64,000 nt of DNA from Ferruginibacter sp. (GTDB lineage: Bacteria; Bacteroidota; Bacteroidia; Chitinophagales; Chitinophagaceae), in contig JABFQZ010000032.1 of the NCBI GenBank assembly GCA_013141435.1, positions 1 through 64,000 of the forward strand, given 5' to 3'. Below are positions 1 through 64,000 of this stretch, one piece after another. A program made the position numbers and the translations under genes. A model generated the notes under the pieces. That model did no database searches. It worked only from the letters and a program-made list of their open reading frames with translations, and had not been told where the DNA came from. Numbering within the stretch: the stretch's first letter is position 1; the number at the start of each line of letters is the position of its first letter.

Positions 1-126
1 CGTAATAGCATCAATTTTATTGCTTGCAAGTTGCTCTCCAGCAGAGCTTGCGTCCTCTTCAAATTGACAAAACAAATAAAAGGGTTTTTGAGTAAAAAAT
101 CACCAACTATTTTTCAGTACATTACC

Positions 127-161
127 AAAAAATGCAGTTAGGAAAGCGACTGCATTTTTTG
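127..161 (-). terminator. Rho-independent-like hairpin (aaaaaatgcagt...actgcatttttt)
   Basis: Inverted repeat with A/T flanks just 3' of the thioredoxin-like CDS. Confidence 0.6.
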
Positions 162-197
162 TTTATGTAAACGCTTAAATAAGTGAATAAAACAAAA

Positions 198-713
198 TTA
201 TTTCTTTAAAATAGCCGCAATTTCAACATCCCATTTTCCTGTTTTGCCATATTCTACTACCCTGCCAATTTCTTTTCCATCTTTCATTACTATTATTGTT
301 GGCACATTAGTTATTTTAAAAGCATCGTTCAAGTTTCCTAAAGTTTTTTTAGCTCTATCAACTCCATAAAAACTAATGGCATCATCTGCAAAGCCTGCTT
401 TCTCTTGCAGTTTAAAAAACTTTGGTAATATAAATTGAGTATCTTCACACCAAGTCCCGCCAAAAATTATAAATTGAACCTTACCTTTTGCCGTTTCCAA
501 AGCTGAAACTATTGCCAAATCTACAGTATAAGCATTTTGGTTTATATTGTACCAGCTTTTAAAGGGTTCGTTGTTTGCAAGCACATACTTAGTTATTATA
601 CCATTTAGTACAGTTTCTTTTCTGTCGTTGATAGTGTTAGTATAGGGAGATTGAGCATTTGCATTTGTAAAAAATACAAAGAAAACGAATAAGGCAATAA
701 TATTTTTAGGCAT
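198..713 (-). CDS. Thioredoxin-fold family protein, secreted
   Basis: Signal peptide; FGGTWCEDTQFILPKFF and VPTIIVMKDGKEIGRVVEYG thioredoxin-like motifs; CxxC replaced by CEDT. Confidence 0.8.
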   Translation of the reverse strand: MPKNIIALFVFFVFFTNANAQSPYTNTINDRKETVLNGIITKYVLANNEPFKSWYNINQNAYTVDLAIVSALETAKGKVQFIIFGGTWCEDTQFILPKFFKLQEKAGFADDAISFYGVDRAKKTLGNLNDAFKITNVPTIIVMKDGKEIGRVVEYGKTGKWDVEIAAILKK

Positions 714-751
714 TTTATTAATATTATATAATTAAAAGTGTTTGTCAAATT

Positions 752-1318
752 TCACAAACTCATTTTCAAATCTATTAAAAATAATTTGGTTCGGGTCAAA
801 TTTTCAATTACACCAAATACCTCTTCACTTTTTTTATTTTTCTTTAAAAAATCATTAGCACCTTCAATAGTATATTTTTTCTCTCGTAGTAAATGGTGTA
901 TTAACTTTAAGTTTTTTATATCCTCTGGTCTAAAATGCCTATCGCCTTTTCCATTAAGCTTGGGTTTGAGTATATCAAATTCTTTTTCCCAAAACCGAAT
1001 GAGCGATATATTTACTTTAAACATTTCGGCAACAATTCCAATACCATAATATTTTTTTTGAAACAAAATATCGTCATCTGGCACTTCTAGTAATGTAGAT
1101 GTTACTTCTAATTCGCTTATTTTTTTTCTGCCACGAGTATTTGTTTTCTCAATAAGTGGTGTTGTTTGTAAAAACTCAATTTCTACAGGTTCTTTATTTA
1201 TTATTATTTTTTCTTCTGCAATGTTTTCAGGCAATTCAATTTTATTCTGTAGTTTTTTTTCAACAGGTGGTTCGTCAAAATCGAAAAGAGATGCTTGTTT
1301 AAAAGACATATTATGCAA
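752..1318 (-). CDS. MerR family transcriptional regulator
   Basis: YGIGIVAEMFKVNISLIRFWEKEF...RHFRPEDIKNLKLIHHLLREKKYTIEGA, MerR-type winged HTH. Confidence 0.85.
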   Translation of the reverse strand: MHNMSFKQASLFDFDEPPVEKKLQNKIELPENIAEEKIIINKEPVEIEFLQTTPLIEKTNTRGRKKISELEVTSTLLEVPDDDILFQKKYYGIGIVAEMFKVNISLIRFWEKEFDILKPKLNGKGDRHFRPEDIKNLKLIHHLLREKKYTIEGANDFLKKNKKSEEVFGVIENLTRTKLFLIDLKMSL

Positions 1319-1616
1319 AAATTATTTTGCTTTTTTAATAAAATTTTCAAAAATGAAACTTTTGCTTCAAATTTTAAATATCATTGTTGATATAGTTGGT
1401 ACAAATGTATACATTCATAACCAAATTTTATTGCAGCCAAAAAATTTACTAAAATTGCACAAAATTTGAGAATAAAAAAACTGTAGTGTTTTTTTATTAT
1501 TTTTACAAACATCTTCATATATATGAGCAAAATTGGTTTTTTATGTGGCATAAAATATTAATCACATATTGTGGGTTTGGAATATGAAATACATTTACAA
1601 TAAAATAAACAATAAA

Positions 1617-2666
1617 ATGGATAGTATTTTAATAACAGGAGGAGCTGGTTTTATAGGCTCACATTTAACTAGGTTATTTGTAACAAAATACCCAAAATAT
1701 AAAATTGTAAACTTAGATGCGCTAACCTATGCAGGTAATTTAGAAAACTTAATAGACATTGAAAAACTGCCAAATTACACTTTTGTAAAAGGCAATATAA
1801 CCGACCTTGATTTATTGCGAAAATTATTTGATGAATATAAATTTACTGGCGTACTACATTGTGCAGCCGAAAGCCATGTAGATAGATCTATAACCGACCC
1901 TTTGGCTTTTATAACTACAAATGTAATGGGTACTGCTACGCTTTTGCAAGTGGCTAAAGAATTCTGGAAAGACAATTTAAATGAAAAAGTCTTTTACCAT
2001 ATATCTACTGACGAAGTGTATGGCTCATTAGGCACCACAGGTTTTTTTACCGAAAAAACTTCTTATGATCCACGTAGCCCCTACTCAGCATCTAAAGCAA
2101 GTAGCGACCATATTGTAAGAGCATTTTACCATACTTATAAATTACCAATAAAAATAAGCAACTGTAGCAATAATTATGGTCCTTATCATTTTCCTGAAAA
2201 ACTAATTCCGCTTTGTATAAATAATATTATCAATAACAAACCATTGCCAATATATGGCAAAGGCGAAAATGTAAGAGATTGGCTTTTTGTAGAAGACCAT
2301 GCTAGAGCAATTGATGTAATTTTTCATAACGGAAAAATAGGCGAAACATATAATATTGGCGGACACAATGAGTGGACCAACATTGCATTGGTAAAAGAAC
2401 TTTGTAAACAAATGGATGAAAAACTTGGAAGATCAAGCGGAGAATCTGAAAAATTGATTACTTATGTTACAGACAGAGCTGGGCATGATATGCGATATGC
2501 TATAGACGCTACAAAACTTAAAGATGAATTGGGTTGGTTACCATCTCTTCAATTTGAAGAAGGCATTAGTAAAACAATTGATTGGTATTTGAGTAATACA
2601 AAATGGCTAAATGAAATAACCAGTGGTAATTATAAAAATTATTATGATGAGCAATATGGTATATAA
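1617..2666 (+). CDS. rmlB: dTDP-glucose 4,6-dehydratase (ORF track starts at 1569; ATG at 1617 fits MDSILITGGAGFIGSH)
   Basis: GGAGFIGSH Rossmann motif, STDEVYGSLG, YSASKASSDHIVRAF, NNYGPYHFPEKLIPL. Confidence 0.93.
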   Translation: MDSILITGGAGFIGSHLTRLFVTKYPKYKIVNLDALTYAGNLENLIDIEKLPNYTFVKGNITDLDLLRKLFDEYKFTGVLHCAAESHVDRSITDPLAFITTNVMGTATLLQVAKEFWKDNLNEKVFYHISTDEVYGSLGTTGFFTEKTSYDPRSPYSASKASSDHIVRAFYHTYKLPIKISNCSNNYGPYHFPEKLIPLCINNIINNKPLPIYGKGENVRDWLFVEDHARAIDVIFHNGKIGETYNIGGHNEWTNIALVKELCKQMDEKLGRSSGESEKLITYVTDRAGHDMRYAIDATKLKDELGWLPSLQFEEGISKTIDWYLSNTKWLNEITSGNYKNYYDEQYGI

Positions 2667-2683
2667 TTCATAAAGCATTAAAT

Positions 2684-2720
2684 AAAAAAAACAGGCTAAT
2701 AAATCCAAGCCTGTTTTTTT
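2684..2720. terminator. Bidirectional terminator hairpin between rmlB and the THX-like CDS
   Basis: aaaaaaaacaggct...agcctgttttttt. Confidence 0.8.
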
Positions 2721-2738
2721 TAAATTAAATTATTTAGC

Positions 2739-2912
2739 TTACTTAGCTACTGCGGCTTTTTTAGGCGCAGCCGCTTTTTTTGGTGCAGCAATTTTCACTA
2801 CTTCCTCAGTTTTCTTTGCAACTATTTTTTTTGCAACTTTAGCAGGTCTAGATTTTCCAAAAGATCCAGCTTTTGTTTTACCTTTTTTTGTTTTAATATC
2901 ACCACGTCCCAT
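2739..2912 (-). CDS. 30S ribosomal protein THX-like small basic protein (57 aa, absent from ORF track)
   Basis: Manual translation MGRGDIKTKKGKTKAGSFGKSRPAKVAKKIVAKKTEEVVKIAAPKKAAAPKKAAVAK; the MGRGDxKTKxGK start is typical of Bacteroidota THX proteins, with a K/A-rich tail. Confidence 0.8.
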   Translation of the reverse strand: MGRGDIKTKKGKTKAGSFGKSRPAKVAKKIVAKKTEEVVKIAAPKKAAAPKKAAVAK

Positions 2913-2941
2913 ATTTTATATTTTTATTTGTATAAAGTTAT

Positions 2942-2974
2942 AAAAAAAGCAAGATACATTAGCATCTTGCTTTT
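2942..2974 (-). terminator. Terminator hairpin downstream of HU gene
   Basis: aaaaaaagcaagat...atcttgctttt. Confidence 0.7.
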
Positions 2975-2991
2975 AAAATGTTTTTTTTAAC

Positions 2992-3261
2992 CTAGATTTT
3001 AGAAGATAAATCTTTTCCTGCTTTAAATTTAGCAACTTTTTTTGCTTTAATTTTAATAACAGCTCCAGTTTGAGGGTTACGACCATTTCTTGCAGCTCTT
3101 TTAGAAACAGAAAAAGTTCCAAAACCTACTAAGGTTACTTTATCTCCTTTCTTTAAAGTTTTTGTTACTGCATCTACAAATGCATCTATAGTTGCATTTG
3201 CTTGTGTTTTTGTGATACTTGCATCGTCTGCAATTTTTGCGATTAATTGTGCTTTGTTCAT
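2992..3261 (-). CDS. HU family DNA-binding protein
   Basis: [21 protein letters not shown]...[30 protein letters not shown]. Confidence 0.96.
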
Positions 3262-3359
3262 AATGAGATTTTTGAAAATTTTATACTACAACAAATATAA
3301 AAGGTTTTTTATTCCAACAATATTTTTTATCAATTATTTTTTATAAAAATACTTGCTAG

Positions 3360-3450
3360 TTCAATGTGGTTGTACGTTTTAAACTAAAATTTTATATTAT
3401 TTTTTATTCTTAAAAAATAATATAAAATTTAAAATGCTGTACAACGTTGA
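3360..3450. repeat. ~90-bp imperfect palindrome with perfect 20-bp core arms
   Basis: aaattttatattatttttta-ttct-taaaaaataatataaaattt (3387-3430), flanked by ggttgtacg / cgttgtac(agc) complementary outer arms. Confidence 0.75.
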
Positions 3451-3809
3451 TTTACAAAGGAAATCAGAGCAAAATAGCATATAAAAAAAACACTTTGAAA
3501 TGAAATAAAGAGTATGTTCTTTTTAATGAAGGTTTTGCACAATTAGTCCACAATATGCATGCCAAACCAATGGCAAAGGGTTTTTTCCCAAATTGGATAA
3601 ATAATCTTTTCTCAATTTGCTAGCAAATTTACTAGAATAGGAATTATAAAGAGCTCTCCTTTGGCAAAAAACATTACTTTAAAACATTATTATTTAAGGG
3701 TGTTTTATCTGTTTAATTTACACTTTTTAAATTGCTAAGTGTTTTATAACAAGTAAATAGAAGTATTAGTTTTTTAAATTTGTATTTTGCAACTTTTATA
3801 ATAAAATTT

Positions 3810-5288
3810 ATGTGCAAAAGTCAAAGGTATTTATGTTTAATTTATCTGCTGTTTTTTTACTCTTGCGCTGTAAGTAAAAAAAACTACAACCCTACAAAAA
3901 AATATGCACCAGAGGCATTGCAAAAAGATTTTGTATTGTTACAAAAAATTTTAGAAGCAAAACATCCAGCATTGTATTGGTACACACCCAAAGAAAAAAT
4001 GGATGCCTATTTTGATAAATTTTATAATGTAATAAAAGATAGTATGACTGAGCAAGAGTTTGCTTGGCTTGTTGTAGCACCTACTATAGATAAAATACAT
4101 TGTGGCCATACTACAATGCGTATGAGCAATGCATACAGCAAATGGGCAAAAGGAAAACTAATACCTTCTTTTCCATTGTACATGAAAGTATGGAACGATA
4201 CCTTGGCGGTGTATGCAAACCTCAATCAAAAAAAAGATAGTGTTTTTAAAAGGGGCACATTGGTTACCGCTATAAATGGGATACCAAATAAATTGCTCAT
4301 TAAATATATGTTTGAGTTTTTGGCCGAAGATGGTTTTTCTAATAACATAAATTATTACAGACTTAGCGCCAATTTTCCGTACTACCACAAAAACATTTTT
4401 GGCTATAGTAAAAATTATGAGGTAGATTATATTGATAGTTTAGGTAAAGAACAAAAAATTATTATACCACTTTTTGTACCCTTAAAAGATAGCCAAAAAA
4501 AAGATATTGCAATAAAAACAAAAAATAAAAAAATTAAAAGATCCGATAGAATATTGAAATACCGCTCCTTTACAATTGACAGCACTAAAGCATTTGCTAT
4601 AATGCAATTAAACACTTTTTCTGATGGGCACTTACGCAAGTTTTTTAGAAAAAGTTTTAAAAAACTAAAAACAGAAAATATAAAAAATGTAATAATAGAT
4701 ATTCGTACAAATGGTGGTGGCCGAGTAGGAATGAGCACACTACTTACAAAATACATTTCTAACAAAACCTTTAAAATTGCCGATACACTTAGTACACATG
4801 CAAGAGGCTTAGGCAAATATACTAAATACATTAAAGGTGGTTTTTTTAATAATGTGCAAATGTTTTTTATGGCAAAAAAAACAGCAGATGGCAAATACCA
4901 TATTCGTCGTCTTGAAAAACATTATTTTAGACCAAAAAAAAATAATTACAAAGGCAATGTTTTTGTGCTTACAAGCGGACCTACTTTTTCTGCATCATCA
5001 ATATTTTGTAATGCCATAAAAGGGCAACAAAATTGCACTCTTGTAGGAGAAGAAACTGGCGGTGGCTGGTATGGTAATAGTGGTATAATGATACCAGATA
5101 TTACACTGCCAAATACTAGTGTACGGGTACGCTTGCCTTTATACTTACTTGTGCAAGCAAACCATGGGCAAACAAAAGGTACAGGTGTATTGCCCGATGT
5201 ACTTGTACCTACAAGCTACGATGCAATCTTAAAAGGATACGATAAAAAAATGCAAGTAGTAAAAAATTTAATTATAAATACTCCTTAG
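3810..5288 (+). CDS. S41 family peptidase (C-terminal-processing-protease-like), lipoprotein
   Basis: Lipobox LLFFYSC with ATG at 3810 (ORF track uses TTG 3780); NVIIDIRTNGGGRVGMS and GPTFSASSIFCNAIKGQQNCTLVGEETGGG S41 motifs. Confidence 0.85.
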   Translation: MCKSQRYLCLIYLLFFYSCAVSKKNYNPTKKYAPEALQKDFVLLQKILEAKHPALYWYTPKEKMDAYFDKFYNVIKDSMTEQEFAWLVVAPTIDKIHCGHTTMRMSNAYSKWAKGKLIPSFPLYMKVWNDTLAVYANLNQKKDSVFKRGTLVTAINGIPNKLLIKYMFEFLAEDGFSNNINYYRLSANFPYYHKNIFGYSKNYEVDYIDSLGKEQKIIIPLFVPLKDSQKKDIAIKTKNKKIKRSDRILKYRSFTIDSTKAFAIMQLNTFSDGHLRKFFRKSFKKLKTENIKNVIIDIRTNGGGRVGMSTLLTKYISNKTFKIADTLSTHARGLGKYTKYIKGGFFNNVQMFFMAKKTADGKYHIRRLEKHYFRPKKNNYKGNVFVLTSGPTFSASSIFCNAIKGQQNCTLVGEETGGGWYGNSGIMIPDITLPNTSVRVRLPLYLLVQANHGQTKGTGVLPDVLVPTSYDAILKGYDKKMQVVKNLIINTP

Positions 5289-5408
5289 CGCACAATATTG
5301 ATAACGTATGTTTTACAATAAATTAATAAAAAATATTCATTTTAAAATAAATATACTATTAAAATGTTATTTATTATACTTATATTGTACATATAAATTT
5401 CCAAAATA

Positions 5409-8400
5409 ATGAAAAAATTAATACTTTTTTTTATGCTCATTAGTATGAGCATTTGTTTGAATGCACAAAACACAACAGTAACTCCAAGTAAATTTACGTT
5501 TAAAGAAGCCGAAGCTATAGATAATTTAGTTGGGCCTCCAGCTTTAAAAATTGGAAACGAATTTGCCAGCATAACTAAAAAACCAATTCCTTTAGAGTTT
5601 CCTTTGCCTGAAAATGCCAATATTAAAAAAAGTAATATTGAAAACAGAATTGGTGATGATAATGTGGAAACAGGCTTGCAAGGAAAATCCCCATTGCCTA
5701 CATCAAATTTTAATGGTTTAGACGATAATGCTACAACCATTCCTCCCGATACCAAGGGTGCGGTTGGTCCCAATCATTTAATGGTTACCTTAAATAGCCA
5801 ATACAGAATTACAGATAAAGCAGGTACATTAATAAGTACTGTTACTGCCTCATCTTTTTGGACAGGCATTAGCCCAGCAGGACATAGCGATCCTCATGTA
5901 ATTTACAACCATTATATAAATAGATGGATATTAGTAGCTCAAAGTAATTTAACAACTACATCGTCTATACTAGTAGCTATGAGTACCACCAACGATCCTA
6001 CAGGTACTTGGAACAGGTATGCATTTGATATTGATGCAAGTAATGTAGATGGATTCGATTATCCTATGGTGGGCTTTAATCAAAATATGTTAGTTATTGC
6101 TGGTAATAAATTTTCGCTATCTACTAGCTCTTTTACAGGCACTCAAATATATTTATTTAACATAGCCGATTTGGCTGCAGGCTCTGCAATCACTATTGGC
6201 ACCAATGCACAACGTATTGTAAATAATACTGCACAAGGTGGAAGCATATCGCCAGTTACAGTATTTGAAACAGGCTCACCTAGCACCACTTTATACACTA
6301 TACAAGCTTGGAACGGTGCTTCGGCATCTACAAGGTTGGTTACACTTACAGGCACTATTCCCTCGGTAGTTTGGAATACTGGTTCTGCTGTTTTTCCTAC
6401 AGGTAGTACTACTTGGAGTGGCGCAAATGGCGATTTTACACCGCAGCTAGGAGATAATAGAAAAATTAATAGTGGTGATAATAGGCCAGGTAACTTTGTA
6501 TTGATCAATAACAATCTTTGGTGGTCGCACCATATTTTTTTACCAGCGGCTGCTCCTACAAGGTCGGCAATACAATGGTGGCAATTGCAAACAAATGGTA
6601 CTGTTTTACAAAGGGGCTTAATTGACGACCCTACAGGGGTTATTCATAGAACTTACCCAAGCTTGGCTATTAATGCCAACGAAGATGTGTTAATTGGTTA
6701 CTCTATTAGCTCTGTAAACCAATATATATCTGCAGCATATTCGTACAGAATGCCTTGTATGCCTGCAAATACTATGCAAAGCGAAGTAATTTATAAAAAC
6801 GGATTATCTACATACTACAAAACTTATGGAGGTACAAGAAATAGATGGGGAGATTATAGCAATACTTGCTTAGACCCAGCCACAGGAGATTTTTGGACAC
6901 TACAAGAGTATGCTGGCACAAGAGTAGGATCTGCCGATAACGATAGCCGTTGGGGTACTTGGTGGGCAAAAATTGCACCATTGCCAGCTGCCGATGCATC
7001 AAAAATTAGTTTTGAAACCGAAATCTTAAATATTAACGAATTAGGAAATACAGGCACTTGCCCAAAATATAGAGATTACTCTATAAACGTTGCTGTTTTT
7101 TGTGCAGCTATAGGCAATGCTACTTTAACATTTAATAAAGCAGGTACAGCAACTGATATGGTAGATTATGAATTACTAACAAATACCGTAAGTTATGTAA
7201 ATGCAGAGTCTGGTACAAAATCTATTACACTTAGGGTATATGATGATGGAAATGTAGAACCAAACGAAACAATAATTTTATCTTATACTATTTCAGGAAC
7301 TGGTGTAACTGCGGCACCTACTGCACAAACTTTAACTATAAATATTACAGATAATGATGTAGTACCAAATAATATTTCGGGCAACTCTACTACATCTATA
7401 CTATCCGAAAATTTTGATGCAGGAGTAACTTTGCCAACAGGCTGGACAATAACAACTGTAAGTGGTAGTACTAACCAATGGGTTGTAAGCGCAAATGGCG
7501 GTGTAGATTTTACAGGAAATGCAGCACACATTACAAACAATACAGGCACAAAACCAGTTGCATATACTAATACAAGTACAACTAATAGAACATTGGTATC
7601 TACAAACATAAATTCTACAGGTGTAACTAATTTAGCTGTAAGTTTTAAATATAAATGCAATGCCGAAACAGGGTACGATTATGGCACTTTAGTTTACACA
7701 TTAAACGGTACTACGTTTTTTGATATTGAAGGGCCATACGTTGGTACATCAACCCTAACATTACGTACAGTAGCTTTGCCTGCGGCTTGCAATAACACTA
7801 ATTTTAAACTTGGTTGGAGGTTTATTAGTGATAATTTAGATGGTGTCGATCCTCCATTTATAATTGATGATATTACTGTATTTGCCTCAACTACTCTTAT
7901 TAGTTCTACAGCTGCTTACACTAAAACCGAATATGTAAAAGCTGACAATACCGAAACCTATTTTTTAAGTACTACAGGCAATGAGCTTATAGCTAAATTA
8001 AAAAATGTAAGTGCAGATATAAATTGTACAACAGCTTCGGTTTTACAAGCCGGCACTGGTCAAGTATCTATTAGCACCACATCGGGTAATTACCAACGTA
8101 CACAAAAAGTAATTTCTATTATTCCTGCTACAGCAAATACTACAGCTACTTACGAGGGTTCAATATATTTTACCAATGCAGAACTAGCTGTATGGGGAGC
8201 TAATAAACTTAATTTAAAAATACTAAAAGTAGATGATGCTGTAGATTTGGGTACAACCATTACAGGCTCTCAAGCTTCATTAATAACACCTACTGTTATA
8301 GATAATAGTGCTACAGCAGGTTATGTTGAATATAAAGGTAATTTTACTGGGTTTTCTAAATTTATGCTTGTTACACCTAATGCTGTTTTACCAATAACAT

Positions 8401-8930
8401 TATTACAGTTTGATGGTAAAATATTAAAAGCTAATGCTTTATTGAAATGGACAACTAGCCAAGAGTTGGATAATAGCGGCTATGCCATAGAGCGGAGTAT
8501 TGATGGTGTAAATTTTAAAGAAATTGGCTTTGTAAATGGGCATGGTACAGTAAATAACGAAACCAATTATAATTATGCCGACAATAATTTAGCAAAAGCA
8601 GTTTATTATTATTACAGGTTAAAGCAAGTGGATAATAGTGGTAAATTTTCGTACAGTAAAATTATTACGTTAGCTTATGATGAAACCTTTGCCAATGTGG
8701 CAACGGTATTACCAAATCCTATAAAAGATGTTTTGCAAATTCAATTAAACTATAAATATACAAATGTAAAATATACTGTTATAGATGTTCAGGGAAGAAT
8801 TATAGAAACTAAAACCATAACAAACCCTAACAATATTATAAAAGTAGAAGCAAAAAATTGGGCACAAGGTAAGTATAGTTTAGTCTTAAATATTGATGGC
8901 AAAACATTTAGTAGCTCTTTTATAAAATAA
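5409..8930 (+). CDS. Large secreted protein with Calx-beta-like region and type IX secretion C-terminal sorting domain
   Basis: Signal peptide; PPDTKGAVGPNHLMV; Calx-beta-like segment; C-terminus LPNPIKDVLQIQL...AQGKYSLVLNIDGKTFSSSFIK. Confidence 0.8.
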   Translation: MKKLILFFMLISMSICLNAQNTTVTPSKFTFKEAEAIDNLVGPPALKIGNEFASITKKPIPLEFPLPENANIKKSNIENRIGDDNVETGLQGKSPLPTSNFNGLDDNATTIPPDTKGAVGPNHLMVTLNSQYRITDKAGTLISTVTASSFWTGISPAGHSDPHVIYNHYINRWILVAQSNLTTTSSILVAMSTTNDPTGTWNRYAFDIDASNVDGFDYPMVGFNQNMLVIAGNKFSLSTSSFTGTQIYLFNIADLAAGSAITIGTNAQRIVNNTAQGGSISPVTVFETGSPSTTLYTIQAWNGASASTRLVTLTGTIPSVVWNTGSAVFPTGSTTWSGANGDFTPQLGDNRKINSGDNRPGNFVLINNNLWWSHHIFLPAAAPTRSAIQWWQLQTNGTVLQRGLIDDPTGVIHRTYPSLAINANEDVLIGYSISSVNQYISAAYSYRMPCMPANTMQSEVIYKNGLSTYYKTYGGTRNRWGDYSNTCLDPATGDFWTLQEYAGTRVGSADNDSRWGTWWAKIAPLPAADASKISFETEILNINELGNTGTCPKYRDYSINVAVFCAAIGNATLTFNKAGTATDMVDYELLTNTVSYVNAESGTKSITLRVYDDGNVEPNETIILSYTISGTGVTAAPTAQTLTINITDNDVVPNNISGNSTTSILSENFDAGVTLPTGWTITTVSGSTNQWVVSANGGVDFTGNAAHITNNTGTKPVAYTNTSTTNRTLVSTNINSTGVTNLAVSFKYKCNAETGYDYGTLVYTLNGTTFFDIEGPYVGTSTLTLRTVALPAACNNTNFKLGWRFISDNLDGVDPPFIIDDITVFASTTLISSTAAYTKTEYVKADNTETYFLSTTGNELIAKLKNVSADINCTTASVLQAGTGQVSISTTSGNYQRTQKVISIIPATANTTATYEGSIYFTNAELAVWGANKLNLKILKVDDAVDLGTTITGSQASLITPTVIDNSATAGYVEYKGNFTGFSKFMLVTPNAVLPITLLQFDGKILKANALLKWTTSQELDNSGYAIERSIDGVNFKEIGFVNGHGTVNNETNYNYADNNLAKAVYYYYRLKQVDNSGKFSYSKIITLAYDETFANVATVLPNPIKDVLQIQLNYKYTNVKYTVIDVQGRIIETKTITNPNNIIKVEAKNWAQGKYSLVLNIDGKTFSSSFIK

Positions 8931-8950
8931 CTTTTTTGCTATACTAAGTT

Positions 8951-9000
8951 AAAACAAAGAGAAATAAAGTAAATAGCAATACTTTATTTCTCTTTGTTTT
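8951..9000. terminator. Bidirectional terminator, perfect 20-bp stem
   Basis: aaaacaaagagaaataaagt-aaatagcaat-actttatttctctttgtttt between convergent genes. Confidence 0.85.
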
Positions 9001-9028
9001 ATATATCAATTCTATTAATGGGTATCAA

Positions 9029-9334
9029 TTAGTTCAAAATCTGCATTAGAGACCTAAAGGCTATGAATTTATTGCCCCATTTATCATAAGATTTTTGTTT
9101 CATTTCATTCGCATATTTTTCAATATACCTATTATACACTGCTTTGCTTTCTGCAAAATATTGAATAGCATAAGTTGGTCCTTCAGCTTCGTCAACTTCT
9201 AGTAAGCGTAAAATTTTAAAATCGGTAAAACATTCGGTTTGCATTATATCTGGTACATGCTCATTTTTTAGCCAATGCAACCATTCGTTGTGTATGCTAT
9301 TTTGTAATTTTATAGTAACGTTATATAGTATCAT
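9029..9334 (-). CDS. DUF4286 family protein
   Basis: MILYNVTIKLQNSIHNEWLHWLKNEHVPDIMQTECFTDFKILRLLE family signature. Confidence 0.85.
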   Translation of the reverse strand: MILYNVTIKLQNSIHNEWLHWLKNEHVPDIMQTECFTDFKILRLLEVDEAEGPTYAIQYFAESKAVYNRYIEKYANEMKQKSYDKWGNKFIAFRSLMQILN

Positions 9335-9344
9335 TAAAAAAAGT

Positions 9345-10112
9345 TTACAGAGTTATTTCTACAAAAATTGGGCAATGGTCGCTATGTTTTACATCTGGCA
9401 AAATAGCTGAGGCTTTTAATTGTTTTGCTAATGGAGTGGTAACACAAATATAATCTATACGCCAGCCTTTATTGTTTAAACGCACACTCGGAAAGCGCTG
9501 ACTCCACCAACTGTAATGATGTGGTTCTTTGTTAAAAAATCTAAATGTATCTATCCATCCGCTTTGCAAAAATGATGTCATCCAATCTCTTTCTTCGGGC
9601 AAAAATCCCGATGATTTTTTGTTGCCTTTGGGGTCGTGAATATCTATTTCGTTGTGTGCAATATTATAATCGCCACAGAGGATTATTTTGGGATTGGTCT
9701 TTTTTAATTCATCTAAATATTGCTGCATTTCTGCCAACCATATATATTTATAAGCTTGTCTTTCATCGCCGCTTGTACCGCTGGGAAAATAAGCATTTAT
9801 TAATTTTATATCGCCAAATTGCAATTGTATTACTCGGCCTTCAAAATCGCTCATTTCATGGCCTGTGCCAAGTTTTACGGCATCGGGTTTTATTTTGGTA
9901 AATATAGCTACACTACTATACCCTTTTTTTTGTGCACTAAACCAATGGTGGTGAAATCCTAAATCTTCGAGCAACTTTACATCAATATCGGTAAATGCTG
10001 CTTTGGTTTCTTGTATACAAATTACATCGGCAGGGTTGGTAGCAAGCCAATCTATAAAACCCTTTTTAATGGCTGCTCTTATGCCATTGAGGTTGTAGGA
10101 AATGATACGCAT
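9345..10112 (-). CDS. xth: Exodeoxyribonuclease III
   Basis: MRIISYNLNGIRAAIKKGFIDWLA, CIQETKA, CGDYNIAHNEIDIHDPKGN, KHSDHCPI. Confidence 0.93.
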   Translation of the reverse strand: MRIISYNLNGIRAAIKKGFIDWLATNPADVICIQETKAAFTDIDVKLLEDLGFHHHWFSAQKKGYSSVAIFTKIKPDAVKLGTGHEMSDFEGRVIQLQFGDIKLINAYFPSGTSGDERQAYKYIWLAEMQQYLDELKKTNPKIILCGDYNIAHNEIDIHDPKGNKKSSGFLPEERDWMTSFLQSGWIDTFRFFNKEPHHYSWWSQRFPSVRLNNKGWRIDYICVTTPLAKQLKASAILPDVKHSDHCPIFVEITL

Positions 10113-10211
10113 AAATTATTTTTTGTAAATGTAATTACTGTGTTTGTAAAATTAAAACTACAACATATATTTTTGCTTCTATAAAACTTGAGTAAAGTAC
10201 TATTGTAGAAT

Positions 10212-10291
10212 TTAGCCCGGATAGGAATGGAAAGCCATTTATGCCAATTTTTATTGGTATAAATGCTTGCAATGTATAGCCGGAAACTGCT
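10212..10291 (+). ncRNA. Flavo-1-like structured RNA candidate
   Basis: agcccggataggaatggaaa...catttatgccaat/attggtataaatg hairpin...atagccggaaactgct; resembles the recurrent Bacteroidota intergenic motif AGCCC(n)GATAG(n)AG(n)GGAAA...GATAGC(n)GGAAA(n)AGCT as remembered. Confidence 0.5.
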
Positions 10292-10342
10292 GCTGAAAAA
10301 TGATTTTATGCAGATGCTCCTTAAATTTTATTCTAAAATATT

Positions 10343-13036
10343 CTAATCCATTATCGGTCTCAACCATCTCTCCATTTCATTTTTACTCAATTTTTTTCGG
10401 GCAGTGTAATCATCAAATTGCTCTTTATCTATTTTGCCTACTCCAAAATATTTGCTTTGTGGGTGTGCAAAGTACCAACCACATACCGATGATGCTGGGT
10501 ACATAGCCAATGATTCTGTTAAATGAATGCCTGTTGATTCTTCGCCGCCGAGTAGTTCAAATAATTTGTATTTTTCGGTATGGTCGGGGCAAGCAGGATA
10601 GCCTGGTGCTGGGCGTATGCCACTATACTCTTCTTTAATTAATTGTTCGTTTGTTAGCATTTCATTTTTTTCGTAACCCCAATAATCTGTTCTTGTTTTA
10701 TAATGCAATAATTCAGCAAAAGCTTCGGCAAGCCTATCGGCTAGGGCTTGTAGCATTATTTTATTATAGTCATCTAAGTTTTCTTCAAACTTTTTTATAT
10801 GTGTTTCTATACCTTGTATGGTTACGGAAAAGGCACCCATAAAATCGGCTGGAGATGGGCATATAAAATCTGCTAACGACACATTGGGCTGCCCTGCTGC
10901 TTTTTTGGCTTGTTGGCGTAAAAATTGCAACTCAATTTTTTCGTTTACCAATACGGTATCGGGTGCTGTTTTTTCGGCATTCCAAAAGCCTATAACGCCT
11001 TTGGCTTGTAGCCAATTTTCATCAATAATTTGTTTTAATAATTTTTGGGCATCGTTGTACAATTCAGTGGCTTGCTTGCCTACAACTTCGTCGGATAATA
11101 TTTGAGGAAAATTTCCGTGCAACTCCCATGCAATAAAAAAAGGTTTCCAATCTATATAAGTTGCAATTTCTGCCAACGAATAGTTTTCAAATATTTTTGT
11201 GCCAGTAAATGTGGGAGCCACTGGTTGGTAATTTTCCCAATTTATTTTTGTAGCATTTTTTTGAGCATCGGCAAATGGCAAAAATTGTTTTACCATTCTT
11301 TTGTTTTCAAAATCTGCTTTTAAGGTATTGTACTCCGTTTTTAAATTATTAAGAAACGCAATTTTATTTTCTTTATTGAGCAGGCTACCTGCTACAGTTA
11401 CGCTTCGGCTTGCATCTAACACATGTACTACGCCACACTCATACTCTGGCGCTATTTTTACAGCTGTGTGCATACGGCTTGTAGTAGCACCGCCTATTAG
11501 CAATGGTATATCCATTTGCAAACGTTTCATTTCTTTGCCAATATGTACCATTTCGTCAAGCGATGGTGTTATCAATCCACTCAAGCCAATAATATCTACA
11601 TTGTGCTTTTTAGCTTCTGCTAATATTTTATCTGCTGATACCATTACTCCCAAATCAATAATATCGTAACCATTACACCCTAGCACTACGCCTACAATAT
11701 TTTTTCCTATATCATGTACGTCGCCTTTTACAGTTGCCAATAATATTTTTGCAGCGCCACTCACTTCTTCATTTATTGTACCTGCTGCAATATGTGCATT
11801 TTTTCTGTCTAGCTTTTCTTGCTCAATAAATGGTGTTAAAACCGCTACAGCTTTTTTCATTACCCTTGCACTTTTTACCACCTGTGGCAAAAACATTTTT
11901 CCTGCTCCAAACAAATCACCCACTATGTTCATACCATCCATCAGCGGACCTTCTATCACTTCTAGCGGACGAGCATACGCAAGTCTAGCTTCTTCGGTAT
12001 CTGCATCTATATAATCTGTAATGCCATTTACTAGCGAATGTGCTAATCTTTTTTCTACAGGTTCATCTCTCCACTTTTCATCTTTTACAATTTCTTTTCC
12101 TTTGGCTTTTACTGTTTCGGCAAAATTAATTAGCGCTTCTGTAGCCTCATTGTTATCGTTGTTTTTATTGAGCAATACATTTTCACAAAGTTGCTTTAAG
12201 ATTGGCTCTATATCGTCGTAAATAACCAATTGACCTGCATTTACAATACCCATATCCATACCAGCGTTTATAGCATGGTACAAAAAAACACTGTGGATTG
12301 CCTCACGTACATGATCATTGCCTCTAAATGAAAACGATACATTACTTACACCACCACTCACTTTTGTAATTGGCATTAATTTTTTTATTTCTCTGGTAGC
12401 TTCTATAAAATCTACTGCATAATTATTGTGCTCTTCTATACCTGTGGCTACTGCAAAAATGTTGGGGTCAAAAATAATATCTTGTGGTGCATAGCCTACT
12501 TGCTCTGTTAATATTTTATATGCTCGGCAGCAAATTTCTATTTTACGTTCTTTAGTATCTGCCTGCCCTACTTCGTCGAACGCCATTACAATAACCGCAG
12601 CACCATAGCTTTTGCAAATATGTGCTTGCTCAATAAATTTGGCTTCGCCTTCTTTCATCGAAATTGAATTTACAACACACTTGCCTTGCACACATTTTAA
12701 GCCTGCTTCTATAATTTCAAACTTACTGCTATCAATCATTACAGGTATTTTAGCAATGTCTGGTTCGGCTTGTAATAAATTTAAAAAAGTTGTCATGGCT
12801 TCTACGCCTTCAAGCATGGCATCATCCATGTTTACATCAATTATTTGTGCGCCACCTTCTACTTGCTGGCGTGCTACTGATAATGCTTCTTCGTACAAAC
12901 CATCTTTTATAAGGCGTGCAAATTTTTTGCTACCTGTTACATTTGTACGTTCTCCAACGTTTACAAAATTAGTTTCGGGGCGTACAATTAGAGGCTCTAA
13001 ACCGCTTAGTCGTAAATATGGGTGTATTGTTTTCAT
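10343..13036 (-). CDS. metH: Methionine synthase, pterin-binding + cobalamin-binding + activation domains (C-terminal part of split MetH)
   Basis: RLSGLEPL...[42 protein letters not shown]12-binding motif; [15 protein letters not shown] activation domain. Confidence 0.95.
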
Positions 13037-13067
13037 TTTCGTTTTATTTTCTAGAAAGTCTTTAAAA

Positions 13068-13267
13068 TTTTAACACAAAGGGTACAAAGAAGTTTCACAA
13101 AGTAAACAAAGTAACTTTTATAAAGTGCCAAGTACAAGTCTTTTTACTCCATCTTTAAAAAGTGAAACATTAAAATTTATAAGTAATGCTAATAATATTT
13201 ATTTTCAATAATTCTATTGCCTGCTTTATGAGCTTAATGAAATCTCTTTGTACCCTTTGTGTTAAAA
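13068..13267. mobile_element. Relic element bounded by a perfect 23-bp inverted repeat
   Basis: TTTTAACACAAAGGGTACAAAGA (13068-13090) and exact reverse complement (13245-13267). Confidence 0.65.
13118..13190 (-). pseudogene. C-terminal fragment of a GxxExxY-like protein
   Basis: Minus-strand translation ALLINFNVSLFKDGVKRLVLGTL*; resembles GxxExxY C-termini (xGLLINFNVxLLKDGIKRxV); in-frame stop just upstream. Confidence 0.6.
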
Positions 13268-14269
13268 AATTTCAACCGTAGGTTGTATCCTTGGTTTAAA
13301 ATTTTTAACCGCATCTGCAATATGTTTTATATGATCGGGTGTAGTACCACAGCAACCACCAATAATATTTAGCCATCCATTAGCAGCCCATTCTTCAATG
13401 ATATGTGCTGTTTCGTGTGGTTGCTCATCGTACTCACCAAATGCATTTGGTAAGCCTGCATTGGGATAAGCCGATGTGTAACATGCCGCTATTGATGAAA
13501 GTTCTTCTACATGCGAACGCATTTCCTGCGCACCCAAAGCACAGTTTAATCCCACACTTATTGGATTGGCATGTGCTACCGAAGTGTAAAAGGCTTCCAA
13601 TGTTTGTCCGCTCAATGTACGCCCCGATGCATCTGTAATTGTACCAGAAATCATAATTGGAAGTTCAGCTTTATTTTCTTTTCTAAAATAATTTTTTGTT
13701 GCATAAATAGCTGCCTTTGCATTCAGCGTATCAAAAATAGTTTCTATCAAAATAATATCTACACCACCATTTACCAAGCCGCTAATTTGTTCGGTGTATG
13801 CTTCTGCTACTTCATCAAAAGTAACAGCTCTAAAACCAGGGTTGTTTACATCTGGTGAAAGCGAAAGTGTTTTATTTAATGGCCCAATAGCACCTGCTAC
13901 AAAGCGTGGCTTATCGGGGTTCATTGCTGTGTATTTATCCGCAGCTGCTCTTGCACATTTTGCTGAGGCTACATTTAATTCAAAAGCCAAATCTTGCATA
14001 TCATAATCTGCTTGAGCAATAGTAGTGCTGCTAAATGTATTTGTTTCTATAATGTCCGCTCCTGCTTCTAAATACAATTCGTGAATGCCTTGGATAATGG
14101 CAGGTTGGGTTATACTTAATAAATCATTGTTGCCTTTTACATCGGTATGCCAATCTTTAAACCGCTCGCCTCTGTAATCAGCTTCTTCTAATTTGTGGCG
14201 CTGTATCATTGTACCCATGGCACCATCTATAATAAGAATTTTTTCTTTTAATATTTCTCTAATATTCAT
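13262..14269 (-). CDS. metH: Homocysteine S-methyltransferase domain protein (N-terminal part of split MetH)
   Basis: [64 protein letters not shown]. Confidence 0.94.
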
Positions 14270-14368
14270 ATATCAATTTTCTATTTTAAAAAAATAGTTG
14301 TGTAAAATATGTGATTGAATATAGAAACGATTTGCAAATTTGCCCGAAGAATTTTTGGCAGAAAATGT

Positions 14369-14437
14369 ATTTCGTTTATTAGTTCAATCTTTTGCAAAAA
14401 GTACGAGGGTGAACAATAAACAAATCTTGCTTCGTAC
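14369..14437 (-). promoter_or_regulatory. Structured 5' leader of the metH operon (candidate riboregulator)
   Basis: GTACGA/TCGTAC arms (14401-14406, 14432-14437) and crossing long stem tgaacaataaacaaat (14410-14425) with atttcgtttattagttca (14369-14386). Confidence 0.45.
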
Positions 14438-14442
14438 AAATG

Positions 14443-14473
14443 CAAATGTACGTTAAGAAAAAATTGTTACAAA
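14443..14473 (-). promoter_or_regulatory. Bacteroidota-type promoter for metH operon
   Basis: Minus strand TTTG-N19-TACATTTG (consensus TTTG-N19-TAnnTTTG). Confidence 0.7.
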
Positions 14474-14480
14474 ATAAAAA

Positions 14481-15101
14481 CTAGGAGGTTGTTATATAAT
14501 TTTCTACGGCAATACGATTATTTATGCTTTTGGCCAAAGTAAGTTCGTCGGCATATTCTAGCTCGCCGCCAAATGCTATACCACGGGCTATTGTAGTTAT
14601 TTTTACTTGTACATCTTTAAGCTTTCTACCAATGTAATATATTGTAGTATCACCTTGTATATTAGGGTTAAGTGCAAATATTACTTCTTCTATTTCTTCA
14701 TCTTTTATACGTTGTACTAATGAGTCAATTGTTAGCTGATCTGGTCCAATGCCATCTAATGGCGAAATTATGCCACCTAATACATGATACAAGCCATTAA
14801 ACTGTTGAGTGTTTTCTATAGCTATTACATCTCTAATGGTTTCTACTACACAAATATAGTTTTGCTTGCGAATAGTATTGTTACAAATATCACAAACCTC
14901 TGTATCGGAAACGTTGTAACATTTTTTGCAAAACTTTATTTCATTGCGCATTTTGGCAATTGTGTGGCTAAACAAATTTACCTCTTGCACATTTTGTTTT
15001 ACTAAGTGTAATACCAACCTTAAAGCTGTTTTTTTGCCAATGCCTGGCAATTTGGCAAATTCGTTTATGGCATTTTCAATAAGTTTTGAAGAAAATTGCA
15101 T
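14481..15101 (-). CDS. recR: Recombination mediator RecR
   Basis: FAKLPGIGKKTALRLVLHLV; CKKCYNVSDTEVCDIC zinc finger; Toprim YHVLGGIISPLDGIGPDQL. Confidence 0.96.
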   Translation of the reverse strand: MQFSSKLIENAINEFAKLPGIGKKTALRLVLHLVKQNVQEVNLFSHTIAKMRNEIKFCKKCYNVSDTEVCDICNNTIRKQNYICVVETIRDVIAIENTQQFNGLYHVLGGIISPLDGIGPDQLTIDSLVQRIKDEEIEEVIFALNPNIQGDTTIYYIGRKLKDVQVKITTIARGIAFGGELEYADELTLAKSINNRIAVENYITTS

Positions 15102-15285
15102 GAGCGCAAAAGTAGGAAATTGTTTTAGAGATAAATTGTTTTATTGTTGGATTATACTATCGGTAGTCATAAAATAAAACTAATTTACAAAAAAAAGCTA
15201 AATTAAAAAACAAATTTTCATCAGCCGAATAGACGGATGCCACTAAAGCTCTATCAAGGATTTTAGCTTGCAAACAAAATGTTTT

Positions 15286-16680
15286 TTATAAATTTATTTC
15301 TTGTTCATTATCCCAATCTGCTCTTATTGAAAGTTTTTGAGGTATAGTAACACCAAGCTCAGGTTGTATTTTTTTTGTATAATTACCTGGTGTCCATTTG
15401 CCATTTTTATCGGTATCATATAAAATTCTAATATCGTATTCGCCAGGAGGAAACATACTGTTACTCCATTCTTTACTTGTAAGTGGGTATGTATATTTAA
15501 CAGTTTCGCCATTTAAAAATTGCAATACTGGGGTTTTAAATAAATCTAAATCATTAAATCTTAAAGTAATTCTTCCGTAATCTTCTTTTCGTTTTGTGGT
15601 AAAACGAATGGTATCGGTTTTGTTTATTTTATTGCCAACAGAATCGGCAGCAGCATCTTTTTCAATAATTAATATGAGTGTTGTTTCAGGTTGCCAAATG
15701 TGGCTTAAAGTAATTTTTTTTGAAGTGCTATCTAATGAGTATTTAGCAGTTGTAATTTTTTTATAAAATGTATCTGTCAAATATATTTTTGAAAAGTCGT
15801 AATCTTTTAAAGGATTATTATAACTAATTTCTAAAGGTTCTAATAAATCTTTAGTGCTTTGGATATTGGTTTGTAGTTTTAATTTTTTATCAATATTCTT
15901 TTTTGTAATGCTTGTAGTGTTATTGTTTTCTGCTGCTTTTTCTTCGGCGTAAGCATATAGCAACACATTTTCGTTAGTAGTAGATGAAACTTCGGTTTGC
16001 AAAAATGCAAAGGTTTCAAATTTTGTATTATATGTTTTGCCTCCATCGGCATCTTTTAATGCATATATTTTAAAGTTTGCGGTGGGTAAATTTTTAAACT
16101 GAAAACTACCATCTCCCTTTAGTTTTGCAATATAATTTGGTTTTTTATTTTTTACTGTACTATCTACTGCATTACGATATAGTAATACGATTATTGTACT
16201 ATCAATACCGCCACTTTCGGCTATTAATACCTTGCCCGAAATTGTTGCTGAATCTAAAGTTTTACCTGTGGAAAATAAATATGTAAAATCTTTTGTTATA
16301 TTATTTTCATTAAAATCTCGTATAGCATTGCCAAAGTTTATGGTATATGTTGTATTAGGTAAAAGTGTATCTTTAAATTTTATTGTTATTGATTTTGGAT
16401 TTGCAGTAATTGTAGGATTTTTATTTTGCAAAGGAGATATTATAAGGTTTTGCTGAAGGTCTTGTAAATCGATATACTCATCAAAACTAAGTGTAATTGT
16501 ATTGTTGGTAACTTTTGTACTGCCAAATGTTGGATTGGCTTTTGTAAGCATAGGTGCAATTGTATCTTTGGGCCCACCAACAGGCACGCCAATTTGTGCA
16601 CAACCTCCAATAAACTGCATACTTGCAATACAAAATATTATAAAAAAATAATAAAAAATAGCTTTGAAGTAGATTTTCAT
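15286..16680 (-). CDS. Ig-like domain-containing lipoprotein
   Basis: Signal peptide with FIGGCAQIGVPVGGPKDTIAPML; Ig-like TNNTITLSFDEYIDLQDLQQNLIISP. Confidence 0.75.
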   Translation of the reverse strand: MKIYFKAIFYYFFIIFCIASMQFIGGCAQIGVPVGGPKDTIAPMLTKANPTFGSTKVTNNTITLSFDEYIDLQDLQQNLIISPLQNKNPTITANPKSITIKFKDTLLPNTTYTINFGNAIRDFNENNITKDFTYLFSTGKTLDSATISGKVLIAESGGIDSTIIVLLYRNAVDSTVKNKKPNYIAKLKGDGSFQFKNLPTANFKIYALKDADGGKTYNTKFETFAFLQTEVSSTTNENVLLYAYAEEKAAENNNTTSITKKNIDKKLKLQTNIQSTKDLLEPLEISYNNPLKDYDFSKIYLTDTFYKKITTAKYSLDSTSKKITLSHIWQPETTLILIIEKDAAADSVGNKINKTDTIRFTTKRKEDYGRITLRFNDLDLFKTPVLQFLNGETVKYTYPLTSKEWSNSMFPPGEYDIRILYDTDKNGKWTPGNYTKKIQPELGVTIPQKLSIRADWDNEQEINL

Positions 16681-16813
16681 TAAGCAAAATTATACTTTAT
16701 TTAAAAATAAGATGTTAATTTTGTTTAGTAAAATTTTATTGAATGCAATTGCAGTAATTTTTTAGAAATAGAAACCACTATATTTATTAATTCGTCTTAT
16801 TTAAAAAATAACT

Positions 16814-17434
16814 ATGAAAAAAATTATCTTATTATTTGTTACCATTATTTCTTTCCAATTAGTGCATGCTCAGGCTTATGATGGTATGGTAGATTACAAC
16901 AAAAAATCGCAGTATGCAGTAATAGCAGAGTATAAATTTCCGCAAGAAACAGTAGAAAAAATATTAAAAACTAAATTGGAAGATTTAGGCTTGAAAGTGA
17001 AGAATAGCAAAGGTTTTATGGTTGTAAATAATTCAACGATAAACAACATTAGCACTACACCTATGGATTACTCTTTTAAAGTAGAAAAAAAGAGTAAAAG
17101 AGAAAAAGAAACCATGTTAATATATATGGTTATGAATATTAATGATTCTAGTTTTACAGCTACAAATAGTGCTGCTGCAAAAATATTTTTGAATGAATTA
17201 GCTCCTTCTATAGACGGATTAAATACCGATAATTTAATAAAAGACCAAATGGAAGTATTGGCAAAGGCACAAAAAAAATATAAAAACTTACAAGAAGATC
17301 AAGCTAGTATGGAGAAAAAAATTAGAAACCTACAAGATGATTTAAGTAAAAATAGTAGAGAGCAAACTGAGCAACAAAACGAAGTAAAACGCCAACAAGA
17401 TATTTTAGATGTAATTAAAGCAAAGAAAAAATAA
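16814..17434 (+). CDS. Secreted hypothetical protein with C-terminal coiled coil
   Basis: Signal peptide, K/E/Q-rich helical C-terminus. Confidence 0.6.
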   Translation: MKKIILLFVTIISFQLVHAQAYDGMVDYNKKSQYAVIAEYKFPQETVEKILKTKLEDLGLKVKNSKGFMVVNNSTINNISTTPMDYSFKVEKKSKREKETMLIYMVMNINDSSFTATNSAAAKIFLNELAPSIDGLNTDNLIKDQMEVLAKAQKKYKNLQEDQASMEKKIRNLQDDLSKNSREQTEQQNEVKRQQDILDVIKAKKK

Positions 17435-17455
17435 CTACAAATTCATATTTAAAAT

Positions 17456-17487
17456 AAAAATGTGCATCAATTGATGCACATTTTTTT
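17456..17487. terminator. Bidirectional terminator (perfect palindrome)
   Basis: aaaaaTGTGCATCAATTGATGCACAttttttt between convergent genes. Confidence 0.8.
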
Positions 17488-17860
17488 ACAAAAAATTTTT
17501 ATTTTTTGGCACAAATATCATTGATATTGAGTTTACACAATGCCTTGTATTTTTTTCTGTAAACCTTTCTCCAACAAATACATGCCCTAAATGCCCACCG
17601 CAATTGTTGCATATAATTTCGGTTCTACTGCCATCTTCATCTGGCAACTTTTTTACTGCCCCCACAATTTCTTCATCAAAACTTGGCCAGCCACAATGGC
17701 TATCAAACTTACTATCGGAAGTGTAAAGTGGCGCATTGCATTGCTTGCAAATGTATAAACCATCGGCTTTATTATTGGTATATTCTCCTGCAAAAGGCCG
17801 TTCGGTTCCTTTTTTTACTATTACAAATACTTCTTGCGGTGTAAGTTTATTTAATTGCAT
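17486..17860 (-). CDS. msrB: Peptide-methionine (R)-S-oxide reductase MsrB
   Basis: [56 protein letters not shown] 17860 preferred over ORF start 17908. Confidence 0.93.
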
Positions 17861-17934
17861 GTTTTTTGTAAAATTACGAATAAAAATAATTAGTAAATAT
17901 TGCCACATTCATTTTCATTGCTTACTTTTAAAAA

Positions 17935-18675
17935 ATGAAGATTATTGCAATGATACCAGCAAGATATGCTGCAACAAGATTTCCGTACAAACTAATGCAA
18001 CCATTGGGCAATAAAACAGTAATACGTACAACCTATGAAAACACTGTAGCCACAAATTTATTTGATGATGTATTTGTAGTAACCGATCATATTTTAATTT
18101 TTGAAGAAATAACAAAACATGGAGGAAAAGCAATAATGAGTATTGCACAACATGAAAGTGGCAGCGACAGAATTGCAGAAGCTATAAAAAATATAGATGT
18201 AGATGTAGTGCTAAATGTACAAGGTGATGAACCTTTTGTAAATAAAGAAATGCTTACAAAATTATTAGCAGTTTTTATTAGCGATAAAGAAAATAAAGTA
18301 CAAGTAGCATCACCTATAAAAAAAATATTAGATACTAAACAAATTGCCAATACTAATATTGTAAAAGTGGCGGTAGATAAAAATATGAATTCGTTATTGT
18401 TTAGCAGAAGTATAATACCGTACCATAGAGAGTTAAATATAACGCCAACATATTATGAGCATATAGGCGTATATGCATTTAGAAAAGAAGCACTTTTACA
18501 ATTTACTCAATGGGAAATGACACCTTTAGAAATTGCAGAAAAAATTGAATGCCTGCGCTATTTAGAAAACGGCATACAATTAAAAATGGTACTAACAGAA
18601 GGCGAAATTGTAAAAATAGATGTACCTGAAGATTTGGAAAAAGCAGAAGCTTTTTTAAAAAGTAGCAATAGTTAA
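17935..18675 (+). CDS. kdsB: 3-deoxy-manno-octulosonate cytidylyltransferase
   Basis: IAMIPARYAATRFPYKLMQPLGNKTVIRTTYE; HESGSDRIAEA; NVQGDEPF. Confidence 0.95.
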   Translation: MKIIAMIPARYAATRFPYKLMQPLGNKTVIRTTYENTVATNLFDDVFVVTDHILIFEEITKHGGKAIMSIAQHESGSDRIAEAIKNIDVDVVLNVQGDEPFVNKEMLTKLLAVFISDKENKVQVASPIKKILDTKQIANTNIVKVAVDKNMNSLLFSRSIIPYHRELNITPTYYEHIGVYAFRKEALLQFTQWEMTPLEIAEKIECLRYLENGIQLKMVLTEGEIVKIDVPEDLEKAEAFLKSSNS

Positions 18676-18689
18676 TACTACTGTATAAT

Positions 18690-19673
18690 TTATTCTTCCT
18701 CTTGCCTACCAATCATTTTTCCACCTGCATTCCATTTGTTATTAAGCTCTTCAAACTCTTTAGTATCTTCCTCATTAAATTTTTGCGTTACCAAGCTTTT
18801 TAAATTTGGCTGCCCCGCATTTACCCATGCTGTGTACCAAAAAGATGCAATACTTTGTATAGAAAGGCGCATACGCCTTTCTATCATTCCATTTAATTTT
18901 TTATCGAAAGCTAAACTAAATGAGGTAGAGTATTGTTTTATGGTTTTACCTTTTCTATCTTCAAAAGAAAATTTTTTATCGGCCGAAAACTCTTTCGTAA
19001 GCTCTCTTTCAAACCGCAAAACACTGTCACTTGCATTAGCACTTTCCAGCACTCTATCCCAAATGTATTTACCAGGGTCTTTTATGTAAAAAGCTTTTCC
19101 TATCATAAAATCCCATTGTTTATCTGCTATTAATTCTGGCACCCGGCTTTCCCAAAAACCGTGTATGCCTTTTTGATTTGTGTATTGCCCATTGTGGTTG
19201 CTATTGGCATGTAGTGGTACATGAGAGTCGGCAATATAATGTCCAATTTCAGCACTGTTTTTCATAATACTACTGTAGTTTTTTTCTCTGAAAGCCTTTG
19301 TAAGCCTACCAAGCATAACTTGTATATGCCAAGGTACAATACCTTGCGACTGCAAAGTATCTTCCGAAAATTTTGCTACAGCATCGCTCCATTTATGTGG
19401 CAAGTTTGTAAACGGATATTTACCATAATAGTCAATATCTATAAAATGCCTTGGCCCTTCTTCTTTTATTGCATACCTACGCTTATCTGGATCTACAGCA
19501 TGGTCTTCTAAAAAGCCTATGTTTGGTTTAAATAAAACTAGCATTTCTGGGGGTAATAAGTAACAAGCCAAATGATTTATTTTTGGGTGTGCATAAAAAC
19601 CCCAGCAAAAAGAAGATGTGTAAACAAATAGTAAAGAAATTACAAGCAACAATGGCATCAATATTTTTTTCAT
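18690..19673 (-). CDS. Zinc-dependent phospholipase C / S1-P1-like family protein, secreted
   Basis: Signal peptide, CWGFYAHPKINHLAC, HYIADSHVPLHANSNHNGQ. Confidence 0.8.
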   Translation of the reverse strand: MKKILMPLLLVISLLFVYTSSFCWGFYAHPKINHLACYLLPPEMLVLFKPNIGFLEDHAVDPDKRRYAIKEEGPRHFIDIDYYGKYPFTNLPHKWSDAVAKFSEDTLQSQGIVPWHIQVMLGRLTKAFREKNYSSIMKNSAEIGHYIADSHVPLHANSNHNGQYTNQKGIHGFWESRVPELIADKQWDFMIGKAFYIKDPGKYIWDRVLESANASDSVLRFERELTKEFSADKKFSFEDRKGKTIKQYSTSFSLAFDKKLNGMIERRMRLSIQSIASFWYTAWVNAGQPNLKSLVTQKFNEEDTKEFEELNNKWNAGGKMIGRQEEE

Positions 19674-19717
19674 AATAGGAATTGTTTTAAACCGATAATT
19701 TGTAAATAAAAGTTTTA

Positions 19718-20323
19718 TTATTCCTCCGAAACATCTGTTACGCCTCCACTTACAGCAAACTTCATTGTTTGTGCACTTGTAATATTTGTAATTGCTTTTA
19801 TTCTTGCTTTAGGTATAATATACACATTGCCTGCTACCGAATAAGCCATTGGTATATACACAGCTACATAACCCAGTAAGCCAAAATCGTCCATATCATC
19901 TTTAGTAATAAAACCCAAACGCCATACATCGTTATCATCTACATTGGCCAATACATTTTGTGTAAACTTTTTTTTATCGCCTGCAAAAGCTTCAAAAAAA
20001 TCTCTTGTTGTACCATAAATATGTTTTAACCCAGGCATTTTTTGCATTATTTTATCCATAAAATTTACAATACGCCCAGTAATAAAAAAAGAACTAAAAT
20101 AACCTACAACTACAATTACTACTAATATTATTAAAAACCCCAAGCCGTAATTACGCACATGTGTAAACCCCATTTCGTCTTTGTACTGAAAAATAGGTAA
20201 CCAATTATCGATAGTAGAAACTACTACAATCATAGTGTAAAAAGTTATTGCAATAGGTGCAATTATAAGCAAACCTTGAAAAAAGTATTGCAATAGTTTT
20301 CGGTATTCAAATTTATTATCCAT
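19718..20323 (-). CDS. DUF502 family membrane protein
   Basis: MDNKFEYRKLLQYFFQGLLIIAPIAITFYTM...IPGLKHIYGTTRDFFEAF-like; start 20323 preferred over 20521. Confidence 0.85.
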   Translation of the reverse strand: MDNKFEYRKLLQYFFQGLLIIAPIAITFYTMIVVVSTIDNWLPIFQYKDEMGFTHVRNYGLGFLIILVVIVVVGYFSSFFITGRIVNFMDKIMQKMPGLKHIYGTTRDFFEAFAGDKKKFTQNVLANVDDNDVWRLGFITKDDMDDFGLLGYVAVYIPMAYSVAGNVYIIPKARIKAITNITSAQTMKFAVSGGVTDVSEE

Positions 20324-20433
20324 TATATATTTATTGTACAAAGTTAAATCATTATTTGAAGTGAATACACATCTAATTATTAAATTATTGAATACGAAAA
20401 ATGGATGAGTGGTAAAAATAAAATGCAGGAAAC

Positions 20434-20464
20434 TTTGGTTACATTTAAAGTTTTTGTAGTTTTG
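20434..20464 (+). promoter_or_regulatory. Bacteroidota promoter upstream of TetR/RND operon
   Basis: TTTG-N19-TAGTTTTG, 12 nt before ATG at 20476. Confidence 0.7.
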
Positions 20465-20475
20465 TGAAAATTTAC

Positions 20476-21105
20476 ATGAAACAGCAAAGTGAAATAGCAG
20501 AAAGGATAAAAAATAAAGCACACGACCTTTTTATGCAATATGGCATACGAACTGTAAGTATGGATGATATTGCTACTAGCTTAGGTATAAGCAAAAAAAC
20601 CATTTACCAATATTTTAAAGATAAAGATGCGTTAACTGAAGCTGTTATTAGCACAGTATGCGAAAACGATGTGTGTATATGTGAAAGAGATAAAAAATTG
20701 GCTGAAAATGCAGTACATGAAATTTTTTTGGTGTTAGATTTTTTAGAAGAAATGTTTAAAGGCATGAACCCATCGGTATTATTTGATTTGCAAAAATATC
20801 ACCCAGTTTCTTTTTCTAAATTTTTAACCCATAAAGATGAATACTTATTTAGCATGATAAAATCAAATTTGCAAAGAGGTGTTGAAGAGGAACTTTATAG
20901 AACTGAAATAGATATTGATGTATTAGCTAAGTATAGGTTAGAAAGTATTATGATTCCTTTCAACCCTATGTTTATGAAAACCATGAATGTAAATATTGCC
21001 GCCATCACAAAAGAAATAACATTACACTATTTATATGGGTTGGTTACACCTGCAGGGTATAAACTGATTATGAAATATAAAAATAGAAAAAGTAAAAAGA
21101 AATAA
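20476..21105 (+). CDS. TetR/AcrR family transcriptional regulator
   Basis: IAERIKNKAHDLFMQYGIRTVSMDDIATSLGISKKTIYQYFKDKDAL. Confidence 0.93.
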   Translation: MKQQSEIAERIKNKAHDLFMQYGIRTVSMDDIATSLGISKKTIYQYFKDKDALTEAVISTVCENDVCICERDKKLAENAVHEIFLVLDFLEEMFKGMNPSVLFDLQKYHPVSFSKFLTHKDEYLFSMIKSNLQRGVEEELYRTEIDIDVLAKYRLESIMIPFNPMFMKTMNVNIAAITKEITLHYLYGLVTPAGYKLIMKYKNRKSKKK

Positions 21106-21110
21106 ATTTT

Positions 21111-22445
21111 ATGAAAAATATAGAATGGAAAATAGTTTATTTATTACCGCTGTTTTTTTTAGGTAACGTAAATTTAAGCGCTCAGCAAAAAAATGAATTT
21201 ACAGTAAAGCAAGCAGTAGAGTATGGCATTAAAAATGCAACCGCTGTAAAAAATGCTTTATTAGATATTAAAATACAAAAACAAACAAATAAAGAAATAG
21301 AAGCACTTGCTTACCCACAATTAAATGCTAGTGGTACTTTTAACGACTTTATTGATATACCAACTAGCCTTTTACCTGGCGAAATATTTCAAATGCCTGG
21401 CACAAGAATACCAGTGCAGTTTGGAACCAAATACAATGCCACAGGTAGTATTGATGCATCACAAATACTTTTTGATGGGCAAGTATTTATTGGTTTGAAG
21501 GCTCGTAAAACAGCTATGCAATTAGCTAATAATATTTCAGAAGTAACTGTAGAGCAAATAAAAGCCAATATTTATAAAATTTATTACCAGTTAGTGGTAG
21601 GCAAAAAGCAAGTATCAAGTGTAGATGCAAATATTGAACGTTTCGAAAAGCTATTAAATGATGTAACACAAATTTACAAACAAGGGTTTGCTGAAAAATT
21701 GGATATTGACAAAGTGCAAGTGCAACTAAATAATTTACGTACCGAAAAAATTAAAATCGATAACCAACTAGAATCTGGAAATGCAGGTCTAAAGTTTTTG
21801 ATGAACATGCCGCAAAAAGATATTTTAGTTTTAACAGATACAGTAAACGAAGAATCTTTGAAAGAAAATATACTCAATGATAACTACGATTATAAAAACA
21901 GAAAAGAATTTGTAATGTTATCAAACATTGCAAAAATGAATGAATATAATATTAGAAGATACAGGCTTAGCAGAATCCCTACTATTGTTGCCTTTGGCTC
22001 TTATCAAAAAAATGCACAACGATCTACATTCGATTTTTTTGGAAAAGGAAACTGGTTTACAACATCATTGGTAGGCTTAAAATTAGCTGCTCCTTTGTTT
22101 GATGGAAATGCCCGTAGAGCAAAAATAAAAAAAGCCCAATTTGAGTTAGAAAAAACAAACAATACTTTGGAGCAAACAAAAGCTAATGTGGACTATGAAG
22201 TAAATGCAGCAAAAATAAAAATAAAATCAGCATTGCTTACAATAGATAATCAAAAGCAAAATGTAACCCTTGCCGAAAAAGTATATAACACTACGAAGAA
22301 AAAATATGAAGCTGGGCTTGGTAGTAATCAAGAAATATACAATGCACAAACAGAGCTTAAAGTAGCCCAAACAAACTACTACGCAGCAATGTACGATGCT
22401 GTAATTGCAAAAATAGATTACCTAAAAGCAGTAGGCAAATTATAA
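21111..22445 (+). CDS. TolC family outer membrane efflux protein
   Basis: FTVKQAVEYGIKNATAVKNALLD...; helical repeats; position in RND operon. Confidence 0.9.
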   Translation: MKNIEWKIVYLLPLFFLGNVNLSAQQKNEFTVKQAVEYGIKNATAVKNALLDIKIQKQTNKEIEALAYPQLNASGTFNDFIDIPTSLLPGEIFQMPGTRIPVQFGTKYNATGSIDASQILFDGQVFIGLKARKTAMQLANNISEVTVEQIKANIYKIYYQLVVGKKQVSSVDANIERFEKLLNDVTQIYKQGFAEKLDIDKVQVQLNNLRTEKIKIDNQLESGNAGLKFLMNMPQKDILVLTDTVNEESLKENILNDNYDYKNRKEFVMLSNIAKMNEYNIRRYRLSRIPTIVAFGSYQKNAQRSTFDFFGKGNWFTTSLVGLKLAAPLFDGNARRAKIKKAQFELEKTNNTLEQTKANVDYEVNAAKIKIKSALLTIDNQKQNVTLAEKVYNTTKKKYEAGLGSNQEIYNAQTELKVAQTNYYAAMYDAVIAKIDYLKAVGKL

Positions 22446-22482
22446 AAATTAAGAATAAAATAAAAGAATAAAATATATAATA

Positions 22483-23733
22483 ATGAAAAAATTAATTCCA
22501 TTTTTAATAGGCATTGCACTAGTTTTAACTACAGCATCTTGCTCATCAAAAAAAGATAGAGCAGCAGAACTAAACGATAAAAAAGCGGCTATTGAAAAAC
22601 TAAAAGCAGAAAGTAGCAAAAAGGCAGATGAGTTAAAAAAATTGCAAGATGAGTTAGCAAAAAGTGACACAGCAAATGGTGGTACAGCTAAAGAAAAATT
22701 GGTAGCAACAACTGCTGTAACCGTACAAAACTTTACGCATTATATAGATCTACAAGGAAAAATAGATGCCGATAATATTTCGTACATATCGCCCCGTATG
22801 GGTCCTGGGCAAGTAAAAGCCATTTTTATTAAAGAAGGGCAAATGGTAAAAAAAGGGCAGTTGGTTTTAAAGTTAGATGATGCCATTATACGTCAACAAG
22901 TACAAGCCGTTAAACAACAAGCGTATGCTGCAAAACAACAATTAGAAGGCATTAGAACACAATTGGCATTTGCAAAAAACATTTACACAAGGCAGAATAA
23001 TTTGTGGCAACAAGGCATTGGTACCGAGGTACAATTAATAACTGCTAAAACAAGTGTACAAGGTTTAGAAAACCAACTTGTGGCTGCAACTGAGCAGGTA
23101 AAAGCAGTAGCAGAGCAAATAAATGTAGCAAATGCACAATTAAATACAGCCAATGTTTATAGCGATGTATCTGGTGTTGCTGAGCAAGTAAATATTCGTA
23201 TTGGCGAAACTTTTACTGGCATGAGTGCAATGGGTGCACAAATAAAAATTGTAAACACTTCATCGCTTAAAGTTGTAACTAGTATTCCAGAAAATTATTT
23301 AACAAGGCTACGCACAGGCACACCTGCAGAAGTAACAGTAACAGATATTAATAGAGTATTTAATTCTTCGATTTCGCTTATTAGCCAATCGGTAGATGCT
23401 AACAGAGGTTTTACAGCCGATATTAAAATACCTTTTGATGTAAACCTAAAGCCAAACCAAAGTGCTAAAGTGCGTATTATGGATTATAGTGCTGCCAATG
23501 TAATTGTAATACCTATAAACGTAGTACAAACAGACGAAGTTGGAAAATACGTGTATGTGTTAGTAAAATCGAGCAATGGTAAAGCTACGGCGCAAAAGAA
23601 AAATATAAATATTGGTGAAGTGTATGGAGATAAAGTAGAAGTAAAAACAGGGCTTACAGTAGGCGATTTGTTGATAACAGAAGGCTATCAAAGTGTATAT
23701 GAAGGACAAGGAATAACAAACGAAATTAAATAA
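22483..23733 (+). CDS. RND efflux periplasmic adaptor (HlyD/MFP) lipoprotein
   Basis: TTASCSSKKD lipobox; ISPRMGPGQVKAIFIKEGQMVKKGQLVLKLDDA biotinyl-lipoyl-like motif. Confidence 0.92.
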   Translation: MKKLIPFLIGIALVLTTASCSSKKDRAAELNDKKAAIEKLKAESSKKADELKKLQDELAKSDTANGGTAKEKLVATTAVTVQNFTHYIDLQGKIDADNISYISPRMGPGQVKAIFIKEGQMVKKGQLVLKLDDAIIRQQVQAVKQQAYAAKQQLEGIRTQLAFAKNIYTRQNNLWQQGIGTEVQLITAKTSVQGLENQLVAATEQVKAVAEQINVANAQLNTANVYSDVSGVAEQVNIRIGETFTGMSAMGAQIKIVNTSSLKVVTSIPENYLTRLRTGTPAEVTVTDINRVFNSSISLISQSVDANRGFTADIKIPFDVNLKPNQSAKVRIMDYSAANVIVIPINVVQTDEVGKYVYVLVKSSNGKATAQKKNINIGEVYGDKVEVKTGLTVGDLLITEGYQSVYEGQGITNEIK

Positions 23734-23884
23734 CCTATGTGCACCTATGCGCCTATGATACTATGTGGTAAAACACAAAACACATAGACACAGTAGACAC
23801 ATAGAAACACAATAGAAAAACTATGTGCACCTATGTGCCTATGATACTATGTGTTGAAAAACAAAAACACATAGACACAGTAGG
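23734..23884. repeat. Two tandem ~86-bp units with internal inverted repeats (CTATGTG...CACATAG)
   Basis: ctatgtgcacctatg(c/t)gcctatgatactatgtg...cacatagacacagtag repeated from 23735 and 23821. Confidence 0.85.
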
Positions 23885-23926
23885 AAAACAATATTTGAAA
23901 AAAATAATGGCTTTAAAAATATTAAT

Positions 23927-26900
23927 ATGAATAATTTAGTAGAAAAAATAACAAAAAAATTCAAAGAATTTAAGCCCACTTCTTGGTCTATTGATAATAG
24001 AACAGCTATTTACATTATTGCAGCAATAATAACATTGTATGGTGTAAATAAATTTAACACCTTACCCAAAGAGCAATTCCCCGATATAGTAATGCCTACC
24101 ATTAGTATTACAACAATATATGTAGGCAATTCGCCAAAAGATATTGAAAACCTTGTTACAAGACCAATCGAAAAACAACTTAAAGGAATAAGCGGAGCAA
24201 AAGTAAAAAAAATTACCAGTACATCACAAACCGATTACAGCTTAATTATAGTGGAATTTGATAGCGATGTAAAAACAGATTTAGCAAAAGTAAAAGTAAA
24301 AGATGCCATAGATAAAGCAAAAACAGATTTACCAAACGACCTCACATCGCAACCAAATGCACAAGAGTTTGCTTTTAGCGAAATGCCAATAATGTTTGTA
24401 AACGTTAGTGGCGACTACGATGGCGTAAAACTAAAAGAGTATGCCGATAAAATGCAAGATAAATTTGAGGAGCTAACCGAAATTACAAGAGCACAAATTG
24501 TAGGCGCACCCGAAAGAGAAATACAAATAAATGTAGATCCTTATAAAATGCAAGCCGCAAGCATAAGCTATACCGATATTGAAAATGCAATAAGTAGAGA
24601 AAATCATGATATAACTGGTGGGCTTATTACGGTAGGCGATATGAAACGTACAATAAAAGTAAAAGGTCAATTCAAATCATCGCTTGCCTTACAAAATATT
24701 ATAGTAAGAAGCAGCTCCAGAGGTGCATCGCTTTACCTTAGAGATATAGCCGAAATAAAAGATACCATAAAAGAAAAAGACAGCTATGCCAGATTAAATG
24801 GCAAAAATGTAGTAACAATAAATATTGTAAAACGCAGTGGCGAAAATTTAATAAACGCAGCAGGAAAAGTAAAAGACATTGTTGCAAAAATGCAAAAAGA
24901 TAACGAATTGCCAAGCAATTTGAATGTAGTAATTACAGGCGATCAAAGTAAAATGACAGCCACATCGTTCGACGATTTGGTAAATACAATTATAATAGGA
25001 TTTGTACTTGTTTTATTGGTGCTTATGTTTTTTATGGGTGTTACCAATGCATTTTTTGTAGCATTAAGCGTACCACTAAGTGTATTTGTAGCATTTTTAT
25101 TTTTACCCCTTGGCGATTTTATTGTTGGTTTACCAATTACACTAAATTTTATTGTATTATTTGGGTTATTATTTGGTCTTGGTATTATTGTAGATGATGC
25201 AATTGTGGTTATAGAAAATACACATCGTATTTACAACAATGGCAAAGTAAATATTATCCGAAGTGCCAAAGAAGCAGCTGGCGAAGTATTTATACCTGTG
25301 CTTGCAGGTACAGCCACTACACTTGCGCCATTTTTCCCTTTACTTTTTTGGAAAGGTATTATAGGTAAGTTTATGATTTATTTGCCTACAATGCTCATAC
25401 TTACATTAGCAGCATCGCTTATTGTAGCATTTATTTTTAATCCAGTATTTGCCGTGTCTTTTATGAAGCCAGAGGGCAAAGAGTTCGAAGAAAAAAAATC
25501 ATCAATATTTAATAAATGGTGGTTTTGGGCAGCAATTGCTTTTGGCTTTTTATTTCATGTAAGTGGTTGGCATGGCTTTGCTAATTTCTTATTATTTCTT
25601 GCAGCTATGTCTGTATTAAATAGGTATGTTTTTAATGATATGATACATGCTTTTCAAAATAAAGTATTGCCATCATTAATGAAAAAATACGAAAAATTAT
25701 TAAAATGGATATTAGTAGGTTACCGACCAGTATGGGCTTTCATTTCATTATTTGGTTTATTTGCACTTTCATTTTTATTGCTAATAATGAGTGTAAAAAG
25801 TGGCAGAACGAAAGCTACATTTTTTCCTAGTGGCGATCCTAATTTTATATATGTTTATACCAAATTACCCGTAGGCTCATCTGTAATAAAAACAGATAGC
25901 ATAACCCATATATTAGAAAAAAGAGTACAAAAAATTTTAGCAGCAGAGTTACCAGGTCAGCCAAACGGTATTGTAGAAAGTGTAATAACCAACATTGCTA
26001 ATAGTGCTAATAATCCAAGAGATAATAATAGAAGTATTCAATCTAATTTAGGACGAATACAAGTATCTTTTATAGAAGCAGCACACAGAAAAGGAAAACA
26101 AACATTACCTTTTTTGGAAGAGATACGAAAACAAATGAAAGGCATACCAGGTGTAAGTATTGAGGTAGGTAAAGAAGATGGCGGACCACCAACCGACCCA
26201 CCAGTAAATGTAGAAATACAAGGAGATGAGTACGATCAAATAGCAAAAGTTGCCAATAGCTTAAAAAATTATTTAGATACAAACCAAATAGAAGGAATAG
26301 AAAATTTACATTTAGACGTAGATTTGAATAGCCCCGAAATAACTGTAAATATTGACAGAGAAAAAGCAATGTCGCAGGGCTTAAGCACTGGCCAAATTGG
26401 TATGGAAATACGAACAGCAGTATTTGGAAAAGAAGTAAGTAAAATAAAAGATGGTGAAGATGAATATAAAATACAATTACGTTCATCGGATTTAATGCGA
26501 AATAATATTGCCGATTTAATGAATATGCGTATCACATTTATGGATATGAATACCATGGGCATAAAATCGATACCAATTAGCGCTGTAGCTACATTAGATT
26601 ATACAAACACATCTGGTGCCATACTTCGCAAAAATGTAAAACGCACCATACAATTACAATCAAATGTAACCGATCCATCGTTGGTAGCTAAAATAAATGC
26701 CGAGCTTGCAACTAAAATAGATGCATTTAAAGCAATATCAAAAGTGCCAAGCATGGTAAGCATAAAACAATCGGGCCAAAGTGAGCAAGAAGCCGAAACA
26801 TCTAAATTTTTGGGCACAGCACTTTTAATGGCATTGGGTTTAATATTTTTAATATTGGTATTGCAATTTAATGGCCTAAGCAAACCATTTATAGTACTTA

Positions 26901-27478
26901 CCGAAATATTTTTTTCGGTAATAGGTGTAATACTTGGCTATGCCATTACAGGTATGACAATTGCCAGCATAATGTTTGGTGTAGGCATTATTGGGCTTGC
27001 AGGCATTGTAATAAAAAACGGAATTTTGTTAATAGAATTTACCGACGAATTAAGAGGAAGAGGAATGAAAACAAGAGCAGCAGTAATAGAAGCTGGCAAA
27101 ATTAGAATTATACCCGTAATGCTTACCGCTATTGCAACCATGCTAGGTTTATTGCCTCTAGCTGTAGGGTTCAATATAGATTTTGTTTCGCTATTTCAGC
27201 ACCTAAATCCGCATATTTTCTTTGGTGGTGATAGCGTTGTTTTTTGGGGTCCATTAAGCTGGACAATTATATTTGGTTTAATATTTGCATTTTTTCTTAC
27301 ACTAGTAATGGTACCAAGTATGTACCTCATTGCCGAAAGATTAAAACGCCCAATGGAAAAATTTTATGGCGGCAAATGGATAGGAATATTAGGATTTACA
27401 GGACCACTCTTTTTTATATTTGTAGGCTTAATGTATTTTGTAAAAAAAATACAAGGCAAAAAAGTATGGCTAGGGTAA
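23927..27478 (+). CDS. RND family efflux permease (AcrB/AcrD/AcrF-type)
   Basis: 1183 aa; EQFPDIVMPTISITTIY, GLGIIVDDAIVVIENTHR, GIIGLAGIVIKNGILLIEF. Confidence 0.95.
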   Translation: MNNLVEKITKKFKEFKPTSWSIDNRTAIYIIAAIITLYGVNKFNTLPKEQFPDIVMPTISITTIYVGNSPKDIENLVTRPIEKQLKGISGAKVKKITSTSQTDYSLIIVEFDSDVKTDLAKVKVKDAIDKAKTDLPNDLTSQPNAQEFAFSEMPIMFVNVSGDYDGVKLKEYADKMQDKFEELTEITRAQIVGAPEREIQINVDPYKMQAASISYTDIENAISRENHDITGGLITVGDMKRTIKVKGQFKSSLALQNIIVRSSSRGASLYLRDIAEIKDTIKEKDSYARLNGKNVVTINIVKRSGENLINAAGKVKDIVAKMQKDNELPSNLNVVITGDQSKMTATSFDDLVNTIIIGFVLVLLVLMFFMGVTNAFFVALSVPLSVFVAFLFLPLGDFIVGLPITLNFIVLFGLLFGLGIIVDDAIVVIENTHRIYNNGKVNIIRSAKEAAGEVFIPVLAGTATTLAPFFPLLFWKGIIGKFMIYLPTMLILTLAASLIVAFIFNPVFAVSFMKPEGKEFEEKKSSIFNKWWFWAAIAFGFLFHVSGWHGFANFLLFLAAMSVLNRYVFNDMIHAFQNKVLPSLMKKYEKLLKWILVGYRPVWAFISLFGLFALSFLLLIMSVKSGRTKATFFPSGDPNFIYVYTKLPVGSSVIKTDSITHILEKRVQKILAAELPGQPNGIVESVITNIANSANNPRDNNRSIQSNLGRIQVSFIEAAHRKGKQTLPFLEEIRKQMKGIPGVSIEVGKEDGGPPTDPPVNVEIQGDEYDQIAKVANSLKNYLDTNQIEGIENLHLDVDLNSPEITVNIDREKAMSQGLSTGQIGMEIRTAVFGKEVSKIKDGEDEYKIQLRSSDLMRNNIADLMNMRITFMDMNTMGIKSIPISAVATLDYTNTSGAILRKNVKRTIQLQSNVTDPSLVAKINAELATKIDAFKAISKVPSMVSIKQSGQSEQEAETSKFLGTALLMALGLIFLILVLQFNGLSKPFIVLTEIFFSVIGVILGYAITGMTIASIMFGVGIIGLAGIVIKNGILLIEFTDELRGRGMKTRAAVIEAGKIRIIPVMLTAIATMLGLLPLAVGFNIDFVSLFQHLNPHIFFGGDSVVFWGPLSWTIIFGLIFAFFLTLVMVPSMYLIAERLKRPMEKFYGGKWIGILGFTGPLFFIFVGLMYFVKKIQGKKVWLG

Positions 27479-27510
27479 AATAAAAGTACAAAAAAATTAA
27501 AACTATTTTT

Positions 27511-27540
27511 TAAGCCATCTACTTAAGATGGCTTTTTTTT
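27511..27540 (+). terminator. Terminator of RND operon
   Basis: agccatct-actta-agatggctttttttt. Confidence 0.8.
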
Positions 27541-27712
27541 TATATCTTAGTTTTTGCTTAGCAAAAATATTTATTTGTTTGCCAGCATTTGTTTTTATGG
27601 CATCATTAGTGGCGTCGCACATTTCGGCAGTAGTACAATTGGCATCTTTTTTAAAACTAGTAAAAAATATTTTTAATATAAAAGCAAAATATAAAAACCA
27701 AAATTTAATATC

Positions 27713-29500
27713 ATGAGCACAGCTACAAGAATATTCGATTTACTATACCTACAACAACAAAAATTTGCAAAAGCAGATATGCTTACCGCAAAAATAAATA
27801 ACCAATGGCAGCCATTAAGTACACAAGATGTAGTAACACTTGTAAATAAACTAAGTGCTGGATTAATTAAAATGGGTATAGGTGGTAATGATATGACAGT
27901 GGAAAAGCAAGATAAAGTAGCACTAATATCTCGTAATAGGCCAGAGTGGTTAATTTTAGATTTAGCTTGCCAACAAATTGGTGCTATACTTTGCCCAATA
28001 TACCCTACAACAAACGTAAGCGAATTAGAATATATTTTTAACGATGCCGAAATTAAAATAGCATTTGTAAGCGGAAACGAAATATTACAAAAAGTAAAAG
28101 ATATTGAATTACGAGTACCATCGCTAAAAAATATTTTTAGTTTTGATGATACACCCGATGCCACATTTTGGAAAACCATTTTTGAAAACATAACTAGTTC
28201 TGATATTGCAAATGTAGAAACAATAAAAGCCACAGTACATGAACAGCTTTGTGCTACAATAATATACACATCTGGCACTACAGGTTTTCCAAAAGGAGTA
28301 ATGCTAAGTCACAAAAATATTGTGAGCAATGTATTCAATGGCAAAAAAAGTTTTCCATTTACCGACGATACAAATGGGCGCTCACTAAGTTTTTTACCAC
28401 TAAATCATATTTACGAAAGAATAGCATCGTACATATTTATTACTAGTGGCTACTCCATTTACTTTGCCGAAAGTATGGAAACAATTGGCGAAAACCTAAA
28501 AGAAGTAAAGCCAACAATTTTTTGCACAGTACCAAGGCTGTTGGAAAAAGTGTACGAAAAAATAATGGCAAAAGGAGCCGAGTTACAAGGAGCAAAGAAA
28601 AAATTATTTTATTGGGCAGTAGATTTAGCTAATAAATACGATAACATAAAAAGCGGTGGTATTTGGTATAAAATACAATTAGCAATTGCCAATAAATTAA
28701 TATTTAGTAAATGGAGAGAAGCGTTAGGAAATAATATTAAAAGTATTATGACGGGTGGAGCCGCAGCCCAAGTAAAACTTATTAGAATATTTAATGCAGC
28801 GCAAATACCTATTTACGAAGGATATGGCCCTACAGAAAATAGCCCAATTATAAGTATAAATTGTAAAGGTACTGGAGGTACAAAATTTGGAACAGTAGGG
28901 TTGGTATTGCAAGGCCAAGAGCTAAAACTTATGGAAGATGGCGAAATATGTGTAAAAGGTCCAAGTGTAATGATGGGTTATTATAAACAACCAGTACTTA
29001 CCGCCGAAACCGTTATTGATGGCTGGCTACACACAGGCGATATTGGCATTTTAGAAGATGGCAAATTTTTAAAAATAACAGATCGTAAAAAAGAATTGTT
29101 TAAAACAAGTGGAGGGAAATATGTAGCTCCGCAACCTATCGAAAATAAAATGAAAGAATCTCCATTTGTAGAGCAAGTAATGATTATTGGTGCAGAGCAA
29201 AAATTTGTAGGAGCTTTAATTGTACCTTCTATACCAAATTTAAAAGAATGGATGCGTACTCAAGATATATCTTTTACAACTAACGAAGATGCTGTGCACA
29301 ACCCAAAAGTAAGAGGGCTTTACAAAGAGTTGATAGAATCTTTCAATAAATTTTTTAACCATGTAGAGCAAGTAAAAAAGTTTGAATTATTACCCAATGA
29401 GTGGACAGTGGAATCAGGTGAACTTACACCTACATTAAAATTAAAAAGAAAAGTAATAATGGAAAAATGCAAATCGGCGGTAGAGCGTATTTACCAATAA
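27713..29500 (+). CDS. AMP-binding long-chain fatty acid--CoA ligase
   Basis: IIYTSGTTGFPKGVMLSHKN, YGPTENSPI, GWLHTGDIG, ITDRKKELFKTSGGKYVAPQPIE. Confidence 0.94.
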   Translation: MSTATRIFDLLYLQQQKFAKADMLTAKINNQWQPLSTQDVVTLVNKLSAGLIKMGIGGNDMTVEKQDKVALISRNRPEWLILDLACQQIGAILCPIYPTTNVSELEYIFNDAEIKIAFVSGNEILQKVKDIELRVPSLKNIFSFDDTPDATFWKTIFENITSSDIANVETIKATVHEQLCATIIYTSGTTGFPKGVMLSHKNIVSNVFNGKKSFPFTDDTNGRSLSFLPLNHIYERIASYIFITSGYSIYFAESMETIGENLKEVKPTIFCTVPRLLEKVYEKIMAKGAELQGAKKKLFYWAVDLANKYDNIKSGGIWYKIQLAIANKLIFSKWREALGNNIKSIMTGGAAAQVKLIRIFNAAQIPIYEGYGPTENSPIISINCKGTGGTKFGTVGLVLQGQELKLMEDGEICVKGPSVMMGYYKQPVLTAETVIDGWLHTGDIGILEDGKFLKITDRKKELFKTSGGKYVAPQPIENKMKESPFVEQVMIIGAEQKFVGALIVPSIPNLKEWMRTQDISFTTNEDAVHNPKVRGLYKELIESFNKFFNHVEQVKKFELLPNEWTVESGELTPTLKLKRKVIMEKCKSAVERIYQ

Positions 29501-29503
29501 AGC

Positions 29504-29884
29504 TTAGCATAAAGTTTCAATAAATTTTGGTATCATCTCAAATTCTTTACTCTTGTCTATAAAATGATAACAACCTTTTTGTGCGCATAAGTCTCTATAA
29601 TATTCCGATGCCTTATTACTAACCATTACAACTTTTATAGAAGGATATTTTGCAGTAACAAATTCCAATAAATCAATACCACTTTTTTCGCCCAAATGTA
29701 TATCCATTAAAATTATTTGTGGAGTATTGTTTTCTAAAAAAGCTAAAGAATCTTCATAGCTATTGCAAACAAAAACAGTAATATTTTCATTTTCAATATC
29801 ATATATCATATTGGCAATGCGTTTTGTAATTAAAACAGCATCGTCTATAAGTAGTACTTTTATTGCTTTTGGTGGAGGCAGAAT
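29504..29884 (-). CDS. Stand-alone response regulator receiver domain (non-ATG start inferred)
   Basis: Manual upstream extension ILPPPKAIKVLLIDDAVLITKRIANMIYDIENEN...IILMDIHLGEKSG; ORF track ATG (29809) removes the IDD acidic pocket. Confidence 0.7.
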   Translation of the reverse strand: MLPPPKAIKVLLIDDAVLITKRIANMIYDIENENITVFVCNSYEDSLAFLENNTPQIILMDIHLGEKSGIDLLEFVTAKYPSIKVVMVSNKASEYYRDLCAQKGCYHFIDKSKEFEMIPKFIETLC

Positions 29885-29973
29885 TTATAATTTTAGTAAA
29901 TTTACTATTTTGACGATATAAATAATGTAGTAATTTGCAAAACGTAGTTGTCGTATAACTTCTACAGAAACAT

Positions 29974-30603
29974 TTACATTAATTTATTCTCAATTGCATA
30001 TAAAGTAAGCTCTGCATTGTTTTTTATATTTAGCTTACTTAAAATTCTAGATCTATAAGTACTAATAGTTGTAACACTAAGAAAAAGTGCTTCACCAATT
30101 TCCGAAACTGTTTTGCCAGTAGCTAACATCTTTAATACATCAAATTCTCTATCAGATAGTGTACTATGTAAAGTCTTGGTAACATCATCATCTATGCCTG
30201 CAGCTAATTTTTCGGCTATAGATGCAGTAATATATTTTTTGCCGAGCATTACTTTTTGTACAGCAGCCACCAATTCGTCTGGTGCCAAATCTTTACTTAA
30301 ATAACCTGATGCTCCAGCTTTTAAAACCCTTAATGCATACTGCTCTTCGGAGTGAATACTTAAAATAAGTACTGGCATATTTGGCCTTAGTTGTTTTATT
30401 TGCGGCAACACATCTAACCCACTACGGCCGGGCATACTCAAATCACTTATTACTACGTCCCATTCAGATTTAATAACTTCTTTAAGCATATCTTCTGCAT
30501 CGCCTACTTCTTCAATTGTTGCTCCTGGAAAACCATCAAGCAATATCATTTTAAGTCCACGCCTTACTACTATATGGTCGTCTGCTACTAATATTTTAAT
30601 CAT
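29974..30603 (-). CDS. LuxR/NarL-type response regulator
   Basis: MIKILVADDHIVVRRGLKMIL; DVVISDLSMPGRSGLDVL; LSDREFDVLKMLATGKTVSEIGEALFLSVTTISTYRSRIL. Confidence 0.94.
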   Translation of the reverse strand: MIKILVADDHIVVRRGLKMILLDGFPGATIEEVGDAEDMLKEVIKSEWDVVISDLSMPGRSGLDVLPQIKQLRPNMPVLILSIHSEEQYALRVLKAGASGYLSKDLAPDELVAAVQKVMLGKKYITASIAEKLAAGIDDDVTKTLHSTLSDREFDVLKMLATGKTVSEIGEALFLSVTTISTYRSRILSKLNIKNNAELTLYAIENKLM

Positions 30604-30614
30604 TATTTGTTTGG

Positions 30615-33182
30615 TTAATTGATGATTGATGTTTCTAAAGGTATACAAATTTTTATGCTTGTTCCTTTGCCACTATTTCCAATTATTTTATAGGTGCCAT
30701 TAATAAGTAGTGCTCTTTCTTTCATACCTAATAAACCTAAAGTTTTTTTACTTCTTATTTCGCTATGGTTAAAACCAATTCCATTATCAACAATATTTAA
30801 TGTTAGCAAATTATTTTCTATTATTAATTCAGAATTTACTTGTGTTGCTTTTGAGTGTCGAGATACATTGGTAAGGCACTCTTGATATATTCTAAAAACA
30901 CCAGTAGCAATATTTGTACTTACTGCAACATGCGCCACATTGGCCTTAAAAGTAGATTTTATTTCATTTCTTTTTTCAAACTCTTGACTTTGCCACTCCA
31001 TAGCAGATATTAACCCTAAATCATCTAAAATACTTGGTCTTAACTGAGTGGCTAAACGCCTTACTGTAACTACTGTTTTATCAATAAGGGCAATAGTATC
31101 TTTCATTCTTTCTTGTACTGCAATATCATCCGATTTTACTTTTTTATTTATCCAAGATATATCCATTTTTAAACCCGTAAGTTGCTGCCCAAGCTCATCG
31201 TGTATTTCTCTGGCCATGTGGGTTCTTTCATTTTCTCGTATTTTCTCTAAATTTGAAGCAAGGTCTCTATAATTTTTTTCCGATTTTTTTAATTTATCCT
31301 CAGCTAATTTTTTTTCTGAAGTATCAATGCCAACACCTATTATACAATCTTCATTTTCGTATTTTATATATCTTCCTGTTAAAAAATATCGTAATTTTTC
31401 GCCAGACTTTACTATAAATGTAGCCTCCAAGGAAGTTTGTTTTTTTGTTACAAACAACTCAGCAATTTTATCTTTTACCATTTCTACATCTTCTGGCACA
31501 AGTAAATCTAAAGCTGTTTGATTTAATATTTCTTCGGTTGTGTAACCTGTAATATCTTCATAATTTTTATTCCATCGTTTGTATTTACCAGCTGCATTAA
31601 ACAAATAAAATGTACCAGGCATACTGTTTATAATATTATCCGATAAATCTTTTTCGGCAGTTATTTTTTGGCTTGCTTCTTTTACCTCTGTAATATCTTG
31701 CATAGCTCCCAAAACCCTATATTCTTGTTGGTTTTTATCGTAAAGTACAAATGCCCTATCTTTTATTAATTTATACTTACCGTTATTTTGTTTAAATGTA
31801 AACTCCTCTGTAAGTAAACTAATTTTATTTTTTACCGCATAATTAAAATTTGCTACCAATGTTTCTCTTTCATTCTCATCTACCCTGTTTAAAAAATCAG
31901 AAAATGATATTGCAGTATTAGGTGGCACATCAAATAAACCACAAAAAACATCATTTCCTGTTAATGTATCGGTTTTAATATCCCAATCCCAAATGGCATC
32001 ATTAGTAGCTTTCGCTACTAATTCAAATTTTTCGTTCGATAATTTTAGCGCATCTCTAGATATTTTTAATTTTTCTACCGACTTCTTTCTAACAGTAATA
32101 TCAATAATAGAACCAATGGTAACCTCTTCATTATTATATATAGCTGTATTACCAAAAACTTCTAAATATATGTATTGCCCATTTTTTTGTACTCCTTTAA
32201 ATTCATAATGATGTTTAAATATTTTTTTACTAGAGTAATCAGCTAATTGTGTTTTAAATTTATGTGTATCACTTTCCGAAAAGATCTCAAACACAGTCAT
32301 TTCGGTGCACATTTCGTTTTGTGTATAACCAAATATTTCAGCAAAACGAGGGTTTACATAAATAAATTTTTCTTCTTTTCTAATAAACACACCTACCATA
32401 GATTGCTCTACAAGCCCTCTAAATTTCGATTCGGCATTTATTAATTCAAACTCTACAAGTTTTCTTTCTGTAATATTATCTACCAAAGCTAACATAACAC
32501 TTGAGTTATCTTCTAAATTAATAAAAGAAATATACCATTCGCAATAAATAATTGCATTTTGCTTTGTATTGCATTTTATATTTATTGATTTGTGTAAGCT
32601 ACCTACCGAAGAAACATTGCCAAGGGTACCATAAAAATCAAAAATATCGTCTTTATGTATAATTTGGTTCATCCCAAACTGTAATTGCATTGCCTCTTCC
32701 GAATCCCATCCAAACATTTCTTCCGCTTTTTTGCTCCATTGTATTATATTCAAATCACTATCAAACTCCATAACAGCTAGCGGAGTGTTATTTAAATGCG
32801 AATGCAATTTATCAAGCATTTTTTTTAATTCAAACTCCGATTTTTTTTTATGTGTAATGTCGTTATAATAAACAGATACTCCTTCGCTACTAGGATAAAT
32901 AGTATTATGATACCACTTTTCATTTATAGTATCATAAATTTCTATTGAATGCGATGCTTGGGTTTCTTTTGCATTTAGTAATGTGGTATTAAATTCGCCA
33001 CCTATTAAACCTGGGTATAAATCCCAAATACACTTGCCTATTAAGTCTTCTAAATTTTTATTGTGAAAGTTTAGCGCATGTTTATTTGCATAAACGTAAT
33101 TCCAATCATTATCAAACGATATAAATGCATCTGAAATTCTTTCAAATGAAAAATCAATATTTGTATAATTTTGTGTACCCAT
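30615..33182 (-). CDS. Multi-PAS sensor histidine kinase (HisKA_3/NarX-like)
   Basis: Several PAS/PAC segments; ENERTHMAREIHDELGQQLTGLKMDISWI; C-terminal HATPase. Confidence 0.93.
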   Translation of the reverse strand: MGTQNYTNIDFSFERISDAFISFDNDWNYVYANKHALNFHNKNLEDLIGKCIWDLYPGLIGGEFNTTLLNAKETQASHSIEIYDTINEKWYHNTIYPSSEGVSVYYNDITHKKKSEFELKKMLDKLHSHLNNTPLAVMEFDSDLNIIQWSKKAEEMFGWDSEEAMQLQFGMNQIIHKDDIFDFYGTLGNVSSVGSLHKSINIKCNTKQNAIIYCEWYISFINLEDNSSVMLALVDNITERKLVEFELINAESKFRGLVEQSMVGVFIRKEEKFIYVNPRFAEIFGYTQNEMCTEMTVFEIFSESDTHKFKTQLADYSSKKIFKHHYEFKGVQKNGQYIYLEVFGNTAIYNNEEVTIGSIIDITVRKKSVEKLKISRDALKLSNEKFELVAKATNDAIWDWDIKTDTLTGNDVFCGLFDVPPNTAISFSDFLNRVDENERETLVANFNYAVKNKISLLTEEFTFKQNNGKYKLIKDRAFVLYDKNQQEYRVLGAMQDITEVKEASQKITAEKDLSDNIINSMPGTFYLFNAAGKYKRWNKNYEDITGYTTEEILNQTALDLLVPEDVEMVKDKIAELFVTKKQTSLEATFIVKSGEKLRYFLTGRYIKYENEDCIIGVGIDTSEKKLAEDKLKKSEKNYRDLASNLEKIRENERTHMAREIHDELGQQLTGLKMDISWINKKVKSDDIAVQERMKDTIALIDKTVVTVRRLATQLRPSILDDLGLISAMEWQSQEFEKRNEIKSTFKANVAHVAVSTNIATGVFRIYQECLTNVSRHSKATQVNSELIIENNLLTLNIVDNGIGFNHSEIRSKKTLGLLGMKERALLINGTYKIIGNSGKGTSIKICIPLETSIIN

Positions 33183-33347
33183 AAATTTGCAAGGAATTGG
33201 GCAATAAAAATAGAACTTAATTTCTTTTTAATTTAATAATTTTTTCAAATAATAACATTCCATATAAAAAATGTTAAATTCTATTTTTTTAATGTAAATT
33301 TGAAATATCCAATATCTGTAATTCTAAAGAATAAAACCAAAATTATA

Positions 33348-33974
33348 ATGCAAAAGTTTTTATTAATAGACGACCATGTTATAGTGCGTACTGGTATAAA
33401 ACTTCTGATTGCCAGTATTTATATCGACTCCCAAATTGATGAAGCGAAGGATGGAGATTCGGCTTTAGCATTGGTAAATGATAATGAATATGATTTTGCA
33501 ATGCTAGATGTACTAATGCCCAATACCGACTCATTGGCTTTAATGGAAACATTTAAAGAAAAATGCCCTAATTTAAAAGTACTTGTTTTTTCTATGAATG
33601 CCGAAAAGGTATATGCTATGCGTTATTTAAAAGCAGGAGCAAAAGGTTTTGTTAGTAAAGATGCGCCTATGGATGAAGTGAGAAAGGCAATAGATATGGT
33701 TTTAAATGGAAAAAAATATATAAGTGAAGAAATGTTATCTCTTTTGGCCGAAGGAAAAGTAGATAGTGCAAATAAAAATCCATTTAGTTTATTATCTTCC
33801 CGTGAGTTTGAAATTGTATTAATGTTGCTGAATGGCAAAACAATTAGTGGTATAGCTGCCGAGTTGCAATTGGGTATTTCTACAATAGGTACTCACAAAG
33901 GAAGAATTTTTATAAAACTAAAAGTAAATAATTTGTTAGAATTACAAGATTTAGCAAATGTACACAACCTATAA
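33348..33974 (+). CDS. LuxR/NarL-type response regulator, divergent from the kinase
   Basis: MQKFLLIDDHVIVRTGIKLL; FAMLDVLMPN; LLSSREFEIVLMLLNGKTISGIAAELQLGISTIGTHKGRI. Confidence 0.9.
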   Translation: MQKFLLIDDHVIVRTGIKLLIASIYIDSQIDEAKDGDSALALVNDNEYDFAMLDVLMPNTDSLALMETFKEKCPNLKVLVFSMNAEKVYAMRYLKAGAKGFVSKDAPMDEVRKAIDMVLNGKKYISEEMLSLLAEGKVDSANKNPFSLLSSREFEIVLMLLNGKTISGIAAELQLGISTIGTHKGRIFIKLKVNNLLELQDLANVHNL

Positions 33975-33998
33975 ACTTTACTTATAACCTTCATTTAG

Positions 33999-34070
33999 TG
34001 ACCTTGCCAAGAATCGAACTTGGATCTGGAGCTTCGGAAACTCTTATACTATCCATTGTACTACAGGGTC
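33999..34070 (-). tRNA. tRNA-Arg (anticodon CCG)
   Basis: gaccctgtagtacaatggatagtataagagtttCCGaagctccagatccaagttcgattcttggcaaggtca; cloverleaf drawn by hand. Confidence 0.85.
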
Positions 34071-34075
34071 AAAAT

Positions 34076-34669
34076 TTATAATGTAAATTTTAAAATATTG
34101 GTGCCAAAAATTTTAACCGCAATGGCTAACAAAATTACACCAAAAAATTTACGTACTACCAATAACCCATTTGGGCCGAGTGCTTTTTCTATCCATTTTA
34201 AAGAGCCAAGCACAATAAAAATTATTACACAATTTATTAATATACCAATAAAAATATTTACATCATCAAAATTAGCTTTTAACGACATTATCGTAGTAAG
34301 TGTACCACTCCCAGCTATTAATGGAAAAGCGATAGGAACAACACTACCACTTTTAGCATCTTTTTCTGGTTTAAAAAATTCTAACCCAAGTACCATTTCT
34401 AATCCCAAAATAAAGATAACTATACTACCTGCTACTGCAAAAGATTGTATATCTAACCCAAGTATATTCAAAAATTGCCTACCAATAAATAGAAACAAAA
34501 TCATTAAAGAGCCCGAGGCTAATGTAGCTTGAACAACATTAATTTTGCCTCCCATTTTTGCTTTTAAGGAAATTAATATAGGAGCAGAGCCCAACATATC
34601 TATTACTGCAAACAGAGTAAAGGTTATAGAAATTATTTCTTTTATAGCAATTCTACCTAAATCGAACAT
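34076..34669 (-). CDS. MarC family integral membrane protein
   Basis: ITFTLFAVIDMLGSAPILISL; FPLIAGSGTLTTIMSL. Confidence 0.9.
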   Translation of the reverse strand: MFDLGRIAIKEIISITFTLFAVIDMLGSAPILISLKAKMGGKINVVQATLASGSLMILFLFIGRQFLNILGLDIQSFAVAGSIVIFILGLEMVLGLEFFKPEKDAKSGSVVPIAFPLIAGSGTLTTIMSLKANFDDVNIFIGILINCVIIFIVLGSLKWIEKALGPNGLLVVRKFFGVILLAIAVKIFGTNILKFTL

Positions 34670-35069
34670 ACTTTTTTTTACAAATATAAATGCATTAAAA
34701 AATTTTGAATAAAAATTTTAAAATAACCTGTAGAAAAATTACTAAAAAAAAAGATAATATCAACAATATATTAACATTTTTAACATTAATATATTTACAA
34801 CCTAAATTCCAATTAGATGATAAATACCAACTCAAAAAAAGGGTTTAAAATATTGCTAACAAATTTTTTAACCAATTTGGCAAAATCAATATTTCAACAA
34901 ACGGAAAACGCTGATTTTAAAAGATTAAAAAATTTTATTTGCTAATTTTTTAAAATCAAGTAAAATTTTATATCTCTTATTTTATACTCCAAAATACAAT
35001 TCTGTATATTACTATTTCACTTATTTATGATTTTTTTCTTTGGAATTCGTAAAGTTTTACAAAACTCTT

Positions 35070-35100
35070 TTTGAATTAAAATGCAATAAAGTTATTTTTG
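35070..35100 (+). promoter_or_regulatory. Bacteroidota promoter upstream of aminotransferase
   Basis: TTTG-N19-TATTTTTG. Confidence 0.7.
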
Positions 35101-35134
35101 ATACAAACCTTTTTGTAAAAAATATAACCAACCC

Positions 35135-36391
35135 ATGAAATTAAGTGTACTTGCCCAAACGCTAATAGGATCAGAAATAGTAAAACTTGGTGGTATTATT
35201 AAAGATAAAATAAGCAAAGGTGAGCATATTTATAATTATACCATTGGAGATTTCGATTCTACACAATTTCCTATACCCACTGCACTTTTGCATGAAATAA
35301 AAACCGCTTACGATAACGGATTTACAACTTATCCAATTGCCGATGGCGAAGCAGACTTGCGAAAAGCGGTAAGCGATTTTATTAAAAATAATGAAGGTTT
35401 AGAATATGCACCTACAGAAATATTGATAGGCGCTGGTGGGCGACCACTCATTTATGCAGTATATAGAGCTATTGTAGATAAAGGCGATAAAGTAATATAC
35501 CCTGTACCTAGTTGGAACAATAACCATTATACTCATTTTACCGAAGGCGAGCATATATTAATAGAAGCCAGCAAGGAAAATAATTTTATGCCAACTGCTG
35601 CACAAATAAAGCCACATGTAAAAGGTGCTGCTTTAATAGCATTATGTTCCCCACTAAACCCTACTGGCACTGTGTTTACCAAAGAAGATTTGGAAGCTAT
35701 TTGTGATTTGGTATTAGAAGAAAATGCACAAAGAGCTGAAGGAGAAAAAAAATTATATTTAATGTACGACCAAATGTATTGGACACTAACATTTGGAGAT
35801 ACTGTACACCACAACCCTGTAACGCTAAGGCCAGCAATGAAAGATTATACTATTTTTATAGATGGTATAAGCAAGGCTTTTGCTGCAACAGGCGTAAGAG
35901 TAGGGTGGAGCCTTGGACCTACAGAAATTATTGCAAAAATGAAAGCAATAAACAGCCACGTAGGTGCATGGGCGCCAATGGCAGAGCAAAAAGCTGTGGC
36001 AAAATTTTTACAACAAGAAGATGTTGTAAATGAATATTTGGTATCGTTTAAAAAAGAAGTGGAGTATAGGTTAACTAAAATTTACAATGGTTTTATAACG
36101 TTAAAAAACGAAGGTTTTTTGGTAGATGCTATTGTACCACAAGCTGCAATTTATTTAACAGTGCAAATAAATTTGGTTGGCAAAAAAATAAATGAAAAAA
36201 TATTAAATACGCAAGCAGATGTAACCGCTTATATTTTAGATGAGGCAAAATTAGCCATTGTGCCTTTTAATTGTTTTGGAGCTAAAAATGATAGCACTTG
36301 GTATAGAATAAGTGTAGGCTGTGTAAAAAAAGAAGAAATTAATGAAATGCTAAGTAAGTTAAAAATAGCTCTACAAAAACTCGAAGATTAA
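35135..36391 (+). CDS. Pyridoxal-phosphate aminotransferase class I/II
   Basis: LIGAGGRPLIYAVYRAIVDKGDKVIYPVPSWNNN; CSPLNPTGTVF; IDGISKAFAATGVRVGWS. Confidence 0.9.
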   Translation: MKLSVLAQTLIGSEIVKLGGIIKDKISKGEHIYNYTIGDFDSTQFPIPTALLHEIKTAYDNGFTTYPIADGEADLRKAVSDFIKNNEGLEYAPTEILIGAGGRPLIYAVYRAIVDKGDKVIYPVPSWNNNHYTHFTEGEHILIEASKENNFMPTAAQIKPHVKGAALIALCSPLNPTGTVFTKEDLEAICDLVLEENAQRAEGEKKLYLMYDQMYWTLTFGDTVHHNPVTLRPAMKDYTIFIDGISKAFAATGVRVGWSLGPTEIIAKMKAINSHVGAWAPMAEQKAVAKFLQQEDVVNEYLVSFKKEVEYRLTKIYNGFITLKNEGFLVDAIVPQAAIYLTVQINLVGKKINEKILNTQADVTAYILDEAKLAIVPFNCFGAKNDSTWYRISVGCVKKEEINEMLSKLKIALQKLED

Positions 36392-36636
36392 TTTTTATTG
36401 AAAAAAAATAAAAATGGAGTTTCTAATTTTTTTTGACGAATTAGTTTTTTTATTTCTATAGCATTATTTAAAACTTTGTTTTTGTTGAGGTCTATAACTT
36501 CATGAGACCTTACAAAGTTATCTAAACTTTCAGTTGTAAATAGTATTTCGTTTAGGCGTACAACTTCTTTATCCATATCTTTTTGGGTAAAAATATTTTT
36601 CCTAAAAAGTACAAGTAAATCTCTGTTGACGGCCAT
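36388..36636 (-). CDS. Hypothetical protein
   Basis: 82-aa ORF in a gap between conserved genes. Confidence 0.45.
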   Translation of the reverse strand: MAVNRDLLVLFRKNIFTQKDMDKEVVRLNEILFTTESLDNFVRSHEVIDLNKNKVLNNAIEIKKLIRQKKLETPFLFFFNKN

Positions 36637-36644
36637 ACAGTTTA

Positions 36645-36764
36645 TTATTTATAGCCTACCATACCTGAACAACCGCAAGTACTTTTTTTGGTAGATGAGC
36701 AACTAGTTACAACCAAAGAAATGGCTAAAAACCCCAACAAAGTAATTTTTATTATTTTTTGCAT
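36645..36764 (-). CDS. Small Cys-rich lipoprotein (39 aa; not in ORF track)
   Basis: MQKIIKITLLGFLAISLVVTSCSSTKKSTCGCSGMVGYK*; lipobox VVTSC. Confidence 0.7.
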   Translation of the reverse strand: MQKIIKITLLGFLAISLVVTSCSSTKKSTCGCSGMVGYK

Positions 36765-36833
36765 GGTATAAATTTACGAAATATCACAATATCAAACTAA
36801 AAAGTATGATGTTTGTAGTAAAAATAATTAAAC

Positions 36834-37922
36834 ATTAACAATTTAAAAACAAAAAAACGAGTACTTGTAGCTCCACTAGATTGGGGTTTAGGCCATGCAA
36901 CCCGTTGTGTACCTATAATAACGGAATTATTAAAACAAAATTTTGAAGTATTAATAGCAGCTAAAAATGCTACAGCAACATTATTACAAAAAGAATTTCC
37001 TGCGCTTACAATTTTGCCTTTGTTTGATTACAATGTAGCATACAGTAAATATAAAGTATTGTTTTTTCTGAAAATTTTATCTCAAATTTTTTCTATAAAA
37101 AATAAAATAAAAAAAGAAAATATTTGGCTACAAAATATTATTGATGATCATAATATTGATATTGTAATATCCGACAACAGATTTGGCTTACATTCTAAAA
37201 AAGCACATTGCATATTCATAACCCACCAGCTTGCAATAAAAACAGGTTTTGCACTTTCAAATATAATTGTGCAAAAAATAAATTACAATTACATAAATAA
37301 ATACAATGAATGTTGGGTGCCAGATGATGGAGGCAAAAACAACCTTGCCGGCGAACTATCGCACCCCCAAAATATGCCAAGCGTATTAGTAAAATATATT
37401 GGAATATTATCTAGATTTAAAAAAGAGGAAATAATAAAAAAATACGATTTACTCATACTTTTATCTGGTCCAGAACCACAGCGAAGTATTTTCGAAAAAA
37501 TATTGCTTAAACAATTAGAAAACTTGCCCTTAAAAATTGTTTTAGTAAGAGGTTTGCCAAACGATAAAAAAACAGTTATACTTAAAAATGTCGAAATCTA
37601 TAACCACTTGTCTTCTTCTGATTTGAATAAAATAATACTTCAATCAGAAATAATAATTGCAAGGAGTGGCTATACAACTATTATGGATTTAGCCACACTT
37701 GCCGCAAAAGCTATATTTGTACCTACACCTGGGCAAACAGAGCAAGAGTATTTAGCAGGGTACTTATTTTTGAATAAACTTAGTATATCAAAAACACAAG
37801 CAAATTTTAATATAGAAAATGCACTGCAAGAAATAAAAACCACCACTTTATCGCCTTTCCAAATTACTTCAAATTTAGCTTTGCAAAATGCAATTACACA
37901 TTTGCAACAAAAATTCCTTTAG
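36834..37922 (+). CDS. Glycosyltransferase (MurG/UDP-GlcNAc:LPS-like); non-ATG start inferred
   Basis: Manual upstream extension INNLKTKKRVLVAPLDWGLGHATRCVPIITELLKQNFEVLIAAKN joins in frame with ORF 37014; RSGYTTIMDLATLAAKAIFVPTPGQTEQEYLA donor-binding motif. Confidence 0.8.
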   Translation: MNNLKTKKRVLVAPLDWGLGHATRCVPIITELLKQNFEVLIAAKNATATLLQKEFPALTILPLFDYNVAYSKYKVLFFLKILSQIFSIKNKIKKENIWLQNIIDDHNIDIVISDNRFGLHSKKAHCIFITHQLAIKTGFALSNIIVQKINYNYINKYNECWVPDDGGKNNLAGELSHPQNMPSVLVKYIGILSRFKKEEIIKKYDLLILLSGPEPQRSIFEKILLKQLENLPLKIVLVRGLPNDKKTVILKNVEIYNHLSSSDLNKIILQSEIIIARSGYTTIMDLATLAAKAIFVPTPGQTEQEYLAGYLFLNKLSISKTQANFNIENALQEIKTTTLSPFQITSNLALQNAITHLQQKFL

Positions 37923-39075
37923 TGTTTTTATTGTTGCTACCTATTAAGCTTAGAGCATTGCTTTGGTAAAAAAGAACCATACTTTTTTTGGGTAAATATG
38001 CTAGTTGTTCAATGATGATTTTGTTTGTATAAAACCCTTCTGCTAAAATTATGGTGTTTAAATTTTTATCAGTTTTTTCAAAGTTTAAGTCGTCAAAAAA
38101 ATATTGTACAACATTAAAATTAGTATTGTCTAATAATTTTCCTATATTTTCCTTTTGATTTTTGCTGCAAAAAACAAAGGTGTTTTGTTCTTTTTTTGCA
38201 TATTTATCATTAACATTTATGATAGTGTTGCTTCTTATTTTTGCAATTAACTCTCCAATAAATACGAAAAATTTTAAAAAGAAACGGGTAATTTTATTTT
38301 GTTTGTAGTGCTTATCTATAAAGAGTTTGGTAGCTCCATAAAAATTCAAAATATACGAAGCCGATTTTTTTTGAGTACTTTCTCCTTTAAAATGTATAAT
38401 ACTTACTTCGCCAATATAATAGTTTTGCAATCCAGCTTTTGTAATTCTATACGATAAATCTATATCCTCTCCATACATAAAAAAATCTTCATCAAACCCT
38501 TTTGTTTTTTCAATAGTATTTTTACCCAGCATCATAAAAGCACCAGCAAGTACATCTACTTTGTTATTTTCATTTTCGGGCAAATAGCCTGCATAATAAT
38601 TTGAAAATATTTTTGAATTTGGAAAAAATTTAGCAAAGCCAAACATTTTAAAAAACCCAGATAATGGAGTAGGTAAACAACGTTTACTTTCGCTTAAAAA
38701 ATTGCCAGCACCATCAACCATTCGTACACCCAAAGCTCCACAATTTTTTGTTTTTTCAAAAAAATCCAAGCACTTTGTAAAACAATCTTCTGGTACAATA
38801 GTATCTGGGTTTAAAAACAAAATATACTCTCCACTTGCATATTTTAAAGCACTGTTATTTGCTTTTGCAAAACCAATGTTATCGCTATTCCATAAAAATT
38901 TTACGGCATTAAATCTTTGCTCCAAGTATACTTTACTATCATCGGTAGAGTTATTATCTACAACAATAATTTCGGCATTAATATTACTACAAGCTTTTAA
39001 AACCGAAAGCAAGCAATGCTCTAGGAAATATTTTACATTGTAATTTACGATGATTATAGAAAGTTGCATGCACAT
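37894..39075 (-). CDS. Glycosyltransferase family 2
   Basis: LSIIIVNYNVKYFLEHCLLSV; EIIVVDNNSTDDSKVYL; FLNPDTIVPEDC. Confidence 0.94.
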   Translation of the reverse strand: MCMQLSIIIVNYNVKYFLEHCLLSVLKACSNINAEIIVVDNNSTDDSKVYLEQRFNAVKFLWNSDNIGFAKANNSALKYASGEYILFLNPDTIVPEDCFTKCLDFFEKTKNCGALGVRMVDGAGNFLSESKRCLPTPLSGFFKMFGFAKFFPNSKIFSNYYAGYLPENENNKVDVLAGAFMMLGKNTIEKTKGFDEDFFMYGEDIDLSYRITKAGLQNYYIGEVSIIHFKGESTQKKSASYILNFYGATKLFIDKHYKQNKITRFFLKFFVFIGELIAKIRSNTIINVNDKYAKKEQNTFVFCSKNQKENIGKLLDNTNFNVVQYFFDDLNFEKTDKNLNTIILAEGFYTNKIIIEQLAYLPKKSMVLFYQSNALSLIGSNNKNTKGIFVANV

Positions 39076-39190
39076 GCAAGAACGATTTTTTATTTGAAAT
39101 TACAAAAAACAGTTAAATAAAAAACCAAAATTATAAAACCAAAACTAGGAGTTATCTTTGTAACTTAAATTTTTAAACTATATTTAAAAA

Positions 39191-39670
39191 ATGCCAAAAG
39201 TTAAATTGGTTGGGTTTCTATTTTGTGCCTTTACAATTTTTGCAAGTTGTAGGTATGTAAATTATAGGCCACATAGTAAAACAGAAAAATTAATTGCACG
39301 ACCATCAATTTATATATGCGATAAAATTGTAGACTTTAGAATAGCAGAAGGTGGTTGGCCTACATCTAAAATGGATTTTATGAGTAAAAATAAAATATAT
39401 TATGATGCATTTAAAGATTTTCCATACCAGTTTACCGAATTTAGAATTAAAGATAGTACCGAAATGACTTTCTTTTTTGACCAATATTTGGAAGATGTAA
39501 AAAGGCAAAACTCAACTTATCCTATACAAAATGAGTACAACAAAAATTTGCAAAATAAAACTTACCCAGCATATAAAAAATCTAATAAAATTGAGTTGAA
39601 CGACTACCACGGCAATATACACTTTTGGAAAGAAAATGGAAAAATATTGTGGAAAATAAATATGAAATAA
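39191..39670 (+). CDS. Hypothetical lipoprotein
   Basis: Lipobox IFASCRYVNY. Confidence 0.6.
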   Translation: MPKVKLVGFLFCAFTIFASCRYVNYRPHSKTEKLIARPSIYICDKIVDFRIAEGGWPTSKMDFMSKNKIYYDAFKDFPYQFTEFRIKDSTEMTFFFDQYLEDVKRQNSTYPIQNEYNKNLQNKTYPAYKKSNKIELNDYHGNIHFWKENGKILWKINMK

Positions 39671-39672
39671 CT

Positions 39673-40701
39673 ATGCAAGAACGTACAGAAATAGCCTCAT
39701 TAGGAGAGTTTGGTTTAATAGATCACCTTACACAAAACAACGAAACCAGAAACGCATCTACCATCTTAAATGTAGGTGATGATGGGGCAGTAATAGATCA
39801 TTTTGGACGACAAACAGTAATATCTACCGATTTATTATTAGAAGGTGTGCATTTTGATTTATCGTACACACCACTAAAGCACTTGGGCTACAAAGCTGTG
39901 GTGGTAAACCTAAGCGATATTTATGCTATGAATGCTGTGCCTACACAAATTGTATTGGGTATTGGTTTTAGCAATAGGTTTGCTTTAGAATCATTAAATG
40001 AATTTTACGAAGGTGTATATGCAGCTTGTGAAAAATATGGAGTAGATTTGGTAGGTGGAGATACTACCACATCGCTAAAAGGATTTGTAATAAGTGTAAC
40101 AGCTATTGGCGAAGTAGCGCCCGATGCTTATGTAAAAAGAAGTGGAGCTAAAAGTGGCGATTTAATTTGTATTAGTGGCGAACTTGGCGGAGCATTTTTG
40201 GGCCTAACTTTACTAGAAAGAGAAAAACGAATTTTTGAAGAAACTGGCGCCCAACCCGACTTGGAAGGGCAAGCATATATTGTAGGCCGATTATTAAAAC
40301 CTGAAGCAAGGCAAGACATAATAGAATATTTTGCCGAAGAAAATATTATGCCTACAAGTATGATAGATGTAAGTGATGGGCTTAGTAGCGAAATTATGCA
40401 TATTTGCAAACAAAGTAAAGTGGGCTGTGTATTGTACGAAGATAAATTTCCGATGGCAGATGAAATGAAAGAATTTGCATACAAGTTACAAACCGATCCT
40501 ACTGCTTGTTTTTTGAGCGGAGGCGAAGATTATGAGCTATTATTTACAGTGCCACAATCCGATTATGACCAAATAAAACTTAACCCTGCCATTAGTATTA
40601 TTGGCTACATAACCGACGAAGGCGAAGGCAAAAATTTAATAACAAGAGGCGGAAATAAACATGCCCTTGTTGCACAAGGTTGGAATCATTTAAAAAAATA
40701 A
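39673..40701 (+). CDS. thiL: Thiamine-phosphate kinase
   Basis: GEFGLIDHLT; VGDDGAVID; ISTDLLLEGVHFDLSYTPLKHLGYKAVVVNLSDIYAMNA. Confidence 0.94.
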   Translation: MQERTEIASLGEFGLIDHLTQNNETRNASTILNVGDDGAVIDHFGRQTVISTDLLLEGVHFDLSYTPLKHLGYKAVVVNLSDIYAMNAVPTQIVLGIGFSNRFALESLNEFYEGVYAACEKYGVDLVGGDTTTSLKGFVISVTAIGEVAPDAYVKRSGAKSGDLICISGELGGAFLGLTLLEREKRIFEETGAQPDLEGQAYIVGRLLKPEARQDIIEYFAEENIMPTSMIDVSDGLSSEIMHICKQSKVGCVLYEDKFPMADEMKEFAYKLQTDPTACFLSGGEDYELLFTVPQSDYDQIKLNPAISIIGYITDEGEGKNLITRGGNKHALVAQGWNHLKK

Positions 40702-40779
40702 AACTTATTTTAGATACCATTAACAAATACATGGAAACCAAATTGAATGTATAATTGTATTTATTAAAAATGAATTTCT

Positions 40780-41274
40780 ATGAATAACATATTTTTTTCT
40801 TTTTTTAGTACTATGTTATTTTTTAGTTGTACAAATGCACAAACTAAAGCTAATAAAAATACTGTTTATTCAACAACAGATACAGCTACAATAAATTTGT
40901 CTAAAACAGAATGGAAAAAATTACTAGATGCCAATGTCTATAATATTGCTAGAGAAAAAGGCACAGAGTATGCCTTTAGTGGCCAATTTTGGAATCACAA
41001 AGATAAAGGCCTTTATAGATGCAAAGCCTGTGGTAATGCACTTTTTAAATCGAACGGAAAATTTGAGAGTAATTGTGGTTGGCCAAGTTTTTTTGAACCC
41101 ATAACTGCAACATCTGTAAAATACAACGAAGACAATACGAATGGTATGCAACGGGTAGAAGTAATGTGTGGCAGATGTAGTGCACACCTTGGGCATATTT
41201 TCGACGATGGTCCGCCACCAACTTACAAACGCTATTGTATAAATTCTGTAATTCTAGATTTTGAAAAAAAATAA
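40780..41274 (+). CDS. msrB: MsrB, lipoprotein form
   Basis: Lipobox LFFSCTNAQ; YRCKACGNALFKSNGKFESNCGWPSFFEPI; CGRCSAHLGHIF; RYCINSV. Confidence 0.92.
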   Translation: MNNIFFSFFSTMLFFSCTNAQTKANKNTVYSTTDTATINLSKTEWKKLLDANVYNIAREKGTEYAFSGQFWNHKDKGLYRCKACGNALFKSNGKFESNCGWPSFFEPITATSVKYNEDNTNGMQRVEVMCGRCSAHLGHIFDDGPPPTYKRYCINSVILDFEKK

Positions 41275-41356
41275 ATTTTGCAACAAAAAATTTTTGTAAA
41301 ACCTTTTTTAAGAATAAATGTACTTAAAAAAGACATTATAATTTTAAAACAACAAA

Positions 41357-42028
41357 ATGAAAAACTTATTTATAAAATCAAAAGTTATTACAATATTTAT
41401 TTTGCTTTTTGTATTTGGCTGCAATGCAAAACAATCATCTACCAATAATAATAAACTTATGCAAGTACAAAATGAAACTAACACACAAATTTCAAACATT
41501 GATACTGCCACACTTGGTGGAGGTTGTTTTTGGTGTGTAGAAGCACAGCTACAACAGCTAAAGGGAGTACTTGCTGTGCAATCTGGTTATGCAGGTGGCA
41601 TACTAAAAAACCCAACATATAAAGAAGTAGGTACAGGCGAAACTGGCCATGCAGAAGTAATTCAAGTAATTTTTGACAATAATATTATTACTTACGATGA
41701 AATACTAGCTGCTTTTTGGCATGCCCATGATCCCACACAACTAAATAAACAAGGCAACGATGTGGGTACTCAATATAGGTCGGTAATATTTTATAATAGC
41801 CAAAAGCAAAAATTAATTGCCGAAGATTATAAAAAGAAAATAAACGAAGAGCATGTGTACGACAATGATATAGTAACCGAAATATCGCCACTTACAGTTT
41901 TTTATAAAGCCGAAGATTATCATCAAAATTATTATAACCAAAACAAAAGCCAAGGTTATTGTCAATTTGTGATAGCTCCAAAATTAGAAAAATTTAATAA
42001 AATTTTTAAAGATAAATTAAAACAATAA
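41357..42028 (+). CDS. msrA: MsrA, lipoprotein form
   Basis: Lipobox VFGCNAKQ; ATLGGGCFWCVEAQLQQLKGVLAVQSGYAGG; GHAEVIQVIFD; YHQNYY. Confidence 0.94.
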   Translation: MKNLFIKSKVITIFILLFVFGCNAKQSSTNNNKLMQVQNETNTQISNIDTATLGGGCFWCVEAQLQQLKGVLAVQSGYAGGILKNPTYKEVGTGETGHAEVIQVIFDNNIITYDEILAAFWHAHDPTQLNKQGNDVGTQYRSVIFYNSQKQKLIAEDYKKKINEEHVYDNDIVTEISPLTVFYKAEDYHQNYYNQNKSQGYCQFVIAPKLEKFNKIFKDKLKQ

Positions 42029-42257
42029 GATTAACAATTAAAGAAAGTATTTGCCAAATAAGTATAAAATACCCTGCACTAATTCTACCAATCATTTATT
42101 TGTAATAGCCTTATACTTTCGTTTTATAAGGTTAGATAAGAATTATATGGCACAAAAAACATCAACTTTATTTGTAAAGCTTTTATACTATTATCAAAAA
42201 ATAGGTTCACAAAAGCCATTAATATTTAGTGAAAATATTAAATAACATTTACCAAAG

Positions 42258-42557
42258 TTATTGTACAAACTTCCCTTCTAAATAATCTACTTGTTGTACC
42301 GAGCCCAACCTAAACTTAAAATTAATTTTAGTAGCTTTTTCAAATTTAATTTCTTGCCGGCAAAAAAATGCAAGTTTTGTACAATAATAATTTGCAGAAA
42401 TGAGTATGTATGGTGAAATATTTTTTGGTACAACTTTGCTATTTACATTAAAAATTGAAGAGGTAGTCGGTTTAAATATTAGGGGCAAAAAGGTTTTTTG
42501 CCCAAAAGATAAATTACTTACGAATATTAAATATAAAAATATTTGACGCCTCATCAT
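42258..42557 (-). CDS. Hypothetical secreted protein
   Basis: Signal-peptide-like N-terminus MMRRQIFLYLIFVSNLSFGQ. Confidence 0.5.
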   Translation of the reverse strand: MMRRQIFLYLIFVSNLSFGQKTFLPLIFKPTTSSIFNVNSKVVPKNISPYILISANYYCTKLAFFCRQEIKFEKATKINFKFRLGSVQQVDYLEGKFVQ

Positions 42558-42643
42558 TTGTAAAGAATATAGGTTGTAAATTTACATAAATAAGAGCAAC
42601 ACAAAATATCTAATTATTGCTATTTTAATTTCTTAATTCAAAT

Positions 42644-44128
42644 ATGTCGTTACAACAAAGTTTTCAGCAGGGTTTATTACAACGCTTATCACCACAGCAA
42701 ATACAATTAATGAAACTGTTGCAAGTGCCTACAGCTATTTTAGATGAGCGTATTAAAGAAGAGCTTGAAGAAAACCCAGCTTTGGAGCAAATAGACGATG
42801 AAGCGATTGTAGATGAGTTTGAAAAAGATGAGTTTTCCAGCGAAGGGGAGGAAGAATATGAAACCGAAGGTAGCCAAGAAGAGTATGACAATGTTGACAT
42901 CAGCGATTATGTACAAGATGGAGATGATGATATTGGCGACTACAAATTAAGAGATGAAAACTATGCCGAAAAAGATGAAGATAAAGTAATACCACACAAA
43001 GTAGAAACCAGTTTTAACGAAATAATGCTTCAACAACTTGGGCTACTCACTTTAAGCGAAAAGCATTTAAAAATAGCCGAACAAATAGTTGGTAGCTTAG
43101 ACGATGACGGCTATTTGCGCCGAGAAACATCTGCTATAATAGACGACTTAGCATTCAGACAAAATATAGATACAAACGAAAAGGAAATAGAAAAAATTTT
43201 AAACCAAATACAACAGTTTGAACCAGCTGGTGTTGCTGCACGTAATTTGCAAGAGTGTTTACTTTTACAATTGCATCGGAAAATTGAAGAAGGTAAGATA
43301 ATTGAAAACGCAATTACAATTTTAGATAAATATTTTGATGAATTTACAAAAAAGCATTACGAAAAAATACAACTAGCTTTAAACTTAAATGATGAACAAT
43401 TAAGAGAAATAATAAAACAAATAATAAAACTAAACCCAAAACCAGGAGGCAATGTAGGCGATACAAATAAAAATGCCAATTATGTAATACCCGATTTTTA
43501 TATAGTAAACAACTTAGGAAAACTAGAGCTTACACTAAATAGTAAAAATGCACCAGACCTTAGAGTAAGCGAAGGCTATAAAGACATGCTAAGGGATTAT
43601 GATAAGGGTACAAAAAAAGATAAAGCACAAAAAGATGCTGTATTATTTATAAAACAAAAAATTGATAGTGCCAAATGGTTTATAGATGCTATAAAACAAA
43701 GGCACAATACGCTTTTGAACACAATGGAAGCCATAATGAATTACCAGTATAATTTTTTTATTAATGGTGATGTAACAGAGCTTAAACCCATGATATTAAA
43801 AGATATTGCTGAACGTACAAATCTTGATATATCTACCGTAAGCCGAGTAGCAAATAGTAAATTTGTGCAAACAGAATTTGGCACATACCGCTTAAAGTAT
43901 TTTTTTAGCGAAAGTATGCAAACAGATACTGGCGAAGAAGTAAGTAATAGAGAAGTAAAAAAAATACTTACAAATATGGTAGAGCAAGAAAATAAAAAAC
44001 ACCCTTTGAGCGATGAAATACTAACAGATATGCTGCATAAAAAAGGATACAATATAGCAAGAAGAACTGTAGCAAAATATAGAGAGCAATTAAATTTACC
44101 TGTAGCCAGATTAAGAAAAATTTTATAA
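42644..44128 (+). CDS. rpoN: RNA polymerase sigma-54 factor
   Basis: QQIQLMKLLQVPTAILDERIKEELEENPAL; DISTVSRVANSKFVQTEFGTYRLKYFF; RPN-box-like IARRTVAKYREQL. Confidence 0.96.
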   Translation: MSLQQSFQQGLLQRLSPQQIQLMKLLQVPTAILDERIKEELEENPALEQIDDEAIVDEFEKDEFSSEGEEEYETEGSQEEYDNVDISDYVQDGDDDIGDYKLRDENYAEKDEDKVIPHKVETSFNEIMLQQLGLLTLSEKHLKIAEQIVGSLDDDGYLRRETSAIIDDLAFRQNIDTNEKEIEKILNQIQQFEPAGVAARNLQECLLLQLHRKIEEGKIIENAITILDKYFDEFTKKHYEKIQLALNLNDEQLREIIKQIIKLNPKPGGNVGDTNKNANYVIPDFYIVNNLGKLELTLNSKNAPDLRVSEGYKDMLRDYDKGTKKDKAQKDAVLFIKQKIDSAKWFIDAIKQRHNTLLNTMEAIMNYQYNFFINGDVTELKPMILKDIAERTNLDISTVSRVANSKFVQTEFGTYRLKYFFSESMQTDTGEEVSNREVKKILTNMVEQENKKHPLSDEILTDMLHKKGYNIARRTVAKYREQLNLPVARLRKIL

Positions 44129-44129
44129 A

Positions 44130-44798
44130 ATGCAATCCAATTTATTTTTAGAAGTAGAGCCAAAAAAAATTCAAAACAATCCATATTTAAAATGGCCTGC
44201 CAATTTTTTTTCTTATATTTTTCATCCCATATTTATTCCAATTTATGTAATTGCATTTATTGTATTTATTCACCCTTCTTATTTTTCGGGTTTTTCTCAA
44301 AATGCAAAAGTGCAAACCATTTTGATATCTGCACTCAACCTTGTATTTTTTCCGCTAATGAGTGTATTGCTTTTAAAAGCATTGGGCTTTATAGATTCTA
44401 TTTTTTTGAGAACAAGAAAAGATCGAATTATACCTTACATGGCTAGTGGTATTTTTTTCTTTTGGGCATATACAGTTTTTAAAAAGCAAGAAATTTACCC
44501 ACCAATTATGTCCATATTTATACTTGGTGTTTTTTTAGCATCTAGTGCTGGCTTATTAGCAAATATTTATTACAAAATAAGTATGCATGCAATAGGAGTA
44601 GGTGGGTGGCTTGGTATTTTTACAGTAATTGCAAAAGAAAATACTATGCTAATGACTTGGCCATTAGCAATTGTTTTAATAATAACAGGTGTTGTTTGTA
44701 CTTCTCGATTTTTGGTAAGTAACCACACCCAAAAAGATATTTATACTGGGCTTGCAACAGGATTTATTTGCCAGCTTGTAGCATATTGGGTAAGTTAA
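44130..44798 (+). CDS. Multi-pass membrane protein (PAP2-like fold possible)
   Basis: Hydrophobic segments; 1-nt spacing from rpoN. Confidence 0.6.
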   Translation: MQSNLFLEVEPKKIQNNPYLKWPANFFSYIFHPIFIPIYVIAFIVFIHPSYFSGFSQNAKVQTILISALNLVFFPLMSVLLLKALGFIDSIFLRTRKDRIIPYMASGIFFFWAYTVFKKQEIYPPIMSIFILGVFLASSAGLLANIYYKISMHAIGVGGWLGIFTVIAKENTMLMTWPLAIVLIITGVVCTSRFLVSNHTQKDIYTGLATGFICQLVAYWVS

Positions 44799-44802
44799 AC
44801 AT

Positions 44803-45423
44803 TTATAGTGTTTTTATATACTCATCTCCAATTTGTTTAAAGCCATTTCTATTTAATAATGTACTAAAATTATTAATCTGAATTTTACTATAAATAATTC
44901 TCTTCACTCCTTTTGCTATTAAATTATTTTTTTCTTTTTCAAATATAAAATTACTCACTTTATAATCTCTATATTTTTTTGTGGTATAATTAATGGCTAC
45001 AGTAGCATCACCTTTGGCCGATACGTTTGCACTAAAAATATTTGCAATACCCAAATCTCTTAATACAATAAAATTGTAATTATTTTTAAATTGCTGTATC
45101 GTAAATTCCGGAAAATATTTTCTTATATCTTCTCCATAAAATGCTAAAAATTTTTCTATTAATTTTTCATCGCCATCAAACTCTACCAAATCAAAATTTT
45201 CGATATGCTTATAATAAATATTGAGGTAATAAATATTTATAAAAAGTAAAATAGTATTTGTAAGTATTACTGGCCAAGCATTAAAAATAAAACCATAGAT
45301 TATAAAACAAATGCAACCCAGCAAGTTAAATATTCTAAATTTTGCATCGCCATGTACGCTAAGCGATATTATTAAAAATACCGAAGCTAAGTAACCAATA
45401 TAGGGTGCAATTTGTTGAAGCAT
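44803..45423 (-). CDS. YgjV-like inner membrane protein
   Basis: GYLASVFLIISLSVHGDAKFRIFNLLGCICFIIYGF. Confidence 0.6.
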   Translation of the reverse strand: MLQQIAPYIGYLASVFLIISLSVHGDAKFRIFNLLGCICFIIYGFIFNAWPVILTNTILLFINIYYLNIYYKHIENFDLVEFDGDEKLIEKFLAFYGEDIRKYFPEFTIQQFKNNYNFIVLRDLGIANIFSANVSAKGDATVAINYTTKKYRDYKVSNFIFEKEKNNLIAKGVKRIIYSKIQINNFSTLLNRNGFKQIGDEYIKTL

Positions 45424-45469
45424 ATCTAAAAAATTATTGATAATTTGGCAATTGTATTTTAATATATTG

Positions 45470-45829
45470 TTATGGTGTAAGTGTAATGCTACCTACCACA
45501 GTAGGTTTGCCAGCCATACGATAATATATAGTGCCTACAGTATCTTTTTTAAAAAAATAAGATGTGTTATCGGCAATACCTTGTTTATTTATAATTACAC
45601 TATCGGAAGAGTATAACCCTTTGCTACTGCCCGATTGGTTTACAAATGTAAACGACGAGCCATTTACTGCAGTTATATTAGTTGGAGAGAAGGTTGCATC
45701 TTTTATAAAAATATAATTTGTAGGTAATAACCCTCCTTGTGGCTCGGGCATACCAGTTGCATTTTTGTTGCAAGCTGTAATAACTATGATGCCAAAATAA
45801 ATAAAAATAAAACTTAATATACTACGCAT
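45470..45829 (-). CDS. Small lipoprotein, cupredoxin-like
   Basis: Lipobox VITACNKN; YIFIKDATFSPTNITAVNGSSFTFVNQS. Confidence 0.6.
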   Translation of the reverse strand: MRSILSFIFIYFGIIVITACNKNATGMPEPQGGLLPTNYIFIKDATFSPTNITAVNGSSFTFVNQSGSSKGLYSSDSVIINKQGIADNTSYFFKKDTVGTIYYRMAGKPTVVGSITLTP

Positions 45830-45955
45830 AAAAAAATATTAAATTACAATGTAGCAATAAGTACCCAATTATTAAAAAATAAATTTCAAGCTCTGATTTT
45901 TTTATTTTTGAAATGCCAATTTATTTAAAACTGTAGTATTACCAAACACAAAAAC

Positions 45956-46996
45956 CTATTTTACAATTACAGTTTTTTCTAATTTATTAATTAAATACCC
46001 AATTGGATTAATAAAATTACTCAATCCGTTGTTGTTAAAAATTGAAATTACTTCTTCAATTTTATTTTTATTTACTGCCACCAATAAGCCGCCACTTGTT
46101 TGAGGGTCGGCTAATATTGCCCATTGCTCTTCTGTAATTTCTACTATTTTGTGGCTGTAGCTTTCTCTATTTCTATTTGTACCGCCAGGTACACAGCCTT
46201 GTTGTATGTAATTAAAAATTGATGGTGTAATTAACGGTATATTAGCAAAATTTATTTGTGCACTCAAATCGCTTCCTTCGGCCATTTCGGCTAAATGCCC
46301 AAGTAAGCCAAAGCCTGTAACATCTGTCATTGCTGTTACGCAAGTCAATTCGCCTAATAATGCACCAACTTTATTAAGTTGCATCATTTGGTTTGTAGCA
46401 AGGTTTTTGTGATCATCTTTAAGTAAAGATTTTTTTTCGGCAGTGGTTAATATACCTACGCCTATTGGCTTTGTTAAAAACAAAACATCTCCTTCTTGTG
46501 CTTTATTATTTTGCTTTATGTTTTCTATAGCTACCATACCATTTACAGCAAGGCCAAATATAGGTTCTGGCGAATCTATACTATGCCCGCCAGCTAAGGT
46601 AATGCCAGCTTCGTTACAAATACTCCTAGCACCATCTATTACTTTTTGTGCTACCTCTGGTGCTAATTTATTTATTGGCCAGCCAAGTATAGCTATTGCT
46701 AGTACTGGGTTTCCGCCCATGGCATATACATCACTTATGGCGTTGGCACTGGCTATGCGTCCAAAATTAAATGGATCATCTACTATTGGCATAAAAAAAT
46801 CGGTGGTAGATATTAATGCCGTGCCGTTTCCTAAATCCAGCACAGCTGCATCGTCTTTACTATGATTGCCTACCAATAATTTATTATTATCGGGCATAGC
46901 TATATTGCCTTTAAGTATAGTATCTAATACCTGTGGCGATATTTTGCAGCCACAACCTGCACCATGGCTGTATTGTGTAAGTTTTATTTGTTCCAT
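45956..46996 (-). CDS. selD: Selenide, water dikinase (Cys form)
   Basis: [62 protein letters not shown]. Confidence 0.95.
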
Positions 46997-47350
46997 TTAT
47001 ATTTTACTTTTTACAACCAAGTTTATAAGTTTAATAATGTTTTGCTGATTTGTCAAAATAGAATCTATTATTTCTTTTGGAATGGAGTAGTAGTTTTCGG
47101 ATACAACTCCATTGCCTTGCATTATACTGCCAGTTTCAAAATGTACATTTTTATTGTGTGTTACAATAAATTCGTTTGGGTCAACATCAAACTCATCTTT
47201 TAACTTTTGCAATAAAGTAAGATTTAATTCTTGCTGATTAGTTTCATACTTGCTATAAGTAGATTGTTCCATATTTAGGCGTTTGCCCATTTCATTTTGG
47301 TTCAATCCTAAATCTTTTCTAAGTTTTTTTAATCTATTTGTGTTAAACAT
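46997..47350 (-). CDS. XRE-family helix-turn-helix regulator
   Basis: LKKLRKDLGLNQNEMGKRLNMEQSTYSKYETNQQELNLTLLQKL. Confidence 0.9.
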   Translation of the reverse strand: MFNTNRLKKLRKDLGLNQNEMGKRLNMEQSTYSKYETNQQELNLTLLQKLKDEFDVDPNEFIVTHNKNVHFETGSIMQGNGVVSENYYSIPKEIIDSILTNQQNIIKLINLVVKSKI

Positions 47351-47503
47351 AATTATTCTAAATTTTCATAAAGATATTCAAAAAACGAATAGTTTATGTA
47401 AATGCAGAATTTGAAATTTATGGCTTATTAAACAATTGGATAATAAGTTTTTAAAACGACAATCAAATTTTTACAAACAATAAATTGTTAAACAAAGAAG
47501 TAA

Positions 47504-48382
47504 ATGAATAAAATTCTTTTTTTTATACTTGGCGTATTTTTCACAGTAAATTCAATCGCACAAAAAGTTTCCAATACATTAATATCTAAATTTCCTCAGA
47601 CTTTAGTAATAAATATTTACAACGATGTGTTATCAAAAATGGAGTTGCCCGAAAATTTGCAAATTAAACTTGCCTTGCTTTATGCAAAAAGAGATAGTTT
47701 AATTTTAAAAGAACTGAGCAATCCTTCTGAAAATATTAGTTACAATCGTTTTGCCGACAGCTTACTTTATGCTATTGAAATTAAATTTAAAAAACTACTA
47801 GACTCTGCAAAAAAGAGAGAATACTTTGTAAAAGTAGAAAGGGCAAGAGCAGTAAATTATCCAATAATACAAGATACTATATACATGGATATTCAAATGG
47901 ATTCGCAATTTGGATTAGCATTGGCACTTTATGAAAAATTTAGGTTAAAGCCGTTTCAAAAAGATAGTCTTATTTATTATGCTACTCTTTTAAAACAAAA
48001 AGAAATGTATTTTAAACAAAACCTCGACTCTGGCTATTTTGACAAAGCTGCTTTTGAAAGCCTATATATGCCAAAATGCTTAACTGAGCTTGAGTATAAC
48101 GGATTACTTAGTATAAAAAACAAAGTGGTAGCCGAAACAAATAGTAGAAATACTTGGTACGATTTAGCAAAGCAAAAATTAGTAACCCAAGTGGGTAGAA
48201 ACGATAGCATTTTCCAATTAAAAATGTATTATATATTAAGAGCTACCGTTTGGGACAAATTTGCACACTTGCCACAGTTACGAAACAGTATGATACAAAG
48301 TATAAAACCGCCATACCTTTTGCAAAAAGCTTGGGCCACAAAAAATGAATTGGATTATCAAGAAAAAAAATACAGTTGGTAA
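47504..48382 (+). CDS. Secreted hypothetical protein
   Basis: Signal peptide MNKILFFILGVFFTVNSIAQK. Confidence 0.65.
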   Translation: MNKILFFILGVFFTVNSIAQKVSNTLISKFPQTLVINIYNDVLSKMELPENLQIKLALLYAKRDSLILKELSNPSENISYNRFADSLLYAIEIKFKKLLDSAKKREYFVKVERARAVNYPIIQDTIYMDIQMDSQFGLALALYEKFRLKPFQKDSLIYYATLLKQKEMYFKQNLDSGYFDKAAFESLYMPKCLTELEYNGLLSIKNKVVAETNSRNTWYDLAKQKLVTQVGRNDSIFQLKMYYILRATVWDKFAHLPQLRNSMIQSIKPPYLLQKAWATKNELDYQEKKYSW

Positions 48383-48406
48383 TAATTAAAAAAAATAAAT
48401 AATAAC

Positions 48407-49861
48407 ATGAAACTAAAAACACTAATTACCATGTTTGCCTTTTGTTGTTTTTTTAGCAACACAAAAGCACAACAGCAAAACGATTTATTTACCCAAGCCG
48501 AAAAATATCAGTTTGGTATAGGTGTGGCTAAAGACCCTCAAAAAGCATTTTTGCTTTACCTACAATCTGCCTTGGGCGGAAATAATAAAGCCATGAATAG
48601 AATAGCCATTTTTTACAACGAAGGTATTGGCACTGTGGCGAACACAGCCTTAGCTAAAGAATGGTTTTTAAAAGCAGGCGAAGCAGGCAATGCTAAAGGG
48701 TTTTATAACCTTGCCAACCTTTACAGAAACGCCAAAGGCAGCGAACAAGATTTTAAAAAAGCATACATATATTATACCAAAGCAGCAGCCATGAACGACC
48801 CTCAGAGTATATACAGCAAGGGTTATATGCTTTTTAAGGGCTTCGGCTGCACACAAAATTATGCAGTAGCAATGCAGTGTTTCAAACAAACTGCAACACC
48901 CTTACAAGCCAATAGTATGTACTTTTTAGGTCTTTGTTATCGCAATGGTTTTGGTATAGAAGCTAATAAAGATAGCGCAACATATTGGTTACAAAAAGCA
49001 CTACAACAAGGTAATGGTATGGCTTTTCAAGAACTTAGAACTGCCAACCCCGAAAACAGCAATGCAGACCTAACAACATTTGCAAATACCTTAAAAGAGA
49101 AAACAATAAAAACCAACACAACTACTGCAAATAAGGTAGAAAAAATAACAACTTTTATAGATGCTAATATTATAGAAGGTAAATACAAAGGCTATATTAT
49201 TAAATACGATTGGAGCAATCGGTATGCAATAAGTATAATTCCTTTAGATGTAAAATTGCTTTACAACAACGGAACTTTATCAGGCACTTGGTACGAAGAA
49301 AACAATAACAGTATATTTTTTGATGCAACACTTACAACCAATAAAATAATATTTAAAAACACCAAGTATAAGCGTACTGGGCATTACAATCCCACTATAG
49401 AGTTGCCATATAGTTTTCAAAATGCAGCTATACAATGGCAAAAAATAAACGATAGCCTTACCCTTAGTGGCACTATACAAATGTTTTCGGAGCAAACAAA
49501 CGAGCCGCAAAACCCACAATATATTTATTTAACAAAATATGAGAGTACCAATAATCATAATCAAATAGAATTGCTAAACGATGATGGTACGCCAATGAAA
49601 ACAATAAGTGGGCTTATGGTTTACCCAAACCCTTTTACCAATATAATAAAAATAGATTTTGAAAACAAAGCCGCACAAAATGTAAGCATAAGCCTATTTA
49701 CTACCGAAGGAAAATTGGTGTACAACAATAATTTAGGCATGCTGCAACAAGGCGCATATTCTATAACTGTGCAGCCAACACAAACACTTGCAGCAGGTGC
49801 TTATATTGTAAAAATGCAATTTGATAACAAAACAAAATCAGTACAAATTATAAAACAATAA
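48407..49861 (+). CDS. Sel1-repeat protein with type IX secretion C-terminal sorting domain
   Basis: AKGFYNLANLYRNAKGSEQDFKKAYIYYTKAAAMNDPQSIYSKGYMLFKGFGC; C-terminus VYPNPFTNIIKIDF...AAGAYIVKMQFDNKTKSVQIIKQ. Confidence 0.85.
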   Translation: MKLKTLITMFAFCCFFSNTKAQQQNDLFTQAEKYQFGIGVAKDPQKAFLLYLQSALGGNNKAMNRIAIFYNEGIGTVANTALAKEWFLKAGEAGNAKGFYNLANLYRNAKGSEQDFKKAYIYYTKAAAMNDPQSIYSKGYMLFKGFGCTQNYAVAMQCFKQTATPLQANSMYFLGLCYRNGFGIEANKDSATYWLQKALQQGNGMAFQELRTANPENSNADLTTFANTLKEKTIKTNTTTANKVEKITTFIDANIIEGKYKGYIIKYDWSNRYAISIIPLDVKLLYNNGTLSGTWYEENNNSIFFDATLTTNKIIFKNTKYKRTGHYNPTIELPYSFQNAAIQWQKINDSLTLSGTIQMFSEQTNEPQNPQYIYLTKYESTNNHNQIELLNDDGTPMKTISGLMVYPNPFTNIIKIDFENKAAQNVSISLFTTEGKLVYNNNLGMLQQGAYSITVQPTQTLAAGAYIVKMQFDNKTKSVQIIKQ

Positions 49862-49863
49862 GC

Positions 49864-51261
49864 ATGAAAAAATTAATTTTAATACTTTTTTTCTTTTTTA
49901 ATATTTTGCCTAGTATACACAATCGACAAATGTTCATAGATACAGGCTACAAAGTATATGCGCAAAGTTGTCCCCCTCCTCCAGGTGGTGTATTTACTGG
50001 TGGTGGAGCTGGTGGTGGCAACAGTACCAATTGGTGGACTACTATTACAGATTGGATAAATGATGTGGTATCTTGGATAGGCGAGCAATGGGGTAATAAT
50101 ACAGGCTCGCCTAGTGGTAGCGGAGGACTCCCAACACCTCCTTGGTGGCCAAGTGGTAGCGGAGGACTCCCAACACCTCCTTGGTGGCCAAGTGGTGGTG
50201 GATATGGAGTTTATGATCCAACAGGTGGTGGCGGTGGTGGTAGTGGAGGAGGGCAGAGTCCATGGCCAGATTCATTAAACTATACTGGTCTTTCATATGG
50301 ATTTAGTTGTACAATCGTTTTTCCAACGAATTGTGATCCTTTAACAGACCCAACTTGTTTAGCAACTTTTAATTGTATTAATAACCTGCCCACCGGTTTA
50401 TTTAATGATTGTCATGGTGATGCATTTGGCTTTGCATATTTAGACTCTTGCAACAAATGTGTAGGAGGTACAACAGGTTTATTGCCTTGTAAAGGATTTT
50501 TAGATAGTAACAATATATTTGTAGATAGTGTTAGAAAACAACCTTGCGACTCTTTATATAAAAAAATGGGCGATTCATTATATGCATTTTTAAACAAACC
50601 CGAATTTCAAGATAGTTTAAATAAGTTTAAACGAAACACAGCAGAAGACACTTTAGAAAAAGCCATTAGTTTTGGTAGAGATTCTGTAACATTTGCTTTT
50701 AAAAATACCCCAATTAAAGATATACCTGATAGTGGATTCGGCTCACAGAAAATAAACCTTATAAATAAATGGCCAGGTATTAAGATTTATACTATGATGC
50801 ACTATCATCATAATGCACTTTACGGTTGCTTTTCAGCAGGAGATTTATATACATTGCAAAATGCGTATAGTAATCCAAATCTTAATCAAATAAACTCTCA
50901 TTATGTTTATGGATCATTCGATTCCTCTATGTTTGCCATGCAAATTGAAGATAGTTTGTTATATTCGCAATACTTAAGTGGGCATCCCATTAGCACTACT
51001 ATGGACACAAATAATTCATTTGATACCACAACTAATATTGGGACTGACTTTTTAAACGTTAAAAGTTATCTATTTACCACATTGGGCCTTAGCGATGATG
51101 ATGCCTTTACACAAGCCACAGCTTTTGTATATAGCAAATTCAATACAGGTATGGTTCTATATAGAAAAAAAAGAAACGAAAATAAATTTACTAAAATTAA
51201 TACCAAAGAAACAATAGATGCTGCAGGTAACAAAACATACACTCCTTCAAATTGCTTATAG
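49864..51261 (+). CDS. Secreted repeat protein with Cys-rich spacer and H-x-H...S-x-x-D C-terminal segment
   Basis: Signal peptide; tandem PSGSGGLPTPPWW; DCHGDAFGFAYLDSCNKCVGGTTGLLPC; MMHYHHNALYGCFSAGDLYTL. Confidence 0.7.
   Translation: MKKLILILFFFFNILPSIHNRQMFIDTGYKVYAQSCPPPPGGVFTGGGAGGGNSTNWWTTITDWINDVVSWIGEQWGNNTGSPSGSGGLPTPPWWPSGSGGLPTPPWWPSGGGYGVYDPTGGGGGGSGGGQSPWPDSLNYTGLSYGFSCTIVFPTNCDPLTDPTCLATFNCINNLPTGLFNDCHGDAFGFAYLDSCNKCVGGTTGLLPCKGFLDSNNIFVDSVRKQPCDSLYKKMGDSLYAFLNKPEFQDSLNKFKRNTAEDTLEKAISFGRDSVTFAFKNTPIKDIPDSGFGSQKINLINKWPGIKIYTMMHYHHNALYGCFSAGDLYTLQNAYSNPNLNQINSHYVYGSFDSSMFAMQIEDSLLYSQYLSGHPISTTMDTNNSFDTTTNIGTDFLNVKSYLFTTLGLSDDDAFTQATAFVYSKFNTGMVLYRKKRNENKFTKINTKETIDAAGNKTYTPSNCL
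50112..50195 (+). repeat. 39-bp in-frame tandem repeat, two copies plus partial
   Basis: agtggtagcggaggactcccaacacctccttggtggcca repeated exactly. Confidence 0.9.
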
Positions 51262-51267
51262 AAAATT

Positions 51268-51810
51268 ATGAAAATGAAAATAATCAGTACGGTATTAGGC
51301 TCACTAGTTTTAATGTTTTATTATTCTTGTAAAATAACGAAACCAATTATTGATAACAAGCCAAATGAAAATACTCCAACAGAAATACTAAAAGACAGTG
51401 GTCGTTTAGCATCATATAATGGCGATACTATTGGGTATATAAATTATATTTATAAAAATCAAATTAAGTATATTGGAAAGCCTCTTTCAGAACTGTTAAA
51501 TGATTTGGATTTTAAAATTAATCAATTTAATTATGTTGGACCACACAAAAGAGATGGCAAAATTTATAGTGTAATATTACAAGCCAACCCTTATGGTCAA
51601 AATGGACCATTAGATGCTTCGAAAATAAATCAAAATATGGTACTCGGAGTCGGTTTGCAAACCTTTGTTTTACAAGATAGCATTAAAGAAATTACAGCTG
51701 CAAACGGCACTCCTAATTATTTTAATTGGAGTAAAAAAGCTGAAACATATTTTAGTAAGCAAATAGTAAGCAATTTGTGGCTTAATTATTATATGAATCG
51801 TAGTAAATAA
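51268..51810 (+). CDS. Lipoprotein, tandem paralog A
   Basis: Lipobox MFYYSCKIT; shares GDTIGYINYIYKNQ.KYIGKPLS.LLNDLD with the next gene. Confidence 0.75.
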   Translation: MKMKIISTVLGSLVLMFYYSCKITKPIIDNKPNENTPTEILKDSGRLASYNGDTIGYINYIYKNQIKYIGKPLSELLNDLDFKINQFNYVGPHKRDGKIYSVILQANPYGQNGPLDASKINQNMVLGVGLQTFVLQDSIKEITAANGTPNYFNWSKKAETYFSKQIVSNLWLNYYMNRSK

Positions 51811-51811
51811 T

Positions 51812-52342
51812 ATGAAAAAAGATATTATTCCAAAACTGATAATTATAATTACTATTTCATTTTACTGTGCTTGTAATACCACTAAGTCTGCAAACATTAC
51901 TGCAAATAATACAATTGCTTTGCAAGATAGTAATAGACTATCATCCTATAAAGGCGATACTATTGGTTATATAAACTATATATACAAAAACCAAGCAAAA
52001 TATATAGGCAAGCCACTTTCTATACTATTAAATGATTTAGATTTAAAAGTTTATCAGTTTGGCTATAATGGGCCCCATAAAAGAGATGGTAAAATATATA
52101 GCATTTCATTAAATACTAATGCATACGGCAATCATGTAAGAGTTGATAAATTTGGAAATGACCAAGAGATAGAGTTGGGGGTAGGTTTTCAACAATATGT
52201 TTTACATGATAGTATTAAGGAAATTAGAAAATTAAATGGAACACCGAATTATGGTAACTGGAGCAAAAAAGCTGAAGAGTACTTTGGCAAGCAAATTATT
52301 AGCAATTTATGGCTATACAATTATATGAATCGTAGTAAATAA
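51812..52342 (+). CDS. Lipoprotein, tandem paralog B
   Basis: Lipobox FYCACNTT; shared GPHKRDGKIYS, NWSKKAE.YF.KQI.SNLWL.YMNRSK. Confidence 0.75.
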   Translation: MKKDIIPKLIIIITISFYCACNTTKSANITANNTIALQDSNRLSSYKGDTIGYINYIYKNQAKYIGKPLSILLNDLDLKVYQFGYNGPHKRDGKIYSISLNTNAYGNHVRVDKFGNDQEIELGVGFQQYVLHDSIKEIRKLNGTPNYGNWSKKAEEYFGKQIISNLWLYNYMNRSK

Positions 52343-52382
52343 TGAAAAAAATATTGAGGTAGAGCTGGCAATGATAATTACT

Positions 52383-52555
52383 ATTGTTTTTCCGCCTCGG
52401 TTCGTGTCTTACAAAACGTTTGCTATGGTAAGCAAAAAAATGAGCTAATTGTAGATACAAAAATGAGCTTAAAAATGTAATTTTATTTGTAAAAATCCAA
52501 GCCTCGGCACTTGAGGTGGTTGCTTTGGCTTACCAACGGTGGCAAAAGATTAATT
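52383..52555. repeat. Imperfect inverted-repeat element
   Basis: tttgcta-tggtaagc ... gcttaccaacggtggcaaa and two gcctcgg boxes. Confidence 0.4.
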
Positions 52556-52721
52556 GCTGTATTTTTTTATATTTTAGAAATGCAGAAAATATTTATCTTA
52601 AAAATTAATTTATACTTATTTAATAAAAATTGTAACAACCTTTTTATAAGTACACAAACCAAAATAATATTAAAACCTAAAAAATGATGTAAAGCCCATG
52701 AGCAGCGGTGGAGGTAGCGAT

Positions 52722-52772
52722 GTATGTATGTGTATGTATGCGACGAAGGAGCAAATGCATACACATACATAC
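52722..52772. repeat. Hairpin with 15-bp perfect arms
   Basis: gtatgtatgtgtatg (52722-52736) / catacacatacatac (52758-52772). Confidence 0.75.
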
Positions 52773-52839
52773 GGTACAGCTACTGAGACCGAACAAATGA
52801 TGCCATATATTTTTGGCTGGGTGCCATAAAGTTTATTAC

Positions 52840-52873
52840 AAAAAAAACGGTTGTTTCTGGTAAGAAACAACCG
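52840..52873 (-). terminator. Terminator of the 52900-53748 gene
   Basis: cggttgtttc-tggtaa-gaaacaaccg with A-run (U-tail on minus strand). Confidence 0.8.
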
Positions 52874-52899
52874 CCAATATAAAAAACCCTATTTTTATT

Positions 52900-53748
52900 T
52901 TAACATAATGTAAATGTACGTGGTGTGCGCCCATCTATAGAAATTGTAGCTTGGTTATCGCAATCGCCATTGCCATAATCTATGATAGCTATATGGCTTG
53001 GTCCTTGTATTTGTACTGTACCTTTATCTATATTATCGCATATTGCTTTTTTATGTAATGGGGTAAGTATAGTGCCTACTCTTGTATTGCCTGCTTCGTT
53101 GGTAACTGTACGGTTGCCCGTAATATTAAACTCATCGTCGGCAAAAACCAATGGTGTATTTGCACCTGCTATTTGTATTACATTTTGAGTGCCACTATGC
53201 AACCAATATTTATTGGTAACTGTGTTTGTTATTTTACCATTTGTACATACTCTGTTCCAACTTTTTACGGTGGCAGTGCTAGTGTTTGTCCACACTACTG
53301 TACCTTCTTTTTTAAAAATATTTACAAAATAGTTTTCAAAATTCATGGTAGCTACACTACCTGGGCGACGAAGCGAATCTGTAAGTGTTACCAATATTTT
53401 ACCTCTACGTGTAACACCGTTTGGCGATGTACAGCCTGCTCCAAAATCTATTACAATATTTTTTGGAAAACCTGTGAGTGGAGTAACAGTAACTGTTGCA
53501 CAACTTAAAATACCGGTTGTTCCATTTACATCACCTACTTTGCCTACGCCTTGCAAATTTTTATCGTATGCTGCTTCATTTAATACCTCATTTGCATCTT
53601 GCAATAAATTATCGGATACACCTTGATTTGCACTTAACTCAAAAGTGGTTTCAAATTCAGTTTGGTCGGCTACTTTATCTTTTTTGCAAGCAGTAAAGCT
53701 AATAGCTACAATTGCCAATAACGACGGCAATAATTTTGTAAGTTTCAT
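52900..53748 (-). CDS. Hypothetical lipoprotein
   Basis: MKLTKLLPSLLAIVAISFTACKKDK lipobox. Confidence 0.75.
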   Translation of the reverse strand: MKLTKLLPSLLAIVAISFTACKKDKVADQTEFETTFELSANQGVSDNLLQDANEVLNEAAYDKNLQGVGKVGDVNGTTGILSCATVTVTPLTGFPKNIVIDFGAGCTSPNGVTRRGKILVTLTDSLRRPGSVATMNFENYFVNIFKKEGTVVWTNTSTATVKSWNRVCTNGKITNTVTNKYWLHSGTQNVIQIAGANTPLVFADDEFNITGNRTVTNEAGNTRVGTILTPLHKKAICDNIDKGTVQIQGPSHIAIIDYGNGDCDNQATISIDGRTPRTFTLC

Positions 53749-53847
53749 AATTGTTGTTTTATAGTTATTAAATTATTTTGTATTCTAAATGATAGACTTT
53801 TTGTTTTAATATAAGTTTAATGTAGCTTTAAAAATTAATTTTGTTTT

Positions 53848-54468
53848 ATGTTTTATTTTATAAAAACTCCAAATTGGTTGCAAATGTTTTTTCCTGCTAT
53901 GGTTTGGAAAATAAAAACAATGCATAAAAATATTTATCTAACTTTTGATGATGGTCCGCACCCAGTACATACTACTTTTGTGTTAGATGAATTAAAAAAA
54001 TACAACGCTAAGGCTACCTTTTTTTGTATAGGCAAAAATGTTAAAGATTACCCAAATGTATATACTAGAATTATAAACGAAGGACATAGTGTTGGTAACC
54101 ATACGCATAACCATTTAAAAGGTAAAAAAACTACTAATAAATTGTATATTGAAAATGTAAGCGAAGCATCAAAATACATTGACAGTAATTTATTTAGACC
54201 ACCTTATGGCAGTATAAAAAAAATGCAAACAAAATTACTTACAGGTATGCCAAACCCATTTAAAATAATAATGTGGACAGTGCTTAGTGGTGATTTTGAC
54301 ATTAAACTTACTAAAGAAAAATGCTTAAAAAATGTTTTAGAAAAAACTAAAAGTGGCGATATTGTAGTTTTTCATGATAGCGAAAAAGCTGCGGAAAGAA
54401 TGTACTTTGCATTACCAAAAATGCTTGAACATTTTACGGATAGAAATTATTTTTTTAAAAAAATATAA
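53848..54468 (+). CDS. Polysaccharide deacetylase (NodB homology)
   Basis: IYLTFDDGPHPVHTTFVLDELKKYNAKATFFCIGKNV; HSVGNHTHNH; FRPPYG. Confidence 0.94.
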   Translation: MFYFIKTPNWLQMFFPAMVWKIKTMHKNIYLTFDDGPHPVHTTFVLDELKKYNAKATFFCIGKNVKDYPNVYTRIINEGHSVGNHTHNHLKGKKTTNKLYIENVSEASKYIDSNLFRPPYGSIKKMQTKLLTGMPNPFKIIMWTVLSGDFDIKLTKEKCLKNVLEKTKSGDIVVFHDSEKAAERMYFALPKMLEHFTDRNYFFKKI

Positions 54469-54479
54469 GGAAAAAAATT

Positions 54480-54509
54480 GGCTGAGGTAGAAACCTCAGC
54501 CCTTTTTTA
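54480..54509 (+). terminator. Terminator
   Basis: ggctgagg-tagaaa-cctcagcccttttttaa. Confidence 0.85.
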
Positions 54510-54640
54510 ATCCGTACCCTATGAAAACTTAACACAAGATAATTGCGAAAAATCATATAAGCAAATAATAATAATTTTATTTTGATAAGTTATTTTAAAA
54601 TAAAAAGTAAATGAAATAATAATTAAAATAATTTTGCCTA

Positions 54641-55402
54641 ATGATAGACACCCATTGCCACTTATACAATGAAGAATTTGATACTGATATTGATACAGTT
54701 ATAGAAAATGCATTTAAAAATAATGTTACAAAATTTTATTTGCCTGCCATTGATAGCACTTACATAGAGCGTATGAATTTATTAGAAAAAAAATATCGTA
54801 CAGCATGTTTTTCTATGGCTGGTTTACACCCTTGTTATGTAAAAGAAAATTATAAAGATGAGTTGGAGCAAATAAAATCGTTGTTGAAACACAGAAAGTT
54901 TTGTGGTATTGGCGAAACTGGTTTAGATTTTTATTGGGATAAAACTTTTGTAAAGCAACAATATGAGAGCTTACATGCACAAATTGAATTGGCACTAGAA
55001 AACGGTTTGCCGCTTATTTTACATACCAGAGACGCCACAGAAGAAACAATTGAAGTTGTAAAGAAATATGAAAATACAAACCTTACAGGTATTTTTCATT
55101 GCTTTGGTGGCTCATTGGAGCAAGCTAATAAAATTATAAACTTAGGGTTTTATTTAGGTATTGGAGGTGTTGTTACATATAAAAATGCAAGCTTAGCAAA
55201 AGTACTTGAAAATGTGGCTATGGAAAATATTGTACTAGAAACCGATGCACCATATTTAACACCAGTACCATTTAGGGGTAAACGAAATGAAAGCGGCTAC
55301 CTGAAATACATTGCTGAAAAAATTGCCGAAATAAAAAATATTTCGGTAGCTATGGTAGATGAAATAACTACACAAAATGCCGAAAAAATATTCGGCATAT
55401 AG
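54641..55402 (+). CDS. TatD family hydrolase/DNase
   Basis: [63 protein letters not shown]. Confidence 0.95.
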
Positions 55403-55438
55403 TTTTTGAAACAGTATTTTTGCACCTGAAAACAAATT

Positions 55439-55525
55439 GGAGACGTGTCCGAGTGGCTGAAGGAGCACGCCTGGAAAGTGTGTATATGGGTAACTGTATC
55501 GAGAGTTCGAATCTCTCCGTCTCCG
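55439..55525 (+). tRNA. tRNA-Ser (anticodon GGA)
   Basis: ggagacgtgtccgagtggctgaaggagcacgcctGGAaagtgtgtatatgggtaactgtatcgagagttcgaatctctccgtctccg; class II long variable arm. Confidence 0.94.
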
Positions 55526-55565
55526 CTTCAAAAAATATTTTCTTGTACCTATAATCTTACATGTT

Positions 55566-56510
55566 ATGAAAAAACTATTAATTCTATTATTTGTTTTACC
55601 ATTTACTCTTTTTGCACAAAAAAACACCATACAACATACAGTTGTAGCCAAAGAAAGTTTTAGCAGCATTGGCCGCTTGTATAACATTAATGGTAGAGAG
55701 CTTGCCAATTTTAATAAAATAGATTATGAAAAAGGGTTAGCAATAGGTCAGGTATTGAATGTACCAGTAACCACAACTGCAAAAACCAATACTCCTGTAA
55801 CCATAAAAGAAAAAGTAGTGCCAGTAATTGTGCCCGAAAAACAAAAAGTGCAAACTACCACTTCGAATAATTCTATAGCAATAAAACATACAGTAGCTAA
55901 AAAAGAAACTTTATATGGGGTAAGCAAAATGTATAACACTACTGTAGCCGATATTAAAAAATGGAATAACTTAACAATTGATGCATTGAGCGAAGGTGCA
56001 GAAATTATAGTAGGCTATAAAGTTGGTGCTGCAGAAATTATAAAACAGCCAGATGCTAAAGTAGTTGCTAAAACTCCTGTAAAAGTAGTAGAGGAAGTAA
56101 AAGAAAAGCCAATTGTAAAAGAAGAGGCTGTTGTAAAAAAAGTTCCTATTGCTACTCCAAAGCCAGTAGTTGAGGCAAATATTGAAAATGAAGATGCTAA
56201 AGATTTTAAAGGAGGATATTTTAAATCTGATTTTGAAAATACAGGAATTACTGAGAATGGTACGGCTGGTATTTTTAAAAGTACTAGTGGCTGGGAAGAT
56301 GGAAAATATTATTGTTTGCATAACAACGCATCATCTGGTACAATAGTAAAAATAACTAATAAAGCAAATGGCAAATATGTATATGCAAAGGTGTTGGATT
56401 TAATGCCAGATTTAAAGCAAAACAATACTTTAAAAGTTAGAATAAGTAATGCGGCTGCAAATATTTTGGAAGCAGACTCAGGAAATTTTGAGTGTTCAAT
56501 TAATTATTAG
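55566..56510 (+). CDS. LysM-domain secreted protein
   Basis: Two LysM repeats: HTVVAKESFSSIGRLYNINGRELANFN and HTVAKKETLYGVSKMYNTTVADIKKWN. Confidence 0.88.
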   Translation: MKKLLILLFVLPFTLFAQKNTIQHTVVAKESFSSIGRLYNINGRELANFNKIDYEKGLAIGQVLNVPVTTTAKTNTPVTIKEKVVPVIVPEKQKVQTTTSNNSIAIKHTVAKKETLYGVSKMYNTTVADIKKWNNLTIDALSEGAEIIVGYKVGAAEIIKQPDAKVVAKTPVKVVEEVKEKPIVKEEAVVKKVPIATPKPVVEANIENEDAKDFKGGYFKSDFENTGITENGTAGIFKSTSGWEDGKYYCLHNNASSGTIVKITNKANGKYVYAKVLDLMPDLKQNNTLKVRISNAAANILEADSGNFECSINY

Positions 56511-56568
56511 TAAAATTTATTTTTGCATTTAATACCATCATACTCTAATAAATTCTGATAAAAATAAA

Positions 56569-56613
56569 TAAAAAACAGGCTATTTCAATAAAAATGAGAT
56601 AGCCTGTTTTTAT
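56569..56613. terminator. Bidirectional terminator
   Basis: aaaaacaggctatttca...tgagatagcctgttttt. Confidence 0.8.
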
Positions 56614-56628
56614 AAGTTAAAAAGTATT

Positions 56629-58401
56629 TTATAAACTATACTTACCATCGGCACTTAATTTAGCAGCAATGCGCCTTCTGGCATCTTTGCTATTAAATGG
56701 AACCATTTTAGTAAAGCGTTTTAAACCTAACAACATCATACGTTGCTCATCGCCATCGGCAAATGCATTTATAGCTTCTTTACCTGCTTTGTTTACATTA
56801 TCTACAGCATCGTTTAGGTATACTTGCATCATATCTTTTTGTATTCTTACCGAGGCTTCTCCTTGCTTTTCGGTCATTTTTATTACACGTAGCAATGCAC
56901 TCTCTGCATGAAAAACTGCGATACTCATATCGGCAACATTCATTAATATTTCTTGCTCATCGCTTAGTTTTGTCATAAGTTTTTGCACAGCTGCACCTGC
57001 TACCATTAGTATGGCTTTTTTCATTTGCAAAACTGCTTTCTTCTCTGCTGCAAAAGCAGTTTCATCTTCATTTCCAAAATCTGGAATACTCATTAATTCT
57101 TTGCTTACTGCCATTGCTGGTCCCATTAAATCGAGCTTTCCTTTCATTGCCCTTTTTAGCAACATATCTACTGTAAGCAATCTATTTATTTCGTTTGTGC
57201 CTTCATATATTCTATTTATACGGCTATCTCTATAGGCACGGCTTATCATATATTCATCGCTAAAACCATTGCCACCATGTATTTGCACTCCTTCATCTAC
57301 TATCAAATCCAACACTTCGCTACCATCTACTTTTAGCATAGCACATTCTATTGCAAATTCTTCGGCGGCTATTAATAATGCATCTGCAAAACTTTTACCT
57401 TCATTCTCCATTTCGGTTTCTTTATCATCTATCCATTTGCTAGTACGATATAAAGCACTTTCGCTTACCCATACCCTTGTGGCACACTCTGCAAGCTTAT
57501 GTTTTATAGCGCCAAAATTGGCAATTGGAGTTTTAAATTGCTCTCTTGTATTAGCATATTGTATTGTAGCACTTAACGCCATTTTTGCACCACCTAATGC
57601 AGCAGCGCATAATTTTAGCCTGCCAATATTTAAAATATTAAAGGCAATAATATGCCCTTTACCAATTTCGCCAAGTAGGTTTTCTACAGGTACTTTGCAA
57701 TCTTGAAAATATAATTGCACAGTGGAAGAGCCTTTGATACCCATTTTATGTTCTTCTGGTCCTTGTGTAAATCCTTCAAAACCCCTTTCTATAATAAACG
57801 TAGAAAATTTATCTCCATCAATTTTTGCAAAAACGGTATAAACATCTGCAAATCCACCATTGGTTATCCAACATTTTTGCCCATTCAAAATATAATTTTT
57901 TCCATCTGCCGAAAGTACAGCCGATGTTTTGGCACTCAAAGCATCGCTGCCACTATTTGGCTCCGTAAGCCCATAAGCTCCTTTCCACTCTCCACTGCTA
58001 AGTTTTGGTATGTATTTTTTCTTTTGCTCATCTGTACCAAAATATAATATTGGTAAAGTACCAATGCCTGTATGTGCTGCTACTGCTACACTAAAAGAAT
58101 TGCCACCACCTAGGCTTTCATTTACTAATGTAGCAGTTATAAAATCTTTACCAAGTCCACCTAAATCTTCGGGTGTAGATGCTCCTAAAAGTCCTTGTTC
58201 TCCTGCTTTTACTAATAGCGATGGCATTAAACCTGGTTCTAATTTATCTATCCTATCTACAACAGGCAACACCTCGGTTTCTAAAAACTGCTGGCACATT
58301 TCTTTTACCATTAGTTGCTCTTCGTTAAAATCTTCTGGTGTAAATGTATCGTTTGCTATGCTTTCTTTAATTAAAAATTCGCCTCCTTTTAAAGTACTCA
58401 T
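56629..58401 (-). CDS. Acyl-CoA dehydrogenase
   Basis: GAYGLTEPNSGSDALSAKTSA; QIHGGNGFSDEYMISRAYRDSRINRIYEGTNEI; ATG 58401 preferred. Confidence 0.95.
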   Translation of the reverse strand: MSTLKGGEFLIKESIANDTFTPEDFNEEQLMVKEMCQQFLETEVLPVVDRIDKLEPGLMPSLLVKAGEQGLLGASTPEDLGGLGKDFITATLVNESLGGGNSFSVAVAAHTGIGTLPILYFGTDEQKKKYIPKLSSGEWKGAYGLTEPNSGSDALSAKTSAVLSADGKNYILNGQKCWITNGGFADVYTVFAKIDGDKFSTFIIERGFEGFTQGPEEHKMGIKGSSTVQLYFQDCKVPVENLLGEIGKGHIIAFNILNIGRLKLCAAALGGAKMALSATIQYANTREQFKTPIANFGAIKHKLAECATRVWVSESALYRTSKWIDDKETEMENEGKSFADALLIAAEEFAIECAMLKVDGSEVLDLIVDEGVQIHGGNGFSDEYMISRAYRDSRINRIYEGTNEINRLLTVDMLLKRAMKGKLDLMGPAMAVSKELMSIPDFGNEDETAFAAEKKAVLQMKKAILMVAGAAVQKLMTKLSDEQEILMNVADMSIAVFHAESALLRVIKMTEKQGEASVRIQKDMMQVYLNDAVDNVNKAGKEAINAFADGDEQRMMLLGLKRFTKMVPFNSKDARRRIAAKLSADGKYSL

Positions 58402-58426
58402 TTTTGTAGTTTTTATAGTTATAATA

Positions 58427-58870
58427 TTAGTTAGAAAGATTGTCGTAAACTGTTTGCAAAACTTCTTTTGCAATTTCTATTTGCCCATTTGTAACGCCTA
58501 TCAAAGCTTCATTTAGAGTTTGATTTGCTACTTCCATACTTAATTCTTGCAAATTTTTAGCCTCAGTAGTAATGCACACTTTATTTATTCTTCTATCTGC
58601 TTTATCGGCCATTCGCTTTACAAGCCCTAGTTTTTCTAAATTATCTACAAGCCTTGTAATGCTTGGTTTGTCTCTAAAAGTAGCATCACACAATTGTTGT
58701 TGGCTAAGCCCATCTTGTTTCCATAAATGATACAATACGCTCCATTGCTCAATAGTTATTTCTATACCTGCCAGTTTAAAATTCTTTTGCAGGCGTCGTG
58801 CAATAGCCGTACTTGCTTTGCCAGTAATAAAACTGTATAATTCTCCTTTTTTAAATTGGTTGTTTGGCAT
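58427..58870 (-). CDS. MarR family transcriptional regulator
   Basis: ITIEQWSVLYHLWKQDGLSQQQLCDATFRDKPSITRLVDNLEKLGLVKRMADKADRR. Confidence 0.94.
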   Translation of the reverse strand: MPNNQFKKGELYSFITGKASTAIARRLQKNFKLAGIEITIEQWSVLYHLWKQDGLSQQQLCDATFRDKPSITRLVDNLEKLGLVKRMADKADRRINKVCITTEAKNLQELSMEVANQTLNEALIGVTNGQIEIAKEVLQTVYDNLSN

Positions 58871-58892
58871 ATAGTTGTTTAAACAACTATAT
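58869..58892. promoter_or_regulatory. 24-bp perfect palindrome, likely MarR operator
   Basis: ATATAGTTGTTTAAACAACTATAT overlapping the marR start codon. Confidence 0.7.
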
Positions 58893-58999
58893 AAAGGTAA
58901 GAAATGATTTTTAATTTTAAAAAAAACTTTTATTTTTTATTTTTTTTTTGAGATAATAGAGTTAAATGGCTTGCAAAATCAAATCGTTATATTTGCAGC

Positions 59000-60028
59000 A
59001 TGGAAAATTTGCGTTTACTAATAGAGAAATATAAAGCAGAAATAAAAGCAGAAAACCCTTTGGATACTGAGGGAATAGAAAACTTTAGAATAAAGTATTT
59101 GGGCACAAAAGGGTTGGTAAAAACCATAATGGGCGAAATGAAAAATGTGGCAGTAGAAAACAAAAAGGAAGCTGGCCAACTGCTAAATGAATTTAAGGTA
59201 TTTGTAGAAGAAAAATTTGCATCGTTTGAAAATGTAGATACAGAAAACGAGCAGAAAAAAAATATTGATTTTGACCTTACCTTACCAGGTACACCATTGC
59301 CACTTGGCACAAGGCATCCTATTAGTATTGTAAAAAATAAAATAATTTCAATCTTTAATACACTTGGATTTGCAGTGGCTGAAGGTCCTGAAATGGAAGA
59401 CGATTTTCATAATTTTTCGGCTTTAAACTTACCCGAAAATCATCCTGCTAGAGATATGCAGGATACATTTTATATATCTCAAAACCCAGACTGGCTCTTA
59501 CGTACACACACTAGTAGTGTGCAAATAAGAGAAATGCAAAAAGGCAATTTGCCACTACGTATTATTTGCCCTGGCAGGGTTTTTAGAAACGAAACCATAA
59601 GTGCAAGAGCTCATTGTTTTTTTAATCAGGTAGAAGGGTTATACATTGCCGAAAATGTTTCGTTTGCCGACCTTAAACAAACACTGTATTTTTTTGTAAC
59701 CGAAATGTTTGGTGCCGATGTAAAAGTACGGTTTCGTCCATCTTATTTTCCTTTTACAGAACCTAGTGCCGAAATGGATATTAGTTGTTTGATATGCGAA
59801 GGAAAGGGTTGTAATGTTTGTAAAAAAACGGGCTGGGTAGAAATTTTGGGCTGTGGTATGGTGCATCCTAAAGTATTGGAAAATTGTGGTATAGATAGCA
59901 ATAAATATACTGGCTTTGCATTTGGAATGGGAATAGAGAGAATAACTATGCTTGGTTATCAAATAAAAGATTTACGTTTATTTAGCGAAAACGATTTGCG
60001 CTTTTTAAAACAATTTGAATCGGCTTAA
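59000..60028 (+). CDS. pheS: Phenylalanyl-tRNA synthetase alpha subunit
   Basis: LGTRHPISIVKNKIISIFNTLGFAVAEGPEMEDDFHNFSALNLPENHPARDMQDTFY; FGMGIERITMLGYQIKDLRLF. Confidence 0.97.
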   Translation: MENLRLLIEKYKAEIKAENPLDTEGIENFRIKYLGTKGLVKTIMGEMKNVAVENKKEAGQLLNEFKVFVEEKFASFENVDTENEQKKNIDFDLTLPGTPLPLGTRHPISIVKNKIISIFNTLGFAVAEGPEMEDDFHNFSALNLPENHPARDMQDTFYISQNPDWLLRTHTSSVQIREMQKGNLPLRIICPGRVFRNETISARAHCFFNQVEGLYIAENVSFADLKQTLYFFVTEMFGADVKVRFRPSYFPFTEPSAEMDISCLICEGKGCNVCKKTGWVEILGCGMVHPKVLENCGIDSNKYTGFAFGMGIERITMLGYQIKDLRLFSENDLRFLKQFESA

Positions 60029-60041
60029 TTTATTTTAAAAA

Positions 60042-60884
60042 ATGATAAAAAACATTTGTGTAGCTGGCGCAGGTACAATGGGTAGTGGTATTGCATTGTG
60101 TGCTGCACAAAACAATTTTGTAGTAGTACTTTTTGATACAAACCAAAATGGTATTGAAAATGCAAAAAATACTATCACAAAAAATCTTAATTTTCTTTTA
60201 GCAAAAGAAAAAATTTCGGTTGAAGAAAAAGAAATTATTTACAATCGTATTTTATTTACTACAAATATAAATGATTGTGTAGGCGATGTGGTAATAGAAG
60301 CAATTGTAGAAAATATTGAAATAAAAGAAACCCTGTATAAAACCATTGCATCAATAAATAATGCTAACACTATATTAGCAAGCAATACTTCATCTCTTTC
60401 AATATCGGCTATACAAAAAAATATCGAGCATCCACAGAGAGTGTGCGGTATGCATTTTTTTAATCCTGCACATATTATGAAATTGGTAGAAGTTGTAGCA
60501 GGTGAGCAAACATCCGAAAATACAATTAAAAGCATTTTTAACTTATGTTTACAATTAAAAAAGCAACCTGTTATTTGCAAAGATGCACCAGGTTTTATTG
60601 TAAACAGAGTAGCTCGACATTATTATTTAGAAGCTATGCATATTGCAAGTACGCAAAATATAGCTATTGAAAATATTGATGCATTATTGGAAAATGTAGG
60701 TTTTAAAATGGGTCCTTTTAAATTAATGGATTTAATAGGGTTAGATGTTAATTATGCGGTATCAAAATCAATATATGCAGCGTTTGATAATAACCTACGT
60801 TTTGCTCCGGCAGCCTTACAAGCACAAAAAGTAACCGAAGGTAAATTAGGGAAAAAATCTGGAGAGGGATTTTATAAATACTAA
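60042..60884 (+). CDS. 3-hydroxyacyl/3-hydroxybutyryl-CoA dehydrogenase
   Basis: VAGAGTMGSGIALCAAQ; GMHFFNPAHIMKLVEVV; KDAPGFIVNRVARHYYLEA. Confidence 0.95.
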   Translation: MIKNICVAGAGTMGSGIALCAAQNNFVVVLFDTNQNGIENAKNTITKNLNFLLAKEKISVEEKEIIYNRILFTTNINDCVGDVVIEAIVENIEIKETLYKTIASINNANTILASNTSSLSISAIQKNIEHPQRVCGMHFFNPAHIMKLVEVVAGEQTSENTIKSIFNLCLQLKKQPVICKDAPGFIVNRVARHYYLEAMHIASTQNIAIENIDALLENVGFKMGPFKLMDLIGLDVNYAVSKSIYAAFDNNLRFAPAALQAQKVTEGKLGKKSGEGFYKY

Positions 60885-60894
60885 AATATTATAG

Positions 60895-61890
60895 ATGATA
60901 TTAGTAACTGGTGGCGCAGGTTTGGTAGGCAATGAACTTATAAAGCAACTATTAGCACAAGGCAAAAAAGTAAAAGCAATTTACAATAAAACAGCTCTTG
61001 CTTTTTCCGAATCCGAAAATTTAACTTCGGCTAAATGCGATATTTTAGATGTGTGTACCTTGGGTGAGGTGATGCAAGGTGTAACAGAAGTGTATCATTG
61101 TGCAGCCATAGTTTCGTTTGCTCCAAAAGATGCAAAAAAATTATATAAAATAAATGTAGAAGGCACTGCAAATATTGTAAATGCCTGCTTAGTTGCTGGA
61201 GTAAACAAGCTTGTGTATGTAAGCTCAGTAGCATCGCTTGGGCGTATAAGACCTGGGCAAATGGTAAACGAAACCATGCAATGGACCGAAGAAACAAGCA
61301 ACAGCAAATACGGACATAGCAAATATTTAGCCGAAATGGAAGTGTGGCGTGGCATTGCCGAAGGGCTTAATGCAGTAATAGTAAACCCTGTAATAATTTT
61401 GGGTGCAGGTAATTGGAATGAAGGCTCTTCAAAATTATTCAAATCGGTTTACGAAGGGTTTCCTTGGTACAGTACCGGTACATCAGGTTTTGTAGGTGTG
61501 GTGGATGTAGCCGCTGCAATGATACAATTAATGCAAAGTAAAATTACTGCTGAGCGGTTTATTTTATCTGCCGAAAATACAAGCTACCAATATATTTTAA
61601 ATTGTATTGCAAAAGGATTTAATAAAAAATTACCTTCTAAAAAAGTTACTCCTCTGCTTGCTGCATTTACTTGGCGTTTAGAAGCAATAAAAAGTTTTTT
61701 TACAAAATCTAATCCGCTAATTACAAAAGAAACAGCTGCTACATCATTAGCACATGTGCAATTTGATAATAGTAAGTTATTAAATTTTTTACCCACATTT
61801 AAGTACAATAATTTGAATAATATTATTATAGAAAGTTGTAAAATATTCCAACAAAAAATTAACAATGATTCTGCTAATTTTGTAAAATGA
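60895..61890 (+). CDS. NAD-dependent epimerase/dehydratase (extended SDR)
   Basis: MILVTGGAGLVGNELIKQL; KLVYVSSVASLG; YGHSKYLAEMEV. Confidence 0.92.
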   Translation: MILVTGGAGLVGNELIKQLLAQGKKVKAIYNKTALAFSESENLTSAKCDILDVCTLGEVMQGVTEVYHCAAIVSFAPKDAKKLYKINVEGTANIVNACLVAGVNKLVYVSSVASLGRIRPGQMVNETMQWTEETSNSKYGHSKYLAEMEVWRGIAEGLNAVIVNPVIILGAGNWNEGSSKLFKSVYEGFPWYSTGTSGFVGVVDVAAAMIQLMQSKITAERFILSAENTSYQYILNCIAKGFNKKLPSKKVTPLLAAFTWRLEAIKSFFTKSNPLITKETAATSLAHVQFDNSKLLNFLPTFKYNNLNNIIIESCKIFQQKINNDSANFVK

Positions 61891-62981
61891 AATTAAAATT
61901 AATTTTACTACTTTTTGTATCTGCTTTTCATTTTACTTATACTAATGCACAATCCTACTTTACCATTACTGGAAAAGTGGTAAATGATAGCAATAGCTTA
62001 CCAATGGCTGCAGCATCGGTATTTGCACAAAACACAACTCTTGGTACAGTAACGGATAACGAAGGAAATTTTAAACTTACTTTACCAAACGGTGGATACG
62101 ATTTAATAATCAGCTTTACAGGTTTTGTTACCGAAAGTGTAAGAATATCTGCAAATGATATTACTGAAAAAATACAAATTAAACTTAAAGAAAAAAACAA
62201 AAATTTAGAATCTGTAGCCATAATATCTACCAATGAGGTAAAAGATGGGTTTGCAAAATATGGTACATTTTTTAAAGACGAATTTATTGGCAACTCTACC
62301 AATAGCGAATTTTGTAGTATTCAAAATATAGATGTATTACATTTCTTTTTTAGTAAAAAGAAAAATAAATTAAAAGTGACAGCAACGGCGCCATTAATAA
62401 TTAAAAATAATGCACTTGGGTATATTATAAAATACGAGTTAGATTCATTTATACATGAATTTAAAACAGAAACCACTGCTTATACAGGCTATCCTTTATT
62501 TGAAAATATGGAAGGAGATAGTGCTCAAATGCAGCAATGGTATAATACACGGCAAGAGGCATACAAAGGATCGATGTTGCATTTTATGCGTAGTATTTAC
62601 AACAAAAATTTAATTGAGCAAGCTTTTGAAATACAATTTGTAGTAAATGTAATGGGCAAAAGCGAAGGCATAAAACTGAAAGATATTTACCCAGCACTAA
62701 ATTATAGCAAAGATGATAGTGCTCAGTTGGTAGAAATTTTACCTAATCAGAATAACCTTGCAATATTATATTATGCTGCAAAACCCAGTGCAAAATATTT
62801 AAAAGAAAACCCCGACGAGTTTAAAGAATTTAAGCTTTCGCAGCTTAACTTTAAACCTGGCGAAAGTATTGTTATAGAACAAAATGGATTTTTTTATAAC
62901 CAAAATGATATAACAACAACTGGATATTGGGCTTGGGATAAAATGGCAGAGTTACTGCCTTATGATTATATTGAAAGGTAA
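61887..62981 (+). CDS. Carboxypeptidase-like regulatory-domain protein, secreted
   Basis: Signal peptide; FTITGKVVNDSNSLPMAAASVFAQNTTLGTVTDNEGNFKLTLPNGGYDLIISFTGF. Confidence 0.85.
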   Translation: MKLKLILLLFVSAFHFTYTNAQSYFTITGKVVNDSNSLPMAAASVFAQNTTLGTVTDNEGNFKLTLPNGGYDLIISFTGFVTESVRISANDITEKIQIKLKEKNKNLESVAIISTNEVKDGFAKYGTFFKDEFIGNSTNSEFCSIQNIDVLHFFFSKKKNKLKVTATAPLIIKNNALGYIIKYELDSFIHEFKTETTAYTGYPLFENMEGDSAQMQQWYNTRQEAYKGSMLHFMRSIYNKNLIEQAFEIQFVVNVMGKSEGIKLKDIYPALNYSKDDSAQLVEILPNQNNLAILYYAAKPSAKYLKENPDEFKEFKLSQLNFKPGESIVIEQNGFFYNQNDITTTGYWAWDKMAELLPYDYIER

Positions 62982-62986
62982 AAAAA

Positions 62987-63931
62987 TTACCCTTTCATTA
63001 CTTTATCCCAAAGAGCAGGTATTCTTTTTATCCAAATCATTTCTCTTTTTACCACACTTGCTTCTTGAGCAGGTGCACCCCAGTAAGTTTTATTACCTTC
63101 TAAATTGCCACCTACGCCTGTACGCCCAAGTAATACAGCGTTTTCGCCAATAGTTAATGTTTTATTTATTATACAACCTCCCCAAATTGTTACCCCATTT
63201 TTAATAGTAACACAGCCAGCAATTACTGCATTGGCTGCCACCAAACAATTTTTTCCAAAGACTGTATCATGCCCTACATGTATCATATTATCAAATCGGG
63301 TACCTTTACCCAAAATAGTATCATGGCTCACTCCTCTATCAATGGTACAATTTGCACCAATTTCTACATCATCTTCTATTACAACTCTACCACAACTTGG
63401 CATTTTTTTGTACCAAACCTCTCTATCTTTTTTTGTATTGTAATAAAAAGCATCGCTACCAATTACAGTACCAGCTTGTATTACCACATTGTTGCCAATT
63501 ATACAATGGTCTAAAATTGTTACGTGTGGGTGTATTATACAATTAGTGCCTATTGTAACATTATTACCTACAAAAGCTGTTGGGTAAATAATTGTATTGG
63601 CTCCAATTTTATTTGAATTTATGGTTTCTGTAGCTTGTACAAAAGGCCTAAAATGTTGTACAATTTTACAATACGCATCAAAAGGAGTATCGGTTACCAA
63701 AATTGTTTTGCCTTCCGGAAAATTGTTAATTTCCTTATTTATAATTATAAATGTAGCAGCACTATTTAAGCATGTATCATAATATTTTGGATGATCTACA
63801 AAAACCAAATCGCCTTGTTCTACCTTATGCAATTCGTTTATACCAAGTGCTTGTGCACTTTTATTGCCTATTACTTTTGCAGAAATTAAATTTGCAATTG
63901 TTTCAATATTTACTGGTGTTTCAAATTTCAT
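62987..63931 (-). CDS. LpxD-like UDP-3-O-acylglucosamine N-acyltransferase
   Basis: Left-handed beta-helix hexapeptide repeats; GTVIGSDAFYYN; ANAVIAGCVTIKNGVTIWGG. Confidence 0.85.
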   Translation of the reverse strand: MKFETPVNIETIANLISAKVIGNKSAQALGINELHKVEQGDLVFVDHPKYYDTCLNSAATFIIINKEINNFPEGKTILVTDTPFDAYCKIVQHFRPFVQATETINSNKIGANTIIYPTAFVGNNVTIGTNCIIHPHVTILDHCIIGNNVVIQAGTVIGSDAFYYNTKKDREVWYKKMPSCGRVVIEDDVEIGANCTIDRGVSHDTILGKGTRFDNMIHVGHDTVFGKNCLVAANAVIAGCVTIKNGVTIWGGCIINKTLTIGENAVLLGRTGVGGNLEGNKTYWGAPAQEASVVKREMIWIKRIPALWDKVMKG

Positions 63932-64000
63932 TTTTCAGCTTTTTTTAAATCTAATTGTTGTACTAAGGTATTATATAAAGTATTGGCAGCATTGTTTGTG
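63928..64000 (-). CDS. C-terminal fragment of a CDS running off the window end
   Basis: Minus-strand ...TNNAANTLYNTLVQQLDLKKAEK* with TGA overlapping the lpxD-like ATG. Confidence 0.5.
   Translation of the reverse strand, partial: TNNAANTLYNTLVQQLDLKKAEK

Follow-up and report, generated by a model that had tools for sequence, protein, structure and literature searches.

The window, i.e., the whole stretch of 64,000 nucleotides of Ferruginibacter sp. DNA that was analyzed, contains a split methionine synthase gene (metH) on the minus strand, with recR located upstream of it. The leader preceding the N-terminal half of metH is more stably folded than its own shuffles (z −2.5) and comprises a promoter motif, two crossing helices and a stretch extending to the start codon. 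In the direction of transcription, the following features are found:

14443-14473, minus strand: Bacteroidota-type promoter, composed of TTTG (14473-14470), a 19-nt spacer and TACATTTG (14450-14443)
14437-14374, minus strand: aptamer core, P1 crossing P2, upstream of metH
14432-14437, minus strand: P1 5' arm GUACGA, part of a covarying helix, at the predicted transcription start
14421-14426, minus strand: GAUUUG, same as the third-strand hexamer of SAM-II; the final G may also open the P2 5' strand
14411-14421, minus strand: P2 5' strand GUUUAUUGUUC, near-invariant, with compensatory changes in sister families
14401-14406, minus strand: P1 3' arm UCGUAC, part of the covarying helix
14386-14400, minus strand: variable linker, A-rich at its end, with a hairpin in many relatives
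14374-14385, minus strand: P2 3' strand GAAC-U-AAUAAAC with the bulged U14381
14317-14329, minus strand: candidate switching strand CGUUUCUAUAUUC, able to pair with the P2 3' strand or the start region; the match is weaker than in most relatives
14256-14268, minus strand: start-codon region (ATG 14269-14267), paired with 14327-14316 in the predicted fold
13262-14269, minus strand: N-terminal half of metH with the homocysteine S-methyltransferase domain (PF02574), the gene proposed to be under control
10343-13036, minus strand: C-terminal half of metH with the pterin-binding, B12-binding and activation domains (PF00809, PF02607, PF02310, PF02965)

Between the C-terminal half of metH and a nuclease-like ORF (9345-10112), a Flavo-1 RNA (RF01705, 64.1 bits) is located at 10210-10290 on the plus strand, i.e., the strand opposite metH.

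The promoter is composed exactly as the preliminary description of this DNA had proposed, and no sigma-70 promoter was found in the metH leader of the window. The motif TAnnTTTG, which we take to be the Bacteroidota −7 box, is present in 80 of 95 leaders, with 2.6 ± 1.5 occurrences expected from shuffled sequence; in nearly all box-bearing leaders it is followed by GGATTTG at a distance of 18-26 nt. From this placement of the box, the transcript is expected to begin at the P1 5' arm, which is the first arm of the knot.

A conserved pseudoknot upstream of metH

Two pairings had been claimed for the leader. GTACGA (14437-14432) is indeed complementary to TCGTAC (14406-14401), forming P1, and GTTTATTGTTC (14421-14411) is complementary to GAAC-T-AATAAAC (14385-14374), forming P2, albeit with one bulged U instead of the two bulges initially described. 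The two helices cross, as had been recognized, and constitute a conserved H-type pseudoknot. The preliminary description had considered either a pseudoknot or mutually exclusive folds; the former is correct for P1 and P2, and a mutually exclusive pairing exists in addition, further downstream.

Double changes are found at 9/9 P1 pairs in alignment A1 (78 sequences), for which the covariation score is 0.219, compared with 0.093 ± 0.007 for shuffles and at most 0.065 for slid controls. The P1 duplex has a mean energy of −10.9 kcal/mol in 64 distinct leaders versus −6.9 ± 0.3 kcal/mol with the arms swapped between leaders. P2, composed of seven pairs, the bulged U and four further pairs, is invariant in alignment A1; double changes appear in A2, a wider alignment of 65 sequences, from U-A to C-G in two sequences and from C-G to U-A in seven, these compensatory changes coming from sister families. 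In the first alignment, linker length ranges from 8 to 50 nt, with longer linkers in others, and the flanks are also freely variable. Many linkers contain hairpins, the shortest being devoid of them; the A-rich linker end has A at −3 in 89% and at −4 in 74% of 74 sequences. The additional hairpins UGCC/GGGCA and CUAUUUU/AAAAUAG are present in the window as described, and conservation was seen among the closest relatives.

A search with the N-terminal half of metH yielded 80 loci, mostly from Ferruginibacter and other Chitinophagaceae. The element, which can be written as GGATTTGTTTATTGTTC - variable linker - GAACTAATAAACG, is located upstream of metH in 78 of the 79 loci with readable leaders, with L055 being the exception; the contig of L079 is incomplete. 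Scanning whole genomes across the order revealed the element in 122 of the 135 genomes sampled from the family of the window (f1, presumably the Chitinophagaceae) and in seven genomes of two further families, f13 and f17. It is present as a single copy in the genome of the window, where the search for a second copy returned one weak chance match (E 0.73). A wider model found no member outside the family among 385 genomes sampled from the class, and the six weak matches of a phylum scan, read by eye, did not have the core ahead of metH. At L178 (G070:C251), the element (184-249) precedes a gene identified by eye as the C-terminal metH half and overlaps its start codon (AAUAAGAUG), so that the link to methionine synthase is kept. 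At L181 (G611:C3, approximately 178-264), a divergent copy occurs, whose third strand, GGAUUUUGGUUUAUUGUUC, is two bases longer than all others. In ten sampled genomes of the family, metH lacks the element, and no riboswitch recognized by Rfam is located nearby. Loci L188-L197, from the f1 genera g204, g214, g220, g221, g226, g232 and g235, have metH without the element and without SAM-I, and several of them show a TAnnTTTG-like box very near the ATG.

Relation to known SAM riboswitches

No Rfam model matched the leader. The SAM-II models RF00521 (SAM_alpha) and RF01726 (SAM-II long loops) remained without a match up to E 10 (E 5 in one search); SAM-I, cobalamin, SAH and SAM/SAH riboswitches were likewise without an Rfam match in the leader. 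For SAM-V (RF01826), the leader stays below the Rfam gathering threshold, and none of 148 genomes has a match above the cut-off. The lack of an S-box/SAM-I consensus had been noted correctly at the outset, and the suggested comparison with SAM, SAH, SAM-II and cobalamin models matched no known riboswitch; what had been missed is the likeness of the structure to the SAM-II/SAM-V pseudoknot.

SAM-II is an H-type pseudoknot; in its consensus, GAUUUG follows P1 directly, UUGCA precedes the 3' arm of P1, and the P2 3' strand contains UCGCUAAA or UGCUAAA. At the matching places the element, which is of the same topology, has GAUUUG, UUGUUC and GAACUAAU. Thirteen positions of SAM-II are reported to be completely conserved (PMC3764141), ten of which, namely, U10-U12, U20, U21, G22, C43, U44, A45 and A46, are kept in 65/65 rows. 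The third strand U10-U12, required for the triples U11.A45-U21 and U12.A46-U20, is thus present throughout at the sequence level, and a corresponding triplex would be formed in the element. The equivalent of the bulged U44 is present in 65/65 rows as well; by position, U14381 of the window corresponds to U44 of SAM-II and to U47 of SAM-V. In SAM-II, U44 contacts the adenine of SAM, and U11 and U21 face the sulfonium (PMC3764141). Two replacements are fixed in 65/65 rows: C23-G42 of SAM-II, a pair with a G8 triple, is U-A in the element, and A47 of SAM-II, which is A50 in SAM-V, is U, this place being occupied by U14378 in the window. A47 holds the amino-acid end of SAM (PMC3764141), as does A50 in SAM-V, where inosine at this position severely reduced SAM binding (PMC6061858).

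A rough model, which ignores the exact hexamer and the gene context, gives an AU-rich, single-bulge knot a 1.5% chance of at least 10/13 matches. As the bare match is only moderately unlikely, weight is placed on layout, hexamer and gene context. The element differs from SAM-II further in that only 3 nt separate the GAUUUG hexamer from AUUG and that P2 is continuously Watson-Crick-paired above the bulge. With SAM-V it shares the core, the four pairs between bulge and P1 and the A-rich strand before P2 (PMC6061858), as well as the occlusion of the start site expected in f17 genomes; where SAM-V has its P3 hairpin, hairpins are visible in many linkers of the element and absent in the shortest. 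It is unlike SAM-V in the U at A50, the shortened turn from the third strand to P2 and the long downstream platform of many leaders. The defining features of SAM-II and SAM-V were tested and not found in full, and the element was therefore assigned to neither class. The element is a real, family-wide, Rfam-negative pseudoknot of the SAM-II/SAM-V type in which the ligand pocket is altered, and it is probably cis-regulatory.

Canonical SAM riboswitches are encountered in front of metH elsewhere. In genus g35 of the same family (G115, G651, G677), the element is absent, and a canonical SAM-I (RF00162), whose four-way-junction fold is unrelated to it, takes its place directly upstream of metH. A canonical SAM-II precedes a gene identified by eye as metH at L110, which comes from a Bacteroidota genome of another class. 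SAM-I, which is absent from the leader and was not detected in the genome of the window, is present in 33/41 genomes of the family, which speaks against a simple SAM reading. Four such loci were read by eye: at three of them, a metB/metY-like gene lies on the same strand and side as the match, and at L171, with the match on the minus strand, such a gene is also on the minus strand. At L113 (G235:C10), tandem SAM-II-type aptamers occur (1501-1577 and 1617-1673), one RF00521-like and one RF01726-like, both under the gathering score.

Proposed control of metH and alternative explanations

The position of the pseudoknot relative to the start codon follows two designs. In f17 genomes (L173-L177), the P2 3' strand directly joins the metH ATG (AAACUAAUAAAC-AUG), so that formation of P2 must cover the start site; at L172, L180 and L185, about 8 to 12 nt remain between its end and the ATG. 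Start-site occlusion has been proposed for SAM-V. In the leader of the window, 103 nt extend from the aptamer to the ATG, and P2 is not positioned over the ribosome-binding site. Such long leaders have a downstream strand, CGUUUAnnAGUUC, with two possible pairing partners, namely, the P2 3' strand (score of 16.7 versus 12.5 ± 0.24 by chance) and the start region (−7.2 versus −6.5 ± 0.2 kcal/mol). Partition-function folds give an opening of the start region of 0.48 with the P2 3' strand free versus 0.43 with it locked; freeing this strand raises the opening in 50 and lowers it in 6 of 92 leaders (Wilcoxon p 5e-10), and the opening exceeds that obtained with a shuffled strand (p 5e-8), both p values being overstated because the leaders are related by descent. 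For the window, the computed change is very small (0.247 to 0.258), and in the minimum-energy fold, its start codon is base-paired. Many leaders (L002, L004, L014, L017, L027 and others) contain a second GGATTTG-like stretch that echoes the aptamer third strand and the P2 5' strand; it lies approximately 25-40 nt past the 3' strand of P2, immediately ahead of the switching strand CGTTTA.

From these features, a cis-acting riboswitch of the SAM-II/SAM-V type, which turns off translation of the split metH and probably senses SAM, is proposed with moderate confidence. The transcript would start at P1, and P1 and P2 would fold into the H-type pseudoknot. Binding of the ligand would lock the P2 3' strand, whereby metH translation would be shut when SAM is plentiful. 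In the sister families, the locked strand would lie at the ribosome-binding site and block it directly; in long leaders, including that of the window, locking would free the downstream strand, which would then pair with the start region. Under either design, translation is predicted to be OFF once the ligand is bound. The metabolite-type switch that had been suggested in front of the split metH is supported, and its ligand, originally a guess, would now be SAM or a close relative. In favor of this reading are the occurrence before metH across a family, the changes in P1 and P2 that preserve pairing, the SAM-II layout with its ten kept positions, the lower P2 and A-rich strand resembling SAM-V, SAM-II preceding metH in L110, SAM-I replacing the element in g35, the P2 3' strand next to the ATG in L173-L177 and the opening of the start region with that strand free; against it speak the U at A47/A50, the U-A at C23-G42, the fact that no Rfam SAM model scores and the very small computed change for the window.

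The same two fixed replacements, together with the inosine result at A50 of SAM-V (PMC6061858), favor the possible, albeit rather doubtful, explanation that the fold has been retained with a re-tooled pocket for a metabolite other than SAM, which would amount to a novel ligand specificity among riboswitches, reserved for the B12-dependent methionine synthase. Candidates are adenosyl or cationic metabolites of the methionine cycle, such as methylthioadenosine, SAH, decarboxylated SAM or a cobalamin form. In most of the family, SAM-I is already in use for other genes, and SAM-I variants with a changed ligand are known (PMC10853860); however, the sulfonium-facing U11/U21 and the adenine-binding U44 are all kept, and it is SAM-I that replaces the element before metH in g35. 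If the aptamer acted by attenuation of transcription, the downstream strand would pair with the 3' strand of P2 into a terminator-like hairpin, depending on the aptamer state. The above-chance alternative pairing, the U runs that follow in some Ferruginibacter-like leaders and the mostly transcriptional mode of canonical SAM-II (PMC6061858, PMC2258182) would agree with such a mechanism, which is nevertheless considered unlikely: no terminator-like site was found in the leader of the window, and the divergent families have P2 on the start codon and no downstream platform. Least probable is the absence of any ligand switch, with the inverted repeat GTTTATTGTTC / GAACTAATAAAC serving as a protein-binding RNA element or as a DNA operator. 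The almost invariant sequence of P2 is what would be expected of a protein site, but P1 covaries across P2, and the unpaired hexamer and the bulged U are also fixed and match a known aptamer. A DNA operator was rejected because of the widely varying spacing of its half-sites; in the first alignment alone, they lie 8 to 50 nt apart, and farther in others.

No riboswitch of this kind in Chitinophagaceae or before metH was found in the open-access literature, so that an earlier description elsewhere is possible. This riboswitch candidate, which is family-wide and recognized by none of the Rfam models, would control a central enzyme of a large bacterial family. Its pocket departs from those of SAM-II and SAM-V at the very base which holds the amino-acid end of SAM. 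If SAM is bound via a different contact, the element would show how such a pocket tolerates change; otherwise, it would sense something else.
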